Positions 1 through 64,000 of a DNA stretch of 64,000 nucleotides are shown one piece after another. Source of the stretch: Actinoplanes sp. NBC_00393. Its GTDB lineage: Bacteria; Actinomycetota; Actinomycetes; Mycobacteriales; Micromonosporaceae. The DNA is taken from NCBI RefSeq assembly GCF_036053395.1, contig NZ_CP107942.1, positions 6,590,501 to 6,654,500 of the forward strand, read 5' to 3'. Under the pieces are notes generated by a model. The model worked only from the letters and a program-made list of their open reading frames with translations. It ran no database searches and was not told the origin of the DNA. Positions within the stretch are counted from its first letter, which is position 1, and every line of letters begins with the position of its first letter. The translations under genes were made by a program, and so were the position numbers.

Positions 1-1
1 C

Positions 2-844
2 ACGGTGATGGCAGCGTCCGTGCCTTGCCTGGGCGATCTGAGCGACCTCAGCGGCGCGCTTCGCAGCAACCGGGCAAGCACGCTGATCATCGCCGACCCG
101 GTCACATCAGACATGTTACTGACCGAGCTTCTGCGCGACGCGCTGAGCGCTACTCGGAACATCTTCATCGTCCCCAGGGTGCACTCATTCCACACTCAGA
201 CAGGGCTACCCGACCACATCGGCGCGATCCCCGTGATGCGTATCAGGCCGCCCGTGTTGTCCGGCTGGCAGTGCCTTCTGAAGCGGACCATCGACATCGT
301 CGTGAGCCTGCTGGCAATGGCACTACTTGCGCCGGTCTTCCTGCTTTGCGCGCTCGGCGTCCGGTTTGAGGGCGGCCCCGGGGTGCTCTTCCGTCAGGAA
401 CGCGTTGGGCGGAACGGAAGGCTGTTCCACATTCTGAAGTTCCGATCGCTGCGCCCTGTCGATGAGCTCGAGTCCGAGACGAGATGGTCAGTGGCACAGG
501 ACACGCGGATGGGCCGATTCGGCCGCTTTCTGCGAAGGACGTCATTGGACGAGATTCCGCAGCTGTACAACATCCTCCGGGGCGACATGACGCTGGTAGG
601 CCCGCGACCGGAACGTCCGTTCTTCGTCGAGCGCTTCTCCTCCGAGTATCAGGACTACAGCTGGCGGCACCGGGTCCCGGCCGGTTTGACCGGACTGGCC
701 CAGGTGAGTGGACTACGCGGCGACACACCGATCGCCGACCGTGCCCGGTTCGACAACTATTACATCGAGAACTGGTCGCTGTGGCTCGATTTCAAAATCG
801 TCGTTCGCACCCTGCGCGAGGTCGTCTCCGGCGGGGGACATTAG
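2..844 (+). CDS. Polyprenyl-phosphate sugar-1-phosphate transferase, 5' partial
   Basis: Membrane enzyme that moves a sugar-1-phosphate from a nucleotide sugar to polyprenyl phosphate, the first step in building an exopolysaccharide repeat unit. The reading frame is open to the left edge, so the N-terminus is missing. The visible part starts with about 90 residues resembling the cytoplasmic Rossmann-like part of WbaP-type enzymes. A membrane segment (DIVVSLLAMALLAPVFLLC) follows, then the bacterial sugar transferase domain with FRQERVGRNG, FKFRSL-like ILKFRSL, TSLDEIPQLYNILRGDM and LVGPRPERP. The full family is about 450-500 residues with several N-terminal helices, so roughly 200 are probably upstream. 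The sugar specificity cannot be read. IS debris follows directly, so it is cut off from the glycosyltransferases further right. Confidence 0.85.
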   Translation, partial: TVMAASVPCLGDLSDLSGALRSNRASTLIIADPVTSDMLLTELLRDALSATRNIFIVPRVHSFHTQTGLPDHIGAIPVMRIRPPVLSGWQCLLKRTIDIVVSLLAMALLAPVFLLCALGVRFEGGPGVLFRQERVGRNGRLFHILKFRSLRPVDELESETRWSVAQDTRMGRFGRFLRRTSLDEIPQLYNILRGDMTLVGPRPERPFFVERFSSEYQDYSWRHRVPAGLTGLAQVSGLRGDTPIADRARFDNYYIENWSLWLDFKIVVRTLREVVSGGGH

Positions 845-922
845 ACTAAAAGCTCCTAAGACGATCTGCTGAATCGATGATGATCAGCGTTCCAGGCTGA
901 AGATCGATCTGGTTCGGTCAGC

Positions 923-1743
923 GTGAGCAAGGCATCGGTCGTCGATGACGAGTTGTGGAAGCTGATCGAGCCGGTGCTACCGCCGTGGCCGCAGAAGGCT
1001 TCCGGGCCGCGGCCGGTACCCGATCGGCAGTGTCTGCAGGGCATCTTGTTCGTGCTGCATACCGGCATTGGCTGGGAAGATCTGCCGCAGGAACTCGGCT
1101 TCGGCTCGGGCATGACCTGCTGGCGCCGACTGCACCGCTGGACCGAGGCGGGCGTATTCGACCAAGGTCCACGAGATACTGCTGGCCCGGGTGAACGCGG
1201 CGAACCGGATCGACTGGACACGGGCGGCGATGGACGGCAGTCACATCGACGCGAAAAAGGGGGTTCCGGGACAGGCCCGTCGCCGGTCAAGCGCGGCAAG
1301 CCCGGCTCGAAGCACCACCTGATCTGCGACGGCAATGGCAGCCCGATCTACGTGCTGACCAGCGGCACGAACGTGCCCGACATTAGCCGCGCCGTCGACC
1401 TGCTCGACTGCTACCCACCCATCGCCGGACGCCCCGGGCCGGCCCCGCCGCCGATTCGACGCTCTCCTCGCGGACAAGGGATACGACAGCGACGCCTTCC
1501 GGCGCGCCTGCTGGGAGCGTGGAACTGAGCCGATCATCCCGAAGCGCAAGACCAGCGGAGTCAAAGGCCTGGGCAGGCTGCGCTACGTCGTGGAGCAGAC
1601 CTTCGCTCTGCTCCACCAGTTCCGCCGACTCGCCGTGCGCTGGGAACGCCGCCTCGACATCCATGACGGCGGTCACCAGGGTGTTCCTGGTGACCTTGAG
1701 GCAGCCACGACATTGCCGCCGCTGTTCATCGTTGCCCGCTTGA
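923..1743 (+). pseudogene. Degenerate IS5-family (IS427-like) DDE transposase
   Basis: The N-terminal part (VVDDELWKLIEPVLPP, GIGWEDLPQELG) reads in one frame to about 1165. The DDE part is spread over different frames. The first Asp (AAMDGSHIDAKKG) lies in the next frame. A -1 step at the A5G5 run near 1253-1262 returns to the first frame (GPSPVKRGKPGSKHHLICDG). Another shift near 1440 gives the second Asp (LLADKGYDSD) and the Glu (VVEQTFALLHQFRRL). IS427-type elements use one programmed -1 frameshift, but three frame changes and loss of the C-terminus after DIHDG show that this copy is dead. The 3' end abuts an inverted repeat and ISL3 debris. Confidence 0.8.
1671..1695. repeat. 10-bp perfect inverted repeat at IS junction
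   Basis: GGTCACCAGG, a 5-nt loop (GTGTT) and CCTGGTGACC form a perfect hairpin exactly where similarity to the IS5-type transposase stops and ISL3-type sequence begins further on. It may be a former IS end, an insertion hot spot or a terminator. Confidence 0.6.
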
Positions 1744-1768
1744 TCAGGCGGTCACGCTGGTCCGAGCC

Positions 1769-2301
1769 ATGCGGGTCGGCCCAGATCTCCACGACCCGAT
1801 TCCGGTCACTCACAGCGGCCGCCGCGGTCGGGCAAGCGACCCGGAATGGCAGCAACGCAACCGGCTGACCAGGTCAGCCTTCCGGATGCGCGCCGAGCAC
1901 GTCGACCGGCTGACCGACACCCTCAACAACCTGCCGGCGAAGATCGGCGCCCGATCCTGGCCGCCTGGAACGCGAAAGAGGACCTGCTCGACCTGCTCGC
2001 GCTCGCCCGCACCCACCCGAACCGGGAAACCATCGCCCGGCTGCTGCACCGCTTCTACACCCGCTGCGCCGACCCTGACCTGCTCGAACTGCACCGGCAC
2101 GCCACCACGATCGAGACCTGGTGGCCGGAAATCCTCGCGTTCCTGCACACCGGCATCACCAACGCCGGCTCCGAAGGCACCAACCGCGTCATCAAGCCCG
2201 TCGCCCGCGAGGCCTACGGATTCCGCAACCCCGAAAACCAACGCCTCCGCACCTGCGCGACCACAACCCGCCGCCACCGCGGACACCTCAACCCCGCTTA
2301 A
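1769..2301 (+). pseudogene. ISL3-family transposase fragment, frameshifted
   Basis: Two overlapping frames carry the C-terminal half of an ISL3-type transposase. The first frame has SGRRGRASDPEWQQRNRLTR and the AEHVDRLTDTL region. After a frameshift near 1950 the second frame carries ILAAWNAKEDLLDLLALA, ETWWPEILAFLHTGITNAG, and SEGTNRVIKPVAREAYGFRN with the conserved last Glu of the DDE triad. The N-terminal zinc-finger and HTH part and the first catalytic residues are absent. The end has the usual RHRGHLNPA finish just before AAGAGTC at about 2309-2315, which resembles the CTCTTCG ends of ISL3 elements. This is a dead remnant, not a functional element. Confidence 0.8.
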
Positions 2302-2320
2302 CTTCGAAGAGTCGGCATAG

Positions 2321-2987
2321 GTGACCTTCTGGAGATGATCGGGGAAACTAAAGGTTAGGCAAACAGAGCAGCGCAGTGACACTCTCACACGGTCACACAT
2401 CTGCCGACACCCGGACTCCCGGATCTCAACGTAGAGTCCGATGCATATGAAATCACGGTGACACGGAACGCAAACGGTGTAACCCGAAAGGGACGCCAAA
2501 TCGCCGGACCACACTGGACCACTTCGCTACTTCGGCGCCCTGCCCAACCGAATCACGCAAGCACAGAATTAGTGCGGGTTGGTAGAAACCTTTTGGCCGG
2601 CCGATCGTTGCGCCCGTCGCCTGATGGAGCGACGGACGAGGGTGTGCGGATATGCGCCGGCGTACCCCAGAAACTGGTGCTCACCGGCCCAGCTTCATGA
2701 GTCACAACTTTCCAGAATCTCCTTCGACCAAACGGGATTCCGGAACCCTGACACCAGCCTCGATTTGCGGAGCTCTCTTACCGCCGGTTTTGGCTGTCGG
2801 ACCCGGTTGCGCCTGAAAGCCAGATCGCGTCCACTTACCCCGCCCTCAAAATCTCCTGAGATTGGCCCATTTGAGTGACTACTCAGCGCTGGCCTCGGGC
2901 GTTGATCAACGTAGGCAGGGCACGCAATCACGGTATACGTCGGCAGCAATCCTTAAGGCGGTCAGGTTGGCGGACGAGGCCCTACCC
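2321..2987. other. Non-coding stretch upstream of the glycan operon
   Basis: About 660 bp without a convincing gene. Short open frames lack codon bias and start signals. A TATACG -10-like box sits at 2934-2939, about 50 nt before the preferred start of the first glycosyltransferase. No good -35 is visible. The promoter of the rightward operon most likely lies here. Confidence 0.4.
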
Positions 2988-4316
2988 GTGGCGCACCACT
3001 TGCCTGCCCAAACCAAAAGTAGCGGGTCGCGGCTGGCCGGTGCCCGGGTGCTCATCGTGTCGATGTACTACCGGCCGGAGACGACGGGCTCAGCCCCGTA
3101 CACGGCGGACTTGGCCGAGCACCTCGCTGTGATGGGTGCTCACGTACGGGTCGTCGCGGCGCAACCCCACTACCCGGCGTGGCGGCGTCCCGAGGGCGTG
3201 CCGAACGCGCTCACGGTTTCGTATGAGGACGGTGTCGAGGTAGTACGGGTGCCCGGCTACGTGCCCCGCCGACCGACCCTGCTCCGACGGGCGCTTTACG
3301 AGCTCGCGTATGTGTTGGCGGCGCGTTTCCACGTCCGGGCCGACGATGCCGATCTCGTGTTGGCCTGCACCCCCTCCTTGTTCGCAGGTTGGCTGGGTGC
3401 GCGGGTCGCGGCGAAGTCCGGGTTGCCGTGCATGACGGTGGCGCAGGACCTGATCACCAGCGCGGCACAGCAGTCGGGCATGGGCGGTGCCGGCCGGGTA
3501 GGCAGGGTGCTGTCTGCGATTGAGGCCCGCACCTTCCGGCGCAGCGTGCACGTGACGGTCCCCTCCGCGGCCTTCGTACCCGTCGTGCAGCGACTCGCGC
3601 CAGACACACCGGTGACCGTGGTGCCCAACTGGTCGCGGATCGCGGATACGGTGCCCGAGGATGCGGGGCCGGAGGGCGACGCGCCTCGCCGGGTGGCACG
3701 GGAGGCGTTGCGGCAGCGGCTGGGCTGGCAGGGCCGGCTCGTCATCGCGCACACCGGCAACATGGGGCTCAAGCAGGGCTTGGAGGATCTGGCCCCGGCG
3801 CTGCGCCACCTGGCACGCGCCACACCTGAGGCGCTGGTGTCGTTCGTCGGCGAGGGTAGCCGGCGGTTCGCCCTGGAGGCGGCAACGGCCGGCCTGGGCA
3901 ACGTCGAAATCCGCGATCCGGTCCCCGCCGAGGAGTATCCGCTGCTGCTGAACGCGGCGGATGCACTGCTCGTACACGAGCGGAGCACGGTGCGGGACAT
4001 GAGCCTGCCAAGCAAGCTGACCAGCTACTTCACCGCCGGACGCCCAGTGCTTGCCGTGGTTCGCGACGACTCCGCAACGGCAGCCGAGCTGGCCCGCAGC
4101 GGTGCAGGGCTGCTGGTGGAGCCGCTGGACCCGGCGGCCTTCACGGACCGTGTCGCGGCGCTACGGGGTGACCCGGACCTGTGCGCACGGCTCGGCGCGG
4201 CCGGCACGGCGTACGCACGGCGGCATCTGCACCCGACGGCCGCACTCGACGGGCTTTCACGCCTGCTGGAAGCCGTGTTGAGGGATTCGACGTATTCAAG
4301 AGAGGCTGGAGTATGA
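2988..4316 (+). CDS. Glycosyltransferase family 4 (WcaI/WbuB-like)
   Basis: GT-B fold glycosyltransferase that probably adds a sugar to the lipid-linked exopolysaccharide precursor at the inner face of the membrane. The N-terminal Rossmann domain begins [14 protein letters not shown], typical of WcaI/WbuB-like enzymes that act on N-acetylated or fucosylated repeats. The C-terminal nucleotide-sugar domain shows [23 protein letters not shown] and [21 protein letters not shown], followed by the GLLVEPLDP stretch. The start is set at GTG 2988 because GAGG at 2976-2979 sits 8 nt upstream. The frame is open back to TTG 2862, but those residues do not look like family sequence. It overlaps gmd by 4 nt (ATGA), so the two are translationally coupled. 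Confidence 0.85.
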
Positions 4317-5338
4317 AACGGGCGCTGATCACGGGAATCACCGGCCAGGACGGTTCCTACCTGACGGAGCTATTGCTGGAGAAGGGCTACGAGGTGCATG
4401 GGATCATCCGGCGCGCTTCGACGTTCAACACCTCCCGCATCGATCACCTTTACCAGGACCCGCATGATCCGGATACCCGCTTCTTTTTGCATTACGGTGA
4501 TCTCACCGACGGCAGTCGCCTGGTGACCCTGCTAGAAAAAGTGCAGCCCGATGAGGTTTACAACCTAGCGGCACAGAGCCATGTGCGAGTCTCCTTCGAC
4601 GAGCCGGATTTCACCGGCCAGACCACCGGGCTGGGCACCACCCGCCTCCTCGAAGCGATCCGCATGATAGGGCTGAACTGCCGCTACTACCAGGCAAGCA
4701 GCTCGGAGATGTTTGGCGCCTCGCCCCCGCCGCAGAACGAAGAAACTCCGTTCTACCCCCGCAGCCCGTACGGCGTGGCCAAGGTCTACTCGTATTGGAT
4801 GACCCGCAACTACCGAGAGTCCTATGGGATGTTCGCAGTCAACGGAATCCTCTTCAACCACGAAAGCCCCCGTCGTGGCGAGACCTTCGTGACCCGGAAG
4901 ATCGCCATGGCGGCGGCCCGGATCGCCGCCGGCAAGCAGGAGCACCTCTACCTCGGAAATCTCGACGCCGTACGCGACTGGGGCTACGCCCCCGAATACG
5001 TCGATGCCATGTGGCGCATGCTTCAGCACGACGAACCCATGGACTACGTCATCGCCACCGGAACCGCCCACACAGTCCGCGACTTCGTTCAGTTCTGCTT
5101 CGAGCACGTCGGTCTAGACTGGCAGAAGTACGTACGCTTCGACGAGCGCTACCTACGGCCGGCGGAAGTAGATGCCCTCATTGGAGACGCCGCACGGGCG
5201 CGATTCGTCCTATCGTGGACAGCGACCACTCACGCCAGAGAGTTGGCGGCGACGATGGTGGAAAGTGAACAGCAGGTGGTCATCCCACGGGTCGGGAAAG
5301 TCGAGACCCAACAAGACTGCACAGCGGGTCCCCAATGA
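4313..5338 (+). CDS. gmd: GDP-mannose 4,6-dehydratase
   Basis: Converts GDP-D-mannose to GDP-4-keto-6-deoxy-D-mannose in the cytoplasm, the precursor of GDP-L-fucose (through Fcl) or GDP-D-rhamnose. This is an extended SDR enzyme of 341 residues. The NADP-binding glycine motif is GITGQDG (8-14), the catalytic Ser/Glu region is SSSEMFG (130-135), and the YxxxK pair is Tyr153/Lys157 in SPYGVAK. The RR of GIIRRAS and the [15 protein letters not shown] block are family hallmarks. GGAG just upstream serves as ribosome site and the start overlaps the preceding stop. The partner reductase fcl is in the same locus, 8.5 kb away on the other strand, so GDP-L-fucose is the likely product. Confidence 0.93.
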
Positions 5339-6462
5339 CTGTGACCCTGGTGTCCAATATTGCACACAGCATCTTCACGGCACGAGCCCTTTGCGATGCG
5401 AACCTGCTCGCGAAATATTATGCTCCGGTCCTCGCCGACACGATTCCCGAGGGATTACCAAATCGGTGGGCAAGGCAACTCAAGAAGAGATACTTTGATG
5501 AGTCCCTAGGGCTTCCTAGGCACACTCTATACGCCATGGAGTTCGCCTCTCAGACCGTCCGGACACTCCCACTGAGCTACGACATCATCCGGACGATTCA
5601 TGCTCGCGCAGTCGAGTTATGTATACCGCGCAGGGTAGGCAAGGCGGCCGTTCTTCATGCGCACTCCGGAATCTGCACCGCACAATTACTTCAAGCAAAA
5701 CGGCACGGATCTACAGTGATTTGCGATCATAGATCGCGTTTCCCGGGACACGCGGGGGAAAATGACCCCCTAGCTAATCGGCTCCGCCAGGAGTTCGACG
5801 CTGCGGACTATATCCTAACAAGCTCTGCATTGGCACGTAGCGACTTCCTCGACAGAGGGTTTCCCGCCGAGAAGGTGGTGGCGATTCCACTAGGAGTGTC
5901 CACGGACAGATTCGTTCCCAGAGAACAGGCACGTCGACTCGAAACGCCCTCGCGCATCTTCTTCGCCGGACGGATCTCCTACCTCAAGGGAGTCGACCTC
6001 ATCCTCCGTGCAGCCAAGCGCCTCGGGCCGCAATATCAGTTCCGCTTAGCCGGCACCATCCGGGATGCCGAGGTCTTGCACGACGGGATTCCCGGCAATG
6101 TGCGGATCCTCGGGCAGCTAACGCAAGAAGCACTGCAGGAGGAGTTCCACAACTCGCACCTGCTTGTGTTGCCAAGCCGCTCCGACGCCTTCGGTCTGGT
6201 CGCCGTTGAAGCGATGGCGACCGGCCTACCCGTCATCATCAGCGACAGTTGTGGAGTGGCAGACGCTGTCGCCCTCAACTCGGCAGGCGCGGTCTTTCCG
6301 GACTCGGATATCGACGCGTTCATCAATAGTGTGCAGGAGTTGCTCAAGGATTCACATGAATACGCCCGACTTCAGCACAACGCCCTGACAACTGCAAAAC
6401 AGCACTCGTGGCGGGCGTATGGCAACCGAGTAGTACAGCTCTACAAGGAGCGCATACTCTGA
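5335..6462 (+). CDS. Glycosyltransferase family 4
   Basis: A 375-residue GT-B enzyme. The C-terminal domain has [20 protein letters not shown], the LAGTIRD stretch, and the nucleotide-sugar motif [20 protein letters not shown], in which the two Glu residues bind the donor. The N-terminal acceptor domain is less conserved and has [14 protein letters not shown]. The gene overlaps the gmd stop by 4 nt (ATGA). Base composition is markedly lower in GC than the flanking chromosome. Several rare TTA leucine codons occur (for example in EGLPN, VELCIP and AQLLQ), which suggests acquisition from elsewhere and possible dependence on the bldA tRNA. The donor sugar is unknown; GDP-fucose or GDP-mannose are reasonable given gmd and fcl. 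Confidence 0.85.
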
Positions 6463-6523
6463 GCATCCGCCACGGAGTTCCCACTCCCCTCGCCAGGCCC
6501 CAGCCAAGTTCCATAAAGAGCCC

Positions 6524-7846
6524 ATGCGGGCTCCCGGGCGGTACAAAATGACCTTATCGAGTACAAACGTGACGCGCACAGCGAGGACGCTACTTCGATC
6601 CCCGTCGCTCCCTACATATACGTCATACTCCGCGGTGGTCACCCTTAATGTAATCGGCGGCGTCCTGGTGTCTCGTCAACTCGGCCCCGATGGACGCGGC
6701 ATACTAGCCGCATACACGCAGCCTGCTACCGCCGTGCCAGTCCTCCTTGACCTCGGCCTCTCGAGCGCGACGGTTTTCTTTGCTTCGCAGGGCAGACTCA
6801 CACCAAGACACTCGGTGACGATACTCCTTCTCCCCACCTTCGCACTTGCGCTAGCGGGCAGCGGGATCACCGCCCTGATCGTCTTGGCCAACCCGCACAG
6901 TGCTTCCATCCCGGCACTCGTTCTCGTCGCGCTTCTGACGTTTCTCACGATCTGCGCTCGGCCCCTTCTTGCCCTCCTCAAGGCTTACCGCTCGGGATGG
7001 GGATTCCTAGTTACGTCGGTCTCAATACCAGTCATATACATTTCCACTCTCGCCTTTCTCTTACTGACGCATCGCACGATCTCGCTCGTATCCGTAGTTG
7101 GATCTTCCGTTCTTGCCAGTCTGGCTGCCCTCTTCGTTGCGCTCAGCCGTGTCGTCCATCTTCACAGGCGTCGACCAACGGAAAACGAGCCCGTCTCCTC
7201 AAGGCAGCTCTTTACGTACGGCGTAAAAGCCCACCTGGGCACTATCGCACCGATAGACGGCCTTCAAGTGGATCTCTTTGTTGCCGTCTTCCTTCTTTCG
7301 CCAACCTCGGCAGGCATCTACGCTGTTTCCGTCTCAGCCGCACTTCTCATCAGAGTCCAAGGTGCCGGGCTCAGCGCCGTCCTCTTTCCAAAGTTCGCCG
7401 CCGGCGCCGTTCCGGCGGATCAACGCCTCCGACAGTCCCTACTCGCTTCCGGCGTTATTCTTGGTATCGCACCGGCGCTGACTCCCCCACTGCAACAATT
7501 GATTGTATTTGCATACGGACGGGATTTCCAACCCGCACCGAGCCTTCTCTTGACGCTGCTCATTGCAGCAAGCCTCAGCGTTGTAAGACTCATACTTTCA
7601 GACTTCCTTAGATCACTCAGTCGCCCAGAGTACCCAACGGTCATCGAAATTGTCACGGTTCTCTTCTTCGCGAGCGTGGCCATGTTGTTACGTGATTCGT
7701 GCACCGATCTCCGTATCGCCACGCTCCTTCTAATGTCGCAATTGGCGGCGACCGTCGCCGCCTTCATCTGTGCAGCAAGGCTTTCCCGGACCAAGCACGT
7801 CGAGCTCGACTGCGCCACGTCACCGAGATCGTTACAAGATGGCTGA
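6524..7846 (+). CDS. Wzx-like polysaccharide flippase
   Basis: Integral membrane protein of about 440 residues with roughly 12 hydrophobic segments, in the MOP/PST exporter superfamily. It probably flips the lipid-linked repeat unit across the membrane. The N-terminal SAVVTLNVIGGVLVSRQLG followed by GPDGRGILAA is the signature found at the start of Wzx-type flippases. The DGLQVDLFVAVFLLSPTSAG and YAVSVSAALLIR stretch corresponds to the second half repeat. Two starts are possible, ATG 6524 and ATG 6548; neither has a strong ribosome site. TTA codons occur near the start and later, and GC content is low for this genome. It overlaps the next gene by 8 nt. Confidence 0.8.
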   Translation: MRAPGRYKMTLSSTNVTRTARTLLRSPSLPTYTSYSAVVTLNVIGGVLVSRQLGPDGRGILAAYTQPATAVPVLLDLGLSSATVFFASQGRLTPRHSVTILLLPTFALALAGSGITALIVLANPHSASIPALVLVALLTFLTICARPLLALLKAYRSGWGFLVTSVSIPVIYISTLAFLLLTHRTISLVSVVGSSVLASLAALFVALSRVVHLHRRRPTENEPVSSRQLFTYGVKAHLGTIAPIDGLQVDLFVAVFLLSPTSAGIYAVSVSAALLIRVQGAGLSAVLFPKFAAGAVPADQRLRQSLLASGVILGIAPALTPPLQQLIVFAYGRDFQPAPSLLLTLLIAASLSVVRLILSDFLRSLSRPEYPTVIEIVTVLFFASVAMLLRDSCTDLRIATLLLMSQLAATVAAFICAARLSRTKHVELDCATSPRSLQDG

Positions 7847-8834
7847 TACAAGGAATGACCCGCCTCGCGTCTCAGCCTATGATGTGTTCCAATTCCGGCA
7901 ACGCCCCTATGCCGCCCTCCTCAGCGCCAAACGCGGCGCACTCCGGTCTTTACGGCATCTCCCCACGTTTACGCCGAAGAGGCGGTTTCTAGCCATGCTT
8001 ATAAGTGGGATCGCGGCTACTCGCATCCCCATTGGGCGGACTGCGGAACCACTCCGGCCAGTGTTTGGCGTCTCCATTTCCCACCTTCTTCAGTGCGTAA
8101 CTGCGCGAGAACCAACTGCATTCGCTCCGGTCATTCATTGGAGCACCAATCCTCAACGGCCCAGAGCCTACGTCGTTGTGGATACGAGCAGCGAACAGCT
8201 GTTCGTCAAGGTTGCACCGCTCGCTCAAAAGTGGGCGCTAATTCGGGAAGGTGAGACACTCCAGTTACTCGGCGGACGCTATGCCGACTTTCTGGTTCCT
8301 CAGTTCCGATATGCCGTCAACCTGGGATGCAGTTATCTGGTTGCTTCCACCCTTATTTCGGGAGCAACGTCGGTGCCTAGATTCCCTGGCGAGCTCCGAT
8401 CCGCAATCGCCGCACGCTTCGCCGCCAGCCGCCGCTCCCCCCTGCCGGCCGCCTCTCCACCGGCCTGGACCCGACCGGATTCGCCCGAGTCCGACGTTCC
8501 CCACCTAAGCGCCGCCGTTCGCTGGCTTCAAGATACCGAGGCACCCATTGCCATTGCCCCGGTTCATGGGGATCTGACGAAGTCCAACATCCTCAAACAG
8601 AAGGACCGATATTGGCTCATCGACTGGGAATCGTCCTTTACTGAAGGTCCCGTTTCAGTTGATCTGGTCGCAAATCATGTCGATATGCTGACTCATTCTC
8701 GGCTGACCGCGACTGCGGACGAGATTTCGAACTCCACTGACCTACCCATGGCTGACACCGTAGCGGCACTTGTGTTCCTGGGAGCTAGAGGGAATGCAGC
8801 CGCCCTAGACTCGCTTAGGAGAACGTTTCCGTGA
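7839..8834 (+). CDS. Kinase-like phosphotransferase (APH fold) of the glycan locus
   Basis: The 331-residue protein shows the aminoglycoside-phosphotransferase/choline-kinase core. The catalytic loop is VHGDLTKSNIL and the metal-binding segment is WLIDWESSF, with an ATP-site lysine probably in QLFVKVAPL. Members inside capsule and O-antigen clusters are thought to phosphorylate a small molecule or sugar, but the substrate cannot be read here. ATG 7839 overlaps the flippase stop, which fixes the start better than the upstream in-frame codon at 7770. The end overlaps the methyltransferase by 4 nt (GTGA). The tight coupling points to modification of the same glycan, perhaps addition of a phosphate-linked group. 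Confidence 0.65.
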   Translation: MADTRNDPPRVSAYDVFQFRQRPYAALLSAKRGALRSLRHLPTFTPKRRFLAMLISGIAATRIPIGRTAEPLRPVFGVSISHLLQCVTAREPTAFAPVIHWSTNPQRPRAYVVVDTSSEQLFVKVAPLAQKWALIREGETLQLLGGRYADFLVPQFRYAVNLGCSYLVASTLISGATSVPRFPGELRSAIAARFAASRRSPLPAASPPAWTRPDSPESDVPHLSAAVRWLQDTEAPIAIAPVHGDLTKSNILKQKDRYWLIDWESSFTEGPVSVDLVANHVDMLTHSRLTATADEISNSTDLPMADTVAALVFLGARGNAAALDSLRRTFP

Positions 8835-9595
8835 CCAAACAAACGTACCGCCAGGCCTTTTCGTCGCACGACGCAGCGGCGGCCTACGCGAAGCGATACA
8901 CAAACAGCACGTACGATAATCTCTTGTGGGATATCGAGCGCGAGCAACTCCGCGAGCTAATCCGGAGTCACTGCGCGGAGTCCAGTCGTCACCGAGCACT
9001 TGACTTTGCCACTGGAACCGGCCGAGTATTGCCGGTGATCTCTGAGTTCTTTCCGTCGGTAGTCGGTGTAGATGTAGCCCAGCCGATGCTCGATATCGCG
9101 AAGGCGAGTTGCCCCACCGCGACTCTTCATCAAGCTGATCTTAGTACGGGCGCATTGCTTCCGGAGGCACCCTTCCAGCTGGTGACAGCCTTTCGCTTCC
9201 TTTTCAACGCCGAGGAAGAGCTTCGAGCGAGCGCTCTCCGAGGGATTCGAGCGAATCTGGCGGATGAGGGTTCCGTCCTCATTATTAACAACCACGGGAG
9301 TACACCCTCAATTCGATCCGTCTCGCACGCTGCCTGGACTATGGTTCGCCCCTTCTTGAAGCTCAACCACAACCGCCTCAGCCATCGCGCTGTGATGCGC
9401 CTCCTGAAGGACTCTGGCTTTGAGATTGTCGAGTGGAGGTCGACAGGTTTGGCCGGCGAGAAATTGTGGCGGCTCCTTCCATCTGCAATCGTTGCTCGAG
9501 TCGAAAGAAAGGCATCAAGAAGTCGGGCTATGAAATGGGTTCTTCTCAATCGGCTGTACGCATGCCGTCCGCTTACAAATCCAAGTGTCAGGTAG
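8831..9595 (+). CDS. Class I SAM-dependent methyltransferase
   Basis: A 254-residue methyltransferase. Motif I is ALDFATGTGRVLPV, motif II ends in VGVDVAQPML, and FQLVTAFRFLFN corresponds to motif IV, followed by a GSVLIINNHG strand. It starts at GTG 8831, overlapping the kinase-like gene. Given the operon it probably methylates a sugar of the repeat unit or the group added by the preceding enzyme. The C-terminal third has no obvious extra domain. Some codons are unusual for this genome, as in the preceding genes. Confidence 0.75.
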   Translation: MTKQTYRQAFSSHDAAAAYAKRYTNSTYDNLLWDIEREQLRELIRSHCAESSRHRALDFATGTGRVLPVISEFFPSVVGVDVAQPMLDIAKASCPTATLHQADLSTGALLPEAPFQLVTAFRFLFNAEEELRASALRGIRANLADEGSVLIINNHGSTPSIRSVSHAAWTMVRPFLKLNHNRLSHRAVMRLLKDSGFEIVEWRSTGLAGEKLWRLLPSAIVARVERKASRSRAMKWVLLNRLYACRPLTNPSVR

Positions 9596-9605
9596 GGGTA
9601 TTCGC

Positions 9606-11099
9606 GTGGTTTCGAGACTCCTGCCAATTTCGGATCCGTTCAGATCACGGCCTTCCGATTTTTCATTGGCCCTTGTAGTCTTCTTCTCGTCCTTGCTCGG
9701 ACTCTGCGCGCTCGGACTCTGCGCAGCCGTAGTCTCGGATACTCCCCTGGGCGCCCCGATTCTTCTGGCTGTGCTTTCCTTCACTCTCACCATGGTGATC
9801 ATCCGGGTCACGTCAGGCGGTCTGGATCTATTCAATCCCGCAGTCATCTTTTCGCTCAGCTTCGCGCTGCTGTTCGTCATCCGGCCGATCTATGAGCTTC
9901 GATCATCGTCGTTCGGGGAATCCTTTCTTGGCCTCCCCATACCCGCGACTATGGGCAAAGCCGTCGTTGTCGCGTCCTTCGGGTTGTTATTCTTTGGCGT
10001 TGGTTACGGTATGCCCCTTGGAAAGACACTCGGTCAGCGAGTTCCTCCACCTTCGCACATAGAATGCCCAACCTTTTTCAAAGGTAGAATTTTTGTTGTC
10101 TTCTTTATCAGTGCCCTTGGCTTCGCGTCATTGGTAGCTTCGCACGGCGGGTTAGCTTTCCTGATGTCCCTTTGGGCGGGCCGGTCTCCCGAGGTGACTC
10201 TAGCGCTTCGTAGTAGCTCGGGTTATCTATACCTGGCGCCTCTCGCAGTGACCGGAATCTCCGTTTGGATCTTTGCAATCGGCGTCCGGGCGCGACGAAA
10301 GCTTTGGATCGTGATCGCGTTGATTCTTATGATTTATAGCGATATCGCGGTCCTTGGGCTGGGGAGTAGGAGCTATTTCTTGCCCCAGATTCTCGCCTTG
10401 GCCATGGCCTACTACCTCGTACGAAACAGGCGTCCCTCCCTTTCAGCTTTGCTTGCCGCAGTCGTTGTCGTTTTCGTGATCGGGATTACGCTTCCACGTG
10501 TCTACAGAGACACCCAAGTAAACGAAAACGGCCTTACCTCAGCTTGGTCTACGTCGGTGGACGTCCGTCAATCACTGGACGACTTTCTTCTCGGCCCGGA
10601 CACCGCCATGGTAGACGCGCTCGCCTTTGAGGTCGATGCTGTTCCGGAACGGTATGACTTCACGTACGGGGCCACCTTTGTAAACGCTCTTGCTAAACCT
10701 GTCCCGAGGACATTGTGGGCCTCTAAGCCTCGAAGCGCGGATGAGGAGCTCAACGCACTTCTGTTTTCTAGCAGCTACGAAAGGGGGACTGGGGTGGCCT
10801 TCTCGGTCTTTGGCGAGCCCTGGCTCAACCTGGGTTGGGTGGGTGAGATCTTGGTCCTGAGCACCTTGGGGATAGCCGCGCGAGCGCTCTATGAATTCTT
10901 GCAGAAGAACCGTGCCAACGCCGCAGCCATCGCGGTCTTTGCTGTTTGTTCACCCTACGCCTTTGTATTTATGCGGGGCGGTATCGGCGTCGACTACTTC
11001 AGGATGGCGTTTGCACTGCTACCTCTGCTCTGGGTGTTGCGGGGCGTAGCCGAACTACGCTTCGGACCTTCGCGAAGCGCAGGCCTTCCGCAGCCCTGA
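9606..11099 (+). CDS. Wzy-like oligosaccharide repeat-unit polymerase
   Basis: Polytopic membrane protein of 497 residues with about 12 predicted hydrophobic helices and a long extracytoplasmic loop between YRDTQVNENGL and ERGTGVAFSVFGEPWLNLG. The end of that loop, with PKPVPRTLW-like AKPVPRTLWASKP and the FGEPWLN segment, matches the O-antigen/oligosaccharide repeat unit polymerase family. It would join repeat units on the outer face of the membrane. GTG 9606 is preferred because AGGTAGGGG lies 7 nt upstream; the frame also contains GTG 9585 without a ribosome site. TTA codons are present. It is the last gene of the rightward block and is followed by an IS element. Confidence 0.75.
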   Translation: MVSRLLPISDPFRSRPSDFSLALVVFFSSLLGLCALGLCAAVVSDTPLGAPILLAVLSFTLTMVIIRVTSGGLDLFNPAVIFSLSFALLFVIRPIYELRSSSFGESFLGLPIPATMGKAVVVASFGLLFFGVGYGMPLGKTLGQRVPPPSHIECPTFFKGRIFVVFFISALGFASLVASHGGLAFLMSLWAGRSPEVTLALRSSSGYLYLAPLAVTGISVWIFAIGVRARRKLWIVIALILMIYSDIAVLGLGSRSYFLPQILALAMAYYLVRNRRPSLSALLAAVVVVFVIGITLPRVYRDTQVNENGLTSAWSTSVDVRQSLDDFLLGPDTAMVDALAFEVDAVPERYDFTYGATFVNALAKPVPRTLWASKPRSADEELNALLFSSSYERGTGVAFSVFGEPWLNLGWVGEILVLSTLGIAARALYEFLQKNRANAAAIAVFAVCSPYAFVFMRGGIGVDYFRMAFALLPLLWVLRGVAELRFGPSRSAGLPQP

Positions 11100-11162
11100 T
11101 CGCGATCTCGCAAGGGGCCTGAATGCTGACCGATTGTGGCGCCTCTGCTATTTGGTACCACC

Positions 11163-11178
11163 GAGGTGATCTCAGCGA
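11163..11178 (+). repeat. Left terminal inverted repeat of the IS5-type element
   Basis: Sixteen bases matching the complement of 12137-12152 without mismatch. The flanking bases do not extend the match. Confidence 0.9.
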
Positions 11179-11300
11179 GAGGAATGAGCCTGCCCTGATC
11201 GACGCGGGCATACCGGGACAGGTCGGACGGTCCGGGATGTAGGCGTGGAGCCATCGATAGACATGTTCTTGCGACAGATACAAGTCTTCGAGGGCTCCAC

Positions 11301-12143
11301 GTGATCGGTTATCTTGCCATGCTCGACGTGCCCAGGGAACTCGTGCGTCACCTCGCCCGACTCCTGACGGATCACCGCCGGCTGCTCGGGACACGCCGCC
11401 GGACACGGGCCCTGACCTGCTACTACCAGGCGCTGATGATCCTGATCTGGTTCCGCAAGGTCGAGGACACCGCCCTGCTCGGCGCCGGTTTCGGGGTCTG
11501 CCGGGCGACCGCGTACCGCTACATCGCCGAAGGCATCACGGTACTGGCCGCCCAACGACCTGATCTGCACGACGCCCTGCGCTGCGCCGCCGATGACGGC
11601 TGGGCCTTCGTGATCCTCGACGGCAAGTTGTTCGACAGCGATCGCTTGGCCGAAACCACCACCAGCATCAAAGGCAAGACGATCGACGCCTGGTACTCGG
11701 GAAAGCACCGCGACTTCGGCGCCAACATCCAGGCGATCATCAATCCGGACGGACTTCCGATCTGGACCGCCGAGGCGATGCCGGACCATCTTCACGACCT
11801 GAGCTGCGCCCGGGAACTCGGCATCACCGCCGCCCTCAACTGGGCAGCCGCCGAACTCGACCTGCCCGCCCTCGCCGACGCCGACTACGAAGGCGCAGGT
11901 CACGGCATCAAGACCCCGACCCGGCAACCCGCCGACGGCAAACCCCTCGCCGTCGCCAACCACACGGTGAACCGGCTCTTACGCGGCCTGCGTTGGCAAG
12001 GCGAGCAGGGCTTTGCCATGCTGACCGGCCGCTGGAAAACACACCGGCACAGCACCATCAGCCTGACAAGAATCGGCGACGTCGTCGCCGCAGCACTTCA
12101 CCTCACGCACTTCGAATACCGATATCTATCCGGAGGTCGCTGA
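11301..12143 (+). CDS. IS5-family transposase (DDE_Tnp_4-like)
   Basis: A 280-residue transposase that appears complete. The N-terminal helix-turn-helix region has FGVCRATAYRYIAEGI. The catalytic triad is visible as VILDGKLFDSD (first Asp), ALADADYEGAGHGI (second Asp) and LRWQGEQGFAMLTGRWK (Glu). KGKTIDAWYSGKHRDFG is a hallmark of the actinobacterial IS5-type group with a HARBI1-like DDE domain. Start is GTG 11301; ATG 11319 is an alternative. The stop codon lies inside the right inverted repeat. With intact repeats and gene, this element may still be mobile. Confidence 0.9.
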   Translation: MIGYLAMLDVPRELVRHLARLLTDHRRLLGTRRRTRALTCYYQALMILIWFRKVEDTALLGAGFGVCRATAYRYIAEGITVLAAQRPDLHDALRCAADDGWAFVILDGKLFDSDRLAETTTSIKGKTIDAWYSGKHRDFGANIQAIINPDGLPIWTAEAMPDHLHDLSCARELGITAALNWAAAELDLPALADADYEGAGHGIKTPTRQPADGKPLAVANHTVNRLLRGLRWQGEQGFAMLTGRWKTHRHSTISLTRIGDVVAAALHLTHFEYRYLSGGR

Positions 12144-13277
12144 GATCACCTCACTATCTGCGTACATTGCTTCAAGTTCATCGACCACCACGCTTAGAGA
12201 ATATGTTGACGCAGCCGTTTCAAGAGCTCTCTTGCCAAGCTCTCTACGGCGGTCACGGTCAAGGATCAGATGGCGTATGGCTCGGACAATCTCGTCCTCC
12301 GCCGGATCAACAACCTCGGCCGCACCTTCATGATCAAGCGATGATGACAGTCCGCAACTCGTTGTGCAAACAACCGGGATGCCCGCGGCCAATGCTTCCA
12401 AAACGGTCATGGGATAGGGTTCGTGCACTGATGGGAGGACGTAGACGTCTGCCATCCGCAAACGAGCAATCGCCGCCTCGTGGTCCAGAGCACCTTCATA
12501 GGTTAGGCGTCGTCCAATTGCAGGGTGCTCTGCCAGAAGCTCCATCACGAGCGGAAGATCTCCCTCGTCGGGCCCGACGATGCTGAACCGTGCGGGTACG
12601 CCTTCAATGATGAGAGCTGCGGCTGCGCGGGCAAAGGTCATCACCCGCTTACGCGGGTGGAGCCGCGCCATAAATAGGATGTCGAGCAGGCCGGCTGTTT
12701 CGTCGGGTGCGCGCCGCACGTGCCGTTGATTTACCGCGATTCCGTTGCGGAGCCGCAAAGGGCTTCGTTTTCCTCTCGTCACACGGACGAGGTCATCGTC
12801 CTCGGCCGGCGTCAGGGAGAGCAAATGCGTCGCTCCGTCTAGCGCGGGAAGTGTCAGACCGAGGTCGATCAGCCGGGCGGTGAGCCGTCCGTCAGGCCGA
12901 ATCATACCGTGGGTCTGGACGACGTACGGCGTGCCGGCTCGTCTCAGAGCGGACGCCGCAATCAGCGGTACCAAGTCGCGTGCGAGATGCAGATGGGCTA
13001 CGTCGAAATCCTTCGCATGCTTCCGGATCCAATGATGCATATCGACCGAATAGAGGCTGGCATGTCGGTATCCGGGAAGGACGGATCTGCTTGGCCACAA
13101 ACGCGCTGGAACACCCTCCAGTTGCGTGGGCGGTGCACCGCTTCCTTGCCATCCGGCGCTGAGAAGGACGTCATGGCCTCGACGACGGAGCTCGGCACAG
13201 TGACCGATGGCCACCGTCAAGGGTCCACCGTATGATCCTCGGTCGTCCACTAAGGTCACTACATGAAGAATGCGCAT
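12126..13277 (-). CDS. Glycosyltransferase family 4, C-terminus altered by IS insertion
   Basis: GT-B enzyme of 383 residues. The N-terminal domain has GGPLTVAIGHCAELRRRGHD and VQTHGMIRPDGR. The C-terminal donor domain has ILFMARLHPRKRV, FSIVGPDEGDL and VLPSVHEPYPMTVLEALAAG with the E-x7-E pair. The gene is probably inherently close to full length, ending at VVDELEAMY. The last eight or so residues and the stop (VISATSG, then TAG) are encoded by the right inverted repeat of the IS. The enzyme may still work because the lost tail is short. It is the last gene of the leftward block after fcl and the acetyltransferase. Confidence 0.82.
   Translation of the reverse strand: MRILHVVTLVDDRGSYGGPLTVAIGHCAELRRRGHDVLLSAGWQGSGAPPTQLEGVPARLWPSRSVLPGYRHASLYSVDMHHWIRKHAKDFDVAHLHLARDLVPLIAASALRRAGTPYVVQTHGMIRPDGRLTARLIDLGLTLPALDGATHLLSLTPAEDDDLVRVTRGKRSPLRLRNGIAVNQRHVRRAPDETAGLLDILFMARLHPRKRVMTFARAAAALIIEGVPARFSIVGPDEGDLPLVMELLAEHPAIGRRLTYEGALDHEAAIARLRMADVYVLPSVHEPYPMTVLEALAAGIPVVCTTSCGLSSSLDHEGAAEVVDPAEDEIVRAIRHLILDRDRRRELGKRALETAASTYSLSVVVDELEAMYADSEVISATSG
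12137..12152 (-). repeat. Right terminal inverted repeat of the IS5-type element
   Basis: Exact complement of the left repeat. It includes the transposase TGA at 12141-12143. Confidence 0.9.
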
Positions 13278-13282
13278 GGTCG

Positions 13283-13825
13283 TTACTGGCCCTTTACCCG
13301 ACGGACAAACCCCGTTCCAGCGGGGACGTCTTTATGCGCCAGAGCTTGTGCTCCGACCACCGCGCCCGCGCCGACGGCAACGCCCCGCAGAACCGTAGCC
13401 CGTGCCGCGATCCACGCTCCGCTCTCGATGACGATAGGGCCGTTGTCGTATTCGAAGGTTGGGGAATCCCAGCGGTGGCTGCCGGTGCACAGGAACGCGG
13501 CCTGGCTGATGCAGACGTCGTCTCCGACGTTGATGGGTTCGAGGTTGAGCAGCCAGGCGTCCTCGCCGATCCAGCAGTCATCGCCGACGACGAGCTTCCA
13601 CGGCCAGTGCACTCGCACCCGGTGGCGGATGAACACGTTGCGGCCGATCTGAGCGCCGAACAGTCGCAGGAGGGCCGGGCGTAACCGCACCGGGAGCCAC
13701 CATTTCTGAAAGACCAGGTTGGAAGTGGCGAACCAGGCGGCCTGCCACAGCTTGTTGCGGCCCTTGTCGTAGCCGGCACCGGTGAAGCCGGCCAAACGGC
13801 GGCGCACGACGGTCTGCTCAGCCAC
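13283..13825 (-). CDS. WcaF-like hexapeptide acetyltransferase
   Basis: Left-handed beta-helix O-acetyltransferase of 180 residues, closely resembling the colanic-acid WcaF family. It has GAGYDKGRNKLWQAAWFATS, KWWLPVRLRPALLRLFGA, WKLVVGDDCWIGEDAWLLNL and the CTGSHRWDSPTFEYDNGPI block with the catalytic His. It probably acetylates a sugar such as fucose in the repeat unit using acetyl-CoA. The start is set at GTG 13825 because GGAGG (13832-13836 on the opposite strand) lies 6 nt upstream and the codon overlaps the fcl stop by 8 nt. The longer frame from 13846 lacks such a site. It lies 5 bp from the next glycosyltransferase. Confidence 0.87.
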   Translation of the reverse strand: MAEQTVVRRRLAGFTGAGYDKGRNKLWQAAWFATSNLVFQKWWLPVRLRPALLRLFGAQIGRNVFIRHRVRVHWPWKLVVGDDCWIGEDAWLLNLEPINVGDDVCISQAAFLCTGSHRWDSPTFEYDNGPIVIESGAWIAARATVLRGVAVGAGAVVGAQALAHKDVPAGTGFVRRVKGQ

Positions 13826-14819
13826 GCCGCGCCTCCGGGTGGTCAAGGAACCAGCGGTAGGTGGCGGCGACGCCGTCCCCGAGTGATATCTCTGGCTTCC
13901 AACCCATTCCGGTGAGCCGGCTGACGTCGAGGAGCTTCCGAGGAGTTCCGTCGGGCATGGTCACGTCCCAATCGATGTGGCCGTCGTAGCCGACGGCGTC
14001 GCGGACCTCGCCCGCGAGGTCGGAGATGGCAACATCGACCCCCGAACCGATGTTGATGTGCTCGGCCTCGTTGTAGTGCTGCAGTAGGAAGACAGATGCG
14101 GCGGCCAGGTCGTCCACGTGGAGAAACTCTCGCCGTGGGGTGCCGCTGCCCCACAGGGTGACGTTGTGCCGCGCCTCGACCTTGGCGTCATGGAATTTGC
14201 GCAGCATTGCCGGGAGCACGTGGCTGAACTTGAGGTCGAAGTTGTCTCCGGGGCCGTATAGGTTCGTCGGCATCGCCGAGATCCAAGGCACGTTGTGCTG
14301 ACGACGGATCGCCTGCACCTGCATGATCCCAGCGATCTTCGCGATGGCATACCCGTCGTTGGTTTGCTCCAGCGGGCCGGTCAGCAGAGCGCTCTCCGGG
14401 ATCGGCTGCGGGGCATGCTTGGGGTAGATGCACGACGAGCCGAGGAACAGAAGCCGCCGTACGCCGTGGCGCAGCGCGGCATCCATGACGTTGAGCTGGA
14501 TCCGCAGGTTGTCCGAGAGGAAGTCGGCCGGGTAGGTGGCATTTGCCAGGATGCCGCCGACCTTGGCCGCAGCCAGCACGACTACATCGGGCTTGTTGGC
14601 GGCGAAGAACTCCTCGACCGCCTCCGCGCGACGAAGGTCGAGTTCGCTCGAGGTGGCACCAATAAGTCGGTCGAAGCCCTGCGCCGCGAGCCGTCGCCAC
14701 ACCGCCGATCCGACCATGCCCCGATGCCCAGCGACATAGATCATGTCGTCGCTGCTGATCAACTCAGAGCTCGCCCGGGCGCGGTATCGAGATCCCTCAT
14801 GGCCGTGAGAGATATCCAT
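13818..14819 (-). CDS. fcl: GDP-L-fucose synthase (GDP-4-keto-6-deoxymannose epimerase/reductase)
   Basis: Extended SDR enzyme of 333 residues that epimerises and reduces GDP-4-keto-6-deoxy-D-mannose to GDP-L-fucose with NADPH, acting after Gmd. Key features are GHRGMVGSA (glycine motif), LAAAKVGGILANATYPADFL, LGSSCIYPKHAPQPI (catalytic Ser/Cys region), GYAIAK (catalytic Tyr and Lys) and NLYGPGDNFDL. The chosen ATG is preceded by AAGGAG about 9 nt upstream. The first 25 residues before MIYVAGHRG are longer than in most homologues, so ATG 14744 is possible. First gene of a three-gene leftward operon. Confidence 0.93.
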   Translation of the reverse strand: MDISHGHEGSRYRARASSELISSDDMIYVAGHRGMVGSAVWRRLAAQGFDRLIGATSSELDLRRAEAVEEFFAANKPDVVVLAAAKVGGILANATYPADFLSDNLRIQLNVMDAALRHGVRRLLFLGSSCIYPKHAPQPIPESALLTGPLEQTNDGYAIAKIAGIMQVQAIRRQHNVPWISAMPTNLYGPGDNFDLKFSHVLPAMLRKFHDAKVEARHNVTLWGSGTPRREFLHVDDLAAASVFLLQHYNEAEHINIGSGVDVAISDLAGEVRDAVGYDGHIDWDVTMPDGTPRKLLDVSRLTGMGWKPEISLGDGVAATYRWFLDHPEARRG

Positions 14820-15620
14820 GGGAAGTCATCTCCTTACCGGACGGCAGGCCGCGCTGCTGCGAGAAACCGGCCGCCCCGCAGCGCGTCCGACACTCCGGAC
14901 GTCTGGGTTCGACAATGGAATTTCATCGTGGCCGCGCACCACAGGGCGCCAAGTTGATTTGTACCTGGCCCCGGCGCCGCCATCACCGAACCCGACACCA
15001 TCCTCAACCCACGCTTGCCAAGGAGTAGCGCAGATCCATGTGGAATTCCCTTCACTCCTCGGCGATGTATGGACCAACGACCCAACGCGCGAACAGGTGT
15101 GCAGCTGAACGGAACATCATGGATCTCGCATCGAAAAACCAATGTCACCCATTCAGCTACGCCGCGCAAACCACGGAAATTCACCGGATCGGGCTAATAC
15201 TGCAACGGCACTTAGCCTCGGCCCTTCGTTAAGGGCCTGTCCACGGAGTGGGCTGAAAACAAGAAGTGCCTTCTGATCAGGGAAGATAGGACTTGCTGAG
15301 GGTCCAATTGACCGCGCCAGAGCGTCGGATCCCAGAATTGGGATCCACGCGGGCAGGTGACCACCTGGTGTCTCTTTCGCCCACATCGACGATATGGCGG
15401 TGGGCTGTGCCCCGAACACGTCGCCTCCGTAATCATGGCTCGTCACCCGTTGGGAAGCCTCAGACCGCTCGGCGGCGGGTGGAACTTTAAGCCCAATTTA
15501 AGGTGGCAGCGTCGTTTTTTCGGTCACCCCTCGGTCAACGGCGTTTCGAACCGTGGGTCTTCGCAAGAAGGGGTATTCAGAACGGTCAGCCCCTGAATGA
15601 TATTCAAACCTGGCGAGGTG
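14820..15620. other. Non-coding, rearranged stretch
   Basis: About 800 bp with lower GC and no supported gene; the open frames are short and lack start signals. It contains a perfect 8-bp hairpin GGATCCCA-GAAT-TGGGATCC at 15327-15346. Its position between the fcl operon and an IS110 element suggests old insertion debris. The fcl promoter should lie at its left edge. Confidence 0.4.
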
Positions 15621-15623
15621 TTT

Positions 15624-15641
15624 CTGAAGATCGATCTTCAG
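15624..15641. repeat. 18-bp perfect palindrome
   Basis: CTGAAGATCGATCTTCAG is a perfect palindrome. Fourteen of its bases also occur at 897-910, just ahead of the degenerate IS5-type transposase. This suggests a solitary IS end or a shared transposase-binding sequence. Confidence 0.5.
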
Positions 15642-15699
15642 CGCGGTGACCTGTACGTTCTGCCCTGACAGGTGTTTCTTTCCGGAGAAGCCGTGGCAG

Positions 15700-15954
15700 T
15701 GCTCACGATCCCCGACTGGGGGAGGAAGCCGTCGACCAGCACGCCCCGTTACCTTTTTGATCGTCCCCAGCCGGGGACTGCTCGGTCGCTGGTCCGGTAT
15801 GACTTACTGCTCCTGTCGTACGCATGATCCGGGGGTGTTGTCGCCGGGCCGGGTGGCGTCGGCGGACCGCTGATAGAGACCCGGCCACCCCTCGGGTAGG
15901 TCTCTCCGCAACGTGGCTGCCGGCAGTCCGAAGCTCAGACCAGCGGCCGAGCCC
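15700..15954 (+). ncRNA. Candidate IS110 bridge RNA region
   Basis: IS110-group elements encode a structured guide (bridge) RNA in the non-coding left end ahead of the recombinase. Here that stretch contains a multi-part stem-loop at 15862-15909: GCGGA pairs with TCCGC, AGAGACC with GGTCTCT, and an inner CCC with GGT-like bases around CTCG. Exact RNA ends and the target- and donor-binding loops could not be assigned by eye. Confidence 0.4.
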
Positions 15955-17186
15955 ATGATGGACATCGTGGGAGGCGAAAGCGTGCACGACGAGTACGGCG
16001 TGTTCCTCGGCTTTGACGTCGGCAAGAGTGACCACCATGCGGTCGCCCTGGACCCGGCGGGTAAGCGGCTGCATGACGCGGCGCTGCCGAATACCGAGGC
16101 TGGGCTGCGGAAACTGTTCGACAAGCTCGGCCGGCACGGCCGGATCCTGGCGGTGGTCGACCAGCCCGCCTCGATCGGCGCCCTGCCCGTCGCGGTCGCC
16201 CGGGCCTGCGGACACCAGGTCGCCTACCTACCCGGCCTGGTCATGCGACGGCTCGCTGACCTGCACCCCGGCACGGCCAAGACCGACGCTCGCGACGCCT
16301 ACGAAATCGCCGACGCGGCCCGCACGTTGCCACACACGCTGCGCCGGGTCGACACCGGTGATGACACCCTCGCGAGCTGGAAGTGCTGGTCGGCTACGAC
16401 GACGACCTCGCCGGCGAGGTCACCCGCATCGCCAACCGCATCCGCGGCCTGCTCACCCAGATCCACCCGCCCCTGGAGAAGGTGCTGGGCCCGAAAGCGC
16501 AGCACCCGGCCGTCCTCAAAGCGTTGTCGCGGTGCGGCGGCCCCGCCGGGCACCGCAAAACCGGCCGGTCCAAACTCACCGAGGTCGTCAAGCCTCGAGC
16601 TCCGCGCATGGGTGCCCGCCTGGTCGAGCAGATCTTCACCGCTCTCGACGCCCAGACCGTCGTCGTTGCGGGCAGCAACGCAGCCGAGACTATCCTGCCG
16701 AGGTTGGCCGACAGTCTGCGTGACCTGCTCAACCAGCGTGACCAGATCGCGGAGCAGGTCGAGGGGATGCTTGATACGCACCCTCTTTCCTCGGTCCTGA
16801 CCTCGATGCCTGGCGTCGGAGTCAGGACCGCAGCCCGGATCCTGCTCGAAGTCGGCGACGGCAGCTCGTTCCCGACCTCCGGCCACCTGGCCGCCTACGC
16901 CGGGCTTGCTCCGGTGACCCGACGTTCCGGCACCAGCATCCGCGGCGAGCACCCGCCCAAAGGCGGCAACAAACAGCTCAAACGCGCGTTCTTCCTGTCC
17001 GCGTTCGCGGCTCTAGCGGACCCGGCCAGCCGGAGCTACTACGACCGAAAGCGCGCTGAGGGCAAGACACGCAACGCCGCGCCCATCTGCCTGGCCCGCC
17101 GCCGCGTCGACGTCCTCCACGCCATGCTCCGCACAGCGACCCCCTACCAGCACAAACCAGCAGAAAAGCTCGCCCTCGCTGCTTGA
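15955..17186 (+). pseudogene. IS110-family recombinase with a single frameshift
   Basis: DEDD/Tnp20 recombinase of the IS110 group, about 410 residues if repaired. The N-terminal RuvC-like part has FLGFDVGKSDHHAVAL, LAVVDQPASIGAL and GTAKTDARDAYEIADAART, which carry the acidic residues. The C-terminal Tnp20 domain has LTSMPGVGVRTAARILLEVG, GHLAAYAGLAPVTRRSGTS and KGGNKQLKRAFFLSAFAAL with the nucleophilic Ser region. Near 16371-16380 one G appears to be missing (CTCGCGAGCTGGAA instead of CTCGCGGAGCTGGAA), which moves the rest to another frame. It is either inactive or a sequencing error. The right end lies near 17187-17212. Confidence 0.85.
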
Positions 17187-17212
17187 CAGAACCCATAGGG
17201 ACACCCCCCGCT

Positions 17213-17747
17213 GCGGGTTCGCTCGAGACGCTGGCCCACATCGGGTCGGGTGACTCAGCGCAGGATCGGTTGCAGGATCTGGTGGTTAGCGGGGTGATCG
17301 TGGCCTGCGAACAGCCGAACAGTTCGCTGCGACGTCCGGTACGTTGTCGCCTGACGGCGCGGTTGCCTACCGCGCCTCGGCTGACTCAGTGACCCCGGCC
17401 GTGGACCTCGACACCGTATCGGCCATCATGCGGAGGAAAGAATTCGGCCGTGTCTTTACGGTTGCAGCCACGAGCGACGCCCGCGGCGACCATCGCCCGG
17501 TCAAGATCGGATCCACCGGGCCGAACGCCCGCCCCAGCGTCTGGGGCGGGCGTTGTCCGTCGTGACGATGAGCTGCCCGTCGTCTACTGATCCGGGGAGG
17601 GCGTCTTGCGCCCGCTGAGGGGGCCAGGCACGGTGGCCGCACTGGTCTCGCCTGTGAAGGCGAGCACGATCGTGGGCCGCCGTAGTCGGCTCGGTGAGCC
17701 GGTGGTTCGCAGCGGCTGACCCTGCTGACCGTCACCGAACGTTTCGG
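17213..17747. other. Intergenic region after the IS110 element
   Basis: No gene with convincing codon bias and start signal. It contains a strong hairpin (17524-17554) and marks the change from the IS-rich polysaccharide locus to the accessory chromosome. Confidence 0.4.
17524..17554. terminator. Strong GC-rich hairpin, probable terminator
   Basis: AACGCCCGCCCCA and TGGGGCGGGCGTT form a perfect 13-bp stem around a 5-nt loop (GCGTC). There is no following T run, as is common for actinobacterial terminators. Either direction is possible. Confidence 0.6.
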
Positions 17748-18185
17748 TCACAGCCCCAGCAACGACCCGAAAAGAGGAAGCGAGAACCCGCCGCCGTCCG
17801 TGTCGTACGACCGGTTGTAATTCCGGTTGAAACTGGTGTTGTTGTTCGCGCTGTAATTCGTGTTGAAGTTGTCGTTCTGGCTGGTGCTGTGGTTGGTGAC
17901 GTAGTTCGTGATGTAGTTGGTGCTGTACGTCTTGTTGTGATTGAGGCTCTTCGTCTTGCTGTGATTGACGCTGTTGTTCTTGCTGTGGTTGACACTGTTG
18001 TTCTTGCTGTGGTTGACGCTGTTCGTCGTGGTGTGGTTGACCTTGTCTTTCTTGTCGTCACGGGGTTCGGCCTTGACGGCAACGGCCGTGCCGGCGTCCG
18101 GCGCAGCGCTCGCGGGCGCCGCGAAAAAGCCGAATGTTGCAGCCACTGCGCCGGTCAGGACGGCCAGCCTCAGGACATTCTTCAC
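17748..18185 (-). CDS. Secreted Asn-rich repeat protein
   Basis: A 145-residue protein of unknown function. A Sec signal peptide (MKNVLRLAVL, hydrophobic core, cleavage after APASA at about 27) is followed by a short charged stretch (EPRDDKKDK). Then come four octapeptide repeats of the type NSVNHSKN (residues about 55-86), a Tyr/Asn-rich segment (YSTNYITNYVTNH), more Asn/Tyr, and a hydrophobic C-terminus GGGFSLPLFGSLLGL. The start is GTG 18185 with GAGGGA upstream. Regular Asn-rich repeats with a glycine-hydrophobic tail suggest a self-assembling surface or fibre protein, but no family is recognised. It stands alone between a hairpin and a divergent MFS gene. Confidence 0.75.
   Translation of the reverse strand: MKNVLRLAVLTGAVAATFGFFAAPASAAPDAGTAVAVKAEPRDDKKDKVNHTTTNSVNHSKNNSVNHSKNNSVNHSKTKSLNHNKTYSTNYITNYVTNHSTSQNDNFNTNYSANNNTSFNRNYNRSYDTDGGGFSLPLFGSLLGL
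17928..18023 (-). repeat. 24-bp tandem repeat coding for NSVNHSKN units
   Basis: Four in-frame copies of a 24-base unit inside the Asn-rich secreted protein. The first three are nearly identical and the fourth is degenerate (KSLNHNKT), a pattern that favours copy-number variation. Confidence 0.75.
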
Positions 18186-18476
18186 AGAGATCCCTCACCT
18201 AAACGGAATGGAAGAGTGAGCCGGAAAGACAAGCGTTTCCGGCGCTGCCCCACTATGCCCACTTCGAACGGGCGCGCCACGGAGATCCGCGACGACATTC
18301 TTAAGTTCCCGCGTTCGAGCGAAAACGAGGACGCACCCGAATCTTTCGCGTAATGGAGCGTCATTGCGCTGCCGGAAAGGCTGGTGGTCCGCGACGGTGA
18401 GGAAGCGCACGTTGCAGGGCGTCTAGCTGCGAGAAAGGGTTGTTGTGCGTCCTGCACAGCAACTGGAAGGCGACCC

Positions 18477-19823
18477 ATGCCCCTGCGTCCCGGAGCCCGG
18501 GCCTGGGCCGTGTGGTCCGCCGGCCTCGCCGCGTACGTCATTGCCGTTCTGCACCGGACCTCGCTCGGGGTCGCGGGGCTGGACGCGCAGGTGCGGTTCG
18601 ACGTCGGGGCGAGTGCGCTCGCCAGCTTCGCCGTGTTGCAGCTCGTGGTCTACGCCGGGCTGCAGATTCCGGTCGGGCTGCTGCTGGACCGGTTCGGGTC
18701 GCTGCGGCTGGTGTTCGCCGGCGCCCTGGTGATGGCGACCGGGCAGACCCTCATGGCGTTCACCGACGACGTGGGCGGCGCTGTCCTGGCGCGGGTGCTG
18801 GTCGGCGCCGGCGACGCGATGACCTTCATCAGCGTGTTGCGCCTGGTGCCGCACTGGTTCCCCGGCAAGCGGGTGCCGGTCGTGACCCAGCTGACCGGGA
18901 TCGTCGGCCAGATCGGGCAGGTGCTGTCGGCCGTACCGTTGGCGGCTCTTCTTGCCGGGCCCGGCTGGACCACCGCGTTCCTCGGCGCCGCCGCTGCGGG
19001 CGTGTTCGTGGCGATCGTCGCGCTCGTCGCCATGCACGACACCCCGCACACCCGGATCAACACCGGCCAGGCGGTCTCCTGGCAGCGCCTCGGCGCCGAT
19101 CTGGGCAGCGCGTGGCGGCATCCGGGCACCAGGCTCGGTCTCTGGACGCATTTCACCACCCAGTTCACCGGTACGGTCTTCGCGCTCATGTGGGGCATTC
19201 CGTTCCTGATCGCCGGCGAGGGCCTGAGCCGGGGCGCTGCGAGCGCGCTGCTGATCCTGTTCGTGCTGACCGGCATGGCGTCCGGCCCTGTGCTCGGGCT
19301 GCTGACCCAGCGTTACCCGCTGCGCCGGTCGTTGCTGGTGCTCGGCATCGTGGCCTTCAACATGGGCGCGTGGGCTGCGGTCATCGCCTGGCCGGGGCAC
19401 GCGCCGATGCCCCTGCTGGTGGTTCTCGTGCTGGCGCTCGGGCTGGGCGGGCCGGGTTCGATGATCGGGTTCGACTATGCGCGTACGTTCAATCCGCCCA
19501 GCCGTCTCGGCACCGCGACCGGCGTGGTGAACGTCGGCGGTTTCGTGGCCTCGCTGCTGACCATCGAATTGATCGGCCTGATTCTCGATGCCCGAACCGG
19601 CGGTAGTGCGGACTATCACATCTCGGACTTCCGGGTCGCGATGTCGGTGCAGTTCCTCGTCGCCGCGGTCGGTGTGCTGGGGATTCTGCGGACCCGCAAG
19701 CTCGCCCGGCGAAAGCTGGAAGAGGAGGAGGGCGTGGTCATCCGCCCGCTGCGGGTCGCCTTGGCGGAACGACGGGGTTTAGCGCTGGAGCGTGCGGTAA
19801 AGGCGAAAAACTGGCGCGACTGA
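18477..19823 (+). CDS. Major facilitator superfamily transporter
   Basis: A 448-residue inner-membrane transporter with 12 hydrophobic segments. The family motif A-like loop is GLLLDRFGSLRLVF between helices 2 and 3. GAGDAMTFISVLRLVPHWFPGKR is typical of the nitrate/oligosaccharide-type MFS proteins. The C-terminal cytoplasmic tail is charged (RTRKLARRKLEEEEG). ATG 18477 is chosen because GGAAGG lies 7 nt upstream; the frame also runs back to 18384. The substrate is unknown. Confidence 0.8.
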   Translation: MPLRPGARAWAVWSAGLAAYVIAVLHRTSLGVAGLDAQVRFDVGASALASFAVLQLVVYAGLQIPVGLLLDRFGSLRLVFAGALVMATGQTLMAFTDDVGGAVLARVLVGAGDAMTFISVLRLVPHWFPGKRVPVVTQLTGIVGQIGQVLSAVPLAALLAGPGWTTAFLGAAAAGVFVAIVALVAMHDTPHTRINTGQAVSWQRLGADLGSAWRHPGTRLGLWTHFTTQFTGTVFALMWGIPFLIAGEGLSRGAASALLILFVLTGMASGPVLGLLTQRYPLRRSLLVLGIVAFNMGAWAAVIAWPGHAPMPLLVVLVLALGLGGPGSMIGFDYARTFNPPSRLGTATGVVNVGGFVASLLTIELIGLILDARTGGSADYHISDFRVAMSVQFLVAAVGVLGILRTRKLARRKLEEEEGVVIRPLRVALAERRGLALERAVKAKNWRD

Positions 19824-19833
19824 AAGGGGGCCC

Positions 19834-20547
19834 ATGACTGACCACGCGCAACCCCGGTTCTGGTCCGGCATCGACATTCCGAAGACCCTCGCCGGCACCT
19901 TGGCAGCCGTCTCCGCGGCGGTGGCCGGCTCGTTCCTCGGGATCGCCGGCACGCTGATCGGCGCCGCCGTGGTGAGCCTGATCAGTTCGATCGGCACCGA
20001 GCTCTACCACCGGTCCATCGACCGCGGGGCGAAGAGGCTGCAGTCCGCGTTCGTGACCGCACCGGCCGCGGTGGGCACGCCCGAGGTGGCGGCCACGCAC
20101 GAGCCGCCGTCCTCGTCGGAGAGCCCGAGGAAGATCCATTGGAAGCGGGTCGGCATGGTGGCGGCCGCGCTGTTCGTGCTCGGGCTCGGCACGCTGACCG
20201 CGATCGAGCTGGTCGCCGGCCGGTCGGCGGCGGACGCCCTGAGCGGGCGGGGCGGCGACAGCCCGCCGAGCCTGTTCAACACCTCGAACACCAGCGACAG
20301 CAGCGACGAGGACGCCGAGCAGACCGACTCCGGCGAGCCCAGCGCACCGGCCACCGAGCCGACCGGGGAGACAGGCGAGACCAGCACCGAGCCGGCCGAC
20401 CCGCCGGCATCTCCCGCACCGGCCGGGGAGCCGCAGACCACCACCGAGCCGCAGCCGGAGACCACGACCGCGCCGGAGGAGAATCAGACCGGCGTGGAGG
20501 GGCAGCAGCCCGCGCAGGAACTTCCCGAGCAGCAGGAAGGTTCTTGA
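19834..20547 (+). CDS. Membrane protein with acidic Pro/Thr-rich tail, unknown function
   Basis: 237 residues. A hydrophobic N-terminal half (AGTLAAVSAAVAGSFLGIAG, LIGAAVVSLISSIG) is followed by a cytoplasmic-looking segment, a further membrane helix at about 107-127 (VGMVAAALFVLGLGTLTAIE), and a low-complexity C-terminus of about 100 residues rich in Glu, Pro and Thr ending PEQQEGS. The tail is probably outside the cell and disordered, reaching into the wall. No family is recognised. It lies 10 bp after the MFS stop and 2 bp before the next gene, so it is probably in the same operon. Confidence 0.7.
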   Translation: MTDHAQPRFWSGIDIPKTLAGTLAAVSAAVAGSFLGIAGTLIGAAVVSLISSIGTELYHRSIDRGAKRLQSAFVTAPAAVGTPEVAATHEPPSSSESPRKIHWKRVGMVAAALFVLGLGTLTAIELVAGRSAADALSGRGGDSPPSLFNTSNTSDSSDEDAEQTDSGEPSAPATEPTGETGETSTEPADPPASPAPAGEPQTTTEPQPETTTAPEENQTGVEGQQPAQELPEQQEGS

Positions 20548-20549
20548 TC

Positions 20550-21050
20550 ATGGACGCGAAAGACATCCTCGGCGAGGCGCACGGTCGCCTGCCTGAGTTG
20601 GTGGAGACCGCCGTGCAGGGGCTCCGCCCGGATCAGCTCCGCTGGGCCCCGGCGCCGGGCGCCAATCCGATCGGCTGGCTCGTCTGGCATCTCACCCGGG
20701 TGCAGGACAGCCACGTCGCCGAGCTCCTGGACGCCGAGCAGGTCTACCTGACCGGCGACTGGGCGCCCCGCTTCGGCCTGAAGCCGGACCCGTCGGACAC
20801 CGGGTACGGGCATGACGCGTCGCAGGTGGCGGCCGTCGCACCGGAGAGCGTCGAGGCGCTGACCGGCTACTACCGGGCCGTGCACGAGCGTACGGCGGAA
20901 TTCCTGCGCGGCCTGACCGCCGCGGACCTGGACCGGGTAGTGGACCGTGCCTGGGATCCGCCGGTGACCCTGGGCGTCCGCCTGGTCAGCGTGATCGACG
21001 ACGACGCCCAGCACGCCGGGCAGGCCGCCTACGTGCGCGGCCTGCTCTAG
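20550..21050 (+). CDS. DinB-like / DUF664 protein
   Basis: 166 residues, four-helix-bundle DinB/MST superfamily. Metal-ligand histidines are likely in WLVWHLTRVQDSH and the C-terminal DDDAQHAGQAAYVRG, the characteristic last helix. DUF664 members in actinobacteria are often mycothiol-dependent enzymes, so a thiol-transferase or detoxification role is possible but unproven. ATG 20550 follows the previous stop closely with AGGAAGG upstream. It is convergent with the histidine kinase gene ending at 21059. Confidence 0.8.
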   Translation: MDAKDILGEAHGRLPELVETAVQGLRPDQLRWAPAPGANPIGWLVWHLTRVQDSHVAELLDAEQVYLTGDWAPRFGLKPDPSDTGYGHDASQVAAVAPESVEALTGYYRAVHERTAEFLRGLTAADLDRVVDRAWDPPVTLGVRLVSVIDDDAQHAGQAAYVRGLL

Positions 21051-21058
21051 GCGCCCAT

Positions 21059-22525
21059 TCAGGCCGAGGGCGGCTCGCTGACCGGCAGCCGCACCAGGAA
21101 CTTCGTGTCGCCGGGCTGGGACTGCACGGTGATGTCACCGCCGTGACCGTTGACGACGATCCGGTACGAGATGTCGAGTCCCAACCCGGTGCCCTCCCCC
21201 ACCGGTTTCGTGGTGAAGAACGGCTCGAAGACCCGTTTGCGCACCTCCGGAGGCATGCCCGGCCCGGTGTCCCCGACCGACACCACGACGTGGTCGTCCT
21301 CGCGGTAGGTGCGGATCGTCAGGGTGCCGGAGCCGGCCATCGCCTGGACCGCGTTGTCGATCAGGTTGGTCCACACCTGGTTCAGCTCGGCCGGGTGGGC
21401 CGGGACCTGCGGCAGCGTACGGTCGTAGTCCTTGACCAACCGGATGTCCTGGCCGATCTTGTGGGCCAGCATGACCAGGGTGCTGTCCAGGCCGGGGTGC
21501 ACGTCGATCCACTGGTGGGCGGCCCGGTCCAGATGCGAGTACCGCTTGGCGGCCAGCACCAGCGACGACACCCGCCCGGTGGCGTCCTCGATGTCGCTCA
21601 TCAGCTGTTCGGTCTCCAGCGCGTACCCGATCCAGTGGATGGCCTGGTCGAGCAGCTCCGGTGAGGCCAGCCGGGCCTCGATCTGGGAGAGACACTCGGT
21701 GTCGATGTTGCCCTGGGCGAAGACCGGGGCGACGTCCCAGGCGCCGGTGATGCCGTGCTCGTCCATCCACTCGCCGAGCTCGTCCTCCAGGTCGGCGATC
21801 TGCAGGGCGGTCAGCGCGGGCGCCTTCGCGGCGCGCTCGATGACCTCCTCCTGGAGGTTGAGCAGGGCGGTGAGCCGATCCGGGGCGACCTTGCCGGCGG
21901 CGAGCTTGCCGAGTTTCATCCGCATCGCGGCGACCCGCTCACGCAGCGCGCCGGTGGCCCGGGAGGCGGCGGCCGCCGGGTTGTTCAGCTCGTGCATCAG
22001 GCCGGCGGAGAGCGCGCCGAGCGCGGCCAGCCGCTGCCGTTCGCCGATCGCCGCCTGCATGCTGCGCTGCCCCAGGGTCAGGCCCTCCAGCAGGTGGATG
22101 GCCATCGGGAACCACTCGCGCATCAGCCGGCCGAAGTCAGCGGCCGACAGCATGAAGAACTCGCTGTCGGAGAGCGCCCGCATCGAGGCCATGTACTTGC
22201 GGGGGACGCCGTCGTCCTTCAGGTACGCGTTGGTCGCGCCCATGTAGACGCCGCGCTGCTCGGTGCGGGTCGTGGTGACGTCGTCCGGCCCGACCCGGCG
22301 GATCAGTGAGATCGTGCCGCTGAGCAGCACGAAGAACGCTTCGGCCGGATCGCCCTCGCGGATCACCAGCCCACCGGCCGGCACCCGCATGGTGCAGCCG
22401 TGCTCGGCGATCCAGATCAGCTGCTCGTCGGTCAGCTTCTCGAACAGGAACAGGGTCTTCAGCTCGGCCGGGGTGAGCCGGCCGGGCTCACACGGTTCCA
22501 GCCGGATCTCTTCGGTGTCGGACAT
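21059..22525 (-). CDS. Sensor histidine kinase with cNMP-binding-like domain
   Basis: A 488-residue cytoplasmic kinase without membrane segments. The N-terminal Crp/cNMP-binding-like fold (about 25-150) has LFLFEKLTDEQLIWIAEHG, IREGDPAEAFFVLLSGTISL; the usual phosphate-binding arginine motif is not evident, so the ligand may not be a cyclic nucleotide. The H-box is ALSAGLMHELNNPAAAA. The HATPase has the N-box NLIDNAVQAM, G1 DTGPGMP and G2 GEGTGLGLDIS. It is the third gene of a leftward operon, 3 bp after the receiver-flavoprotein gene, whose receiver is its probable phosphorylation target. Confidence 0.88.
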   Translation of the reverse strand: MSDTEEIRLEPCEPGRLTPAELKTLFLFEKLTDEQLIWIAEHGCTMRVPAGGLVIREGDPAEAFFVLLSGTISLIRRVGPDDVTTTRTEQRGVYMGATNAYLKDDGVPRKYMASMRALSDSEFFMLSAADFGRLMREWFPMAIHLLEGLTLGQRSMQAAIGERQRLAALGALSAGLMHELNNPAAAASRATGALRERVAAMRMKLGKLAAGKVAPDRLTALLNLQEEVIERAAKAPALTALQIADLEDELGEWMDEHGITGAWDVAPVFAQGNIDTECLSQIEARLASPELLDQAIHWIGYALETEQLMSDIEDATGRVSSLVLAAKRYSHLDRAAHQWIDVHPGLDSTLVMLAHKIGQDIRLVKDYDRTLPQVPAHPAELNQVWTNLIDNAVQAMAGSGTLTIRTYREDDHVVVSVGDTGPGMPPEVRKRVFEPFFTTKPVGEGTGLGLDISYRIVVNGHGGDITVQSQPGDTKFLVRLPVSEPPSA

Positions 22526-22528
22526 GGG

Positions 22529-24187
22529 CTACTGCGCCTCCAGGTAACGATGCACCAGCGCGACGGCCATCGCGCCCTCGCCGACCGCCGAGGCCACCCG
22601 CTTGATCGAGTTGGCCCGGACGTCGCCGGCCGCGAAGATGCCGGGAACACTGCTCTCCAGATAGAACGGATCGCGGTCCCGATCCCATCCCCGCGGCCGC
22701 TCACCACCCACGAGAAGATCCGATCCGGTACGCACGAAGCCCTTCCCGTCCCGCTGGACCGCATCACCCAGCCAGTCGGTCCGCGGCTCGGCGCCGATGA
22801 AGACGAAGAGGTATCCGCACTCGACGGTGGCCTTCGTCCCGTCCTTGCTGTCGCAGATGGTGATCGCCTGCAGGTGCCCGTCGCCCTGCGCCCCGATCAC
22901 CTCGCACCTGGTCCGCACCTCGATGTTCGGCACCTGTGCCAGCTGCTGGATCAGGTAGTACGACATGGACGCCTCGAGGGAGTCGCCGCGGACCAGCAGG
23001 GTCACCCTCCGGGCGTACCGGGAGAAGAAGAGCGCCGCCTGCCCGGCCGAGTTGGCCCCGCCGACGATGTAGACGTCGCTGCCCTCGCAGGCCGGCCCCT
23101 CGGTCGCGGCCGAACCGTAGAAGACGCCCGAGCCGGTCAGGTCGGCGACGCCCTCGGCGAGCAGCGGGCGGTAGGAGACGCCGGTGGCCAGCAGGATGGC
23201 GTGCGCGGAGATCTCCCCGCCGTCGGCGAAGGTCAGCGTACGAGCGGACCCGTCCGTGCGCAGCCCGACCACCTCGCGGGTGTTGAGGGTCTCGGCCGCG
23301 AACTTGTCGGCCTGCCGCCGGGCCCGGTCGGTGAGCTGCGCGCCGGAGATCCCGTCCGGGAAGCCCAGATAGTTCTCGATCCGGGAGCTCTGCCCGGCCT
23401 GCCCGCCGACCGCCTGCCGCTCGATGAGCAGGGTCTTCAACCCTTCCGAGCCGCCGTAGACAGCGGCGCCCAGACCGGCCGGCCCGCCGCCCACGATGAT
23501 CAGGTCGTAGAAGTCGCGGCCCGGGTTGGTGGAGAGCCCGGCCGCCTCGGCGACCTCCTGCACGCTCGGCTGCGGCAGCGCCCGCCCGTCCGCGGTGACC
23601 ACCAGCGGAACCGCCTCCGGCCCGGCGCCGGCCGCCTCCAGCAGGCGGCGGCCCTCCTCCTCGTCGGCGCCGAAATACTTGTACGGCACCAGGTTGCGGG
23701 CCAGGAAGTCGCGGATCTGGAACGACGGCTCACTCCACCGGTGCCCGACCACCCGGATGTCCGGCAGCTCCTTGTCACCGGTCGCCTGCCAGGCGTCGAG
23801 CAGCGCGTCCAGCACCGGGTAGAGCTTCTCCTCCGGCGGGTCCCACGGCTTGAGCAGGTAGTGGTCGACGTCCACCACGTTGATCGCCTGGATGGCTGCG
23901 TCGGTGTCCGCGTACGCGGTGAGCAGCGCCCGCCGCGCGTGCGGGAACAGGTCCATCGCCTGCTCCAGGAACTCGATGCCGTTCATCTGCGGCATCCGGT
24001 AGTCGGCGAGGATCACCGCGACCCGCCCGCCGCGCAGCTTCAGCTCGCGCAGCGCTTCGAGCGCCTCGGCGGCCGAGGAAGCCCGAATGATCCGGTACCG
24101 GTCGCCGTAGTGGCGTCGCAGGTCACGCGCGATGGCGCGGGAGACGGACGGGTCGTCGTCGACCGTGAGGATCGCGGCTTGGCCCAT
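22529..24187 (-). CDS. Receiver domain fused to thioredoxin-reductase-like flavoprotein
   Basis: 552 residues in three parts. Residues about 1-125 are a CheY-like receiver with the acidic pair VDDDPS and phospho-acceptor VILADYRMP, plus LLTAYAD and LLKPW. Residues about 140-225 resemble a thioredoxin/glutaredoxin-type domain (IRVVGHRWSEPSFQIRDFLA) without a CxxC. Residues about 230-550 are the FAD/NADPH reductase, with FAD motifs LIIVGGGPAGLGAAVYGGSE, FAAGDVRANSIKRVASAVGEG and nucleotide motif VYIVGGANSAGQAA. The redox CxxC of thioredoxin reductase is replaced by SAATEG, so disulfide reduction is unlikely. It lies between NAD kinase and the kinase gene in one operon. Confidence 0.9.
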   Translation of the reverse strand: MGQAAILTVDDDPSVSRAIARDLRRHYGDRYRIIRASSAAEALEALRELKLRGGRVAVILADYRMPQMNGIEFLEQAMDLFPHARRALLTAYADTDAAIQAINVVDVDHYLLKPWDPPEEKLYPVLDALLDAWQATGDKELPDIRVVGHRWSEPSFQIRDFLARNLVPYKYFGADEEEGRRLLEAAGAGPEAVPLVVTADGRALPQPSVQEVAEAAGLSTNPGRDFYDLIIVGGGPAGLGAAVYGGSEGLKTLLIERQAVGGQAGQSSRIENYLGFPDGISGAQLTDRARRQADKFAAETLNTREVVGLRTDGSARTLTFADGGEISAHAILLATGVSYRPLLAEGVADLTGSGVFYGSAATEGPACEGSDVYIVGGANSAGQAALFFSRYARRVTLLVRGDSLEASMSYYLIQQLAQVPNIEVRTRCEVIGAQGDGHLQAITICDSKDGTKATVECGYLFVFIGAEPRTDWLGDAVQRDGKGFVRTGSDLLVGGERPRGWDRDRDPFYLESSVPGIFAAGDVRANSIKRVASAVGEGAMAVALVHRYLEAQ

Positions 24188-24199
24188 GGGTCGTAGTCC

Positions 24200-25342
24200 T
24201 CAGCTCTCGTATTCGGGATGGCGTTCGAGGTATCCGGCGACGAAGGGGCAGGTGGCGACCACCGGGGTGGCTCGCGAGCGGGCGTCGGACAGGGCCGCGG
24301 CGGCCAGCCGCCCGGCCAGCCCGCGGCCGGCGAAGGCCTGGTCGACCTCGGTGTGCAGCAGCTCGATCCGGTCGCCGTGACGCCGGTAGTGCAGCACCCC
24401 GGCGACCTCGCCGCCGAGCAGGATCTCGTAACGCTGCTGCTCGAAGCTGTCCACCACGACGGCGTCGGCGGCGCTGCCCGTACCGACCTGGGCGCTGCCC
24501 TCGACCCGCAGCTTGCGGCGGGCCCGCTCGTAGAACGAGGTCCGCCCGAACCGGATCACCTGGGCCGCGCCGGGCAGCGGCTCGATCTGCAGGCAGGCGC
24601 CCGGCTCGGCGTAGCCCTCGATGATGCCGTCCACCTCGATCGCCAGCCGGCCGCTGGTCGGCAGCACCTCCAGGGCCAGGTGCTCGGAGGTGTCCAGCAC
24701 CAGGGACCGGTTGAACGACGAGTGGGCGGCCGCGGCGCTGACGATCAGGCCCTGCACGTTCGGCGAGACGATCGGGCCGCCCGCCGAGAAGCTGTACGCC
24801 GTCGACCCGGTCGGCGTGGAGACGATCACCGCGTCCGCGGCGTAGTTGACGAAGCTGCTGCCCTCGACCCGGATGCCGACCGCGGCGAGGCCCTCCCCCG
24901 GCACGCGGACCAGCGCGATGTCGTTGAACGCGGTCACCGCACGGCCGTCCGGCAGCGTGGTCCGCACCGCGGTACGCGACTCGACCGTGTACCGGTGGTC
25001 GTCGATCGCGGAGAGCGACTCCCCGAGATCCGGCAGATCCACCTCGGCGAGGAACCCGAGCCGGCCCACGTTGACCCCGAGCACCGGCGTCTTGCGGCCC
25101 TCGACCAGCCGCATCGTGCGCAGCATGGTGCCGTCGCCGCCGAGGCTGACCAGCAGCCCGGACCGCTCGACCAGCTCCTCCGATGTCACCGGGACCGCGT
25201 CGCTGGCGATCCGGTCGATCTCGTCGGGCAGGCCGAGCACCGTGGCGCCCCGCTCGGCTGCCCAGCTCACGATGGCGTCGACCGCCGAACCGCAGTCCCG
25301 GCGCGGATGCAGCACGAGACCGACGACCTTCACCAAACCCAT
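24200..25342 (-). CDS. nadK: NAD kinase fused to C-terminal GNAT (YjdJ-type) domain
   Basis: Phosphorylates NAD to NADP. The kinase part (about 1-290) has VSLGGDGTMLRTMR (GGDGT at 68-72), GVNVGRLGFLAE, AFNDIALVR, and STPTGSTAYSFSAGGPIVSP. The last 85 residues are an added domain of the GCN5-related CG type (PF14542-like), with GVLHYRRHGDRIELLHTEV, GRGLAGRLAAAAL and the ending CPFVAGYLERHPEYES. NAD kinases are normally about 290-300 residues, so this is a fusion. ATG 25342 is preferred over the upstream frame start at 25372 because the kinase fold begins at MGLVKVVGLV. First gene of the leftward operon with the flavoprotein and kinase; divergent from a phosphotransferase 29 bp away. Confidence 0.9.
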   Translation of the reverse strand: MGLVKVVGLVLHPRRDCGSAVDAIVSWAAERGATVLGLPDEIDRIASDAVPVTSEELVERSGLLVSLGGDGTMLRTMRLVEGRKTPVLGVNVGRLGFLAEVDLPDLGESLSAIDDHRYTVESRTAVRTTLPDGRAVTAFNDIALVRVPGEGLAAVGIRVEGSSFVNYAADAVIVSTPTGSTAYSFSAGGPIVSPNVQGLIVSAAAAHSSFNRSLVLDTSEHLALEVLPTSGRLAIEVDGIIEGYAEPGACLQIEPLPGAAQVIRFGRTSFYERARRKLRVEGSAQVGTGSAADAVVVDSFEQQRYEILLGGEVAGVLHYRRHGDRIELLHTEVDQAFAGRGLAGRLAAAALSDARSRATPVVATCPFVAGYLERHPEYES

Positions 25343-25371
25343 GGCTTGCAGCCTTGCACGCCGAGCGTTCA

Positions 25372-26322
25372 ATGTCTGCTGTGCGTAGCCCCACTCAACT
25401 CACACTTGAGCTCGCTGATCTCGCCGCGCTGGTCCGCGACGGTCTCGGCGCCGACGTCACAGACGGTTCCGAACTCACCGGCGGCGGGTTCGCCACGGTC
25501 TGGCAGGCCACGCTGCGCGATGGCCGCCGGGTGGTGGTCAAGGTGGGCCCACCGGAGTCGGCTCCATTGTTGGAGTACGAGAAAAGCCTGCTCCCGGCCG
25601 AGGCGGAGTACTTCCAGCTGGTCCGTTCGCATGCTCCGGGCGTACCGGTTCCGGAGGTCCTGGCCACCGGGCCGAACTGGCTGATCACCAGCCACCTGCC
25701 CGGCCGCGCCCTCACCGAGGGCGACTCCTCCACCGCGCGCCGGCAGCTCGGCGCGGCCATCGCCAAAGTCCACACCATCACCGGTACGCACTTCGGCTAC
25801 ACCGGCGACCGCCCGGCCGGAGCCGACTGGCCCACCGCCTTCGCCGCGATGATCGACTCGCTGCGAGCCGACGCCGCACGCTGGCAGGTCCCGCTGCCCC
25901 CGCTGGACGGCGTGGTCGACCGGCACCGCGACCTGCTCGCCACGGTGACCCGCCCCGCGCTGCTGCACTTCGACCTCTGGGACGGCAACGTGCTGGTCGG
26001 CCCGGACGGCGCCCTGAGCGGCCTGGTCGACGGCGAGCGCTACCTGTACGGCGACCCGCTGCTGGACCTGGTCTCGCCCGCCCTGTTCCGCCGGATCGAG
26101 GACGAGGACGACCACCCCTTCCTGGCCGGATACCGCCCCGGCACGCTGGACCGGGCCGCCCGGACCCGCCTCACCCTGTACCGCATTCACCTCTATGTCC
26201 TGATGCTGGCCGAGGGTCCGAGCCGGGGCATTCCGGCCGCCGACGGACGCCACGCCTTCGTCACCAACCTGCTCACCGCCGAATTGGACGCCCTCGACGA
26301 CGATCGAAGTCCGAACCGCTAG
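25372..26322 (+). CDS. Aminoglycoside phosphotransferase-fold kinase
   Basis: A 316-residue small-molecule kinase. The ATP-binding lobe has GGGFATVWQATLRDGRRVVVKVG. The catalytic loop is LLHFDLWDGNVLV (HxDxxxxN) and the metal site is GLVDGERYLYGDPLLD. It resembles uncharacterised APH-fold enzymes more than known resistance kinases; the substrate is unknown. The start at ATG 25372 lies only 29 bp from the divergent nadK start, so the two promoters must overlap. Confidence 0.8.
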   Translation: MSAVRSPTQLTLELADLAALVRDGLGADVTDGSELTGGGFATVWQATLRDGRRVVVKVGPPESAPLLEYEKSLLPAEAEYFQLVRSHAPGVPVPEVLATGPNWLITSHLPGRALTEGDSSTARRQLGAAIAKVHTITGTHFGYTGDRPAGADWPTAFAAMIDSLRADAARWQVPLPPLDGVVDRHRDLLATVTRPALLHFDLWDGNVLVGPDGALSGLVDGERYLYGDPLLDLVSPALFRRIEDEDDHPFLAGYRPGTLDRAARTRLTLYRIHLYVLMLAEGPSRGIPAADGRHAFVTNLLTAELDALDDDRSPNR

Positions 26323-26333
26323 GCTTCCGCGCC

Positions 26334-27428
26334 ATGATCCCCGGTGATGCCGATGCCGAACTGCGGCGACTGGCCGACGATCCGTCGTTCCAGCACCGCG
26401 ATGCCGCCCTGCGCGCGATCCGGTTCCGGGCCGGTGGGGACGTGGCGGATCTGGTCGCGATCGAGGACGATCCGCACCCGTGCGCGATGACCGACGTGGT
26501 GTTCGCGATGGCCGGGTCGAAGCGGACCTGGCTCAATTGGGTGCCGATGCCCGGCGAGGCGATCTGCAACGTCGCCGACGAGGTCGGCAGCCGCCGGGCG
26601 CAGGGCGAGGACATGGGCCTGATCCGGCTGGCCCTCTCGGCCGCCGAGCCGGCCAGCGCGATCACCGCCGCGAACCGGGTGATGGGCGAGGTCGAACTCG
26701 GCATCGGCGACTTCCCGGCCCCGGACATCCGGGTTCCGCTGCGCCGCGGCCGGTACGCGGTCTGGCGCTACGACGGCACCGACCCGGTTCCGGCGGTGGC
26801 GGCGCCGTCCGCTGCCGCGGCGCGGGTGCTGCACGAGGTCGGTGGTGAGCCGTGGGCGTCGCCGCTCTCCGGGTACGTGCAGGCCGCGCCCCTCGGCGAG
26901 CTGCCGCTGAACGACCTGCTCGGCCTGCTCGCGCACCTGCCCGGCCCGCCGGACACGCCCCGCTGGGAGTACCTGAACCAGTCGACACCGACCTACTGGT
27001 TCCGGCTCCTGCAGCCGTGGGTCTGCCTCGGCCTGCTGCACCACGCGAGCCACGAGCCGTGGGCGAATTCCACCCGCCGGGAAGTGCTCATCGACCTGGC
27101 CCTCGGCATCGAGGACTGGACCGCCGACGCCGCACTGTTCGCGCTGGTCACCGCCGCTTATCGGGAGCGGGAACTGCGTACCGAGGTGCACGACCTGGTC
27201 CGGGCCCGGCTGAACGCCGCCGCCTCCGCGCCGCGGCTGGTCACCATCGAGGAGTCCCTGGCCCACCTGATGCTGATCACGCCGGGCTGCACCGCCGACG
27301 ACCGCGGCCTCGCGACCGCCGTCCTGGAGCGCGCGGCGCAGGTGGACGACACCGGCGAGGACACGGACGACGCGCCGCCCCCGCCGTCGCAGGCCGGGAA
27401 ACGCCGCTGGTGGCAGCGCCGCGGCTGA
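26334..27428 (+). CDS. Conserved hypothetical protein (HEAT-like N-terminus)
   Basis: 364 residues, soluble. The first 90 residues have a HEAT-like look (DAELRRLADDPSFQHRDAAL, VADLVAIEDDPHPCAMTDVV). A WRYDGTDP segment and helical repeats follow, then a basic tail KRRWWQRRG. No enzyme motif is evident. A TAGGCT -10 box lies 8 nt ahead of ATG 26334, which suggests a leaderless mRNA and therefore its own promoter even though the previous gene ends only 11 bp upstream. Confidence 0.65.
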   Translation: MIPGDADAELRRLADDPSFQHRDAALRAIRFRAGGDVADLVAIEDDPHPCAMTDVVFAMAGSKRTWLNWVPMPGEAICNVADEVGSRRAQGEDMGLIRLALSAAEPASAITAANRVMGEVELGIGDFPAPDIRVPLRRGRYAVWRYDGTDPVPAVAAPSAAAARVLHEVGGEPWASPLSGYVQAAPLGELPLNDLLGLLAHLPGPPDTPRWEYLNQSTPTYWFRLLQPWVCLGLLHHASHEPWANSTRREVLIDLALGIEDWTADAALFALVTAAYRERELRTEVHDLVRARLNAAASAPRLVTIEESLAHLMLITPGCTADDRGLATAVLERAAQVDDTGEDTDDAPPPPSQAGKRRWWQRRG

Positions 27429-27503
27429 GCCCCGGTTGGCCTTTCGAGCCGTGCCGCGGCTCACTCAGCCGGGCCGGTCCTTTCGAGCCGGCGCCCGGCC
27501 GGC

Positions 27504-28496
27504 TCAGCCCTGCCGGGTTGCCAGGGCCAGGAACCGGTCCGGGACGTCCTCGTAGCTGCGCAACTTCCAGCCGGAGTCGGCGAGCAGCGGGCCGAGCCGT
27601 TCCTCGCTGAGCGCCTCGCCCGGCCGCAGCGTGCGGCCGTGCCGGGCGGCCAGCTGCGCGCGGCCGGTCGGATGGAAGATCGCCAGCGTGCCACCGGACC
27701 GGGTCACCCGGGCGAGCTCGGTGAGGCCGGCGACCGGATCCGGCAGGTGGTGCACCAGGCCGGCCGCGAAGATCGCGTCGGCGGTGGCGTCGCCGACCGG
27801 AAGGCGGCGGGCGTCGGCCAGGACCAGGCTCGCGCAGTCGTCCCGCCCGGCCTTGCGGGCGGCGAGCAGCATGTCCGGGGTGAAGTCGAGGCCCAGCACC
27901 CGCCCGGTGGGCCCGACCGCGCCGGCCAGCGCGGGCAGTGCCCGGCCGGTGCCGCAGCCGACGTCGAGGGCGATGTCACCGGGGCCGATGCCGGCGAGCC
28001 GGACCGCCTCGATGTAGCGCGGCATGTCGTCGCCGAACTTGCTGTCCCAGTCGGCGGCCCGGGCGGCGAAGAACGCGCGGCTCTCCGACAGATACCACCG
28101 GTCGGGGTCGGCCAGGTCGGGATGGATCTGGCGGATCACCGGCCACTCCGGGTCGCGATGGTCGATCACCACCTGGGCGCGGCGCTCGCCGTCCCCCTCG
28201 GCGAACCGGTGCCGCGGACCGCCGCGCAGAAAGACCAGGATCCGGTCGGTGGCCGGCTCGAGCACATTGAGCGCCGAGTCGATGACGCTGCCGCCCGGGC
28301 CGGTCAGGCCGAGGACGGCATCCACGTTCCACGCGCGTGCGCTGGACGGGAACGCCGCGGCGAGCCGGGCGGCGAACGCCGCCGCAGCGCCGGGATCGCC
28401 GCCGTCGACGATCACGGTGAGCGGGGCACGCGGCGCCAGCACCTCGGCGAGCAGTGCGGTGACTTCGGCGATGCGTTCCGGCACGCCCACCAGCAT
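27504..28496 (-). CDS. Methyltransferase fused to degenerate uridine-kinase-like domain
   Basis: 330 residues. The N-terminal third looks like a P-loop nucleoside kinase (LTVIVDGGDPGAAAAFAARLAAAF, AQVVIDHRDPEWPVIRQIHP), but the Walker A GxxxxGK[ST] is lost (GGDPGAAAA), so ATP binding is doubtful. The C-terminal two thirds are a class I SAM methyltransferase, with motif I IALDVGCGTGRALPAL, VLGLDFTPDML and DAIFAAGLVHHLPDP. The start is set at ATG 28496 (MLVGVPERIAEVTALLAE). The frame is open to 28592, but that extension is not family-like. Substrate unknown. It is divergent from the truncated ModA-like lipoprotein gene. Confidence 0.78.
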   Translation of the reverse strand: MLVGVPERIAEVTALLAEVLAPRAPLTVIVDGGDPGAAAAFAARLAAAFPSSARAWNVDAVLGLTGPGGSVIDSALNVLEPATDRILVFLRGGPRHRFAEGDGERRAQVVIDHRDPEWPVIRQIHPDLADPDRWYLSESRAFFAARAADWDSKFGDDMPRYIEAVRLAGIGPGDIALDVGCGTGRALPALAGAVGPTGRVLGLDFTPDMLLAARKAGRDDCASLVLADARRLPVGDATADAIFAAGLVHHLPDPVAGLTELARVTRSGGTLAIFHPTGRAQLAARHGRTLRPGEALSEERLGPLLADSGWKLRSYEDVPDRFLALATRQG

Positions 28497-28601
28497 GACG
28501 GGGTACGTGTGACGCGCGCAACGGCCCCCACGCGGAACGCTTTGTGCCACTTTGTCACGGGCGGGTGGAGGTGACCGGGTCAAGGCGGGCACAGTAGGAC
28601 G

Positions 28602-29066
28602 ATGAGACCGGCCGGAGTCGCGCTGGCAGCCGCCCTGGCATTCGCCCTGGCGCCGGCCGGCTGCGCGGGCGCTCGCGACGGCCCGGGCAACGACCCGCCG
28701 GCGGGCGCCGACCCGACCGGCGGCCTCACGGAGGTCCGGGTGCTCGCCGACGAGTCACTGCGTCCCGCCTTCGACCAGGTCGAGACGATGTTCGAGGCAC
28801 AGCATCCGAGCATCGAGGTCGTCCTGGCGTACGGTGCGGGAATCGACCTGGCCCGGCAGATAGCCGGCGGCGAACCTGCCGAGGTCTTCGCCACCGATGA
28901 CGTCTCCGCGATGGCCACCGCGGGCCTCAGCGAAAAGGCCGCGGTCTTCGGCGGAGGCCGGCTGAGCGTCGCCCCGCTCGCCCCGGCCGGCGAACCCTTC
29001 GTCGCGTTCGTCAAAGAGGGCGCAGCCCAGCGGATCTTCACGGACACCGGCATACTTCGACCGTGA
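28602..29066 (+). CDS. ModA-like binding lipoprotein lacking the second lobe
   Basis: 154 residues, versus about 250 for molybdate-binding ModA proteins. A lipoprotein signal (LAPAGCAG, Cys at 21) is followed by the start of lobe I: TEVRVLADESLRPAFDQVE, FEAQHPSIEVVLAYGAG, LARQIAGGEPAEVFATDD and LSVAPLAPAG. The sequence then jumps to GEPFVAFVKEGAAQRIFTDTGIL, which in the family is the extreme C-terminus. About 100 residues (lobe II) are missing in frame. No permease or ATPase is nearby. It may be a decayed gene still translated, or a single-lobe protein with a new role. The end overlaps the next gene by 4 nt (GTGA). Confidence 0.75.
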   Translation: MRPAGVALAAALAFALAPAGCAGARDGPGNDPPAGADPTGGLTEVRVLADESLRPAFDQVETMFEAQHPSIEVVLAYGAGIDLARQIAGGEPAEVFATDDVSAMATAGLSEKAAVFGGGRLSVAPLAPAGEPFVAFVKEGAAQRIFTDTGILRP

Positions 29067-29653
29067 CGGAGGCACTTGAGCTGGCCGACTTCCGCGCGGC
29101 CGTGGCCCGGATATATCTCGAGGACACCGACCTCGCATCGTTCCGCAAACGCCGCGACTCGCTGTTCGCGAGCCACCCGCAGTCCCCGATCCCGGCCGAG
29201 GCGCGGCCCGACTTCCCCGGCCTGCGCTATTTCCCGCCGAACGACGCCGCGGTGGTCGAGGTGCGCCTGCGCCCCTCACCGGGCTCGCTCGACGTCGACA
29301 CCGGCGGCCCGGACGGGGTGATCCACTACACGCGGGCCGGCATCCTGGAGACGCCCTACGGCGAGCTGTCACTCTGGTGGATCGCCGCCTACGGCGGCGG
29401 CCTGTTCCTGCCCGTCCGAGACGCCACCTGCGGCGAGACAACTTACGGGGGCGGCCGCTACCTCACTGACACAGTGAAGGGCACGCACGGCCGGGGCCTC
29501 CACCGCCTCGCCGGGGACCGGGTACGCCTCGACTTCAACTACCTCTACAACCCGAGCTGCGCCTACGACCCGCAGTGGTCCTGCCCGCTGGCCCCACCGT
29601 CGAACCGGGTCCCCACCCCGATCGAGGCCGGCGAACTCACCTACCATCCCTGA
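29063..29653 (+). CDS. DUF1684 family protein
   Basis: 196 residues matching the DUF1684 pattern: an N-terminal helix with FRKRRDSLFASHPQSP, FPGLRYFPPNDAAVVEV, and the C-terminal signature GGGRYLTDTVKG, LDFNYLYNPSCAYDPQWSCPLAP with PTPIEAGE. The family is widespread and has no proven function. It starts at GTG 29063, inside the stop of the ModA-like gene, so it is translationally coupled. Soluble and cytoplasmic by appearance. Confidence 0.85.
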   Translation: MTEALELADFRAAVARIYLEDTDLASFRKRRDSLFASHPQSPIPAEARPDFPGLRYFPPNDAAVVEVRLRPSPGSLDVDTGGPDGVIHYTRAGILETPYGELSLWWIAAYGGGLFLPVRDATCGETTYGGGRYLTDTVKGTHGRGLHRLAGDRVRLDFNYLYNPSCAYDPQWSCPLAPPSNRVPTPIEAGELTYHP

Positions 29654-29668
29654 CCCGCCACCCGCGCT

Positions 29669-30340
29669 TCAGTGGGCTGCGCGGTCGGACCAGGAGCGGC
29701 CGGTGGCCAGGTTGGTGGCGCCGCCCTTCAGGACGGCCCGGTGCACGGCGCGGGCCAGCGGCGCGCCCCACCGGGAACGCGGGCCGCCGTAAGCAGCAGG
29801 CGGGCCGGCGAGGGGGCAGAGGATGCAGACGGCGTCGGTGGCCGTGCCGGTCGCGCTCAGGCCCAGTTCGGCCAGGGCCTGCGCTTTCGCCTCGGTGGCG
29901 GTGGCCACCGCATTGATCAGAGCGCCGTCCGAGAACCGCTGCGGCACCTCGATGACGATGTTCACCGTGCCGGGGTGGTGACCGAAACCGATCGCGTCCG
30001 GGTCGGCCGCGCGGATCGGGGCGCCCAGGCCGACGGTCGCGTAGACCCGCACCTCGTCATCGGTCTCGGTGACCACGTCGGCCACGTCCACGCCGGTCAG
30101 CAGGCCGATGCCGGGGCCGGTCAGACCGAGCCCGGACGCGAGTTCGGCCAGGTGGGTGTCCGGGTCGGGGCGGGCGTAGGACATCGCCACGCTGGCGTTG
30201 ATCAGCCACTCGCGCGGGCCGATGCCGCCGCCCAGGACCGCGCTGGAGACCGCCAGCAGGGGCTCGGGAAAACGCCAGAGCAGCAACGGTACGTCGTACC
30301 CGCCCTCGCGCCGGTGGGTCAGCGACGGTTCGGCGAACAT
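29669..30340 (-). CDS. cbiZ: Adenosylcobinamide amidohydrolase
   Basis: 223 residues. CbiZ removes the aminopropanol tail from adenosyl-(pseudo)cobinamide so that the adenosylcobyric acid can be rebuilt into cobalamin (salvage). Family features seen are VLGGGIGPREWLINASVAMSY, a DPDTHLAELASGLGL segment, GIGLLTGVDV, GTVNIVIEVPQRFSDGALINAV and TATEAKAQALAE. No other salvage gene is adjacent; cobF lies 31 kb away in this window. It ends 7 bp before a GNAT gene on the same strand, so it could be cotranscribed with it. Confidence 0.88.
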   Translation of the reverse strand: MFAEPSLTHRREGGYDVPLLLWRFPEPLLAVSSAVLGGGIGPREWLINASVAMSYARPDPDTHLAELASGLGLTGPGIGLLTGVDVADVVTETDDEVRVYATVGLGAPIRAADPDAIGFGHHPGTVNIVIEVPQRFSDGALINAVATATEAKAQALAELGLSATGTATDAVCILCPLAGPPAAYGGPRSRWGAPLARAVHRAVLKGGATNLATGRSWSDRAAH

Positions 30341-30347
30341 CCGGTCG

Positions 30348-30887
30348 TTACTTCCATTCCGCTGCCAGCATTGCCCAGATCTCAGTGTCCCGGCGGGTGC
30401 CCTGCCACGGGTACGACTCCCGCTTCTGGCCCTCGCGGGTCATGCCGAGCCGGCGGGCGACGTTGGAGCTGGCCGTGTTGTTCGGGTCGCAGAGCCATTC
30501 GGCCCGGTGCATGCCGCGGGTCCGGAACGCCCAGTCGAGCAGCACCCGGACCGCCTTGGTGATCAGGCCGCGACCGGTGGCGGACGGCTCCAGCCAGCAG
30601 CCCACCTCGCAGTTGCCGGCGGCGGCGTCGAACGCGACGAACATCGTGCCGCCGACCAGCGTGCCGTCGAGCCAGATGCCGAAGAGGCGCCCGGTGTCGG
30701 CGGCGGCTTTGTCGGCGTACCGCTGAAGGGTTTTGGTGGCAGTCGCCACGTCCGTGCTCACGCTGGCCCATGGAATCCATGGGTCGACGGTGGCGCGGGC
30801 CCGGTCCATGTGCGCGAGGAACTCCGCGGCCTGCCATGGTTCGAGGGGGCGCAGCTCGGCGCCGTCGCCAAGATCGATAGAGAACAC
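30348..30887 (-). CDS. GNAT N-acetyltransferase, RimJ/RimL-like
   Basis: 179 residues. The GNAT core shows GNCEVGCWLEPSATGRGLITKAV (acetyl-CoA loop) and RAEWLCDPNNTASSNVARRLGM with QKRESYPWQG, characteristic of RimJ/RimL-type enzymes that acetylate protein N-termini or small amines. It lies just upstream of cbiZ on the same strand. Confidence 0.85.
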   Translation of the reverse strand: MFSIDLGDGAELRPLEPWQAAEFLAHMDRARATVDPWIPWASVSTDVATATKTLQRYADKAAADTGRLFGIWLDGTLVGGTMFVAFDAAAGNCEVGCWLEPSATGRGLITKAVRVLLDWAFRTRGMHRAEWLCDPNNTASSNVARRLGMTREGQKRESYPWQGTRRDTEIWAMLAAEWK

Positions 30888-30948
30888 CTGAGAAGCCTAG
30901 CGACGCCAGGGGCTTAAGACCGTACCGGGCATCGGGTAATCGGGCACC

Positions 30949-31932
30949 ATGAAGGGTATGAGCGAGCACACCGACGAGGTCACACGGGCACTGGTGCAGG
31001 CGGCGGACGCGGCCCGGTTCGCCCCGTCGATCCACAACACCCAGCCGTGGCGCTGGGTGGTCCGGGCCGGCCGGCTGGAGCTGTTCGGGGTTTCCGAGCG
31101 GCAGCTGCTCGAGCAGGACCCGTCCGGGCGGATGCTCCTGCTGAGCTGCGGCACCGCCCTGCACCACGCCCAGGTCGCGCTCACCGCCGAGGGCTGGCGG
31201 CACGAGGTGAAACGGCCGGCCGCCGAGCCGCTCGCCACGATCAAGCCGATCGAGCACGAGCCGGTCCGGCCGGAGGCGACCCGGCATTTCCAGATGCTTC
31301 AGGTACGGCGTACCGACCGGCGTACCGTCACCGACGACGCGGTTCCCGAGGACACCCTGCGGCACCTGACGAAGGCGACCGAGGAGGGCGGGGCGCGGCT
31401 GCACGTGCTCGACCGCGACCAGGTCATCGAGCTGGCGGCGGTGGTGGACCGGGCGCAGCAGGCGCAGAACACCGACGAACGCCTGCGTGCCGAGACTGCC
31501 GCCTGGGTCGGCGGCGAGCGCGAGGAGGGCACCGGCATCCCGGCCTCGGCGCTGCCGGAGGAGCTGCCGCTCACGACCGTCGCGGAACGCGACTTCCAGG
31601 CCCCCGGCACGCTTGCGGCCGGCAGTGGGCACGACAAGGCAGCGACGTACGCGGTGCTCTACGGAACCGGCGACGACGCGGTCGACTGGCTGCGCGGCGG
31701 GGAGGCGCTGAGCCGGCTGTGGCTGGCCGCCACCGAGCAGGCGGTGAGCCTGCTCCCGCTCAGCGGCCCGGTGGAGATCGCCTCGACCCGGCAGGCGCTG
31801 CGCGGCATGCTCAGCGGGACCGGCTACCCGTTCCTGGCGGTGCGGCTCGGCACCCTGGATCCGGCCCACTCCGCCCCGCCGAAGACCCCGCGTCTGCCGG
31901 CCGGCCAGGTCATCGAGGTGATCGCCGACTAG
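30949..31932 (+). CDS. Acg-like nitroreductase-family FMN protein
   Basis: 327 residues with two half-domains of the nitroreductase fold as in mycobacterial Acg (Rv2032). It has AARFAPSIHNTQPWRWVV at the N-terminus, LLLSCGTALHHAQVAL, QVRRTDRRTV, and TYAVLYGTGDDAVDWLRGGE with RQALRGMLSGTGYPFLAVRL near the end. Acg proteins are thought to bind FMN for storage or for stress survival, not reduce nitro compounds. TAATCG lies 6 nt ahead of ATG 30949, which fits a leaderless start; ATG 30958 is the alternative. Convergent with the sulfatase gene; the two overlap by 4 bp. Confidence 0.85.
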   Translation: MKGMSEHTDEVTRALVQAADAARFAPSIHNTQPWRWVVRAGRLELFGVSERQLLEQDPSGRMLLLSCGTALHHAQVALTAEGWRHEVKRPAAEPLATIKPIEHEPVRPEATRHFQMLQVRRTDRRTVTDDAVPEDTLRHLTKATEEGGARLHVLDRDQVIELAAVVDRAQQAQNTDERLRAETAAWVGGEREEGTGIPASALPEELPLTTVAERDFQAPGTLAAGSGHDKAATYAVLYGTGDDAVDWLRGGEALSRLWLAATEQAVSLLPLSGPVEIASTRQALRGMLSGTGYPFLAVRLGTLDPAHSAPPKTPRLPAGQVIEVIAD

Positions 31933-33584
31933 TGCGGGTCGCCTTCCGGGCCGTAAGCGGCGAGGAAGCGGTCACGGAAAGTGTCCATCCGCCAGTTCGG
32001 GGCGGCCGGGTCCGGCTTGAGGCCGTCGGTCCAGCCCCACGAGTCGATCCGGTCGAGGACCTTCGGGTCCTTGGCGACGATAGTGATCGGCACGTCGCGG
32101 GTGGCGTTCTGACCGACCACGACCGGGGCCGGCTGGTGGTCGCCGAGGAAGACCAGGACGGTGTCGTCGTCGGCGTACTTCTCCAGGTAGGAGAGCAGGG
32201 AGTCGATCGAGTACGCGACTGATCGCGCGTACTCGGTCTTGATCCGGGCGTTGTCCTTCCAGACGCTCTGGGTGGACTCGGCGTTCGCGACCATCGGGCC
32301 GTAGACGCTGCCGTCGCCGATCTTGTCCCAGTCGAGCATGGTGGGCACCGGCGCCCACGGGGTGTGGCTGGAGGTCAGCGTGATCTCGGCGAGCAGCGGG
32401 CCGCGGTTCTTCTTCGCGTACTCCAGCTCGTGGAAGGCGGACATCACGTACTGGTCGGGCATGGTGGACCAGCTGAACGCGGGACCGTTGTAACCCAGCG
32501 TGTGCGAATCGTAGATGTGGTCGTACCCGTAGAACTGCCCTTCGGGCCAGGCGAAGGTGATGCCGGGCTCGACGCCGACCGCCCGGTGCCCGGCGTTGTT
32601 GAACGCCCGGGTCAGGGTGAGCCGGTCGCTGGAGACCAGGCTGCGGTAGCGCTGCTCGTTGTCGATCCACAGCCCGGACAGGAACGTGGCGTGCGCGAGC
32701 CAGCTGCCGCCGCCCGCGGTCGACGAGGTGAGCCATCCGCTGCGGGCGGAGAAGCCGGCCTTGGTGAGCCGGTCGCCGTTCTCCGCCAGCGACTTGAGGA
32801 CCGCGCCGTTGAACGCGGGGTTCTCCAGGGCGTCCCGGCCGTAGCTCTCCACGAATGAGATCAGCACGTCGTTCTTCTTCAGCGCGGTGAGCAGTTGGTC
32901 GGCGGGCCGGTCCCGGTACGCGTCGACCAGCACCTCCGCGGCGAACTGCTTGCGGTCGCGCAGGTCGTTCGGCAGAGCGAGCGCGGTGTGCGCGGCGAGG
33001 TCGGCGGCGGTGTGCGAAGCGACCGGGATGCCGCCGATCAGCTGGAAACCCATGGCGAACAGGGCCACCCAGGCGACACCCACCGCGCCGAGGCCCCGCC
33101 AGGCCCCGGCGCGGTGGGCGGTCAGGACGCCGCTCAGCCGTACGACCGCCCAGGTCATCCCGGCGATCAGGGCAGCGGCGAGGAGGAGGGCGCCGACGGC
33201 GATGCCGATCGCGGCGGCGCGTCCCATCGAGTCGACCATGAAGTTGAAACCGTCGTCGAAGAGCACCCAGTCGAGGACCGGGTCGAACCGGCGGGCCAGC
33301 ACGGCGAAGAAGCCGATGTCCACGAGCTTCACCACGGTGAGCGCGCCGAGCAGCGCACCCAAACCGATGGCGACCGGCCGCCGGAACCGTCCCGGCAGCA
33401 GAAGCAGGAGGATCCCGAGGATCACCGCTTCGATCGGTACGCGCAGCAGCGCGGTGTGCACCGAGTTGCCGGGCGGCAGCCGGAAGATCTGGTCCGGCAC
33501 GATCAGCGCCAGGAAGACCACGACCACGGCGAGTCCCGTGGTCAGGTGCCGCAGGACTCGGCGATACGACTTCTTTTCGCTCAC
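31929..33584 (-). CDS. LTA-synthase-like membrane sulfatase / phosphoglycerol transferase
   Basis: 551 residues. Five or so N-terminal membrane helices (VVVVFLALIVPDQIF, VILGILLLLLPGRF and others) are followed by an extracytoplasmic alkaline-phosphatase/sulfatase domain. That domain has VLISFVESYGRDAL with the metal-binding Glu, SGWLTSSTAGGGSWLAHATFL with the probable catalytic Thr, and LVFLGDHQPAPVVVG with the metal-binding Asp-His. The family transfers phosphoglycerol or similar groups to surface polymers. The start is set at GTG 33584, since the longer frame begins with TTG and lacks any ribosome site. Divergent from the TetR gene. Confidence 0.82.
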   Translation of the reverse strand: MSEKKSYRRVLRHLTTGLAVVVVFLALIVPDQIFRLPPGNSVHTALLRVPIEAVILGILLLLLPGRFRRPVAIGLGALLGALTVVKLVDIGFFAVLARRFDPVLDWVLFDDGFNFMVDSMGRAAAIGIAVGALLLAAALIAGMTWAVVRLSGVLTAHRAGAWRGLGAVGVAWVALFAMGFQLIGGIPVASHTAADLAAHTALALPNDLRDRKQFAAEVLVDAYRDRPADQLLTALKKNDVLISFVESYGRDALENPAFNGAVLKSLAENGDRLTKAGFSARSGWLTSSTAGGGSWLAHATFLSGLWIDNEQRYRSLVSSDRLTLTRAFNNAGHRAVGVEPGITFAWPEGQFYGYDHIYDSHTLGYNGPAFSWSTMPDQYVMSAFHELEYAKKNRGPLLAEITLTSSHTPWAPVPTMLDWDKIGDGSVYGPMVANAESTQSVWKDNARIKTEYARSVAYSIDSLLSYLEKYADDDTVLVFLGDHQPAPVVVGQNATRDVPITIVAKDPKVLDRIDSWGWTDGLKPDPAAPNWRMDTFRDRFLAAYGPEGDPH

Positions 33585-33649
33585 GGTCTGTTCATACGCC
33601 TGAGCGGCCCGGGCGGTTCGAAGGGGTACCCATGACAAAAGTCAGTGGA

Positions 33650-33667
33650 TGAGTGAGTGCTCGCTCA
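33650..33667. promoter_or_regulatory. TetR-type operator upstream of the ABC exporter operon
   Basis: TGAGTGAGTGCTCGCTCA is an 18-bp imperfect palindrome (7 of 9 pairs match) directly upstream of a TAAGCT -10 box at 33669-33674, which lies 7 nt before the TetR start codon. A repressor bound here would block its own promoter and the downstream exporter genes. Confidence 0.7.
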
Positions 33668-33681
33668 TTAAGCTTCGCGCC

Positions 33682-34305
33682 ATGGAATCCCGACGCAGAC
33701 GCGTCCCGGCCCTGGCGCCGGAGGAACGGCGGGCCGCCCTCATCGCGGCGACCATCCCGCTGCTGCACGAGCACGGCCTGGACGTGAGCACCCGGCAGAT
33801 CGCCCACGCGGCCGGCGTGGCCGAGGGGACGATCTTCGGCGTCTTCGAGAGCAAGAGCCAGCTCGTGGTCTGCTCGATGGTGAAGGCGCTCGACCCGCAG
33901 CCCACGCTCGACGCCCTCGCCGCCATCGACCCCCAGGCCGACCTGCGGATCCGGGTGGCCGACGCGGCCGAGCTGGTGCACGCCCGCTTCATCGAGCACG
34001 CGCACCTGATGAGCGAGGCCCGCAAGTTGATCTTCGACAACAAGCCGGATCCGGAGGCACAGGCCCAGATGGCCGCGTCCCGGGAGCGGCTGCACCTCGC
34101 GATCGTCCTGCTCTTCCTGCCGGACGCGGCACGGTTGCGAGTCTCCGCCGACCGGGCCGCCCGGCTGTTGCTGCTGCACTGCGGCGCCAACGCGTTCGGG
34201 CCGTTCGGCGAGCCCGGGGCGTTCAGCGGCGCAGAGCTGGCGACCCTGCTGCTCGACGGCATCCTGACCCACACATCCGAACGGGGGGATCAGCCGACAT
34301 GCTGA
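33682..34305 (+). CDS. TetR-family transcriptional regulator
   Basis: 207 residues. The N-terminal HTH has EERRAALIAATIPLLHEHGL, STRQIAHAAGVAEGTIFGVF. The C-terminal ligand domain is unremarkable. ATG 33682 is preferred over the in-frame ATG 33649 because the latter lies inside the operator palindrome and because a -10 box ends 7 nt before 33682, giving a leaderless mRNA. It overlaps the first ABC exporter gene by 7 nt and almost certainly represses that operon, responding to an exported compound. Confidence 0.9.
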   Translation: MESRRRRVPALAPEERRAALIAATIPLLHEHGLDVSTRQIAHAAGVAEGTIFGVFESKSQLVVCSMVKALDPQPTLDALAAIDPQADLRIRVADAAELVHARFIEHAHLMSEARKLIFDNKPDPEAQAQMAASRERLHLAIVLLFLPDAARLRVSADRAARLLLLHCGANAFGPFGEPGAFSGAELATLLLDGILTHTSERGDQPTC

Positions 34306-36038
34306 TCAAACTGCTTCGCGTCCATCTGCGGCCGTACCGGACGGCGATCACCCTCGTGGTCCTGTTCCAGTTCCTGCAGACGCTCGCGACGCTCTATCTG
34401 CCGGCGCTCAACGCCGACATCATCGACAACGGCGTGGTCCAGGGTGACACCGGCTATGTGATGCGGGTCGGCGCCGGCATGCTCGGCATCACGCTCGTGC
34501 AGATCGCCGCGCAGGCCGTGGCGGTGTATTTCGGCGCCCGGACCGCGATGGCGGTCGGCCGTGACCTGCGCGCCTCGATCTTCGAGCGGGTGCAGACGTT
34601 CTCGGCACGCGAGGTCGGGCAGTTCGGCGCCCCGTCGCTGATCACCCGGAGCACGAACGACGTCCAGCAGATCCAGATGCTGGTGCTGCTCACGTTCACG
34701 CTCATGGTGTCGGCGCCGATCATGTGCGTCGGCGGCATCGTGCTCGCGCTGCGCGAGGACGTTCCGCTGTCCGGCCTGCTGCTGGTGATCGTCCCGGTGC
34801 TGGTCACCGTGATCGGCCTGATCATCGCGAAGATGCGGCCGCTGTTCCGGTCCATGCAGGAGCGCCTCGACCGGGTCAACCAGGTGATGCGCGAGCAGAT
34901 CACCGGCATCCGGGTGATCCGCGCGTTCGTCCGGGACGACCACGAGCGGGCCCGTTACGAGGTCGCCAACGACGAACTCACCGACGTCTCGCTGCGGGTC
35001 GGCCGGATCATGGCGCTGATGTTCCCGACCGTGATGCTGATCGTGAACCTGTCCAGCATCGCGGTGGTCTGGTTCGGCGGCCACCGGATCGACTCCGGCG
35101 GCATGCAGGTCGGCGAGCTGACCGCGTTCATCAGCTACCTCATGCAGATCCTCATGTCGATCATGATGGCCACCTTCATGTTCATGATGATCCCGCGCGC
35201 CGAGGTCTGCGCGGAACGGATCAAGGAGGTGGTGGACACCGAAAGCAGCGTCACGCCGCCTGCGGCGCCGGTCACGACGCTGGCCCGCCATGGCGAACTC
35301 GAGCTCCGCGACGTCGACTTCCGCTATCCGGGGGCCGAGGCCGCAGTGCTTTCGGGGGTACGCCTGAAAGCGCGCCCCGGTGAGGTGACAGCGATCATCG
35401 GCTCCACCGGCAGCGGCAAGACCACCCTGCTCAACCTGATTCCCCGGCTCTTCGACGCCACCGGCGGCGCGGTCCTGGTCGACGGCGTCGACGTGCGCGA
35501 GTTGGACCCGGCCCTGCTCTCCCGGACCGTCGGGCTGGTCCCGCAGCGGCCCTACCTGTTCAGCGGCACAGTGGCGTCCAACTTGCGCTACGGCAACCCG
35601 GACGCTACCGACGAGGATCTCTGGGCCGCCCTGACGATCGCCCAGGCCCGGTCGTTCGTCGAGTCGATGGACGGGCAGTTGGACGCGCCGATTGCGCAGG
35701 GAGGCACCAACGTCTCCGGTGGCCAGCGGCAACGCCTGGCGATCGCCCGGACCCTGGTGCACCGGCCGGAGATCTACCTGTTCGACGACTCGTTCTCGGC
35801 GCTCGACTACACCACCGACGCGGCGCTGCGAGCGGCCCTGACCGAGCACATCACGGACGCCACCGTCGTGATCGTGGCGCAGCGGGTGAGCACGATCCGC
35901 GACGCCGACCGGATCATCGTGCTGGACGACGGCAAGGTGGTCGGCACCGGCACACACGACGAGCTCATGGAGACCAACCCGACGTACCGCGAGATCGTGC
36001 TCTCGCAGCTCACGGCAGAAGAGGCGGTTACCCGATGA
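34299..36038 (+). CDS. ABC exporter half-transporter with degenerate ATPase site
   Basis: A 579-residue type IV ABC exporter subunit: six-helix membrane domain (about 1-310) then the nucleotide-binding domain. Walker A is IIGSTGSGKTTLL, the signature NVSGGQRQRLAIAR is canonical, and Walker B EIYLFDDSFSALD has Asp in place of the catalytic Glu. This makes it the degenerate half of a heterodimer (BmrC/TM287 type). ATG 34299 overlaps the TetR stop, and the ACGGGGGG run upstream may serve as ribosome site. It overlaps the partner gene by 4 nt (ATGA). It is probably a drug or lipid exporter. Confidence 0.92.
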   Translation: MLIKLLRVHLRPYRTAITLVVLFQFLQTLATLYLPALNADIIDNGVVQGDTGYVMRVGAGMLGITLVQIAAQAVAVYFGARTAMAVGRDLRASIFERVQTFSAREVGQFGAPSLITRSTNDVQQIQMLVLLTFTLMVSAPIMCVGGIVLALREDVPLSGLLLVIVPVLVTVIGLIIAKMRPLFRSMQERLDRVNQVMREQITGIRVIRAFVRDDHERARYEVANDELTDVSLRVGRIMALMFPTVMLIVNLSSIAVVWFGGHRIDSGGMQVGELTAFISYLMQILMSIMMATFMFMMIPRAEVCAERIKEVVDTESSVTPPAAPVTTLARHGELELRDVDFRYPGAEAAVLSGVRLKARPGEVTAIIGSTGSGKTTLLNLIPRLFDATGGAVLVDGVDVRELDPALLSRTVGLVPQRPYLFSGTVASNLRYGNPDATDEDLWAALTIAQARSFVESMDGQLDAPIAQGGTNVSGGQRQRLAIARTLVHRPEIYLFDDSFSALDYTTDAALRAALTEHITDATVVIVAQRVSTIRDADRIIVLDDGKVVGTGTHDELMETNPTYREIVLSQLTAEEAVTR

Positions 36039-37993
36039 CCTCGCCTGACCGGCCGCAGCCGCGGCCCATGGGCGGCCCGCCGGCGGCCCGGATGATGATG
36101 GCGGGCGGACCGCCGGAGAAGCTCCAGGACTTCAAAGGCTCCACGAAACGCCTGCTCGGGCTCCTGAAACCGCAGCGTGCCCTGGTCGGTGCGGTGCTCG
36201 TGTTCGGCATCGCGAGCGTGACGCTTTCGGTGCTCGGCCCCTATCTGCTCGGCCACGCCACCAACGTGATCTTCGATGGGGTGATCGGCCGGATGCTGCC
36301 GGCCGGCCTCACCAAGGACCAGGCCGTCGCCGGCCTCCGCGACAGCGGCCAAGGCAGCCTCGCCGACGTGGTCGCCGGCTCCGGCGCGATACCCGGCCAG
36401 GGCATCGACTTCACGCGGCTCGGTCAGGTCCTCGCCTGGGTCACGGTGATCTACCTGTTCGCCTGGGTGTTCGGCGTGTTCCAGGGCCGGATCACCGCCC
36501 GGGTGGTGCAGACCGCGGTCTACGACCTGCGCAACCAGGTCGAGGCGAAACTGGCCCGGCTGCCGCTCTCCTACTTCGACAAGCAGGCGCGCGGCGAGGT
36601 GCTGAGCCGGGCCACCAACGACACCGACAACATCGCGCAGACCCTGCAACAGACGTTCGCCCAGCTCGTCACGGCGCTGCTGATGATCGTCGGCGTACTC
36701 GGTGTGATGTTCTGGATCTCCCCGCTGCTCGCGCTGATCGCGCTGGTCACCGTGCCGGTGTCGATCCTGCTGACCACGGCGATCGGCAAGCGGTCGCAGC
36801 CGCAGTTCGTCGCACAGTGGAAGGTCACCGGCCAGCTGAACGGCCACATCGAGGAGATGTTCACCGGGCACACCCTGGTCAAGGTCTTCGGCCGGCAACA
36901 CGAGGCTGCTTCTGTCTTCAGAACCCACAATGATCGCCTATACGAGTCGAGCTTCCGGGCCCAGTTCATCTCCGGCCTGATCCAGCCGGCCATGATGTTC
37001 ATCTCGAACGTCAACTACGTGCTGGTCGCGGTCGTCGGCGGGCTGCGGGTCGCGTCCGGCACGCTGACGCTCGGCGAGGTGCAGGCGTTCATCCAGTACT
37101 CCCGGCAGTTCAGCCAGCCGCTCACCCAGGTCGCCAGCATGGCCAACCTGGTGCAGTCCGGCGTGGCGTCGGCCGAGCGGGTCTTCGCCCTGCTCGACGC
37201 TCCGGAACAGTCGCCGGACCCCGCTCCGGTCCCACTCGACCGGGTCCGCGGGCAGATCGCGTTCGAAAACGTGTCGTTCCGCTATCTGCCGGACAAGCCG
37301 CTGATCGAGAACCTGTCGCTGACCGTCGAACCCGGGCAGACTGTGGCCATCGTCGGACCGACCGGCGCCGGAAAGACGACGCTGGTCAACCTGCTGATGC
37401 GGTTCTACGACGTGACCGGCGGGCGGATCACCCTGGACGGGGTGGACATCGCGACCATGCCCCGCGAACAGCTGCGCTCGCAGATCGGCATGGTCCTGCA
37501 GGACACCTGGCTGTTCGGCGGGACCATTGCGGAAAACCTGTCCTACGGAGCATCGGATCCCTCCCCCGCGTCGGTGCGACGGGCCGCGGAAGCCGCCCAC
37601 GTCGACGGCTTTGTTCGGACTCTGCCAGAGGGGTACGACACTTTGATTGACGAGGAAGGCTCCAACGTCAGCGCCGGCCAGAAGCAGCTGATCACCATTG
37701 CCCGGGCTTTCCTCGCCGAGCCCAGCATCCTGATCCTGGACGAGGCGACCAGTTCGGTCGACACCCGCACCGAGGTCCTGATCCAGCGGGCCATGGCCAC
37801 CTTGCGGACCGGCCGGACCAGCTTCGTGATCGCCCACCGCCTCTCCACCATCCGCGACGCCGACGTGATCCTGGTGATGGAGAACGGCTCCATCGTCGAA
37901 CAGGGCACCCACGACTCCCTGATCGCGGCCGACGGCGCGTACGCCCGCTTGTATTCCGCCCAGTTCGCCCAGGCAGTCGCCGAAGTGGACTGA
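36035..37993 (+). CDS. ABC exporter half-transporter with active Walker B
   Basis: 652 residues. It begins with a Pro/Met-rich cytoplasmic extension (PQPRPMGGPPAARMMMAGGP) of about 45 residues, then six membrane helices with an unusually long loop after helix 1 (about 75-120), then the ATPase domain. Walker A is IVGPTGAGKTTLVNL, and Walker B ILILDEATSSVD has the catalytic Glu. The signature NVSAGQKQLITIAR deviates from SGGQ. The deviant signature faces the deviant Walker B of the partner, so one site is hydrolytic and one degenerate, as in known heterodimeric exporters. A strong hairpin follows. Confidence 0.92.
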   Translation: MTSPDRPQPRPMGGPPAARMMMAGGPPEKLQDFKGSTKRLLGLLKPQRALVGAVLVFGIASVTLSVLGPYLLGHATNVIFDGVIGRMLPAGLTKDQAVAGLRDSGQGSLADVVAGSGAIPGQGIDFTRLGQVLAWVTVIYLFAWVFGVFQGRITARVVQTAVYDLRNQVEAKLARLPLSYFDKQARGEVLSRATNDTDNIAQTLQQTFAQLVTALLMIVGVLGVMFWISPLLALIALVTVPVSILLTTAIGKRSQPQFVAQWKVTGQLNGHIEEMFTGHTLVKVFGRQHEAASVFRTHNDRLYESSFRAQFISGLIQPAMMFISNVNYVLVAVVGGLRVASGTLTLGEVQAFIQYSRQFSQPLTQVASMANLVQSGVASAERVFALLDAPEQSPDPAPVPLDRVRGQIAFENVSFRYLPDKPLIENLSLTVEPGQTVAIVGPTGAGKTTLVNLLMRFYDVTGGRITLDGVDIATMPREQLRSQIGMVLQDTWLFGGTIAENLSYGASDPSPASVRRAAEAAHVDGFVRTLPEGYDTLIDEEGSNVSAGQKQLITIARAFLAEPSILILDEATSSVDTRTEVLIQRAMATLRTGRTSFVIAHRLSTIRDADVILVMENGSIVEQGTHDSLIAADGAYARLYSAQFAQAVAEVD

Positions 37994-38012
37994 CCAGGTA
38001 TCCAGATACGGA

Positions 38013-38040
38013 ACGGGGGCGGCCATCCAGCCGCCCCCGT
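38013..38040. terminator. Bidirectional hairpin terminator between convergent operons
   Basis: An 11-bp perfect stem (ACGGGGGCGGC with its complement) and a 6-nt loop lie 20 bp after the ABC exporter stop and 18 bp after the stop of the convergent Calx-beta gene. Confidence 0.85.
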
Positions 38041-38057
38041 AACGCTTGACTTGCTGC

Positions 38058-41012
38058 TTACTTGACGTTGACCCGCTTCAGGGCCGTCCAGCTGCTGTTC
38101 AAGATGCCCATGTCAGCGTTGCCGGTGACCATGGTCCGCAGAATGAGCTGGTTGGTCCGGGTCGTGACGGACCGCGTGTGCGAGCCATCCGCGCCGAGCT
38201 TGCCCGTGTACAGGTTCTGCCAGGCGCCGTTGACGTAGTTCTGCACCGTCACCGTGGAGCCCGCCGCCCTCGGGTTACCCGCGACCGTGACACTCACCTT
38301 GTCCCGGCTGGGCGAAGAAGCCCGCAGACTCGGGTTCTGCTTGACCCGAACAGTGACCTCGTTGTCGGAGAACATGTCGCCGACCGCGGTCTGGAACACG
38401 TATCCCTGCCCGATCCACCGAGCAATCGAGAAGTTGCCGGACGCGTTCGCCGTACCGGACGCCATCCGGGCGCCCTCGGCTTGGCTGCCCATCGCCCGGC
38501 CCCACAGCTCGACAGTGCTGCCGGGCTCAGCCATACCGGTAAAGGTCACGATGCCGCCACCGACCAGCGTGGTGGTCGTCGTGCTGATGGTGGGAGCGGT
38601 GGGCTCCGGATCGGTCGGGTCCGTCGGGTCGGTCGGGTCCGTCGGGTCAGTCGGGTCCGTCGGATCCGTCGGATCGGTTGGCGTAGTGCCGCCGTCACTG
38701 GCCGCGATAGTGATGACGCCGTCGGTCACGCTGCCAACGTTGCCCACACCGAAACCGGAAGCCAAGATCGACTCGGCTGGCTCGGCTGTGGCATCGTCGG
38801 TGATCGGGATGCTGACGATGGCCTTCTTGGTGCCCGGCAGAGTGCCTGCCTCGATGGTGACAGCCTGCACACCCGGGTTACTGAAGTCGTCCGGGCTGGC
38901 GGCTCGGTGACCGTCGGCCGCGCTTCCCACGAAGGTCACGTTGACCCGGGTCTCCGAGGCTGACATTCCGGTGACAGTGCCGGTGACGGCGACCGTTTGG
39001 CCCTCTTCAGTCGTCACACTGTCGACCTCGAGGTCAGGCGCCTCGTCATCATTGGTCAGGGTGACTGTCGCGGTCTTTGCTGTGGAGCTACCGAGGAAGG
39101 CATCGCTCGCGGCGGCGGAGATGTTGATCGCGTCGTCGCCCTCATGGATGCTGTCCCCGTTAACCAGGGCAATTGCATATCCGGTCATCGTGCCTGCCGG
39201 GATGGAGACCGTGCCGCCGAGCAGAGTGTAGTCGCCACTGCCCACAGTCGACGTAAGTGTGCCCGATGCGGTTCCGGTGGCAGTCAACGGCACGGAGATG
39301 TCGTGGTCACTGGCATTGCTCAGCTTCACCGGGATCAGGACCGCCGACGCGTCGTTGCCTTCCGCCAGCGTGTTGTCGGTCACGCTGATCGTCGGTGCAT
39401 CGTCATCGTCCGTGATGCTGATCGTGGCATCGCCAGAGGCGGCAAGGCTGGTGTCTGAACTGGGCGAGGTGAATTCGATGAGGAAGGTCTCGGCACCAGC
39501 GGTCGTACCATTTACCCGGCCGCTTGCCCCCTCATCAATGGTGTCGCCGATGATGTCGACGGTGAAGGTCTGCGAGGTCGTTCCGGCCGGAAATACCAGC
39601 TGGCCGCTGTTCCTGACATAGTCGAGGCCAGCCACGGCATCACCCACGGCGGGCGTGACACTGTTGTTCGCAGTGTTCCAATTAGCGGTGACCGTCTGCC
39701 CGGATGCTCCGCTCAGGTTGGCGGTGAGGGTCACAGTCTTGCGACCGTCATTTCCTTCGGTGACCGTTCCCCCACTGACACTCACCGTCGGCGCAGCGTC
39801 GGAACCCGCATCGGCGATGGTGCCGTTCACCTTCGTCGTCGCACCCAGCGTCGCGTTGGTCGGCTGCGAAATCTCAATGGCGTATTCCTCGGGTGACAGC
39901 TCCTTGAGACCGTCACCGCTCAGCACGATCGGAATGTCGTAGGTCGTGCTGCCGGGCGCGATGGACAGTACCCGGCCAGTCGAGGCGGGATACGGGAAGT
40001 CGGTCCCCGGCACCGCCTTCCCCCGGCCCGCTGTCGCCGGCGAGGCGTCAACAGCGTCCCAGCGGAAGCCGATAACCTGCTCAGATCCGCTGCTCGCGGT
40101 AACCGTGTAGGTCACCGTGTTGCCCTCGGTCTGTGTGCCGGCCTTTGAAAGTGAGAGCGTCGGCATTGTCTCGTCGTCGGTGATGCTGACCGTGATCGGC
40201 GTGGACGTGGTAGTCGCGTTTACCAGCGCCCCAGGTGTGACAGTGAAAGTTTGTGGCCCGCCTTCGTACACAGTGTCATTGATAATCGGGATCGATACGG
40301 TCTTGACCGTCTCGCCAGGCGCGAAGGAGAACGTCCCTGTGGTCGTGGTGTAGTCCTGACTCGCGGTTGCCGTCCCGTTCGCCGTCGAGTAATCCGCAGT
40401 CACGGTCTGCCCCGAGGGCGCCGACAGCGTCGCGGTGAGCGTGACCGACCCGCCATTCTCGGCAACGGTGGTCTTGTCCGTGGAGTACGTGACGGTAGGT
40501 GTCGGGTCATTGTCGGTAATAGCCGCGTTGATCACCTCCGACTCCATTGCAACGTTGGAGGCTACAAAGGTGATCGTGTAGTTCTCGGTCGCCTCATCAA
40601 AGGCATCGTCGATCACATTGACGGTGGCGGTCTTGGTTTGCGCCGCGCCGCCGACGATAGCATCGAATGTGATTGTGCCGGTCGTGGCAGCAAAGTCGGC
40701 GGCGGAGGTTGCTGGCCCACTGCCAGGCGTGATAGTCCAGGTCACTGTCGAGCCCGCGAAGTCCACACCACCAGCAGTTGCGGCACGCACGATGCTGAAG
40801 CTGATAGCCGCCCCGCCTTCGGTGCCGGCGCCGTTGCCAGTGACGGTATAGCCAGTAATTGCCGCTGCTGCAGGCGAACTGATCATCAGCGTCGGCACGA
40901 GGCCCACCACACCGGCCACAGCTGCCGACAACACCGTTCGCAGGGCCTTCTTGCCACGCAGCGCGAACGGAACCGAGCCGCTCTTGGCCGCATGGGCTTC
41001 TTGATAGCGCAT
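38058..41012 (-). CDS. Large secreted Calx-beta repeat protein
   Basis: 984 residues. A long signal peptide (basic FALRGKKALRTVL, core SAAVAGVVGLVPTLMI, cleavage near SSPAAAA) is followed by about six Calx-beta-type repeats. These are recognised by recurring VNVIDDAFDEATENYTI, IPIINDTVYEGGPQTF, VDIIGDTIDEG and ALVNGDSIHEGDDAI strands, each followed by the acidic linker (T/S)ITDDD-type calcium-binding turn. A (Thr-Asp-Pro)x8 linker and a C-terminal region of about 170 residues with Ig-like strands (VTFTGMAEPGSTVELWG) follow. There is no LPxTG or anchor. It is probably a calcium-stiffened adhesin or matrix protein. ATG 41012 has AAGGAG upstream, and a c-di-GMP riboswitch occupies the leader. 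Confidence 0.88.
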   Translation of the reverse strand: MRYQEAHAAKSGSVPFALRGKKALRTVLSAAVAGVVGLVPTLMISSPAAAAITGYTVTGNGAGTEGGAAISFSIVRAATAGGVDFAGSTVTWTITPGSGPATSAADFAATTGTITFDAIVGGAAQTKTATVNVIDDAFDEATENYTITFVASNVAMESEVINAAITDNDPTPTVTYSTDKTTVAENGGSVTLTATLSAPSGQTVTADYSTANGTATASQDYTTTTGTFSFAPGETVKTVSIPIINDTVYEGGPQTFTVTPGALVNATTTSTPITVSITDDETMPTLSLSKAGTQTEGNTVTYTVTASSGSEQVIGFRWDAVDASPATAGRGKAVPGTDFPYPASTGRVLSIAPGSTTYDIPIVLSGDGLKELSPEEYAIEISQPTNATLGATTKVNGTIADAGSDAAPTVSVSGGTVTEGNDGRKTVTLTANLSGASGQTVTANWNTANNSVTPAVGDAVAGLDYVRNSGQLVFPAGTTSQTFTVDIIGDTIDEGASGRVNGTTAGAETFLIEFTSPSSDTSLAASGDATISITDDDDAPTISVTDNTLAEGNDASAVLIPVKLSNASDHDISVPLTATGTASGTLTSTVGSGDYTLLGGTVSIPAGTMTGYAIALVNGDSIHEGDDAINISAAASDAFLGSSTAKTATVTLTNDDEAPDLEVDSVTTEEGQTVAVTGTVTGMSASETRVNVTFVGSAADGHRAASPDDFSNPGVQAVTIEAGTLPGTKKAIVSIPITDDATAEPAESILASGFGVGNVGSVTDGVITIAASDGGTTPTDPTDPTDPTDPTDPTDPTDPTDPEPTAPTISTTTTTLVGGGIVTFTGMAEPGSTVELWGRAMGSQAEGARMASGTANASGNFSIARWIGQGYVFQTAVGDMFSDNEVTVRVKQNPSLRASSPSRDKVSVTVAGNPRAAGSTVTVQNYVNGAWQNLYTGKLGADGSHTRSVTTRTNQLILRTMVTGNADMGILNSSWTALKRVNVK
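38608..38679 (-). repeat. 9-bp tandem repeat coding for (TDP)x8 linker
   Basis: Eight consecutive 9-base units encode Thr-Asp-Pro between the Calx-beta region and the C-terminal domain. Copy number probably varies between strains. Confidence 0.85.
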
Positions 41013-41030
41013 GTGTTTTCTTTCTCCTTC

Positions 41031-41115
41031 GGCGGCTGGGCTACCTCCGTCCGGGGAGGCCCCTAGCTTTGCGTCCCCGCCTCGCAGCGGGTTTGCCTGT
41101 TCGGGTACCGCACCT
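41031..41115 (-). ncRNA. Cyclic di-GMP-I (GEMM) riboswitch
   Basis: On the minus strand the leader shows the GEMM-I signature in order: GGCAAACC, a P2 hairpin of CCCGCU and GGCGGG closed by a GCGA GNRA tetraloop, GGACGCAAAGC, a P3 hairpin CCTCC/GGAGG, then GGTAGCC. The conserved A and G around GGCAAACC and ACGCAAAGC are the ligand contacts and the tetraloop docks into P3. The element ends about 10 nt before the AAGGAG ribosome site of the Calx-beta gene, so control of translation initiation is likely. The P1 pairing is short (GCGG with CCGC) and was judged by eye. Confidence 0.85.
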
Positions 41116-41185
41116 GAGGGGGCGGCTGGGGTACCGATAAATCGGTTGTGAGCAGCGCAAACGCTCGATCGAAGGTTCCTCATGA

Positions 41186-41440
41186 GGTCGCGCCATCCGT
41201 AATCTAACCGGCGTAACGCACCCTTACCGGCGGAACAGAATTTTTCTCCTAAATCCCCCAGCAGTCCGCAGGTGGCACGCCGGACCCGGGGAACCCGCGA
41301 AGAAGATCAGCGATCACAGCCCGCCAGCGCCCACTGCGGCCACAGCCATCCCGGCGACACCGCGGCCCTCATGACGATCTTGTGACCCCGCGCTGCGGCG
41401 AAGAGCCAGCGGCGGCACACGGGCCAGCCGGAAAGCCAGG
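41186..41440. other. Intergenic region with likely riboswitch promoter
   Basis: No gene seen. On the minus strand TAGATT (complement of 41201-41206) could be the -10 box for the riboswitch transcript, giving a leader of roughly 180 nt. The rest up to the response-regulator stop is featureless. Confidence 0.35.
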
Positions 41441-42058
41441 TCAGAGCAGGCCGTGGCGCATCGCCGTGGTTACGGCGGCGGTGCGGTCGGCGACGTCCAG
41501 CTTGTTGAAAGTTCGCAACAAGTGGGTCTTGACCGTCGCCTCGCTGATGAACAGCTGTTTGCCGATCTCGGCATTCGTAAGACCAGCCGCGACCAACCTC
41601 AGCACCTCGGTCTCGCGTGCTGACAAGGCCGGTGGGGCCGGGCTACGCACCTGCCGGACCAGCGTCGACGCGACGCTCGGCGCCAGCACGGTCTCGCCGC
41701 GGGCGGCCGCCCGCACGGCGTCCGCCAGCTCCGTCGGCGAGGCGTCCTTCAGCAGGTAGCCGGAGGCGCCGGCCTCGATGGCGCGCAGGATGTCACGGTC
41801 CGATTCATAGGTGGTGAGGACCATGACCCGTATCCCGGAGGAGCTCGACAGGATCTGGGCGGTGGCGTCCACCCCGTCGCCACCGGGCATTCGGAGGTCC
41901 ATCAGCACGATGTCGGGTCGTTCGGCCAGGGCCAGCGCGACGCCTTCGGTGCCGGAGGAGGCCTCGCCGATCACGGTGAGATCGGGCTCGGCGTCGAGCA
42001 TGCCGCGCAAGCCCATCCGGACCACGGGGTGATCGTCGACGAGCAGGATGCGGATCAC
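41441..42058 (-). CDS. NarL/LuxR-family response regulator
   Basis: 205 residues: receiver domain (acidic pair LVDDHP, phospho-acceptor VLMDLRMPGGDG, VLTTYESD, LLKDASP) and a C-terminal LuxR HTH (LSARETEVLRLVAAGLTNAE, ATVKTHLLRTFNKL). It overlaps the histidine kinase by 4 nt and is the last gene of a six-gene leftward operon with two ABC-2 transporter pairs, whose expression it probably controls. Confidence 0.92.
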   Translation of the reverse strand: MIRILLVDDHPVVRMGLRGMLDAEPDLTVIGEASSGTEGVALALAERPDIVLMDLRMPGGDGVDATAQILSSSSGIRVMVLTTYESDRDILRAIEAGASGYLLKDASPTELADAVRAAARGETVLAPSVASTLVRQVRSPAPPALSARETEVLRLVAAGLTNAEIGKQLFISEATVKTHLLRTFNKLDVADRTAAVTTAMRHGLL

Positions 42059-43185
42059 GCGGGGATCTCCAGTTCGACGGTGGTCCCGGATTCAGGGGAG
42101 CTGTGGATGGTCAGCGTGCCGCCCACCTGACCAGCCCGGGACCGCATGCCGGGCAGCCCGAACCCGCCCTCCGCGGAGGCGTCGAAGCCGACACCGTCGT
42201 CGCGGACGACCAGGCGCACCGAGGAGGGCGTGTACGCCAGCAGCACCGCAACCTCCGAAGCCGAAGCGTGCCGGCGCACGTTGGTCAACGCCTCCTGGGC
42301 CGCGCGCAGCAGCACGACCTCGACCCGGGTCGGCAGGTCACGCGGTTCACCGGTGACGCGCGAGGTGCAGGGCACGCCCGCCTCTTCGGCGAATCGGGTG
42401 CTCTGCCGGCGTACGGCGAAAGGCAGTGAAGAGGAAGCCAATGCCGACGGTGACAGAGCCGCGATGAGCGCCCGCGATTCGGCCAGGTTCTCGCGAGCGG
42501 TACGCACCGCGAGCGCGAGTCGCTCGTCGCGAAGCGACGGGTCGGCGGCCTGGATGAGCGTGATGATGCTGGTGAAGCCCTGCGCGAGGGTGTCGTGGAT
42601 CTCGCCGGCCAGGCGGTTGCGTTCGGCCGCGACGCCGGCCTCGTGGGAGAGCCGGGCGAGTTCGGCGCGGCTGGCCTCGAGTTCGGCGATCAGCTGGGCG
42701 CGCTGTTCGCTCTCCTCGGCCATTCTGGTGATCCAGACGCCGATGCAGATGCCGGCGGCGGTGGAGATTGCCGCGATGACCAGGTCGATGGCGATCCCGC
42801 CGGGGTCGGCCCGGAGCTCGGCGACGACCGGGATCAGGTTGGCGATCAGGACCAGGACGACCGCCGTGCGCAGCGGGACCAGCATGAAGAACACCGGGAT
42901 GACCATGAACATCAGCCAGGTGGACAGCGGCACGGCGAACACCGCCACGCCGAAGAGCAGCAGCTGGACGAGGCTGACCAGCAGTGCCGGGGTGCCCTGC
43001 TCGTCACGCAGGATCAGCGGGCGGGCGGCGAAGAGGTAGAGCAGCCCGATGGCCGCGATGGCGCCCACCGCGATCGCCTGCCGAGCGGGTGAGAACCAGT
43101 CCGTGGCGATGGCCGCGGCCGCCACGGCGACCACGACCACCACGAAATACAGGTCCCAGAGCCGGAGGGACGGTGACGGGGTCAC
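42055..43185 (-). CDS. Membrane sensor histidine kinase (HisKA_3, DesK/NarX-type)
   Basis: 376 residues. Five or six N-terminal helices (LYFVVVVVAVAAAAIA, IAAIGLLYLFAA, LVSLVQLLLFGVAVF and others) have very short loops, so it is an intramembrane-sensing type. The phosphorylation site is RLAGEIHDTLAQGF. The HATPase_c has AAQEALTNVRRHA (N box), VRDDGVGFD and GFGLPGMRSRAG. The start is taken as GTG 43185, overlapping the permease stop (GTGA); an upstream GTG at 43242 lies deep in the permease gene. Its context beside ABC-2 permeases suggests sensing of membrane stress or transported antibiotic. Confidence 0.9.
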   Translation of the reverse strand: MTPSPSLRLWDLYFVVVVVAVAAAAIATDWFSPARQAIAVGAIAAIGLLYLFAARPLILRDEQGTPALLVSLVQLLLFGVAVFAVPLSTWLMFMVIPVFFMLVPLRTAVVLVLIANLIPVVAELRADPGGIAIDLVIAAISTAAGICIGVWITRMAEESEQRAQLIAELEASRAELARLSHEAGVAAERNRLAGEIHDTLAQGFTSIITLIQAADPSLRDERLALAVRTARENLAESRALIAALSPSALASSSLPFAVRRQSTRFAEEAGVPCTSRVTGEPRDLPTRVEVVLLRAAQEALTNVRRHASASEVAVLLAYTPSSVRLVVRDDGVGFDASAEGGFGLPGMRSRAGQVGGTLTIHSSPESGTTVELEIPA

Positions 43186-43973
43186 TGGTTTCGGGAGGTC
43201 CAGCGGAACGTCACCAGGCACAGCACCAATCCGATCACACACCAGATGCCGAGCACCATGGCCACCATGCCGAGATCCCAGGTGCCGCCGATCTCCTGGG
43301 CCTTCGCCTCGTCCGGCAGGAAGACGTACCGGAAGCCTTGCGCCATCCAGCGGACCGGGAAGAGCGACGCGAAGTTCTCCAGCCAGTCCGGCAGCTGGCT
43401 CATCGGCTGGATGAAGACGCCGGAGACGAACTGCAGCGCGACCACCGGCACGTTCAGGATGGCGCCGGCGTTGCGGGCGTTCTTGACCAGCGCGCTGACC
43501 GCGATGCCGAGCAGCGAGCAGCAGATCACCGAGAGCAGGAAGATCCAGGAGAAGGTCACCCAGTGGCTCGCATCGGGCAGCGGCATATCGAAGATCAACA
43601 CCCCGACCAGGAGCAGCACGGCCGCCTCAGCGACGCTCAGCGCGAGCACCAGGAGGGCTTTCCCGATGAGGTACGCCGAAGCCGGCATCGGTGTCCCCCG
43701 GAGCCGCTTGAGCGTCCCGTCCTCCCGGTCCATCGCCAGGCCGGAGCCCATGGTCACGAACGCCGTGTTCAGGATCCCGTACGCGACCATGCTCGCCGTG
43801 AAGACCTGGCTCGCGCTGACCCCGGAGTCGTTGTACTCGTCCCCGAAGATCGTCCCGAACAGCAGCAACAGCATCGCCGGGAAGAAGAAGGTGAAGACCA
43901 TCGCGGTCTTGTCCCGCAGGAACTGCAGCAGCTCCACGTGACCACGACTGACGCTCATCCCAAGGGTGGTCAT
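43182..43973 (-). CDS. ABC-2 type permease
   Basis: 263 residues with six membrane helices. It has the characteristic cytoplasmic GSGLAMDREDGTLKRLRGTPM and PASAYLIGKAL segments after helix 2, and VSGVFIQPMSQLPDWLENFASLFPVRWMAQ near the end. It pairs with the ATPase immediately upstream (4-nt overlap) as an ABC-2 drug or lipid exporter. The start at ATG 43973 is clear from that overlap; the longer open frame from 44126 lies inside the ATPase gene. Confidence 0.9.
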   Translation of the reverse strand: MTTLGMSVSRGHVELLQFLRDKTAMVFTFFFPAMLLLLFGTIFGDEYNDSGVSASQVFTASMVAYGILNTAFVTMGSGLAMDREDGTLKRLRGTPMPASAYLIGKALLVLALSVAEAAVLLLVGVLIFDMPLPDASHWVTFSWIFLLSVICCSLLGIAVSALVKNARNAGAILNVPVVALQFVSGVFIQPMSQLPDWLENFASLFPVRWMAQGFRYVFLPDEAKAQEIGGTWDLGMVAMVLGIWCVIGLVLCLVTFRWTSRNQ

Positions 43974-44806
43974 CGGGCTGCTCCGATCAGGCTGAGGTAG
44001 GTGTCTTCGAGGGTCGGCCGGGCGATGGTGAGCGAGGTCAGGTCGACGCCGTCCTCGAGCAGCCGGCGCAGCAGCGGTGCGGGGTCGGCGTGCTGCTCGG
44101 TGTGCGTCACGCCGTTCTCCCGCCATTTGACGACAGCGTGTGCTGCGGCCCGCCCGCCCAGCGTCGTCGGGGTGCCTTCGGCGACGATCCGGCCGTCGGC
44201 GATCACCGCGAGCCGGTCGGCGAGGGCTTCCGCCTCGTCCAGGTAGTGGGTGGTGAGCAGGATGGTGGTGCCGTCGCCGGCCAGCGTGCGGATCAGGTCC
44301 CAGAACTGGCGGCGCGCCTCCGGGTCGAAACCGGTGGTCGGCTCGTCGAGGAAGAGCAGCTCGGGACGGCCCACGATGCCGAGGGCCACGTCGACACGGC
44401 GTCGTTGGCCGCCGGAGAGCGTACGGATCTTGCTGTTGCGCTTCGCGGTGAGGCCGACCAGGTCGATCACCTCGTCCGGCCGGCGCGAGTCCGGATAGAA
44501 GCCGGCGATGTGCCGGACCATCTCGTGCACGGTCAGGTCGGCCGCGTCCTCGGCGTCCTGCAGCACGATGCCGATCCGGGTACGCCAGGCCGAGCCCGCC
44601 TTGCCCGGGTCCTCGCCGAGCACGCGCACGTCGCCGCCGGAACGCCGGCGGTGACCCTCCAGGATCTCGACCGTGGTGGTCTTGCCCGCGCCGTTCGGTC
44701 CGAGCAGCGCGAAGACCTCGCCGCGGGCGACGACGAGATCGATTCCCGCGACCGCGTCCCGGTCGCGATATGTCTTACGAAGTCCACTTACCTCGATGGC
44801 TTCCAT
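43970..44806 (-). CDS. ABC-2 transporter ATPase (DrrA-like)
   Basis: 278 residues. Walker A LLGPNGAGKTTTVEIL, Q-loop VLQDAEDAADLT, signature TLSGGQRRRVDVAL, Walker B LLFLDEPTTGFD, H-loop LLTTHYLDEAEAL. The C-terminal extension is the DrrA/CcmA type. It partners with the permease at 43182-43973. Confidence 0.93.
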   Translation of the reverse strand: MEAIEVSGLRKTYRDRDAVAGIDLVVARGEVFALLGPNGAGKTTTVEILEGHRRRSGGDVRVLGEDPGKAGSAWRTRIGIVLQDAEDAADLTVHEMVRHIAGFYPDSRRPDEVIDLVGLTAKRNSKIRTLSGGQRRRVDVALGIVGRPELLFLDEPTTGFDPEARRQFWDLIRTLAGDGTTILLTTHYLDEAEALADRLAVIADGRIVAEGTPTTLGGRAAAHAVVKWRENGVTHTEQHADPAPLLRRLLEDGVDLTSLTIARPTLEDTYLSLIGAAR

Positions 44807-44890
44807 GCAGACGATCGTGCCGTGACGGGGTACCCCGGCGGGACGTCCGCGCGGCTGTCACCGGCTGTCAACCGATCGATGGACAGCGGC

Positions 44891-45649
44891 TCACTCCCAC
44901 CGGAAGTTGCGGGCCGCCGCGGTCAACCAGACGACCGCCCACAGTCCCAGGCTCAGCCAGATCGAGAACGGCACCGACCCGCCGGTCATGGTCTCCCGTA
45001 GCGCGTGCGCGTGCGCGGCGAGCGGCAGCAGGAACCAGCCGACCGTGCCCAGGTCCGGCGCGGCGAACATGATGCCGCCGACCGACAGCATCACCACGTA
45101 GATCAGCGTGGCGGCGCCCGTGGTGGTCTCCGGTTTCAGCACGCTGGCCAGCAGCAACGCCAGGCCGCTGTAACCGGCCACGGCCAGCACGGTCACGCCG
45201 GCGGCAGGAAGCAGCGCCTCGGGATGTGGGCGCCACCCGACCGCGAAGCCGACCAGCGCCAGGACCGCGACCTGGAGCACGATCTGCACCAGCACCGAGC
45301 CGGTCTTGGCCAGCAGCAGCCCGGGCCGGGTCAGCGGCGAGGCGCCGAGCCTTTTCAGTACGCCGTAACTGCGCTCGTAACCCGTGGTGATCGCCTGGCC
45401 GGTGAAAGCCGTCGACATCACGGTCAGCGCCAGCACCCCGGGAACCACGAAACCCAGCCGGTCATCGGTGGGCAGATTGGTCACCTCGAACAGGCCGGCA
45501 CCGAGCAGAACCAGAAGCGGTACGCCCATCGCCAGCACAACGGCCTCGCCACGGCGGGCGGTCAGCAGCAGTTCCATCCGGAGCTGCTTGCCGATGATTG
45601 TGCGCATCGGGGCCCGGCCGGGAGCGGGCGTAAAGGTTCCGGCGCTCAC
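44891..45649 (-). CDS. ABC-2 type permease (second pair)
   Basis: 252 residues with six helices. YERSYGVLKRLGASPLTRPGL is the typical cytoplasmic loop, followed by LLAKTGSVLVQIVLQVAVLA. The start overlaps the stop of the second ATPase by 4 nt. An 84-bp gap separates it from the first pair, but no terminator is seen and all six genes point left. Confidence 0.9.
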   Translation of the reverse strand: MSAGTFTPAPGRAPMRTIIGKQLRMELLLTARRGEAVVLAMGVPLLVLLGAGLFEVTNLPTDDRLGFVVPGVLALTVMSTAFTGQAITTGYERSYGVLKRLGASPLTRPGLLLAKTGSVLVQIVLQVAVLALVGFAVGWRPHPEALLPAAGVTVLAVAGYSGLALLLASVLKPETTTGAATLIYVVMLSVGGIMFAAPDLGTVGWFLLPLAAHAHALRETMTGGSVPFSIWLSLGLWAVVWLTAAARNFRWE

Positions 45650-46563
45650 TCGGCGGCTCCTACGGTCAGATTCTCCCTGCTCAAGGACAGGTAGACGTCC
45701 TCGAGCGTACGGCGGCGACTGCTCACCGCGGTGACGTGCGCGTCCACTGCGGCGAACCAGCCCAGCACGTCGGCCAGGCCCTTGGTGTCGAGTTCGCCGG
45801 CAATCGCGTACTCACCCGGCGAGCTCTCGGTGACCTTGCGGTGCGCCCGCAGGCCGGTCAGGTCGAGACCCGGATCGGCCCGGACCTCCAGCAGGTCGAT
45901 CCCGGCCGCGGCGGTCAACTCGGCCGGTGTGCCGGTCGCCGCGACCTTCCCGGCTCGCATGATCACCACATCGTCGGCGAGCCGCTCGGCCTCGTCCAGC
46001 AGGTGTGTGGTGAGCAGAACCGACACCCCGTCAGCCCGCAGCTCCTCGATCAGCTGCCAGGTGGTGTGCCGGGCCTCGGTGTCCATGCCGGCCGTCGGCT
46101 CGTCCAGGAAGACCAGCTCGGGGCGGCCGACCAGGGCGACGGCCAGGCTGAGCCGCTGCTGCTCGCCACCGGACAGCCGGCGGAACCGGGTGCGCTCCAC
46201 TTTGCGCAGACCCAGCCGGTCCAGCAGCATCTCGGTGTCGAGCGGGTTGGCGGCGAATGAGGCGAACAACCGCAGGATCTCCCCGGCGGCCGCCCACGGG
46301 TAGACGCCACCGGACTGCAACATGATCCCGAGCCGGGGCATCAGCTCGTCGTGGTCGCTGACCGGGTCGAGCCCGAGAACCCGGGCCTCACCCGCGTCCG
46401 GCCTGCGGAAACCCTCGCACACCTGGAGCAGGCTGGTCTTCCCGGCACCGTTGTGGCCGAGCAGGGCGAGCACCCGCCCGCGTGGCACGCACAGCGACAC
46501 GCCGTCCACCGCTGTCGTGTCGCCCCAGCGCACGACGGCGTCTCGTACCTCAACCGCGGCCAC
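45646..46563 (-). CDS. ABC-2 transporter ATPase (second pair)
   Basis: 305 residues. Walker [16 protein letters not shown], signature [16 protein letters not shown], Walker [14 protein letters not shown]-loop [16 protein letters not shown] 46563 is preferred because GGAGG lies 8 nt upstream; the frame begins at GTG 46578, which overlaps that site. First gene of the six-gene operon. The two transporter pairs are not close copies of one another, so they may export different compounds or form a mixed complex. Confidence 0.9.
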
Positions 46564-46818
46564 GTCGCCACCCTCCACGAGTCCCGCCCCACCAGGTCTG
46601 CCCTGTTTCCGTCCGCCACGGCCACCTTACGGCGAAGCCGGCCGGCCCTTGCCTTGCCCGTCCGCGAGATGGAATGCCTCACCCTCTGTACTACCCCGGG
46701 CCCTCAGGCTCCCGGACAGCCGCACGCGATGAACCACCCGCCAGGAATGAATGCTGCTCGTTGCTCCCTCCGGGCGGCGGCCAGGCTGGTCAGGGTGCGG
46801 TTGGGTAGGGTGCCCGGA

Positions 46819-47277
46819 ATGAGTGACCCGACCGTGGTGGAGATCTACACCGACGGAGCGTGCGTGCCGAACCCCGGACCGGGCGGGTGGGGCGCTGTTC
46901 TCCGGTACGGCCGGGCGGAGAAGGATCTCTGTGGCGGCGAGGCCAACCCGACCACGAACAACCGGATGGAACTGATGGCGCCGATCCGCGCCCTCGAAAC
47001 GCTGAACCGGGCCCCACTGGTCGTGCACATCTACACCGACAGCGTTTACGTCCGGGACGGCATCACCAAGTGGATCCCCCGGTGGAAGGCCAACGGCTGG
47101 CAGACCGCCGCACGCCAGCCGGTGAAGAACGTCGACCTGTGGCAGCGCCTCGAAGAAGCCGTCCGCCGGCACGAGGTGCAGTGGCACTGGGTGAAAGGCC
47201 ACGCCGGACACCCCGAGAACGAACGCGCCGACCGTCTCGCCGCCCGGGGCCTGCGCGAAGCCCTCGGCCAGAGCTGA
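46819..47277 (+). CDS. rnhA: Ribonuclease HI
   Basis: 152 residues. It cuts the RNA strand of RNA-DNA hybrids. The four acidic active-site residues are all visible: [18 protein letters not shown] (Asp11), [13 protein letters not shown] (Glu), [11 protein letters not shown] (Asp) and ENERADRLA (Asp). [12 protein letters not shown] is the usual handle-to-last-Asp segment. A TAGGGT -10 box lies 7 nt ahead of ATG 46819, so the mRNA is probably leaderless. Confidence 0.95.
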
Positions 47278-47288
47278 CCCGGCCGGGC

Positions 47289-47642
47289 TCAGCCGGAGTC
47301 CGCAGACTCCCGGTAGGCGGACCACACCTTCTTGGGCACGGTCATCGTCCAGGCGTCGATGACCAGCTCGGTCATCCGCTCCCGGTCCAGGCGCTCGAGC
47401 CAGGCCTCCACCCAGTGATATCGCAGGTCGGATGGTCGGGGCAGATGGAAGGTCTCGGGGTCGGAGGCGATCAGGGCGTCCCGCTCCTCCTTGGGATAGC
47501 CGAAGCCCATCTCGGTCTCGTCCCGGGAGAACGCGACATAGACGATGCGGCCGACCCGGAACTTGACCCTGTCCCGGATCAGGTGCTCCTCGCTGCGTGG
47601 CAGGTCGCGCGCGACCCGGCGTACGTCATCGATGGTGACCAT
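47289..47642 (-). CDS. MmcQ/YjbR-family protein
   Basis: 117 residues. The fold pattern is typical of the family: TIDDVRRVARDLPRSEE, KFRVGRIVYVAFSRDETEMGF, FHLPRPSDLRYHWVEAWLER and WTMTVPKKV. It resembles the CyaY-like DNA-binding fold, and its role is unknown. The start at ATG 47642 is 7 nt after TACCGT (leaderless). The longer frame to 47699 overlaps the upstream gene. Confidence 0.82.
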   Translation of the reverse strand: MVTIDDVRRVARDLPRSEEHLIRDRVKFRVGRIVYVAFSRDETEMGFGYPKEERDALIASDPETFHLPRPSDLRYHWVEAWLERLDRERMTELVIDAWTMTVPKKVWSAYRESADSG

Positions 47643-47695
47643 GCCGAGGACGGTAGTCCGGGGGTACGACACTTTCCGGCGCGGCGCCGGAGGGG

Positions 47696-48313
47696 TCATC
47701 CGCCGCGCGGACGGGGCACGTGCGGGTCGACCGGCTCGTCCGGGGGGACCACCTTGGCCCGGGCCACGCGGTCCGGTGGCAGCACATAGGTGGCAGCGCG
47801 GACCAACTCCTCCGGTACGGTGTGCCGCCCCCGCCGCGGCTCGGGTTCGCGCTGCTCGGGCACCAGGTCGGCGACGCCGGACCAGCGCGGGTCGGGCAAC
47901 GACGAGTAGGTGACGCCGCCGGTCGCCGCGGGAGGTGGCAGCCCCGGACCGGTGTGCGGGGGCGGCGCCGGGAAACCGGGCGCGACCTGCGGAACCGGTT
48001 TGGTCGGCCCCTCGACCGGCGCGGGCGGCAAGGGCGCAGGGGGCACCGGAACTGTGGGCGATTCCTGCGCTGCGGCGTCCGCGGGGACACTGGCCGACCC
48101 TTGGACCGGGCCGCGATCACGGCGGCGGCCGGCTGCTCTCGCGGCCATGCTGAAGACGTTGCGGGTGGCGGAGTCGTATCCATGGCGGAATGCCTGTTCC
48201 CGGTCCGGCCCGCTCTGGTGCCGCTGGTGCACCCGGCCGATGGCGTATCCGGTGCAGGCCAGCAGCGAGGCAAGCAGGAGCAGAAGGATCACGATGTCGC
48301 CCGGTGCGGTCAT
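47696..48313 (-). CDS. Single-pass membrane protein with Pro-rich tail
   Basis: 205 residues. One N-terminal helix (IVILLLLLASLLACTGYAIG) is followed by a basic stretch and then a long Pro-rich cytoplasmic or wall-spanning region (VPPAPLPPAPVEGP, PPPHTGPGLPPP). No catalytic motif is seen. Function unknown. The start could also be the in-frame codon at 48325. Confidence 0.6.
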   Translation of the reverse strand: MTAPGDIVILLLLLASLLACTGYAIGRVHQRHQSGPDREQAFRHGYDSATRNVFSMAARAAGRRRDRGPVQGSASVPADAAAQESPTVPVPPAPLPPAPVEGPTKPVPQVAPGFPAPPPHTGPGLPPPAATGGVTYSSLPDPRWSGVADLVPEQREPEPRRGRHTVPEELVRAATYVLPPDRVARAKVVPPDEPVDPHVPRPRGG

Positions 48314-48512
48314 CGGCGGGTCCACGGGGTGCGCTCGCTCATGCCAGCATTGTGGCCATTTTGATAGACCGCGAGCTATGGCCCGTTTGACTTACCACGA
48401 ATGAATTAGCTCGAAGGCTCAACCTTGGCGAGCCGGCTTTCTAGGTGTTCTGACCGATGTCCGGCCTCCGGCCGCGACCCATGCTGGCCGAAAGGAGAAA
48501 GGAGACGGTTCG

Positions 48513-48761
48513 ATGGCGAAGTTCATGGACGTGCACGACGGATTCTTCGGGGTCACCCAGGAGCAACTCGACGCCGCGCACGACGCCGATCTGAAGATCG
48601 AGGGCGAGGAGGGCGTGCATTTCGAGAAGGCGTGGCTGGACCGGGAGTCGGGAAAGGCGTTCTGCCTCAGCACCGCGCCGAGCAAGGAGGCGGTGATGCG
48701 GATCCATGAGCGGGCCGGTCATCCCACCACCGAGGTGTACGAGGTCACCGCCGAGGTATGA
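48513..48761 (+). CDS. SCO4226-family nickel-binding protein (DUF4242)
   Basis: 82 residues, ferredoxin-like fold. The sequence KFMDVHDGFFGVTQEQLDAA, GVHFEKAWLDRESGKAFCL and RIHERAGHPTTEVYEV closely follows the Streptomyces SCO4226 protein, which binds nickel as a dimer; the His and Glu/Asp residues near the N-terminus and in the HERAGH helix are likely ligands. AAGGAG repeats precede the start. Its physiological role is unknown. Confidence 0.87.
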   Translation: MAKFMDVHDGFFGVTQEQLDAAHDADLKIEGEEGVHFEKAWLDRESGKAFCLSTAPSKEAVMRIHERAGHPTTEVYEVTAEV

Positions 48762-48857
48762 CCAAGATCATCTTCGTCGCTCTGCGTAAGGACGCGGTGA
48801 TAGGTCACGAGTTGACACCTTTAGGAGTGGAGTAGCACGGTAACCCCAGTTGTCCAT

Positions 48858-50135
48858 ATGAATGGGGTAGGCATGCTCTCCACGCGACGAGCCCTGGCGG
48901 CCGTCGTCAGCGTCGTGGTGCTGGCGGCGTCCGCCTGCGGTTCGGCTGACGAGGATTCCGGTTCCGCCAAGGTCGAGGTCTTCACCTGGTGGGCCGAGGG
49001 CGGCGAGAAGGCCGGCCTGGATTCCCTGGTCAGCCGGTTCGGCACGGCATGCCCCGGTCAGGAGTTCGAGAACGGCGCGGTGGCCGGCGGCGCCGGGATC
49101 AACGCCAAGCAGGTGCTCAACGCGCGGATCGCGCAGAACGACCCACCGGACACGTTCCAGGTCCACGCCGGAGCCGAGCTCGCCGACTACATCGCGGCCG
49201 GCCGGGTCCAGGACCTCTCCGCCGACTACGACTCGTGGGGCCTGCGCGCGGCCCTCCCCCAGGGACTGCTCGACGACCTCACTGTCGACGGCAAGCTCTA
49301 CTCGGTGCCGGCGAACATCCACCGCGCCAACGTGGTCTGGGCCAACAGCCAGGTGCTCTCCGACGCGGGGATCCTGCAGGCGCCGAAGAATCTGGACGCG
49401 TTCCTGCAGGACCTGGCGAAGCTGCGCCGAGCGGGAGTCGAGTCCCCGCTCGCGCTCGGCCGGGACTGGACCCAGCTGATGCTGCTCGAGTCGGTGCTGA
49501 TCGCCGACCTGGGCGCGAAGCGGTTCGCCGGGCTGTTCACCGGGGCGACCAGCTGGAAGAGCAAGGCGGTCCGCGGGGCGCTGAACGACTACGTCCAGCT
49601 GCTCGCCTACAGCAACGCCGACCGTGACGCGCTGGACTGGCCCGACGCGGAGCGGTTGCTCATCGACGGCCGGGCCGGCTACCAGGTGATGGGCGACTGG
49701 GAGGCCGCCGATCTGGCGGCGAAGAACTTCCAGGCGTACGAGTACTTCACGTTCCCCGGCACCGAAGGCGTCTTCCAGTGGCTCGCCGACTCGTTCGTGC
49801 TGCCCGACGGCGCCGGCAACCCGGACGGCACCCGGTGCTGGCTGAAGACCGTGGCCTCGGTCGACGGGCAGCGGGACTTCAACCTGGCGAAGGGCTCGAT
49901 CCCAGCGCGGACCGATGTGGCCGGGGACGGGTTCTCGGCGTACCAGATGGACGCCATGGCGGACTGGAAGACAGCCACCCCGGTGCCCTCCTGCGCCCAC
50001 GGTTCGGCCTGCTCACAGGACTGGCAGAACACCGTGAACGCCACCCTGGGCGCCTTCTCCACCGCGGCCGAAAAGGATGTCCCCGGTCTGCAGGCGGCTC
50101 TCGCCGCGACAGCAGCCCGGTACGTGCAGCAGTAG
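48858..50135 (+). CDS. ABC sugar-binding lipoprotein (family 1), orphan
   Basis: 425 residues. The lipoprotein signal ends at AASACGS (Cys 27). The mature part looks like the MalE/family-1 solute-binding fold: KVEVFTWWAEGGEKAGLDSL, FENGAVAGGAGINAKQVL, PPDTFQVHAGAELADYIAAG, LYSVPANIHRANVVWAN and MGDWEAADLAAK. It probably captures a sugar or oligosaccharide at the cell surface. No MalF/MalG-type permease or ATPase is next to it, so it either uses permeases elsewhere or acts as a sensor. Confidence 0.88.
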   Translation: MNGVGMLSTRRALAAVVSVVVLAASACGSADEDSGSAKVEVFTWWAEGGEKAGLDSLVSRFGTACPGQEFENGAVAGGAGINAKQVLNARIAQNDPPDTFQVHAGAELADYIAAGRVQDLSADYDSWGLRAALPQGLLDDLTVDGKLYSVPANIHRANVVWANSQVLSDAGILQAPKNLDAFLQDLAKLRRAGVESPLALGRDWTQLMLLESVLIADLGAKRFAGLFTGATSWKSKAVRGALNDYVQLLAYSNADRDALDWPDAERLLIDGRAGYQVMGDWEAADLAAKNFQAYEYFTFPGTEGVFQWLADSFVLPDGAGNPDGTRCWLKTVASVDGQRDFNLAKGSIPARTDVAGDGFSAYQMDAMADWKTATPVPSCAHGSACSQDWQNTVNATLGAFSTAAEKDVPGLQAALAATAARYVQQ

Positions 50136-50153
50136 TACGGCACGATAGGGGTC

Positions 50154-51104
50154 ATGGCCGATGAACGGGACGGCGTACCGCTGACCAACCTGGACCAGGA
50201 GCTCTTCCCCGACGCTGGCGTCACCAAGCGGGACCTGATCGATTACCTGGACGCGATGGCCGACCGGCTGATCCCGGTGCTGCGGGACCGGCCGCTCTCG
50301 GTGATCCGGGTGCTCCGCGGCCAGGACCAGTTCATGCAGAAGAACCTGCCCAAGTACACGCCGGACTGGGTGCCGCGGACCAAGATCTGGGCCGATGCTT
50401 CGCATCGCGAGGTGACGTACGCGCTGGGCAACGACCGCCGCACCCTGCTGTGGTTCGGCAACCAGCGGGCAGTCGAGTACCACCCGGCGCTGATGCTCGC
50501 CGGTTCACACCACCCGACCCACCTGATCATGGACCTGGATCCACCGGAGAACGGCGGATTCCGGCTCGCCGTCGCGGCGGCCCGGCTGGTTCAGCAGGTG
50601 CTCACCGAGGCCGGGATGCCCGGTGCGGTCAAGACCAGCGGGTCCAAGGGGGTGCACGTCTTCGTGCCGCTGGCCCCGGACGCCGCGCCGGAGGACGTCG
50701 CGGCTGTCCAGCGCGCCGTCGCGGCCCGCGCCGAACGGCTCGACCCCGACCTGGCGACGACCGCGTTCATCAAGGAGGACCGGCACGGCAAGGTGTTCCT
50801 GGACGCCACCCGGGCCGGCGGAGCGACCGTGGTCGCCGCGTACAGCCCGCGGATCCGGCCGGGCGCGCCGGTGTCGTTCCCGGTGGACTGGGCCGACCTC
50901 GACTCCGTGACGCCCGGCGACTTCACCGTACGCAATGCGGCCGGGCTGGCCGGTGACCGCGACCCGTGGGCGGAGGCGCTTCCTGGGCCGGTTCCGCTGG
51001 AAAAAGGGCTGGTCGAGGAGGGGCACACCATCCCGGTGGCCCGGGTCCAGGCCATGCACGAGGGCAAGCGGCGGGCCCGCGCGAAAAGGGCCGCGCAGGA
51101 ATAA
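50154..51104 (+). CDS. Stand-alone LigD polymerase (AEP primase) domain
   Basis: 316 residues forming only the polymerase module of LigD, which fills gaps during Ku-dependent end joining. Active-site acids are in HLIMDLDPPENG (DxD) and GKVFLDATR. TSGSKGVHVFVPL is the nucleotide-binding segment, and WFGNQRAVEYHPAL and QFMQKNLPKY are also conserved. No ligase or nuclease domain and no ku gene is nearby. TAGGGG just ahead of ATG 50154 suggests a leaderless mRNA. The Lys/Arg-rich end (GKRRARAKRAAQE) could contact DNA. Confidence 0.9.
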   Translation: MADERDGVPLTNLDQELFPDAGVTKRDLIDYLDAMADRLIPVLRDRPLSVIRVLRGQDQFMQKNLPKYTPDWVPRTKIWADASHREVTYALGNDRRTLLWFGNQRAVEYHPALMLAGSHHPTHLIMDLDPPENGGFRLAVAAARLVQQVLTEAGMPGAVKTSGSKGVHVFVPLAPDAAPEDVAAVQRAVAARAERLDPDLATTAFIKEDRHGKVFLDATRAGGATVVAAYSPRIRPGAPVSFPVDWADLDSVTPGDFTVRNAAGLAGDRDPWAEALPGPVPLEKGLVEEGHTIPVARVQAMHEGKRRARAKRAAQE

Positions 51105-51109
51105 CCGAC

Positions 51110-51125
51110 TACACCGTACGGTGTA
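51110..51125. promoter_or_regulatory. 16-bp perfect palindrome, probable operator
   Basis: TACACCGTACGGTGTA is a perfect palindrome, immediately followed by a second CGTACG-centred half. It lies 82 bp ahead of the histidine kinase start and just after the LigD-like stop. The form fits a TetR- or GntR-type dimeric repressor site. Confidence 0.55.
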
Positions 51126-51206
51126 CGCCGTACGCGGGAGGAGTCGATGCAGGTGACCACACCGGTACGACGCGCCCGCCCGGGGGACGAACCTAGCGTT
51201 CCCGGC

Positions 51207-52322
51207 ATGACGAAGAACTTCACCTATGTGGCCGCCGCCCTCACCCTGGTGGGGGTCCCGGCCGGCATCGCGATCACCGGCGGCACGACCGACATCGTGA
51301 TGGTCCCGAGCCTGGCGGCCGGGGTCGCCGGGCTGGTGCTGACCTCCCGCAGGTGGCCGGTCGCCTCGCTGATCATGACTCTGCTCGTCGTGGCGGGCTG
51401 GCGCTCGTCGTACCTGATCGACGCCGGCTGGATATGGCCGGCCACCGCCGCCTTCCTCGCCGTCGTGCTGGCCGGCCGGTTGCGGACCGCCGTCGTCATC
51501 GGCGTGACGGCGCTGGCGTACGCCTTCGCCTGGGACGGCTTCGTCACCATGCAGTCCTCCGACCAGGTGTACGCGCACGTCGGCGGCGAGGCGCTCTGGC
51601 TCGGCGCGGTGCTGGCCGGCGCCACGGCGTACCGGAACACGCTGCGCTGGCGTGCCGAGGTCGCCCACCGGATCTCCCGGGACGAGCAGCAGCGCGAGAT
51701 CGACGCCCGCCGCCGCCGGGCCGAGGAGCGCGTGGAGATCGCCCGCGACCTGCACGACGTGGTCTCGCACACGCTGGCCGTCGTCGGCGTTCACCTCAAC
51801 GTGGCCATGGACTCCTTCGAGGCCGAACCGGACGAGGCGAAGGCCTCGCTGAAACTCGCCCAGGAGGTGCGCAGCAAGGCCATGACCGACCTGCGCGCCC
51901 TGGTCGGCGTGCTGCGCGAGGGTGAGCTGCCCGCGCTGGAGAGCCTGGACCAGCTCCTCGACCAGGTCCGCGAGGCCGGGCTGAAGGTGTCGCTGAACGA
52001 GTTCGGCGACCCGGTCGACGTGCCCGCCCCGGTCGCCACCGCCGTCTACCGGGTGGTGCAGGAGTCGCTCACCAACACCGTCCGGCACGCCGGCGCCACC
52101 CGTGCGGTGGTCACTCTGCGCTACGCGCCGCACCGGGTCGTGGTGGACGTCCAGGACAACGGGCAGCCCGCGCCGGAGATCACCGACGGGCACGGCATCG
52201 CCGGGATGCGGGAACGGGTCGCGGCGCTCGGCGGCGCGCTCACCGCCCGGCCGGGTCCGAACGGGTTCACCGTACGTGCCGACATCCCGATCGCCGACGT
52301 CGTTGACGTCGTTCCGGAGTGA
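51207..52322 (+). CDS. Membrane sensor histidine kinase (HisKA_3)
   Basis: 371 residues. Four or five membrane helices in the first 140 residues are followed by the dimerisation region with the phospho-His site VEIARDLHDVVSHTLAVVG, and an HATPase_c with VVQESLTNTVRHAG, VDVQDNGQPAPE and GHGIAGMRERVAALGG. ATG 51207 is chosen because a TAGCGT -10 box ends 8 nt upstream (leaderless); the frame runs back to 51147. It partners with the response regulator that follows. Confidence 0.9.
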   Translation: MTKNFTYVAAALTLVGVPAGIAITGGTTDIVMVPSLAAGVAGLVLTSRRWPVASLIMTLLVVAGWRSSYLIDAGWIWPATAAFLAVVLAGRLRTAVVIGVTALAYAFAWDGFVTMQSSDQVYAHVGGEALWLGAVLAGATAYRNTLRWRAEVAHRISRDEQQREIDARRRRAEERVEIARDLHDVVSHTLAVVGVHLNVAMDSFEAEPDEAKASLKLAQEVRSKAMTDLRALVGVLREGELPALESLDQLLDQVREAGLKVSLNEFGDPVDVPAPVATAVYRVVQESLTNTVRHAGATRAVVTLRYAPHRVVVDVQDNGQPAPEITDGHGIAGMRERVAALGGALTARPGPNGFTVRADIPIADVVDVVPE

Positions 52323-52324
52323 AC

Positions 52325-52978
52325 ATGCCCATCACGGTTCTCCTCGCCGACGACCAGCACCTGGTCCGCGCCGGTTTCCGCAGCCTGCTGCGGCGCGGTA
52401 GGGACATCGAGGTGGTCGGCGAGGCATCCACCGGCGACGAGGCGGTCCGCACCGCCCGGGCGCTGCAGCCGGACGTCGTCCTGATGGACATCCGGATGCC
52501 CGGCATGGACGGCATCACCGCGACGCGGGAGCTCCTGAAGACGCTGGCCACCAAGGTCATCATTCTGACCACCTTCGAGACCGACGAGTACGTCTTCTCC
52601 GCGCTCGCCGCCGGCGCCAGCGGCTTCCTGACCAAGGAGGTCGATCCGGACGGCCTGCGCACCGCGGTACGGGTGGTCGCCGCCGGGGACGCCCTGCTCT
52701 CCCCCAGCGTCACCCGCCGGGTCGTCGGCGAGTTCGCGCACCGCCCGGCGCCGGCCGCCGCCACCCCGGGCGGCAGCCGGCTGGCCGTGCTCACCGAACG
52801 GGAGCGCGAGGTCGTCCGGCTGGTCGCCTCCGGCCTCTCCAACGAGGAGATCGCCCGGGAGCTCGTGATCAGCCCGTTGACCGCGAAGACCCACGTGACC
52901 CGGGCGATCGCCAAACTCGGCGTCCGGGACCGGGTACAGCTGGTCATCGTGGCGTACGAGGACGGTCTGGTGGGCTGA
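52325..52978 (+). CDS. NarL/LuxR-family response regulator
   Basis: 217 residues. Receiver: LLADDQHLVRAG, phospho-acceptor VLMDIRMPGMDG, ILTTFETD and FLTKEVDP. HTH: LTEREREVVRLVASGLSNEE and LTAKTHVTRAIAKLG. ATG 52325 has GGAG 5 nt upstream; an in-frame GTG at 52319 overlaps the kinase stop. The target genes are unknown. Confidence 0.92.
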   Translation: MPITVLLADDQHLVRAGFRSLLRRGRDIEVVGEASTGDEAVRTARALQPDVVLMDIRMPGMDGITATRELLKTLATKVIILTTFETDEYVFSALAAGASGFLTKEVDPDGLRTAVRVVAAGDALLSPSVTRRVVGEFAHRPAPAAATPGGSRLAVLTEREREVVRLVASGLSNEEIARELVISPLTAKTHVTRAIAKLGVRDRVQLVIVAYEDGLVG

Positions 52979-53055
52979 AACACTCAGAAGCGACCCGTGC
53001 GGCCCGATGTCCCGGATGTCCACCCGAAGAGGTGGCGAACCCGGAGGCTCGTCGG

Positions 53056-55779
53056 ATGCCAGTCAGCAAGGCAGCCCCGGACCCGATCGCGGAACGCCGC
53101 TGGGTCCGTCTCTGCGTCACCGTGGGTGCGCTGTTCGCCGTCCTCGCCGTCCTGATCGGCACCGGAGCCGGTGGCCCCGGCACCACCCGGGCGATCTGCC
53201 TCGGTTCGGTCCTCGCCGGGGCGGTCGCCGCCGCCGCGGCCTGCCTGTGGCGGTCACGCGGCTTCACCGGCCGGGCCCGCTGGGGTTGGACGACCTTCGG
53301 CGTCGGGCTGCTGAGCTGGGGTCTCAGCCAGTTCTCCTTCCTGCGCCAGGCCGGTCCACCGGTCGAGGCCACCCCGCTGCCCGTCGGACCGGGCCTCGGG
53401 ATGCTGGGCATGGCGCTGGTCGCGGCCGGTCTGCTGATCCTGCCGAGCGCGAGTCAGCCGCTGGTCAACCGGATCCGCAGCGTTCTCGACGGTCTGCTGA
53501 TCGCGGCGTCGCTCGTACTGGTCGGCTGGGTCTTCGCGATCCAGCCGCTGGCCGACCGGATCCCGGTCGGGCCGCCCTTCTACTACGCGCTGGTCTATCC
53601 GCTGGGCGGCATCGTGCTCGCCACCATCGCCGTCTACATGCTGCCGCAGCAGCGGAACCGGCACGGTTGCGGCGCGCACATGGCGTTCATCGCCGCAGGC
53701 CTGACGGCCTTCACCATTGCCGAAGCCGGGTACGCCTACCAGGGCCTGATCCACGACATCAGCGCCGGCCGGACCGCCGACCTCGGCTGGCTCGCCGGAT
53801 ACGCCCTCATCGTGATCGGCGCCGCGCGCCCGCGTACGCGGCCAGTCCCGCTGATTCCCCTGTCGGCGAGCGTCGGAACCGGCGCTGTGCTGCTGCCGTA
53901 CGTCGCGGTCCTGGCCGCGGTCGGCGCCACCGTGCTGTTCCACGTGCAGAGCGGCGGCAGTCACCCGTTCGTCGCCTTCACCCGCTCCGGGCTGATCCTG
54001 CTCATCATCGGGCGGCAGCTGCTCACCCAGCTGGAGAACCGCGACCTCACCCGGACCCTGGAAGCCCGGGTCGCCGACCGTACCGCCGAACTGTACGCCC
54101 GTGAGCAGCAGTTCCACGCCCTCGTGCAGCACAGCTCGGACGTGGTGACGGTGGTCAGCCCGGAGGCCGACGTGATCTACCAGAGCGAGTCGGTACACCG
54201 GGTCCTCGGCTACGTGCCGCGGCACCTCACCGGTCGCCGCCTCACCCAGCTGCTCGACCCGGCATCCGGTCACCGGTTGGCCCAGGCGATGCGGCAGGTG
54301 GCGGGTCGTCCGTACGCCACCACGGTCTTGGAATTGACCGTCCCCCACCGCGACGGCCGGCCCCGCCAGGCCGAGATGACCATCACGAACCTGCTGGACG
54401 ATCCGCACGTGAACGGTCTGGTCCTGAACACCCGGGACATCAGCGAGCGGATGGAACTGCAGGAACAGCTGGTGTACGAGGCGTACCACGACCCGCTGAC
54501 CCGGCTCGCCAACCGTGCCCTGTTCCGCGACCGCACCGCCGCCGCGCTGGACCGGGGCGCCGACGCCACCGTGCTGCACCTCGACCTGGACGGCTTCAAG
54601 CGGGTCAACGACAGCCTCGGGCACCTGGCCGGCGACCAGCTCCTGGTCCAGGTCGCCGACCGGATCGGCGCCTGCGTCCGCGACACCGACCTGGTGGCCC
54701 GGTTCGGCGCCGACGAGTTCGGGGTGCTGCTCGAGGACGACGGCACCGACGAGGTGGCCCGGCGCATCCTGGACAACCTGGAGACGCCGATCGTCATCGG
54801 CGCCCGCCAGATCCACGTGCGCGCCAGCATCGGCCTGGCCGGCGCCGACCTTATCGGCGAAGTCGACAGCGACCACCCCGGCGAACGCGCCGAACAGCTC
54901 ATGCGCAACGCCGACCTGGCCATGCACCACGCCAAGGCGGCCGGCGGCGGCGTCTTCGCCCGCTACCGCACCCGGATGCGCGACGGCCTGATCGAACGCC
55001 TCGAACTCGAATCCGACCTGCGTGCCGGCCTGGAACGCGGCGACCTGCGCCTGCACTACCAGCCGACGGTCGACCTGGAAACCCACGTGGTGGTCGGCTT
55101 CGAAGCGCTGGTCCGCTGGTCCCACCCCACCCGCGGCATGATCAACCCGCTGGACTTCATCCCGATCGCCGAGGCCACCGGCCTGATCGTCCCGCTCGGC
55201 CGCTGGGTCCTGCACGAGGCCTGCCGCCAGGCCGTCGCCTGGACGACGGCTGCCGGCGGCCGCCCCCTCAAGATGTCGGTGAACGTCTCGGTCCGCCAGT
55301 TCGACCAGCCCGACTTCGCCGAGACCGTCGCCGCCGTCCTCGCCGAAACCGGCATGCCCGCCGACCGCCTCTGCCTGGAGATGACCGAAAGCGTCCTGAT
55401 GTCCGACACCGAGGCCAACCTCGAGCAGCTGGTCCGCCTCAAAGCCCTGGGCCTCACCCTGGCCATCGACGACTTCGGCACCGGCTACTCGTCGCTCGCC
55501 TACCTCCGCCGCTTCCCGGTCGACACCTTGAAGATCGACCGCTCCTTCGTCGAACGCCTCGGCGTCCTGGAGGACGACACCGCCCTCACCGACACCATCG
55601 TCCGCCTCGGCCGCAGCCTGGGCATGGCCACCGTCGCCGAGGGCATCGAAGAATTCGGCCAGCTGGCCGCCCTCCGCGAAATGGGCTGCGGTTTCGCCCA
55701 GGGCTACTACTTCTCCCGCCCGGTCCCCGCCGCCGAAGCCGGCCGCCTGTTCCTGGAAGGCGCCGAAACCCCCGCCTGA
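53056..55779 (+). CDS. Membrane GGDEF-EAL c-di-GMP enzyme with PAS domain
   Basis: 907 residues. About nine N-terminal helices (to residue 330) are followed by a coiled region, a PAS domain (EQQFHALVQHSSDVVTVVSP to LVLNTRDISE), a GGDEF domain and an EAL domain. The GGDEF motif reads RFGADEFGVLL, with Ala for the second Gly, so cyclase activity is uncertain; YHDPLTRLANR and the LDLDGFKRVND metal site are intact. The EAL domain keeps FEALVRW, SVNVSVRQ, CLEMTES, IDDFGTGYSS, TLKIDRSF and AEGIE, so phosphodiesterase activity is likely. ATG 53056 has GGAGG 8 nt upstream. It probably sets local c-di-GMP and could influence the GEMM riboswitch at 41 kb. Confidence 0.92.
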   Translation: MPVSKAAPDPIAERRWVRLCVTVGALFAVLAVLIGTGAGGPGTTRAICLGSVLAGAVAAAAACLWRSRGFTGRARWGWTTFGVGLLSWGLSQFSFLRQAGPPVEATPLPVGPGLGMLGMALVAAGLLILPSASQPLVNRIRSVLDGLLIAASLVLVGWVFAIQPLADRIPVGPPFYYALVYPLGGIVLATIAVYMLPQQRNRHGCGAHMAFIAAGLTAFTIAEAGYAYQGLIHDISAGRTADLGWLAGYALIVIGAARPRTRPVPLIPLSASVGTGAVLLPYVAVLAAVGATVLFHVQSGGSHPFVAFTRSGLILLIIGRQLLTQLENRDLTRTLEARVADRTAELYAREQQFHALVQHSSDVVTVVSPEADVIYQSESVHRVLGYVPRHLTGRRLTQLLDPASGHRLAQAMRQVAGRPYATTVLELTVPHRDGRPRQAEMTITNLLDDPHVNGLVLNTRDISERMELQEQLVYEAYHDPLTRLANRALFRDRTAAALDRGADATVLHLDLDGFKRVNDSLGHLAGDQLLVQVADRIGACVRDTDLVARFGADEFGVLLEDDGTDEVARRILDNLETPIVIGARQIHVRASIGLAGADLIGEVDSDHPGERAEQLMRNADLAMHHAKAAGGGVFARYRTRMRDGLIERLELESDLRAGLERGDLRLHYQPTVDLETHVVVGFEALVRWSHPTRGMINPLDFIPIAEATGLIVPLGRWVLHEACRQAVAWTTAAGGRPLKMSVNVSVRQFDQPDFAETVAAVLAETGMPADRLCLEMTESVLMSDTEANLEQLVRLKALGLTLAIDDFGTGYSSLAYLRRFPVDTLKIDRSFVERLGVLEDDTALTDTIVRLGRSLGMATVAEGIEEFGQLAALREMGCGFAQGYYFSRPVPAAEAGRLFLEGAETPA

Positions 55780-56105
55780 CCCCACCCCTCTCCGGCCGGC
55801 CACCATCGCTACCTGTCAAGCCCGCCACCTGTTCAGCCGGCCAGCCTCGCCACCTGCTCAGCCCGCCACCTGTTCAACCGGCCAGCCTCCTGGTCGGCCG
55901 GCCTCGCTCCCAGGCCGGCCGGCAACCGCCAGAAACGGCACGGCTGCCGCATAGATTTACCTTTCCCCGGCCTGCTCCGTTTTGCGCCACCCTAAGTATT
56001 GATAACCGATCCGCTCGCATCGCCAAGCTCTGCATGAGTTACCTGATACCTCCAGGAAAACTTACCAAAAAGGCCGGAAGACCGGACCACCCCTGGGATT
56101 AGCAG
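55780..56105. other. Non-coding stretch with short direct repeats
   Basis: No gene. AGCCCGCCACCTGTTC followed by a variable base and CCGGCCAGCCTC occurs twice, at 55819 and 55860 (41 bp apart), within Pro/Ala-type low-complexity DNA. The right part is relatively AT-rich (for example CCTAAGTATTGATAACC) and may be a promoter or terminator region. Confidence 0.4.
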
Positions 56106-56399
56106 TCATTTGCTGCCGTCGCTCGAATTTTCCCGACTAACGCCGGACGGGACAGGCCGGCCTCTTGGATTCGGGTGCTCGACATCGGCACTCTCGCCGC
56201 ACACAGGCACCACTCGTGGGCCGCGGGTAGCACCGCGCGCTCGACGCAACCGGTCAGCGTGGCGACGGCGAAGCCCTCGTGCGCGATGACACTCGTGCTG
56301 ACGACGGAATTCTTCGGCAACTGCCGAATGATTACGCGACGCCGTCCGGTCACGCATTTCAGCTAACTGTGACGCGGTGAAGAACTGCATCTGCCCCAT
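56106..56399 (-). CDS. Small protein of unknown function
   Basis: 97 residues beginning MGQMQFFTASQLAEMRDRTA, then EEFRRQHECHRARGLRRRHA, and a less ordered C-terminus. It is considered real because a strong ribosome site (GAGGAG) lies 9 nt ahead of ATG 56399 and the first 55 residues have regular amphipathic helices with alternating charge. The last 35 residues look less gene-like, so the true end may be shifted. No family or catalytic motif is recognised. It is isolated, upstream of repeat-rich DNA. Confidence 0.5.
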   Translation of the reverse strand: MGQMQFFTASQLAEMRDRTASRNHSAVAEEFRRQHECHRARGLRRRHADRLRRARGATRGPRVVPVCGESADVEHPNPRGRPVPSGVSRENSSDGSK

Positions 56400-56584
56400 G
56401 CAATTATTCTCCTCGCATCGCGCGACCAAGTCCAGGCCGCGGTCATATTGATCATGCCAATTATCGGCACCACCACCGAATTTCCGATCGGGATTCCGGT
56501 CGAGTGCGCCCGCATCCTGCAAAGGAGGCGGGCGGCTTAGGAATTCGATCGGAATCAGGTAGCTGGAGAGTGCAGCCAGAACCC

Positions 56585-56900
56585 CGCCGAGCCAGGAAGC
56601 GCGGCGAGAACCGAGCAACTGGGACAAGCGGCCAGGACCGAGCTGGGCGCGGGAAACGGCCAGGACCGAGCACACGCGGAAAGCGGCCGGGAACCGGGTG
56701 GGCGCGGGGACCGGCCGGGAATCCAGGTGGGCGCGGGAACCGGCCGGGAACCGGGTGGGCGGTAAGAGCGGTCGGGCGGAAGCCAGCGGGAGCCGGGCAG
56801 GCGGGAACCGGGCGGGCCGGGAAAGCGGGCGGCCGGGAAAGCGGGCGGGCGGGGATAGCGGCCGGAGACCGGGCGGTTTGGGAGTGTGGCGGGGTGGTTG
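56585..56900. repeat. G-rich irregular direct-repeat region
   Basis: A strongly G-rich plus strand with recurring GGTGGGCGCGGG(A/G)ACCGGCC and GGGAAnGCGGGCGG units, including neighbouring copies near 56698 and 56728. Many GGG runs could form G-quadruplexes. It lies directly before the promoter of the F420-type oxidoreductase gene. Confidence 0.55.
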
Positions 56901-56919
56901 GGGCGCGTAGGGTCGCGGT

Positions 56920-57354
56920 GTGGGTTCGCTTGAGGACGCTTGGGAGTTGAGCCGGGGTGAGTCCGGGCTGGCGATCGTGTCGACCGTCCGGGCGGATCTG
57001 ACCGTGCAGTCGACGCTGGTCAATACCGGGTTGATCAACAGCCCTGCGGACGGGGCGCCGGTGCTGGCGTTCGTCGCGGTCGGGGCGGTCAAGCAGCGCA
57101 ATCTGCGGGAGCGACCACAGTTGGCCGTGGCGTTCCGTAACGGCTGGCAGTACGCGACCGTCGAAGGAACAGCTCTGTTGGCCGGGCCCGACGATCCGCA
57201 GCCCTGGCTGGACGCGGAGCGGCTCCGGCTGCTGCTGCGCGAGATCTTCACGGCCGCCGGCGGTACCCACGACGACTGGGATACCTACGACCGCACCATG
57301 GTCAAGGAGCGCCGGGCAGCAGTGCTGATCACCCCCACCCGCATCTACCCCTAA
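56920..57354 (+). CDS. PPOX-class F420/FMN-dependent oxidoreductase
   Basis: 144 residues, split-barrel fold. Family-like segments are SGLAIVSTVRADLTVQSTLV, PVLAFVAVGAVKQRNLRERP and VAFRNGWQYATVEGTALL, with the C-terminal RAAVLITPTRIYP. It probably binds F420 or FMN; the substrate is unknown. A TAGGGT -10 box 7 nt before GTG 56920 suggests a leaderless mRNA. Confidence 0.82.
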   Translation: MGSLEDAWELSRGESGLAIVSTVRADLTVQSTLVNTGLINSPADGAPVLAFVAVGAVKQRNLRERPQLAVAFRNGWQYATVEGTALLAGPDDPQPWLDAERLRLLLREIFTAAGGTHDDWDTYDRTMVKERRAAVLITPTRIYP

Positions 57355-57378
57355 CATCCGGCCCGTCACCTGGGCCCC

Positions 57379-57680
57379 GAAGCAGCACCCAGCGACAGCC
57401 GAGGCGACCAGCTGACAGCCAACGCTGCCTCCCGGCCGCCGAAGCAGCACCCAGCGACAGCCGAGACGACCAGCTGACAGCCAACGCTGCCTCCCGGCCG
57501 TCGAAGCAGCACCCAGCGACAGCCGAGACGACCAGCTGACAGCCAACGCTGCCTCCCGGCCGTCGAAGCAGCACCCAGCGACAGCCGAGACGACCAGCTG
57601 ACAGCCAACGCTGCCTCCCGGCCGCTGAAGCAGCGGTCGGTGACAGCTGAGGGTGATCGGCTGATGGCCGACGTTGCTTT
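57379..57680. repeat. 62-bp tandem repeat array, four copies plus a degenerate fifth
   Basis: Units start at 57379, 57441, 57503 and 57565 and are almost identical; a fifth at 57627 is diverged. Each begins GAAGCAGCACCCAGCGACAG, holds two direct ACAGCC boxes flanking a CAGCTG palindrome, and ends with CTCCCGGCCG. The period is not a multiple of three, yet the minus strand stays open in more than one frame through the array. It lies between the PPOX and luciferase-like genes. Confidence 0.9.
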
Positions 57681-57827
57681 GGAGGGCTGAGGCGGCGGTA
57701 GAACGCGGCTGGGGTGAGCTGGTGGAGATGCTTCAGCCCGGCGGTCGCTGGGCGGCCTTGCGTTGGGCCTGGGTCGCGCGGCTTGGCGGGACTCTTCGTC
57801 GACCCGTACAAGGGATAGGTTTTCTGG

Positions 57828-58736
57828 ATGTTGATCAGTTTCGGATTGCCGGTGTCGGGTGCCTGGGCGCGGCCGGAGACGCTGACGAGGATCGCGCAGC
57901 GAGCCGAGGCGGGTGGGTATCACGGGCTGTGGGCGTTCCAGCGGCTGCTGATCGGTCGCGGACAGGAGATAGCGCCGATCTATCACAGCGTGCTTGATCC
58001 GATGGTTGCGCTGACGTGGGCGGCGGCCATCACCACCCGGATTCGGCTCGGGGTGTCGGTGATCAACCTGCCCTATGTGGCGCCGGCCTACCTGGCTAAG
58101 CAGGTGGGCAGCCTGGATGTGTTGTCCGGTGGGCGGTTCGATCTGGGGCTGGGGACCGGGTGGTCGGAGCCGGAGTTCGTGGCGACCGGATCGGATCCGA
58201 ATCCGCGGGGGCCGCGCACCGAGGAGTACCTGGCGGCGCTGGCGGCGCATTTCTCCCAGGGTGAGGGGGAGTTCGAGGGGCGGTTCTACCGGGTTCCGCC
58301 GAGCCGGATGGCGCCGGCGCCGGTGCAGCCGGGTGGGCCGCCGGTGCTGCTCGGCGGTGGTGCGGAGGTGGCGTTGCGGCGGGCCGGGCGGCTGGCAGCC
58401 GGCTGGGTGAGCAGCAGCCGGGCGAGCCTGCCGGAGATTGCGCGGGGCGCGAAGATCGTCCGCGAGGCGGCGGAGAAGGCCGGCCGTGACCCGGGCGCGG
58501 TGAGGATCGTGGTGCGCGGCGTGGTGCAGGCGGGCGAGCGGGATGAGGCGATTCCGCTGTCCGGGAGTTGGGAGCAGATCAGAGAAGGGGCGCAACGGTA
58601 CGCCGAGGCCGGCGCGACCGAGCTGTTCTACGAGCCGAACTGGGATCCGCGGATCGGCGGGCCGGACGCGGATCCGGCGACTGCGGCGGCGCTCGGCGAG
58701 GAGGTGCTCACCGCCCTGGCACCGGGCCGAAGTTGA
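57828..58736 (+). CDS. LLM-class F420-dependent oxidoreductase
   Basis: 302 residues, luciferase-like TIM barrel. It has LISFGLPVSGAWARPETL, AEAGGYHGLWAFQRL, DPMVALTWAAAITTRIRLGV, AYLAKQVGSLDVLSGGRFDL followed by GLGTGWSEPEF, then GGAEVALRRAGRLAAGW. The family transfers hydride between F420H2 or FMNH2 and varied substrates. TAGGTT at 57819-57824 sits 6-7 nt before the ATG (leaderless). The stop codon lies in the first unit of a short intergenic repeat. Confidence 0.88.
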   Translation: MLISFGLPVSGAWARPETLTRIAQRAEAGGYHGLWAFQRLLIGRGQEIAPIYHSVLDPMVALTWAAAITTRIRLGVSVINLPYVAPAYLAKQVGSLDVLSGGRFDLGLGTGWSEPEFVATGSDPNPRGPRTEEYLAALAAHFSQGEGEFEGRFYRVPPSRMAPAPVQPGGPPVLLGGGAEVALRRAGRLAAGWVSSSRASLPEIARGAKIVREAAEKAGRDPGAVRIVVRGVVQAGERDEAIPLSGSWEQIREGAQRYAEAGATELFYEPNWDPRIGGPDADPATAAALGEEVLTALAPGRS

Positions 58737-58815
58737 TCACCGCGAGCCCGAGCCGAAGGTGATCAGCGAGCCCGGGCCGAAGATGATCAGCGCCAGGTCG
58801 GGCCGAAGTTGATCA
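58726..58815. repeat. Four copies of GCCGAAGnTGATCA
   Basis: Copies at 58726, 58752, 58776 and 58802, spaced 26, 24 and 26 bp, each containing the TGATCA palindrome. The first copy includes the stop of the LLM gene. The array ends about 50 bp ahead of the next start codon, so it may be an operator array. Confidence 0.7.
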
Positions 58816-58867
58816 TTGGGACTGCGGTGCCGAGGATGCCGGGAGATCGACTGATTACCCTGGTCCG

Positions 58868-59491
58868 GTGGACCCGCGATCTCCGACCGTGTACCGGACC
58901 CGTTCCTGGACGAACCGCCGCCGGGCGCTGACCGCCGCCGGCGGCGTCGGCCTGGTGCTGCTGGGCTACCTGATCGGCCGGTGGCAGGACACCCCGGCCG
59001 CGGTCTCCGCCCCACCCGTGGTGGTCATCTCGACGCCGGCACAGACACAGACGCCGGCCGCCCCGCCCACCACGGAGGAACCGCGGAAGGTGGAGTACGC
59101 GGTGCTGCAGGCCGAGTCGGCGACCGAGCTGGCCGGCATCGAGAGTGAGGACACCTCGGACGAGGGCGGCGGCAAGAACGTCGGCTGGATCACCCGCAAC
59201 GATCACCTGCGGTTCGACAACTTCGACTTCGGTGAGGTGCCGGCGGTCAAGGCCCGGGTACGCCTGTCGTCCGCCGCGAGTGTCGCCGGCCGGGTTCAGT
59301 TCCGCCTGGACAGCAAGGACAACCCGCCGGTCGGCGAGGTCTCCGTGGTGAACACCGGCGGCTGGCAGAACTGGCAGACCGTCTCCGCCGCGCTGGAGCC
59401 GGTGACCGGCGTGCACACCGTCTTCGTCACGTTCACGACCACCGACGACAGCGAGTTCGTCAATATCAACTGGCTGCAGTTCGATCACTGA
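58868..59491 (+). CDS. Membrane-anchored CBM6-like carbohydrate-binding protein
   Basis: 207 residues. A basic N-terminus (YRTRSWTNRRRAL) and one helix (AAGGVGLVLLGYLIG) anchor it, followed by a Pro/Thr linker and a beta-sandwich domain resembling CBM family 6: AVLQAESATELAGIESED, VGWITRNDHLRFDNFDFG, RVQFRLDSKDNPPVGEV and GWQNWQTVSAALEPVTGVHT, ending with NINWLQFDH. There is no catalytic domain, so it probably binds wall or exopolysaccharide at the surface. TACCCT lies 6 nt before GTG 58868. The 3' end overlaps the convergent hsp20 gene by 7 bp. Confidence 0.8.
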   Translation: MDPRSPTVYRTRSWTNRRRALTAAGGVGLVLLGYLIGRWQDTPAAVSAPPVVVISTPAQTQTPAAPPTTEEPRKVEYAVLQAESATELAGIESEDTSDEGGGKNVGWITRNDHLRFDNFDFGEVPAVKARVRLSSAASVAGRVQFRLDSKDNPPVGEVSVVNTGGWQNWQTVSAALEPVTGVHTVFVTFTTTDDSEFVNINWLQFDH

Positions 59492-59838
59492 GCGAGGTCT
59501 TGCGGGAGGACCGGGATCGACAGGGTCAGGACGCCGTCGTCGTAGCGGGCGTCGAGCCGGTCGGTGTCCAGCTTCGCGGAGAGGAACACCTGCCGGGCGA
59601 CGGTGCCCATCGGGCGCTCGGCGACGACGAGTGCGCGCTTGCGTTCGGCCCGGACGGTCAGCACCTTGTCGTCCACGGTGATGTCGATCGAGGCCGGGTC
59701 CACGCCGGGCAGGTCGATGTCGATGACAAACGTGTCGTCCTCGCGGTACGCGTCGAGCCGGGCGCCGGTGTCGCGGGTGGCGAAGACGCGCGCGGTGAGG
59801 CGCTCCAGCTCCCGGACGGTCGGAGTGCTGAGCAACAT
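59485..59838 (-). CDS. Small heat shock protein, Hsp20 family
   Basis: 117 residues, shorter than the usual 140-150. It is mainly an alpha-crystallin domain (AYREDDTFVIDIDLPGVDPA, DITVDDKVLTVRAERK, DARYDDGVLTLSIPV). The N-terminal arm is short and the C-terminal I-x-I motif is absent, so large oligomers may not form. AGGAG precedes the ATG by 7-8 nt. A HAIR operator lies 18 bp upstream of the start, which indicates repression by HspR. Confidence 0.92.
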   Translation of the reverse strand: MLLSTPTVRELERLTARVFATRDTGARLDAYREDDTFVIDIDLPGVDPASIDITVDDKVLTVRAERKRALVVAERPMGTVARQVFLSAKLDTDRLDARYDDGVLTLSIPVLPQDLAQ

Positions 59839-59855
59839 GGTGGTGGCTCCTGAGA

Positions 59856-59876
59856 CTTGAGCGTGGGTGACTCAAG
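59856..59876. promoter_or_regulatory. HAIR element (HspR operator)
   Basis: CTTGAGC, 7 nt, ACTCAAG; the consensus is CTTGAGT-N7-ACTCAAG, so one base differs. It sits just upstream of the hsp20 start and would place this gene in the HspR heat-shock regulon with dnaK and clpB. Confidence 0.88.
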
Positions 59877-59909
59877 CCGAGAAACCGAAAATCCCACCGC
59901 GTGATTCCC

Positions 59910-59925
59910 TCGAACATGTGTACTA
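59910..59925. promoter_or_regulatory. LexA (SOS) box of dinB
   Basis: TCGAACATGTGTACTA compared with the actinobacterial consensus TCGAACRTRTGTTCGA: the GAAC half is perfect and the GTTC half reads GTAC. It overlaps a TACTAA -10 box (59921-59926), so LexA binding would block transcription of dinB. Confidence 0.75.
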
Positions 59926-59936
59926 AGCTGGCGCGC

Positions 59937-61112
59937 GTGGTCCTGCACGCCGATCTCGACTCGTTCTACGCGTCGGTCGAGCAGCGCGACGATCCGGCGC
60001 TGCGTGGCCGGCCCGTGCTGGTCGGCGGCGGGGTCGTGCTCGCCGCCAGCTACGAGGCGAAGGCCTTCGGGGTGCGCACGCCGATGAGCCTGAGTCAGGC
60101 TCGGGCGCTCTGCCCGCACGCGATCGTGGTGCCACCCCGCATGTCGGCGTATTCGGCGGCCAGCAAGCAGGTCTTCGCGATCTTCCACGACACCACCCCG
60201 ATCGTCGAGCCGCTCTCCATCGACGAGGCGTTCCTCGACGTCGACGGCCTTCGCAAGATCCGCGGCAGCCCGGTCGAGATCGCCGAGCGGCTCCGTGCGG
60301 ACGTCCGGGAGCAGGCCGGGCTGCCGATCACGGTCGGTGTGGCCGGCACGAAGTTCCTGGCCAAGGTGGCCAGCGGGGCCGGCAAGCCGGACGGCCTGCT
60401 CGTCGTGCCGCCCGGCGAGGAGCTGGCGTTCCTGCACCCCCTGCCGGTGGAGAAGCTGTGGGGCGTCGGCCCGGTCACCGCGGCGAAACTGCGGGATCGG
60501 CAGATCCACACGGTCGGGCACGTCGCCCGGATCGGCGAGGCCGCCCTGGTCGCCATGCTCGGGCCGGGCGCCGGCCGGCACCTGCACGCCCTCGCGCACA
60601 ACCGCGACCCCCGCCGCGTGCGGACCGGTCACCGGCGCGGCTCGATCGGCGCGCAGTGTGCCCTGGGCCGCCGCGAGCGACCGTTCACCGAGGTGGAGGC
60701 GACCCTCGCGGCGCTAGTCGACCGGGTGACGCACCGGATGCGCAAGGCACACCGGGCCGGGCGCACGGTCACTGTCCGGCTGCGGTTCGGCGACTTCACC
60801 CGGGCCACCCGGTCACGCAGCCTGCTGAAGGCGACCATGCAGACCGGGGCCATTCTGCGTACGGCGGAGGAGCTCCTGCGCGAGGCAAGGCTCCTGATCG
60901 AGGAGCGGGGTCTGACGCTGGTCGGTGTGGCGGTCAGCAACCTCGACGGCGAGGGGAACGTGCAGTTGGAGTTCCCGTTCGACAGCCCCGGCAACGACGG
61001 CCTGGACGCCGCTGTCGACAAGATCCGCGACCGCTTCGGTTCGGGTGCCCTGCGCCGGGCCGACATGGTGGGCCGTGACCTGCACCCGTCGGTTCCCATC
61101 CTGCCCGACTGA
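59937..61112 (+). CDS. dinB: DNA polymerase IV (Y family)
   Basis: 391 residues. Error-prone translesion polymerase. Catalytic acids lie in VVLHADLDSFYASVEQRD (Asp) and PLSIDEAFLDV (Asp-Glu). GRPVLVGGGVVLAASYEAKAFGVRTPM is the usual finger segment with the steric-gate Tyr near the start; VEKLWGVGPVTAAKL is the HhH thumb and the little finger follows. GTG 59937 is preferred: the -10 box at 59921 gives a leaderless mRNA, and ATG 59916 lies within the LexA box. The C-terminal end LQLEFPF-like VQLEFPFDSP region could contact the beta clamp. Confidence 0.92.
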   Translation: MVLHADLDSFYASVEQRDDPALRGRPVLVGGGVVLAASYEAKAFGVRTPMSLSQARALCPHAIVVPPRMSAYSAASKQVFAIFHDTTPIVEPLSIDEAFLDVDGLRKIRGSPVEIAERLRADVREQAGLPITVGVAGTKFLAKVASGAGKPDGLLVVPPGEELAFLHPLPVEKLWGVGPVTAAKLRDRQIHTVGHVARIGEAALVAMLGPGAGRHLHALAHNRDPRRVRTGHRRGSIGAQCALGRRERPFTEVEATLAALVDRVTHRMRKAHRAGRTVTVRLRFGDFTRATRSRSLLKATMQTGAILRTAEELLREARLLIEERGLTLVGVAVSNLDGEGNVQLEFPFDSPGNDGLDAAVDKIRDRFGSGALRRADMVGRDLHPSVPILPD

Positions 61113-61182
61113 CGCCGGCTCGCCCGCCCGGCATGCGGCCCCGGGGGCGGGCCCGGCGGCCGGGCCAGGCAGACTTCAAGAC

Positions 61183-61950
61183 GTGCGGAAGATCTATGTA
61201 GTCGGGATCGGCGCGGGCGACCCGGACCATCTGACCCTGCAGGCGGCGAAGGCGATCGGCCGTACCGATGTGTTCTTCCTTCTGGACAAGGGTGAGGCCA
61301 AGCAGAGCCTGATCGACCTGCGGGAGCGGATCATCCGCGGCTACTCGCATCCGCGGAAGCGGATCGTCGAGGGCCGCGACCCCGACCGGGACCGCACGCC
61401 CGCCGACTACACCGGGACGATCGCCGACTGGCGGCATCGCCGTTCGCTGGTCGTCGAGGAGCTGATCACCGAGCACCTCAAGGACGACGAGATCGGCTCG
61501 ATCCTGGTCTGGGGCGACCCGTCGCTCTACGACTCGACGATCGCGATCCTGGAGGAGATCCTGGCGCGCGGCGCGACCACCTTCGAGTACGAGGTGATCC
61601 CCGGCATCAGCAGTGTCTCCGCGCTCGCCGCCAAGCACCGGATCGGGCTGAACCGGGTCGGGCAGCCGGTCCAGGTGACCACCGGGCGGCGGCTCGCCGA
61701 GGGCTGGCCGGAGGGGGTGGACGACGTGGTCGTGATGCTGGACGCGCAGCAGGCGTTCACGAAATACCCGGAGGCGGAGATCTACTGGGGCGCCTATGTC
61801 AGCACCGAGGACGAGCTGCTCGCGGCGGGCACGGTGGCCGAGGTGGGTGACGGGATCGTCGAGCGGCGGACCGCGGCGCGCGAGCAGCACGGCTGGATCA
61901 TGGATACCTACCTGCTGCGGCGTCAGAGCCGGTTGAACGGCTCCGAGTAG
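61183..61950 (+). CDS. cobF: Precorrin-6A synthase (deacetylating)
   Basis: 255 residues, cobalamin-type tetrapyrrole methyltransferase. In aerobic cobalamin synthesis CobF methylates precorrin-5 at C-1 and releases acetate. It has KIYVVGIGAGDPDHLTLQAA (first glycine loop), DVFFLLDKGEAKQSLIDLR, GSILVWGDPSLYDSTIAILE, and YEVIPGISSVSALAAKHRIG. The CobF-specific C-terminus is AREQHGWIMDTYLLRRQSRL. A CAGACT box 7 nt before GTG 61183 suggests a leaderless start. It is away from any corrin cluster, so the pathway must be completed by genes elsewhere. Overlaps the convergent GNAT gene by 28 bp. Confidence 0.88.
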   Translation: MRKIYVVGIGAGDPDHLTLQAAKAIGRTDVFFLLDKGEAKQSLIDLRERIIRGYSHPRKRIVEGRDPDRDRTPADYTGTIADWRHRRSLVVEELITEHLKDDEIGSILVWGDPSLYDSTIAILEEILARGATTFEYEVIPGISSVSALAAKHRIGLNRVGQPVQVTTGRRLAEGWPEGVDDVVVMLDAQQAFTKYPEAEIYWGAYVSTEDELLAAGTVAEVGDGIVERRTAAREQHGWIMDTYLLRRQSRLNGSE

Positions 61951-62420
61951 ACGAAGTCGCCCCGCAGCGACGGCTGATAGGTGGTGAGGGGGCGCGCCTG
62001 GAAGTGCGGCGCCCACTCGGCCACCGGGGGCGTGATCCCGTACTCGGCGGCGAGCCGGAACCCGAACCGGGAGTAGTAGGCCGGGTTGCCGAGCAGCACC
62101 ACGATCGGCTCGCCGAGCGCGTCGGCCCCGCCCAGGACCGCGTGCACCAGCGCGGATCCCACGCCGCGCTTCTGATGGTCCGGATGGACGCTGAGCGGGC
62201 CCAGGCCCAGGGCGGGCTCGCCGCCCAGCCGGGCCCGGGTGCAGGCGACGTGCCCGATCACGGCGTCACCGTCGAGCGCCACCAGGGATAGCTGTGGAAT
62301 CCAGCCCTCGTCAGCTCGGAGCTGGTCGACGAGGCCGGCCTCCATCGGCTGCCCGAAGGCGGCCAGCGTCACCGCGTGAATGGCCGCTTCCCGGCCCGGA
62401 GTCTCCCGCTGCACGATCAT
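61923..62420 (-). CDS. GNAT N-acetyltransferase (YhbS-like)
   Basis: 165 residues. Core segments are LSLVALDGDAVIGHVACTRA, LGLGPLSVHPDHQKRGVGSALV with the acetyl-CoA loop, and IVVLLGNPAYYSRFGFRLAAE, typical of the YhbS subfamily. The ATG at 62420 is favoured over the open frame to 62516, since those extra residues lie in repeat DNA. Substrate unknown. Confidence 0.85.
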   Translation of the reverse strand: MIVQRETPGREAAIHAVTLAAFGQPMEAGLVDQLRADEGWIPQLSLVALDGDAVIGHVACTRARLGGEPALGLGPLSVHPDHQKRGVGSALVHAVLGGADALGEPIVVLLGNPAYYSRFGFRLAAEYGITPPVAEWAPHFQARPLTTYQPSLRGDFVYSEPFNRL

Positions 62421-62476
62421 CGGCTCAGCCTGTCCGGCCGAGCACGCCCGGGCAACCGAAATTCGAAGGCCGGCCG

Positions 62477-62519
62477 CACCCCGGGGCAACCGAAAGCCGG
62501 GCACACCCCGGGGCAACCG
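62477..62519. repeat. Short direct repeat between GNAT and sigma-factor genes
   Basis: CACCCCGGGGCAACCG occurs at 62477-62492 and 62504-62519 (27 bp apart), with a partial copy just before. It contains the palindrome CCCCGGGG. Possibly a terminator or binding site. Confidence 0.5.
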
Positions 62520-62521
62520 GA

Positions 62522-63364
62522 TCAGAGGGTCACCTCCGTACGAGCCAGCTCGTCCGGATCGGCGACCGTGAAGATGCCGGTGACCCGATCGCCGGTGATG
62601 TCGAAGACGAGTGTCAGGCGGATCGTCTCGCCGACCATCACCACAGCGCCGGGCACGCCGTCGAGGTAGGCCGGGACCGCGGCCTGTGCCCGTCCGGCGA
62701 AGAACCGGGCCACCACTTCGGCGCCGCGCGTCTCACCCCGGTCGGCCATCCGCGCGGCGGTCTCGTCGCCGCGGACCACCACGTCCGGGTCGAGGATGGT
62801 GAGCAGCCCCGCCATGTCGCCGCCCCGGGCCGCCGCCAGAAACGCCTCGACGATCGCCCGCTTGCGTGCGGCTTCCGGCTCGGACGGGGCGCCGCCCTGC
62901 ACCCGGCGGCGGGCCCGGCTGGCCAGCTGTCGCGCGGCGGCCGGGCTGCGGCCCACCACCACCGCGATGTCCTCGAACGAGACGGCGAACAGGTCGTGCA
63001 GCACGAACGCCAGCCGCTCGGTCGGGGTGAGCGTCTCGAGCACCACGAGCAGGGCCACGCCGACCGAGTCGGCCAGCAGGGCCTCGTCCTCCGGTCCGGG
63101 GGTGGACGCGACCGTGTCCGGAACCTCCGGGTCCTCCCGGCGCGAGGCCCGGGAGCGCAGCATGTCGAGGCAGATCCGGCCGACCACGGTGGTCAGCCAG
63201 GCGCTCAGGTTGTCCACCGAGCCGGCGTCGGCACGGCTCAGCCGGAACCACGCCTCCTGCACCGCGTCGTCCGCCTCGGCCGCCGAGCCGAGCATCCGGT
63301 ACGCCACCGCCCGCAGCCGCGACCGGTTCGCCTCGAAGCGTTCGGCCAGCACATCCTCATACAT
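62522..63364 (-). CDS. ECF41-type RNA polymerase sigma factor (SigJ-like)
   Basis: 280 residues. Region 2: RFEANRSRLRAVAYRMLGSA, DAVQEAWFRLSRAD. Region 4: ETLTPTERLAFVLHDLFAVS, FEDIAVVVGRSPAAARQLAS. A SnoaL-like C-terminal extension of about 110 residues (AIVEAFLAAARGGDMAGLLT, PDVVVRGDETAARMADRGE) has the NPDKV-type end reading VADPDELA. In ECF41 factors this extension replaces an anti-sigma factor. The gene is divergent from the carboxymuconolactone-decarboxylase gene, which is the conserved ECF41 target. Confidence 0.92.
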   Translation of the reverse strand: MYEDVLAERFEANRSRLRAVAYRMLGSAAEADDAVQEAWFRLSRADAGSVDNLSAWLTTVVGRICLDMLRSRASRREDPEVPDTVASTPGPEDEALLADSVGVALLVVLETLTPTERLAFVLHDLFAVSFEDIAVVVGRSPAAARQLASRARRRVQGGAPSEPEAARKRAIVEAFLAAARGGDMAGLLTILDPDVVVRGDETAARMADRGETRGAEVVARFFAGRAQAAVPAYLDGVPGAVVMVGETIRLTLVFDITGDRVTGIFTVADPDELARTEVTL

Positions 63365-63384
63365 GAAGTGACCCCCGTCACATT

Positions 63385-63411
63385 CGTCACATCGCCCCGA
63401 TCGGGCCCGTC
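63385..63411 (+). promoter_or_regulatory. ECF41-type promoter
   Basis: CGTCACA at 63385-63391, a 16-nt spacer and CGTC at 63408-63411 match the ECF41 consensus TGTCACA-n16-CGTC with one change. The -10 lies about 46 nt ahead of the start codon of the CMD gene. A second GTCACA at 63377-63382 might serve the opposite direction only weakly. Confidence 0.8.
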
Positions 63412-63457
63412 ACCCCACCGACGGATGCGAACACACCGATGTGACGAGGAGACAGTC

Positions 63458-63910
63458 ATGCAGGCTCGAATCACCAGCTCGGCCTCGGCGGACATCATGA
63501 AGGCGGTCAACCTGCTGTACAAGGAGGCGCACTCGGCCGGCGTACCGAACGCCACCCTGGAACTGGTCCACCTGCGGGCCAGCCAGATCAACGGATGCAG
63601 TGTCTGCGTGGACTCGGGGGCCCGGAGCGCGAAGAAGAACGGCGAGACCGAGGAGCGGCTGTGGGCGGTGGCGGCTTGGCGGGAGACGACCTACTTCACC
63701 GACGCCGAACGGGCCGCCCTCGCGCTGGCCGAGGCGGCGACCCGGCTCGCCGACCGGGCCGACGCCGTGCCGGACGAGATCTGGGACGCCGCCGCGAAGC
63801 ACTACACCGAGCCGCAGCTGGGGGCGCTCGTGCTGTGGATCGCCACCACCAACTTCTTCAACCGGATCAACGCGGCGACCCGGCAGCAGGCGCCGCAGAG
63901 CTGGGGCTGA
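63458..63910 (+). CDS. Carboxymuconolactone decarboxylase family protein (AhpD-like)
   Basis: 150 residues. The all-helical AhpD/CMD core has TLELVHLRASQINGCSVCVD, where the CSVC pair and the downstream residues form the thiol active site of AhpD-like alkylhydroperoxidases, and the C-terminal GALVLWIATTNFFNRIN. It is the conserved regulatory target beside ECF41 sigma factors. GAGGAGA precedes ATG 63458. Probably a thiol-dependent redox enzyme; its natural substrate is unknown. Confidence 0.9.
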   Translation: MQARITSSASADIMKAVNLLYKEAHSAGVPNATLELVHLRASQINGCSVCVDSGARSAKKNGETEERLWAVAAWRETTYFTDAERAALALAEAATRLADRADAVPDEIWDAAAKHYTEPQLGALVLWIATTNFFNRINAATRQQAPQSWG

Positions 63911-63913
63911 GCG

Positions 63914-64000
63914 TCAGGAGGCCGAGCCGTCCTCCAGGTCGCCCTCGGTCTCCAGGTAGAGCTGCTGGAGTGCCGCCAGCGTCTCAGGTGATGGGGAGTC
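63914..64000 (-). CDS. C-terminal end of a leftward gene, partial
   Basis: 28 residues before a TGA, reading DSPSPETLAALQQLYLETEG and an acidic end. The frame is open to the window edge. The amphipathic, acidic end looks coding, but no family can be assigned from so little sequence. It lies 3 bp from the convergent CMD gene. Confidence 0.5.
   Translation of the reverse strand, partial: DSPSPETLAALQQLYLETEGDLEDGSAS

Follow-up and report, generated by a model that had tools for sequence, protein, structure and literature searches.

The window analysed here is a stretch of 64,000 nucleotides from the genome of Actinoplanes sp. NBC_00393, which is 11.4 Mb long and assembled as a single contig. 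On its minus strand lies a gene that starts at ATG 41012 and encodes a protein of 984 residues, laid out as a hydrophobic N-terminal stretch, a linker of DPT repeats and a conserved C-terminal part. Calx-beta (PF03160) was the only Pfam family detected in this protein, which is apparently exported. An earlier note on this DNA had described the protein as giant, a term that does not suit its 984 residues. Several relatives have, near the Calx-beta gene, open frames of ~2,500-3,600 residues that match the window protein. The gene and the features of its leader are collected in Table 1.

Table 1. Features of the Calx-beta gene and its leader in the window.
Feature	Position	Strand	Evidence
Calx-beta gene, 984 residues	38058..41012 (stop codon included)	-	PF03160 117.3 bits, 3 stretches
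Shine-Dalgarno AAGGAG	41024..41029	-	sequence; GGAG behind aptamer in 59/59 group-A leaders
c-di-GMP-I (GEMM-I) aptamer	41027..41106	-	RF03167 59.7 bits, RF01051 63.4 bits, sequence
P3	41067-41035	-	
GGTAGCC block	41045-41039	-	sequence
CCUC of distal P3	41056..41059	-	59/59 group-A copies
GEMM-I block GGACGCAAAGC	41076-41066	-	sequence
P2, stem CCCGCU/GGCGGG	41091-41076	-	sequence
P2 GNRA loop GCGA	41085-41082	-	sequence
GEMM-I block GGCAAACC	41097-41090	-	sequence
Small inverted repeat ACCGATTTATCGGT in leader	41133..41146	-	by eye
Conserved leader block GGTTAGATTACGGATGGCG	41191..41209	-	59-leader alignment; many group-A leaders

Both its sequence and covariance models identified the minus-strand segment 41106-41027 as a complete class-I c-di-GMP (GEMM-I) aptamer. 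All of the GEMM-I blocks that the earlier note had named in the leader of the 984-residue gene were found within these limits, P2 carries a GNRA loop, as that note had stated and as in the c-di-GMP-I class, and the 3′ end of the aptamer falls inside the Shine-Dalgarno (SD) sequence, 11 nt upstream of the ATG, in agreement with the claim that the aptamer ends at the ribosome site. When the whole genome was searched with the c-di-GMP-I model (RF01051), the model that the note had proposed, the window aptamer scored 63.4 bits against a gathering cut-off of 35, and a second copy was found elsewhere in the genome at 50.5 bits. A cmscan of the whole window at Rfam gathering thresholds returned a single match, RF03167 (c-di-GMP-I-GGC), at the same position (59.7 bits, cut-off 59, E 1.4e-11), one lower-ranked match of the clan being suppressed in its favour. 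The plain folding energy of the aptamer was ordinary (z -0.13; 87 of 200 shuffles folded equally well). Chance is nevertheless a poor explanation of the aptamer, because RF01051 matched none of the 14 control genomes and none of the 233 genomes sampled from other genera of the family. The element may already carry a label from annotation pipelines.

The element recurs in most of the genus. At E <= 0.001, RF01051 matched 60 of 67 Actinoplanes genomes (59 above the cut-off) with 82 matches in total (81 above the cut-off). The same 60 genomes were the matching ones in a family sample of 300, representing one of 44 genera, and an evenly drawn phylum sample yielded matches in 155 of 396 genomes; the genus, family, phylum and control searches all used stricter filters, at the loss of some weak matches. 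When named genomes were scanned for exact matches to the core pattern of the aptamer, 27 records emerged, and Actinoplanes or Paractinoplanes accounted for 20. The junction and P2 were thus also seen in other groups, in the remaining seven records (among them a MAG of Herpetosiphonaceae, one of Solirubrobacteraceae and a bin with the name Kuenenia), with the reservation that MAG names may be wrong. Taken together, the element genuinely belongs to a known class of riboswitches and stands before a Calx-beta gene, with genus-wide recurrence; the earlier note's proposal of a GEMM-I aptamer before such a gene in a filamentous actinomycete is upheld, and the ligand residues described below are canonical by sequence.

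The 82 genus matches were split into two groups on the basis of the motif CAGCCGCC, which lies close to the 3′ end. Group A, to which the window belongs, comprises 59 copies in 59 genomes, each with an open frame 13-16 nt downstream of the match and each standing before a gene related to the window Calx-beta gene. Thirty-four of these 59 frames end within the fetched DNA and encode 704-1228 aa, and Pfam detected Calx-beta in all ten proteins searched (the window protein and nine orthologues taken from these 34). The window protein has matches, some of them partial, in 64 of the 67 genomes, and the aptamer is nearly unchanged in the alignment of the 59 leaders, whereas near full-length orthologues share only 37-48% protein identity with the window protein. 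A separate related-locus search with the Calx-beta protein as query returned no loci.

Among the 79 copies in which the spacing is 25 nt, TG forms the fifth pair of P2 in 30, GC in 19, CG in 18, TA in nine and other combinations in three, and the second is CG in 74 and TA in five; the changes hit both sides of P2 yet keep pairing across copies. The P3 pairs of group A differ from those of group B. Against this evidence of pairing, a non-standard A.C stands at the base of P3 in 59/59 group-A copies, and the fourth pair of P3 is C.A in 55 of them and U-A in the other four, the window included. Compared with the c-di-GMP-I class (RF01051), of which Vc2 of Vibrio cholerae is a solved example, the window RNA has the same fold, junction blocks, GNRA-capped P2 and G20, A47 and C92, and differs in the A.C at the P3 base and in an SD that overlaps P1. 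Its J1/2, GAACAGGC, is by our reckoning one base shorter than that of Vc2.

We take Vc2 numbering to place G14 at 41102, G20 at 41097, A47 at 41070 and C92 at 41032, and by this numbering all three ligand residues, G20, A47 and C92, are present in the window sequence. The roles of these residues are described in passages of PMC9049102, according to which A47 is stacked between the guanines and its mutation abolishes binding. G20 and C92 are found in 59/59 group-A copies and A47 in 57/59. Of the 30 best-scoring phylum matches, eight that end at contig ends were left out and the 22 full-length loci were read by eye: G20 and A47 are present in 22/22, which is a biased sample because the best-scoring matches were chosen.

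The name kept by cmscan, RF03167, raises the question of whether the window RNA belongs to the c-di-GMP-I-GGC variant class with a changed ligand preference. We regard this as very unlikely: the RF03167 score lies above its cut-off by only 0.7 bits, against 28.4 bits for RF01051, and position 47 is G in the printed consensus of RF03167 but A in the window (A41070). The letters GGC presumably denote the bases at positions 20, 47 and 92. Because A47 is kept, the label was rejected as a sign of another ligand.

A different ligand, 3′,3′-cGAMP, would be expected if the window RNA were of the GEMM-Ib type known from Geobacter, with which it shares its architecture. In the other aptamer found in this genome (L032), position 20 is indeed A, and A20 lets a c-di-GMP-I RNA bind cGAMP, as stated in part of PMC7288161. 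However, the window itself has G20, and the cyclase families searched for in the genome (GGDEF and SMODS) point away from cGAMP, so that we consider this reading extremely improbable. The genome contains 83 GGDEF matches, about one per 138 kb (two of them being halves of one domain), and in 80 of these both Asn and Asp are present at the guanine-reading positions; the remaining three have Asn/Asn, have Gly/Glu or do not cover the site. Ser or Thr at this site, described as the sign of Hypr enzymes in a portion of PMC6456294, was found in none of the 83, and a search of the genome for SMODS gave no match. A cGAMP role for the A20 paralogue therefore lacks a known cyclase among the GGDEF and SMODS families searched. 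With 83 GGDEF matches, c-di-GMP is very probably made in this organism, and G20, A47 and C92, together with the lack of Ser/Thr GGDEF and SMODS matches, suggest c-di-GMP as the likely ligand of the window RNA.

The earlier note had also connected the riboswitch with a GGDEF-EAL gene in the window. This gene exists (907 aa, PAS-GGDEF-EAL); as a specific partner of the riboswitch it was rejected, since there are 83 GGDEF matches genome-wide.

Seven Actinoplanes genomes have no RF01051 match. Three of them (G011, G019, G025) also lack a match to the window protein, while four keep it. Of the leaders of these four, three scored 40.7, 36.4 and 27.8 bits to RF03167, and one had no match even at E <= 1. 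CCUC and the SD GGAG are retained in all four of these sub-threshold or broken leaders, and the distal P3 partner is GGAGG in two and GGAGAGG in the other two. Since these genomes keep the gene with a weak or broken aptamer, the Calx-beta gene can outlive its sensor. It might then be asked whether the window aptamer is itself a functionless relic, as such broken copies, P2 loops that are no longer GNRA in some related copies and a G47 in 3/82 genus copies would allow. In the window copy, on the other hand, the GNRA loop, A47, C92 and the stems are all retained and the score reaches 63.4 bits; its CGAACAGGC junction is found in other phyla too. We therefore think it very improbable that the aptamer is without function in its own genome.

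Our preferred interpretation, which we hold to be likely, is that Actinoplanes controls the translation of an apparently exported Calx-beta protein, at the initiation step, through a class-I c-di-GMP riboswitch. In this mechanism c-di-GMP would bind the three-way junction through G20, A47 and C92 and lock P1, P2 and P3. Folding of the aptamer would then alter access of the ribosome and hence protein output, since P1 extends into the SD, to which the CCUC of distal P3 is complementary: the first two G of the SD (41027, 41026) are able to form the 3′ strand of P1 with C41104 and C41105. No terminator-like site was found between the aptamer and the ATG, which makes control at translation likely; the sole such site in 41000-41450 lies upstream, at 41326-41308.

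Regarding the direction of control, we lean slightly towards an ON switch, in which the ligand would free the SD. Distal P3 of the window aptamer, where a tetraloop receptor would be expected, reads CCUC/GAGG, and its CCUC is able to pair either with the GAGG of the aptamer (41044-41047) or with the GGAG of the SD. The latter pairing may act as an anti-aptamer, which would favour ON. When the aptamer was enforced in the window leader, the SD became more open in 6/6 folding contexts. In the leaders of the genus the same was seen in 43, 42, 36, 34, 23 and 33 of 59 in the six contexts, and genus-wide folding does not fix the direction.

The same sensor could work with the opposite sign, the ligand stabilising P1 and thereby shutting translation OFF, and to this we attach appreciable weight, short of an even chance. 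The SD overlaps the 3′ strand of P1, which holds its GG, and when P1 alone was enforced (possible in 58 of the 59 group-A leaders) mean SD openness over these leaders fell from 0.48 to 0.42; moreover, in one of the six contexts the complete aptamer opened the SD in only 23/59. Against this, the aptamer opened the SD in 33-43 of 59 leaders in the other five contexts and in every context for the window, and P1 occupies no more than two of the four core bases of the SD.

The CCUC:SD anti-aptamer was not accepted as shown. The enforced aptamer and CCUC:SD folds are close in energy (mean +1.4 kcal/mol, range -9.8 to 10.1, 54/59 within 5), an uncontrolled comparison in which a forced helix is often cheap, and in the partition function the leaders with CCUC:SD pairing above 0.3 numbered, according to context, no more than 0 to 9 out of 59. 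The conservation of CCUC may instead be due to docking of the GNRA loop, because CCU/AGG was also read by eye in distal P3 of four full-length phylum loci out of 22 (L199, L208, L215, L221).

A link between c-di-GMP and a Calx-beta protein has a counterpart in Vibrio cholerae, where, according to parts of PMC6890996, the adhesin FrhA, built of Calx-beta and cadherin repeats, is under the influence of c-di-GMP, its control running through TfoY, whose own expression is riboswitch-controlled. In contrast to this route via TfoY, the window aptamer sits directly in the leader of the Calx-beta gene. Among the matches listed in the open-licence literature, no title concerned this element. If the ligand and the direction hold, the mRNA of an exported Calx-beta protein would be a direct target of c-di-GMP in Actinoplanes. 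Members of this genus pass from mycelium to sporangia and motile spores, and these changes, together with the many GGDEF proteins, would make the leader a native reporter of c-di-GMP.

The second aptamer of the genome belongs to group B, which comprises 23 copies, one in each of 23 genomes; group A is present as well in 22 of these. The downstream frame of 133-150 aa was called by script in 19 of the 23 loci and failed the script filter in four. The N-terminus of its product, MRNMxQLLGGVAVAGVVAAGSTAFTA, resembles an export signal, so this small protein is apparently exported as well. A signal-peptidase-like frame follows the small-protein gene in 22/23 loci, the 23rd holding only 2761 nt downstream; the frame from the window's own genome matched TIGR02228 at 52.2 bits (cut-off 51.85), and the others were recognised by motif only. 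Pfam and NCBIfam gave no family above cut-off for two group-B proteins, and a likeness to TasA or camelysin was rejected (AlphaFold2 mean pLDDT 71.3, no PDB match at E <= 0.001).

Group B retains A47 in 22/23 and C92 in 23/23 copies, and at position 20 it has G in 12, A in six (including the copy from the window's genome) and C in five. One tentative interpretation, which we put forward as possible rather than probable, is that Actinoplanes has two exported-protein outputs under two related GEMM-I switches: the Calx-beta switch is fixed for G20, whereas that of the small protein and the signal-peptidase-like frame has drifted at position 20, the base that reads half of the ligand, and has done so, in the window's own genome, with no Hypr-type cyclase found among the GGDEF matches; this drift would tune the affinity for c-di-GMP or, with C20, admit an unfamiliar ligand, rather than being a simple change to cGAMP. 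The G/A/C series constitutes a natural set of mutants for tests of ligand choice.

Finally, blocks of the GGTTAGATTACGGATGGCG type sit ~85-100 nt upstream of the aptamer in many group-A leaders and may mark a promoter or the start of the leader; a scan of 41000-41450 for sigma-70-type promoters found none. Near the place of the inverted repeat ACCGATTTATCGGT, hairpins with other sequences were seen by eye in many group-A leaders.

The C-terminal part of the Calx-beta protein, comprising about 190 residues, showed 31-49% identity to its matches in 17 aligned relatives. In several Actinoplanes genomes open frames of ~2,500-3,600 residues that match the Calx-beta protein are found near the riboswitch-led gene, and these neighbouring frames likewise match its C-terminal part. 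In four genomes without an RF01051 match, the aptamers located upstream of Calx-beta-type genes (loci L189, L190, L191 and L192) were weak or broken.

The genome that contains the window encodes a second GEMM-I aptamer (locus L032), which scored 50.5 bits against RF01051 and 47.9 bits against RF03167, the latter falling below the cut-off for that family. This aptamer carries A at position 20, the ligand-reading base, and is followed by the gene for an apparently exported protein of 144 aa, together with a frame matching the TIGR02228 signal-peptidase family. Among the aptamers preceding a small, apparently exported protein, 5/23 (L088, L091, L095, L096 and L097) carry C at position 20; to our knowledge, no GEMM-I class having C20 has been described.

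Upstream of the Calx-beta leader, a single terminator-like hairpin was observed versus 0.4 expected in shuffles, and it may mark the end of the upstream operon.

Coordinates of the Calx-beta-related, aptamer and leader-proximal features
Feature	Position	Strand	Remark
Calx-beta protein, C-terminal part	window 38061-38630	-	
Terminator-like hairpin	window 41308-41326	-	between response-regulator gene and Calx-beta leader
Response-regulator gene	window 41441-42058		upstream of hairpin
Second GEMM-I aptamer	L032:8146-8221 (G000:C1:9158145-9158220)	-	RF01051 match; same genome as window
Large open frames matching Calx-beta protein	G048:C1:11200270-11229537		also in genomes G041, G066, G028, G054, G046, G033
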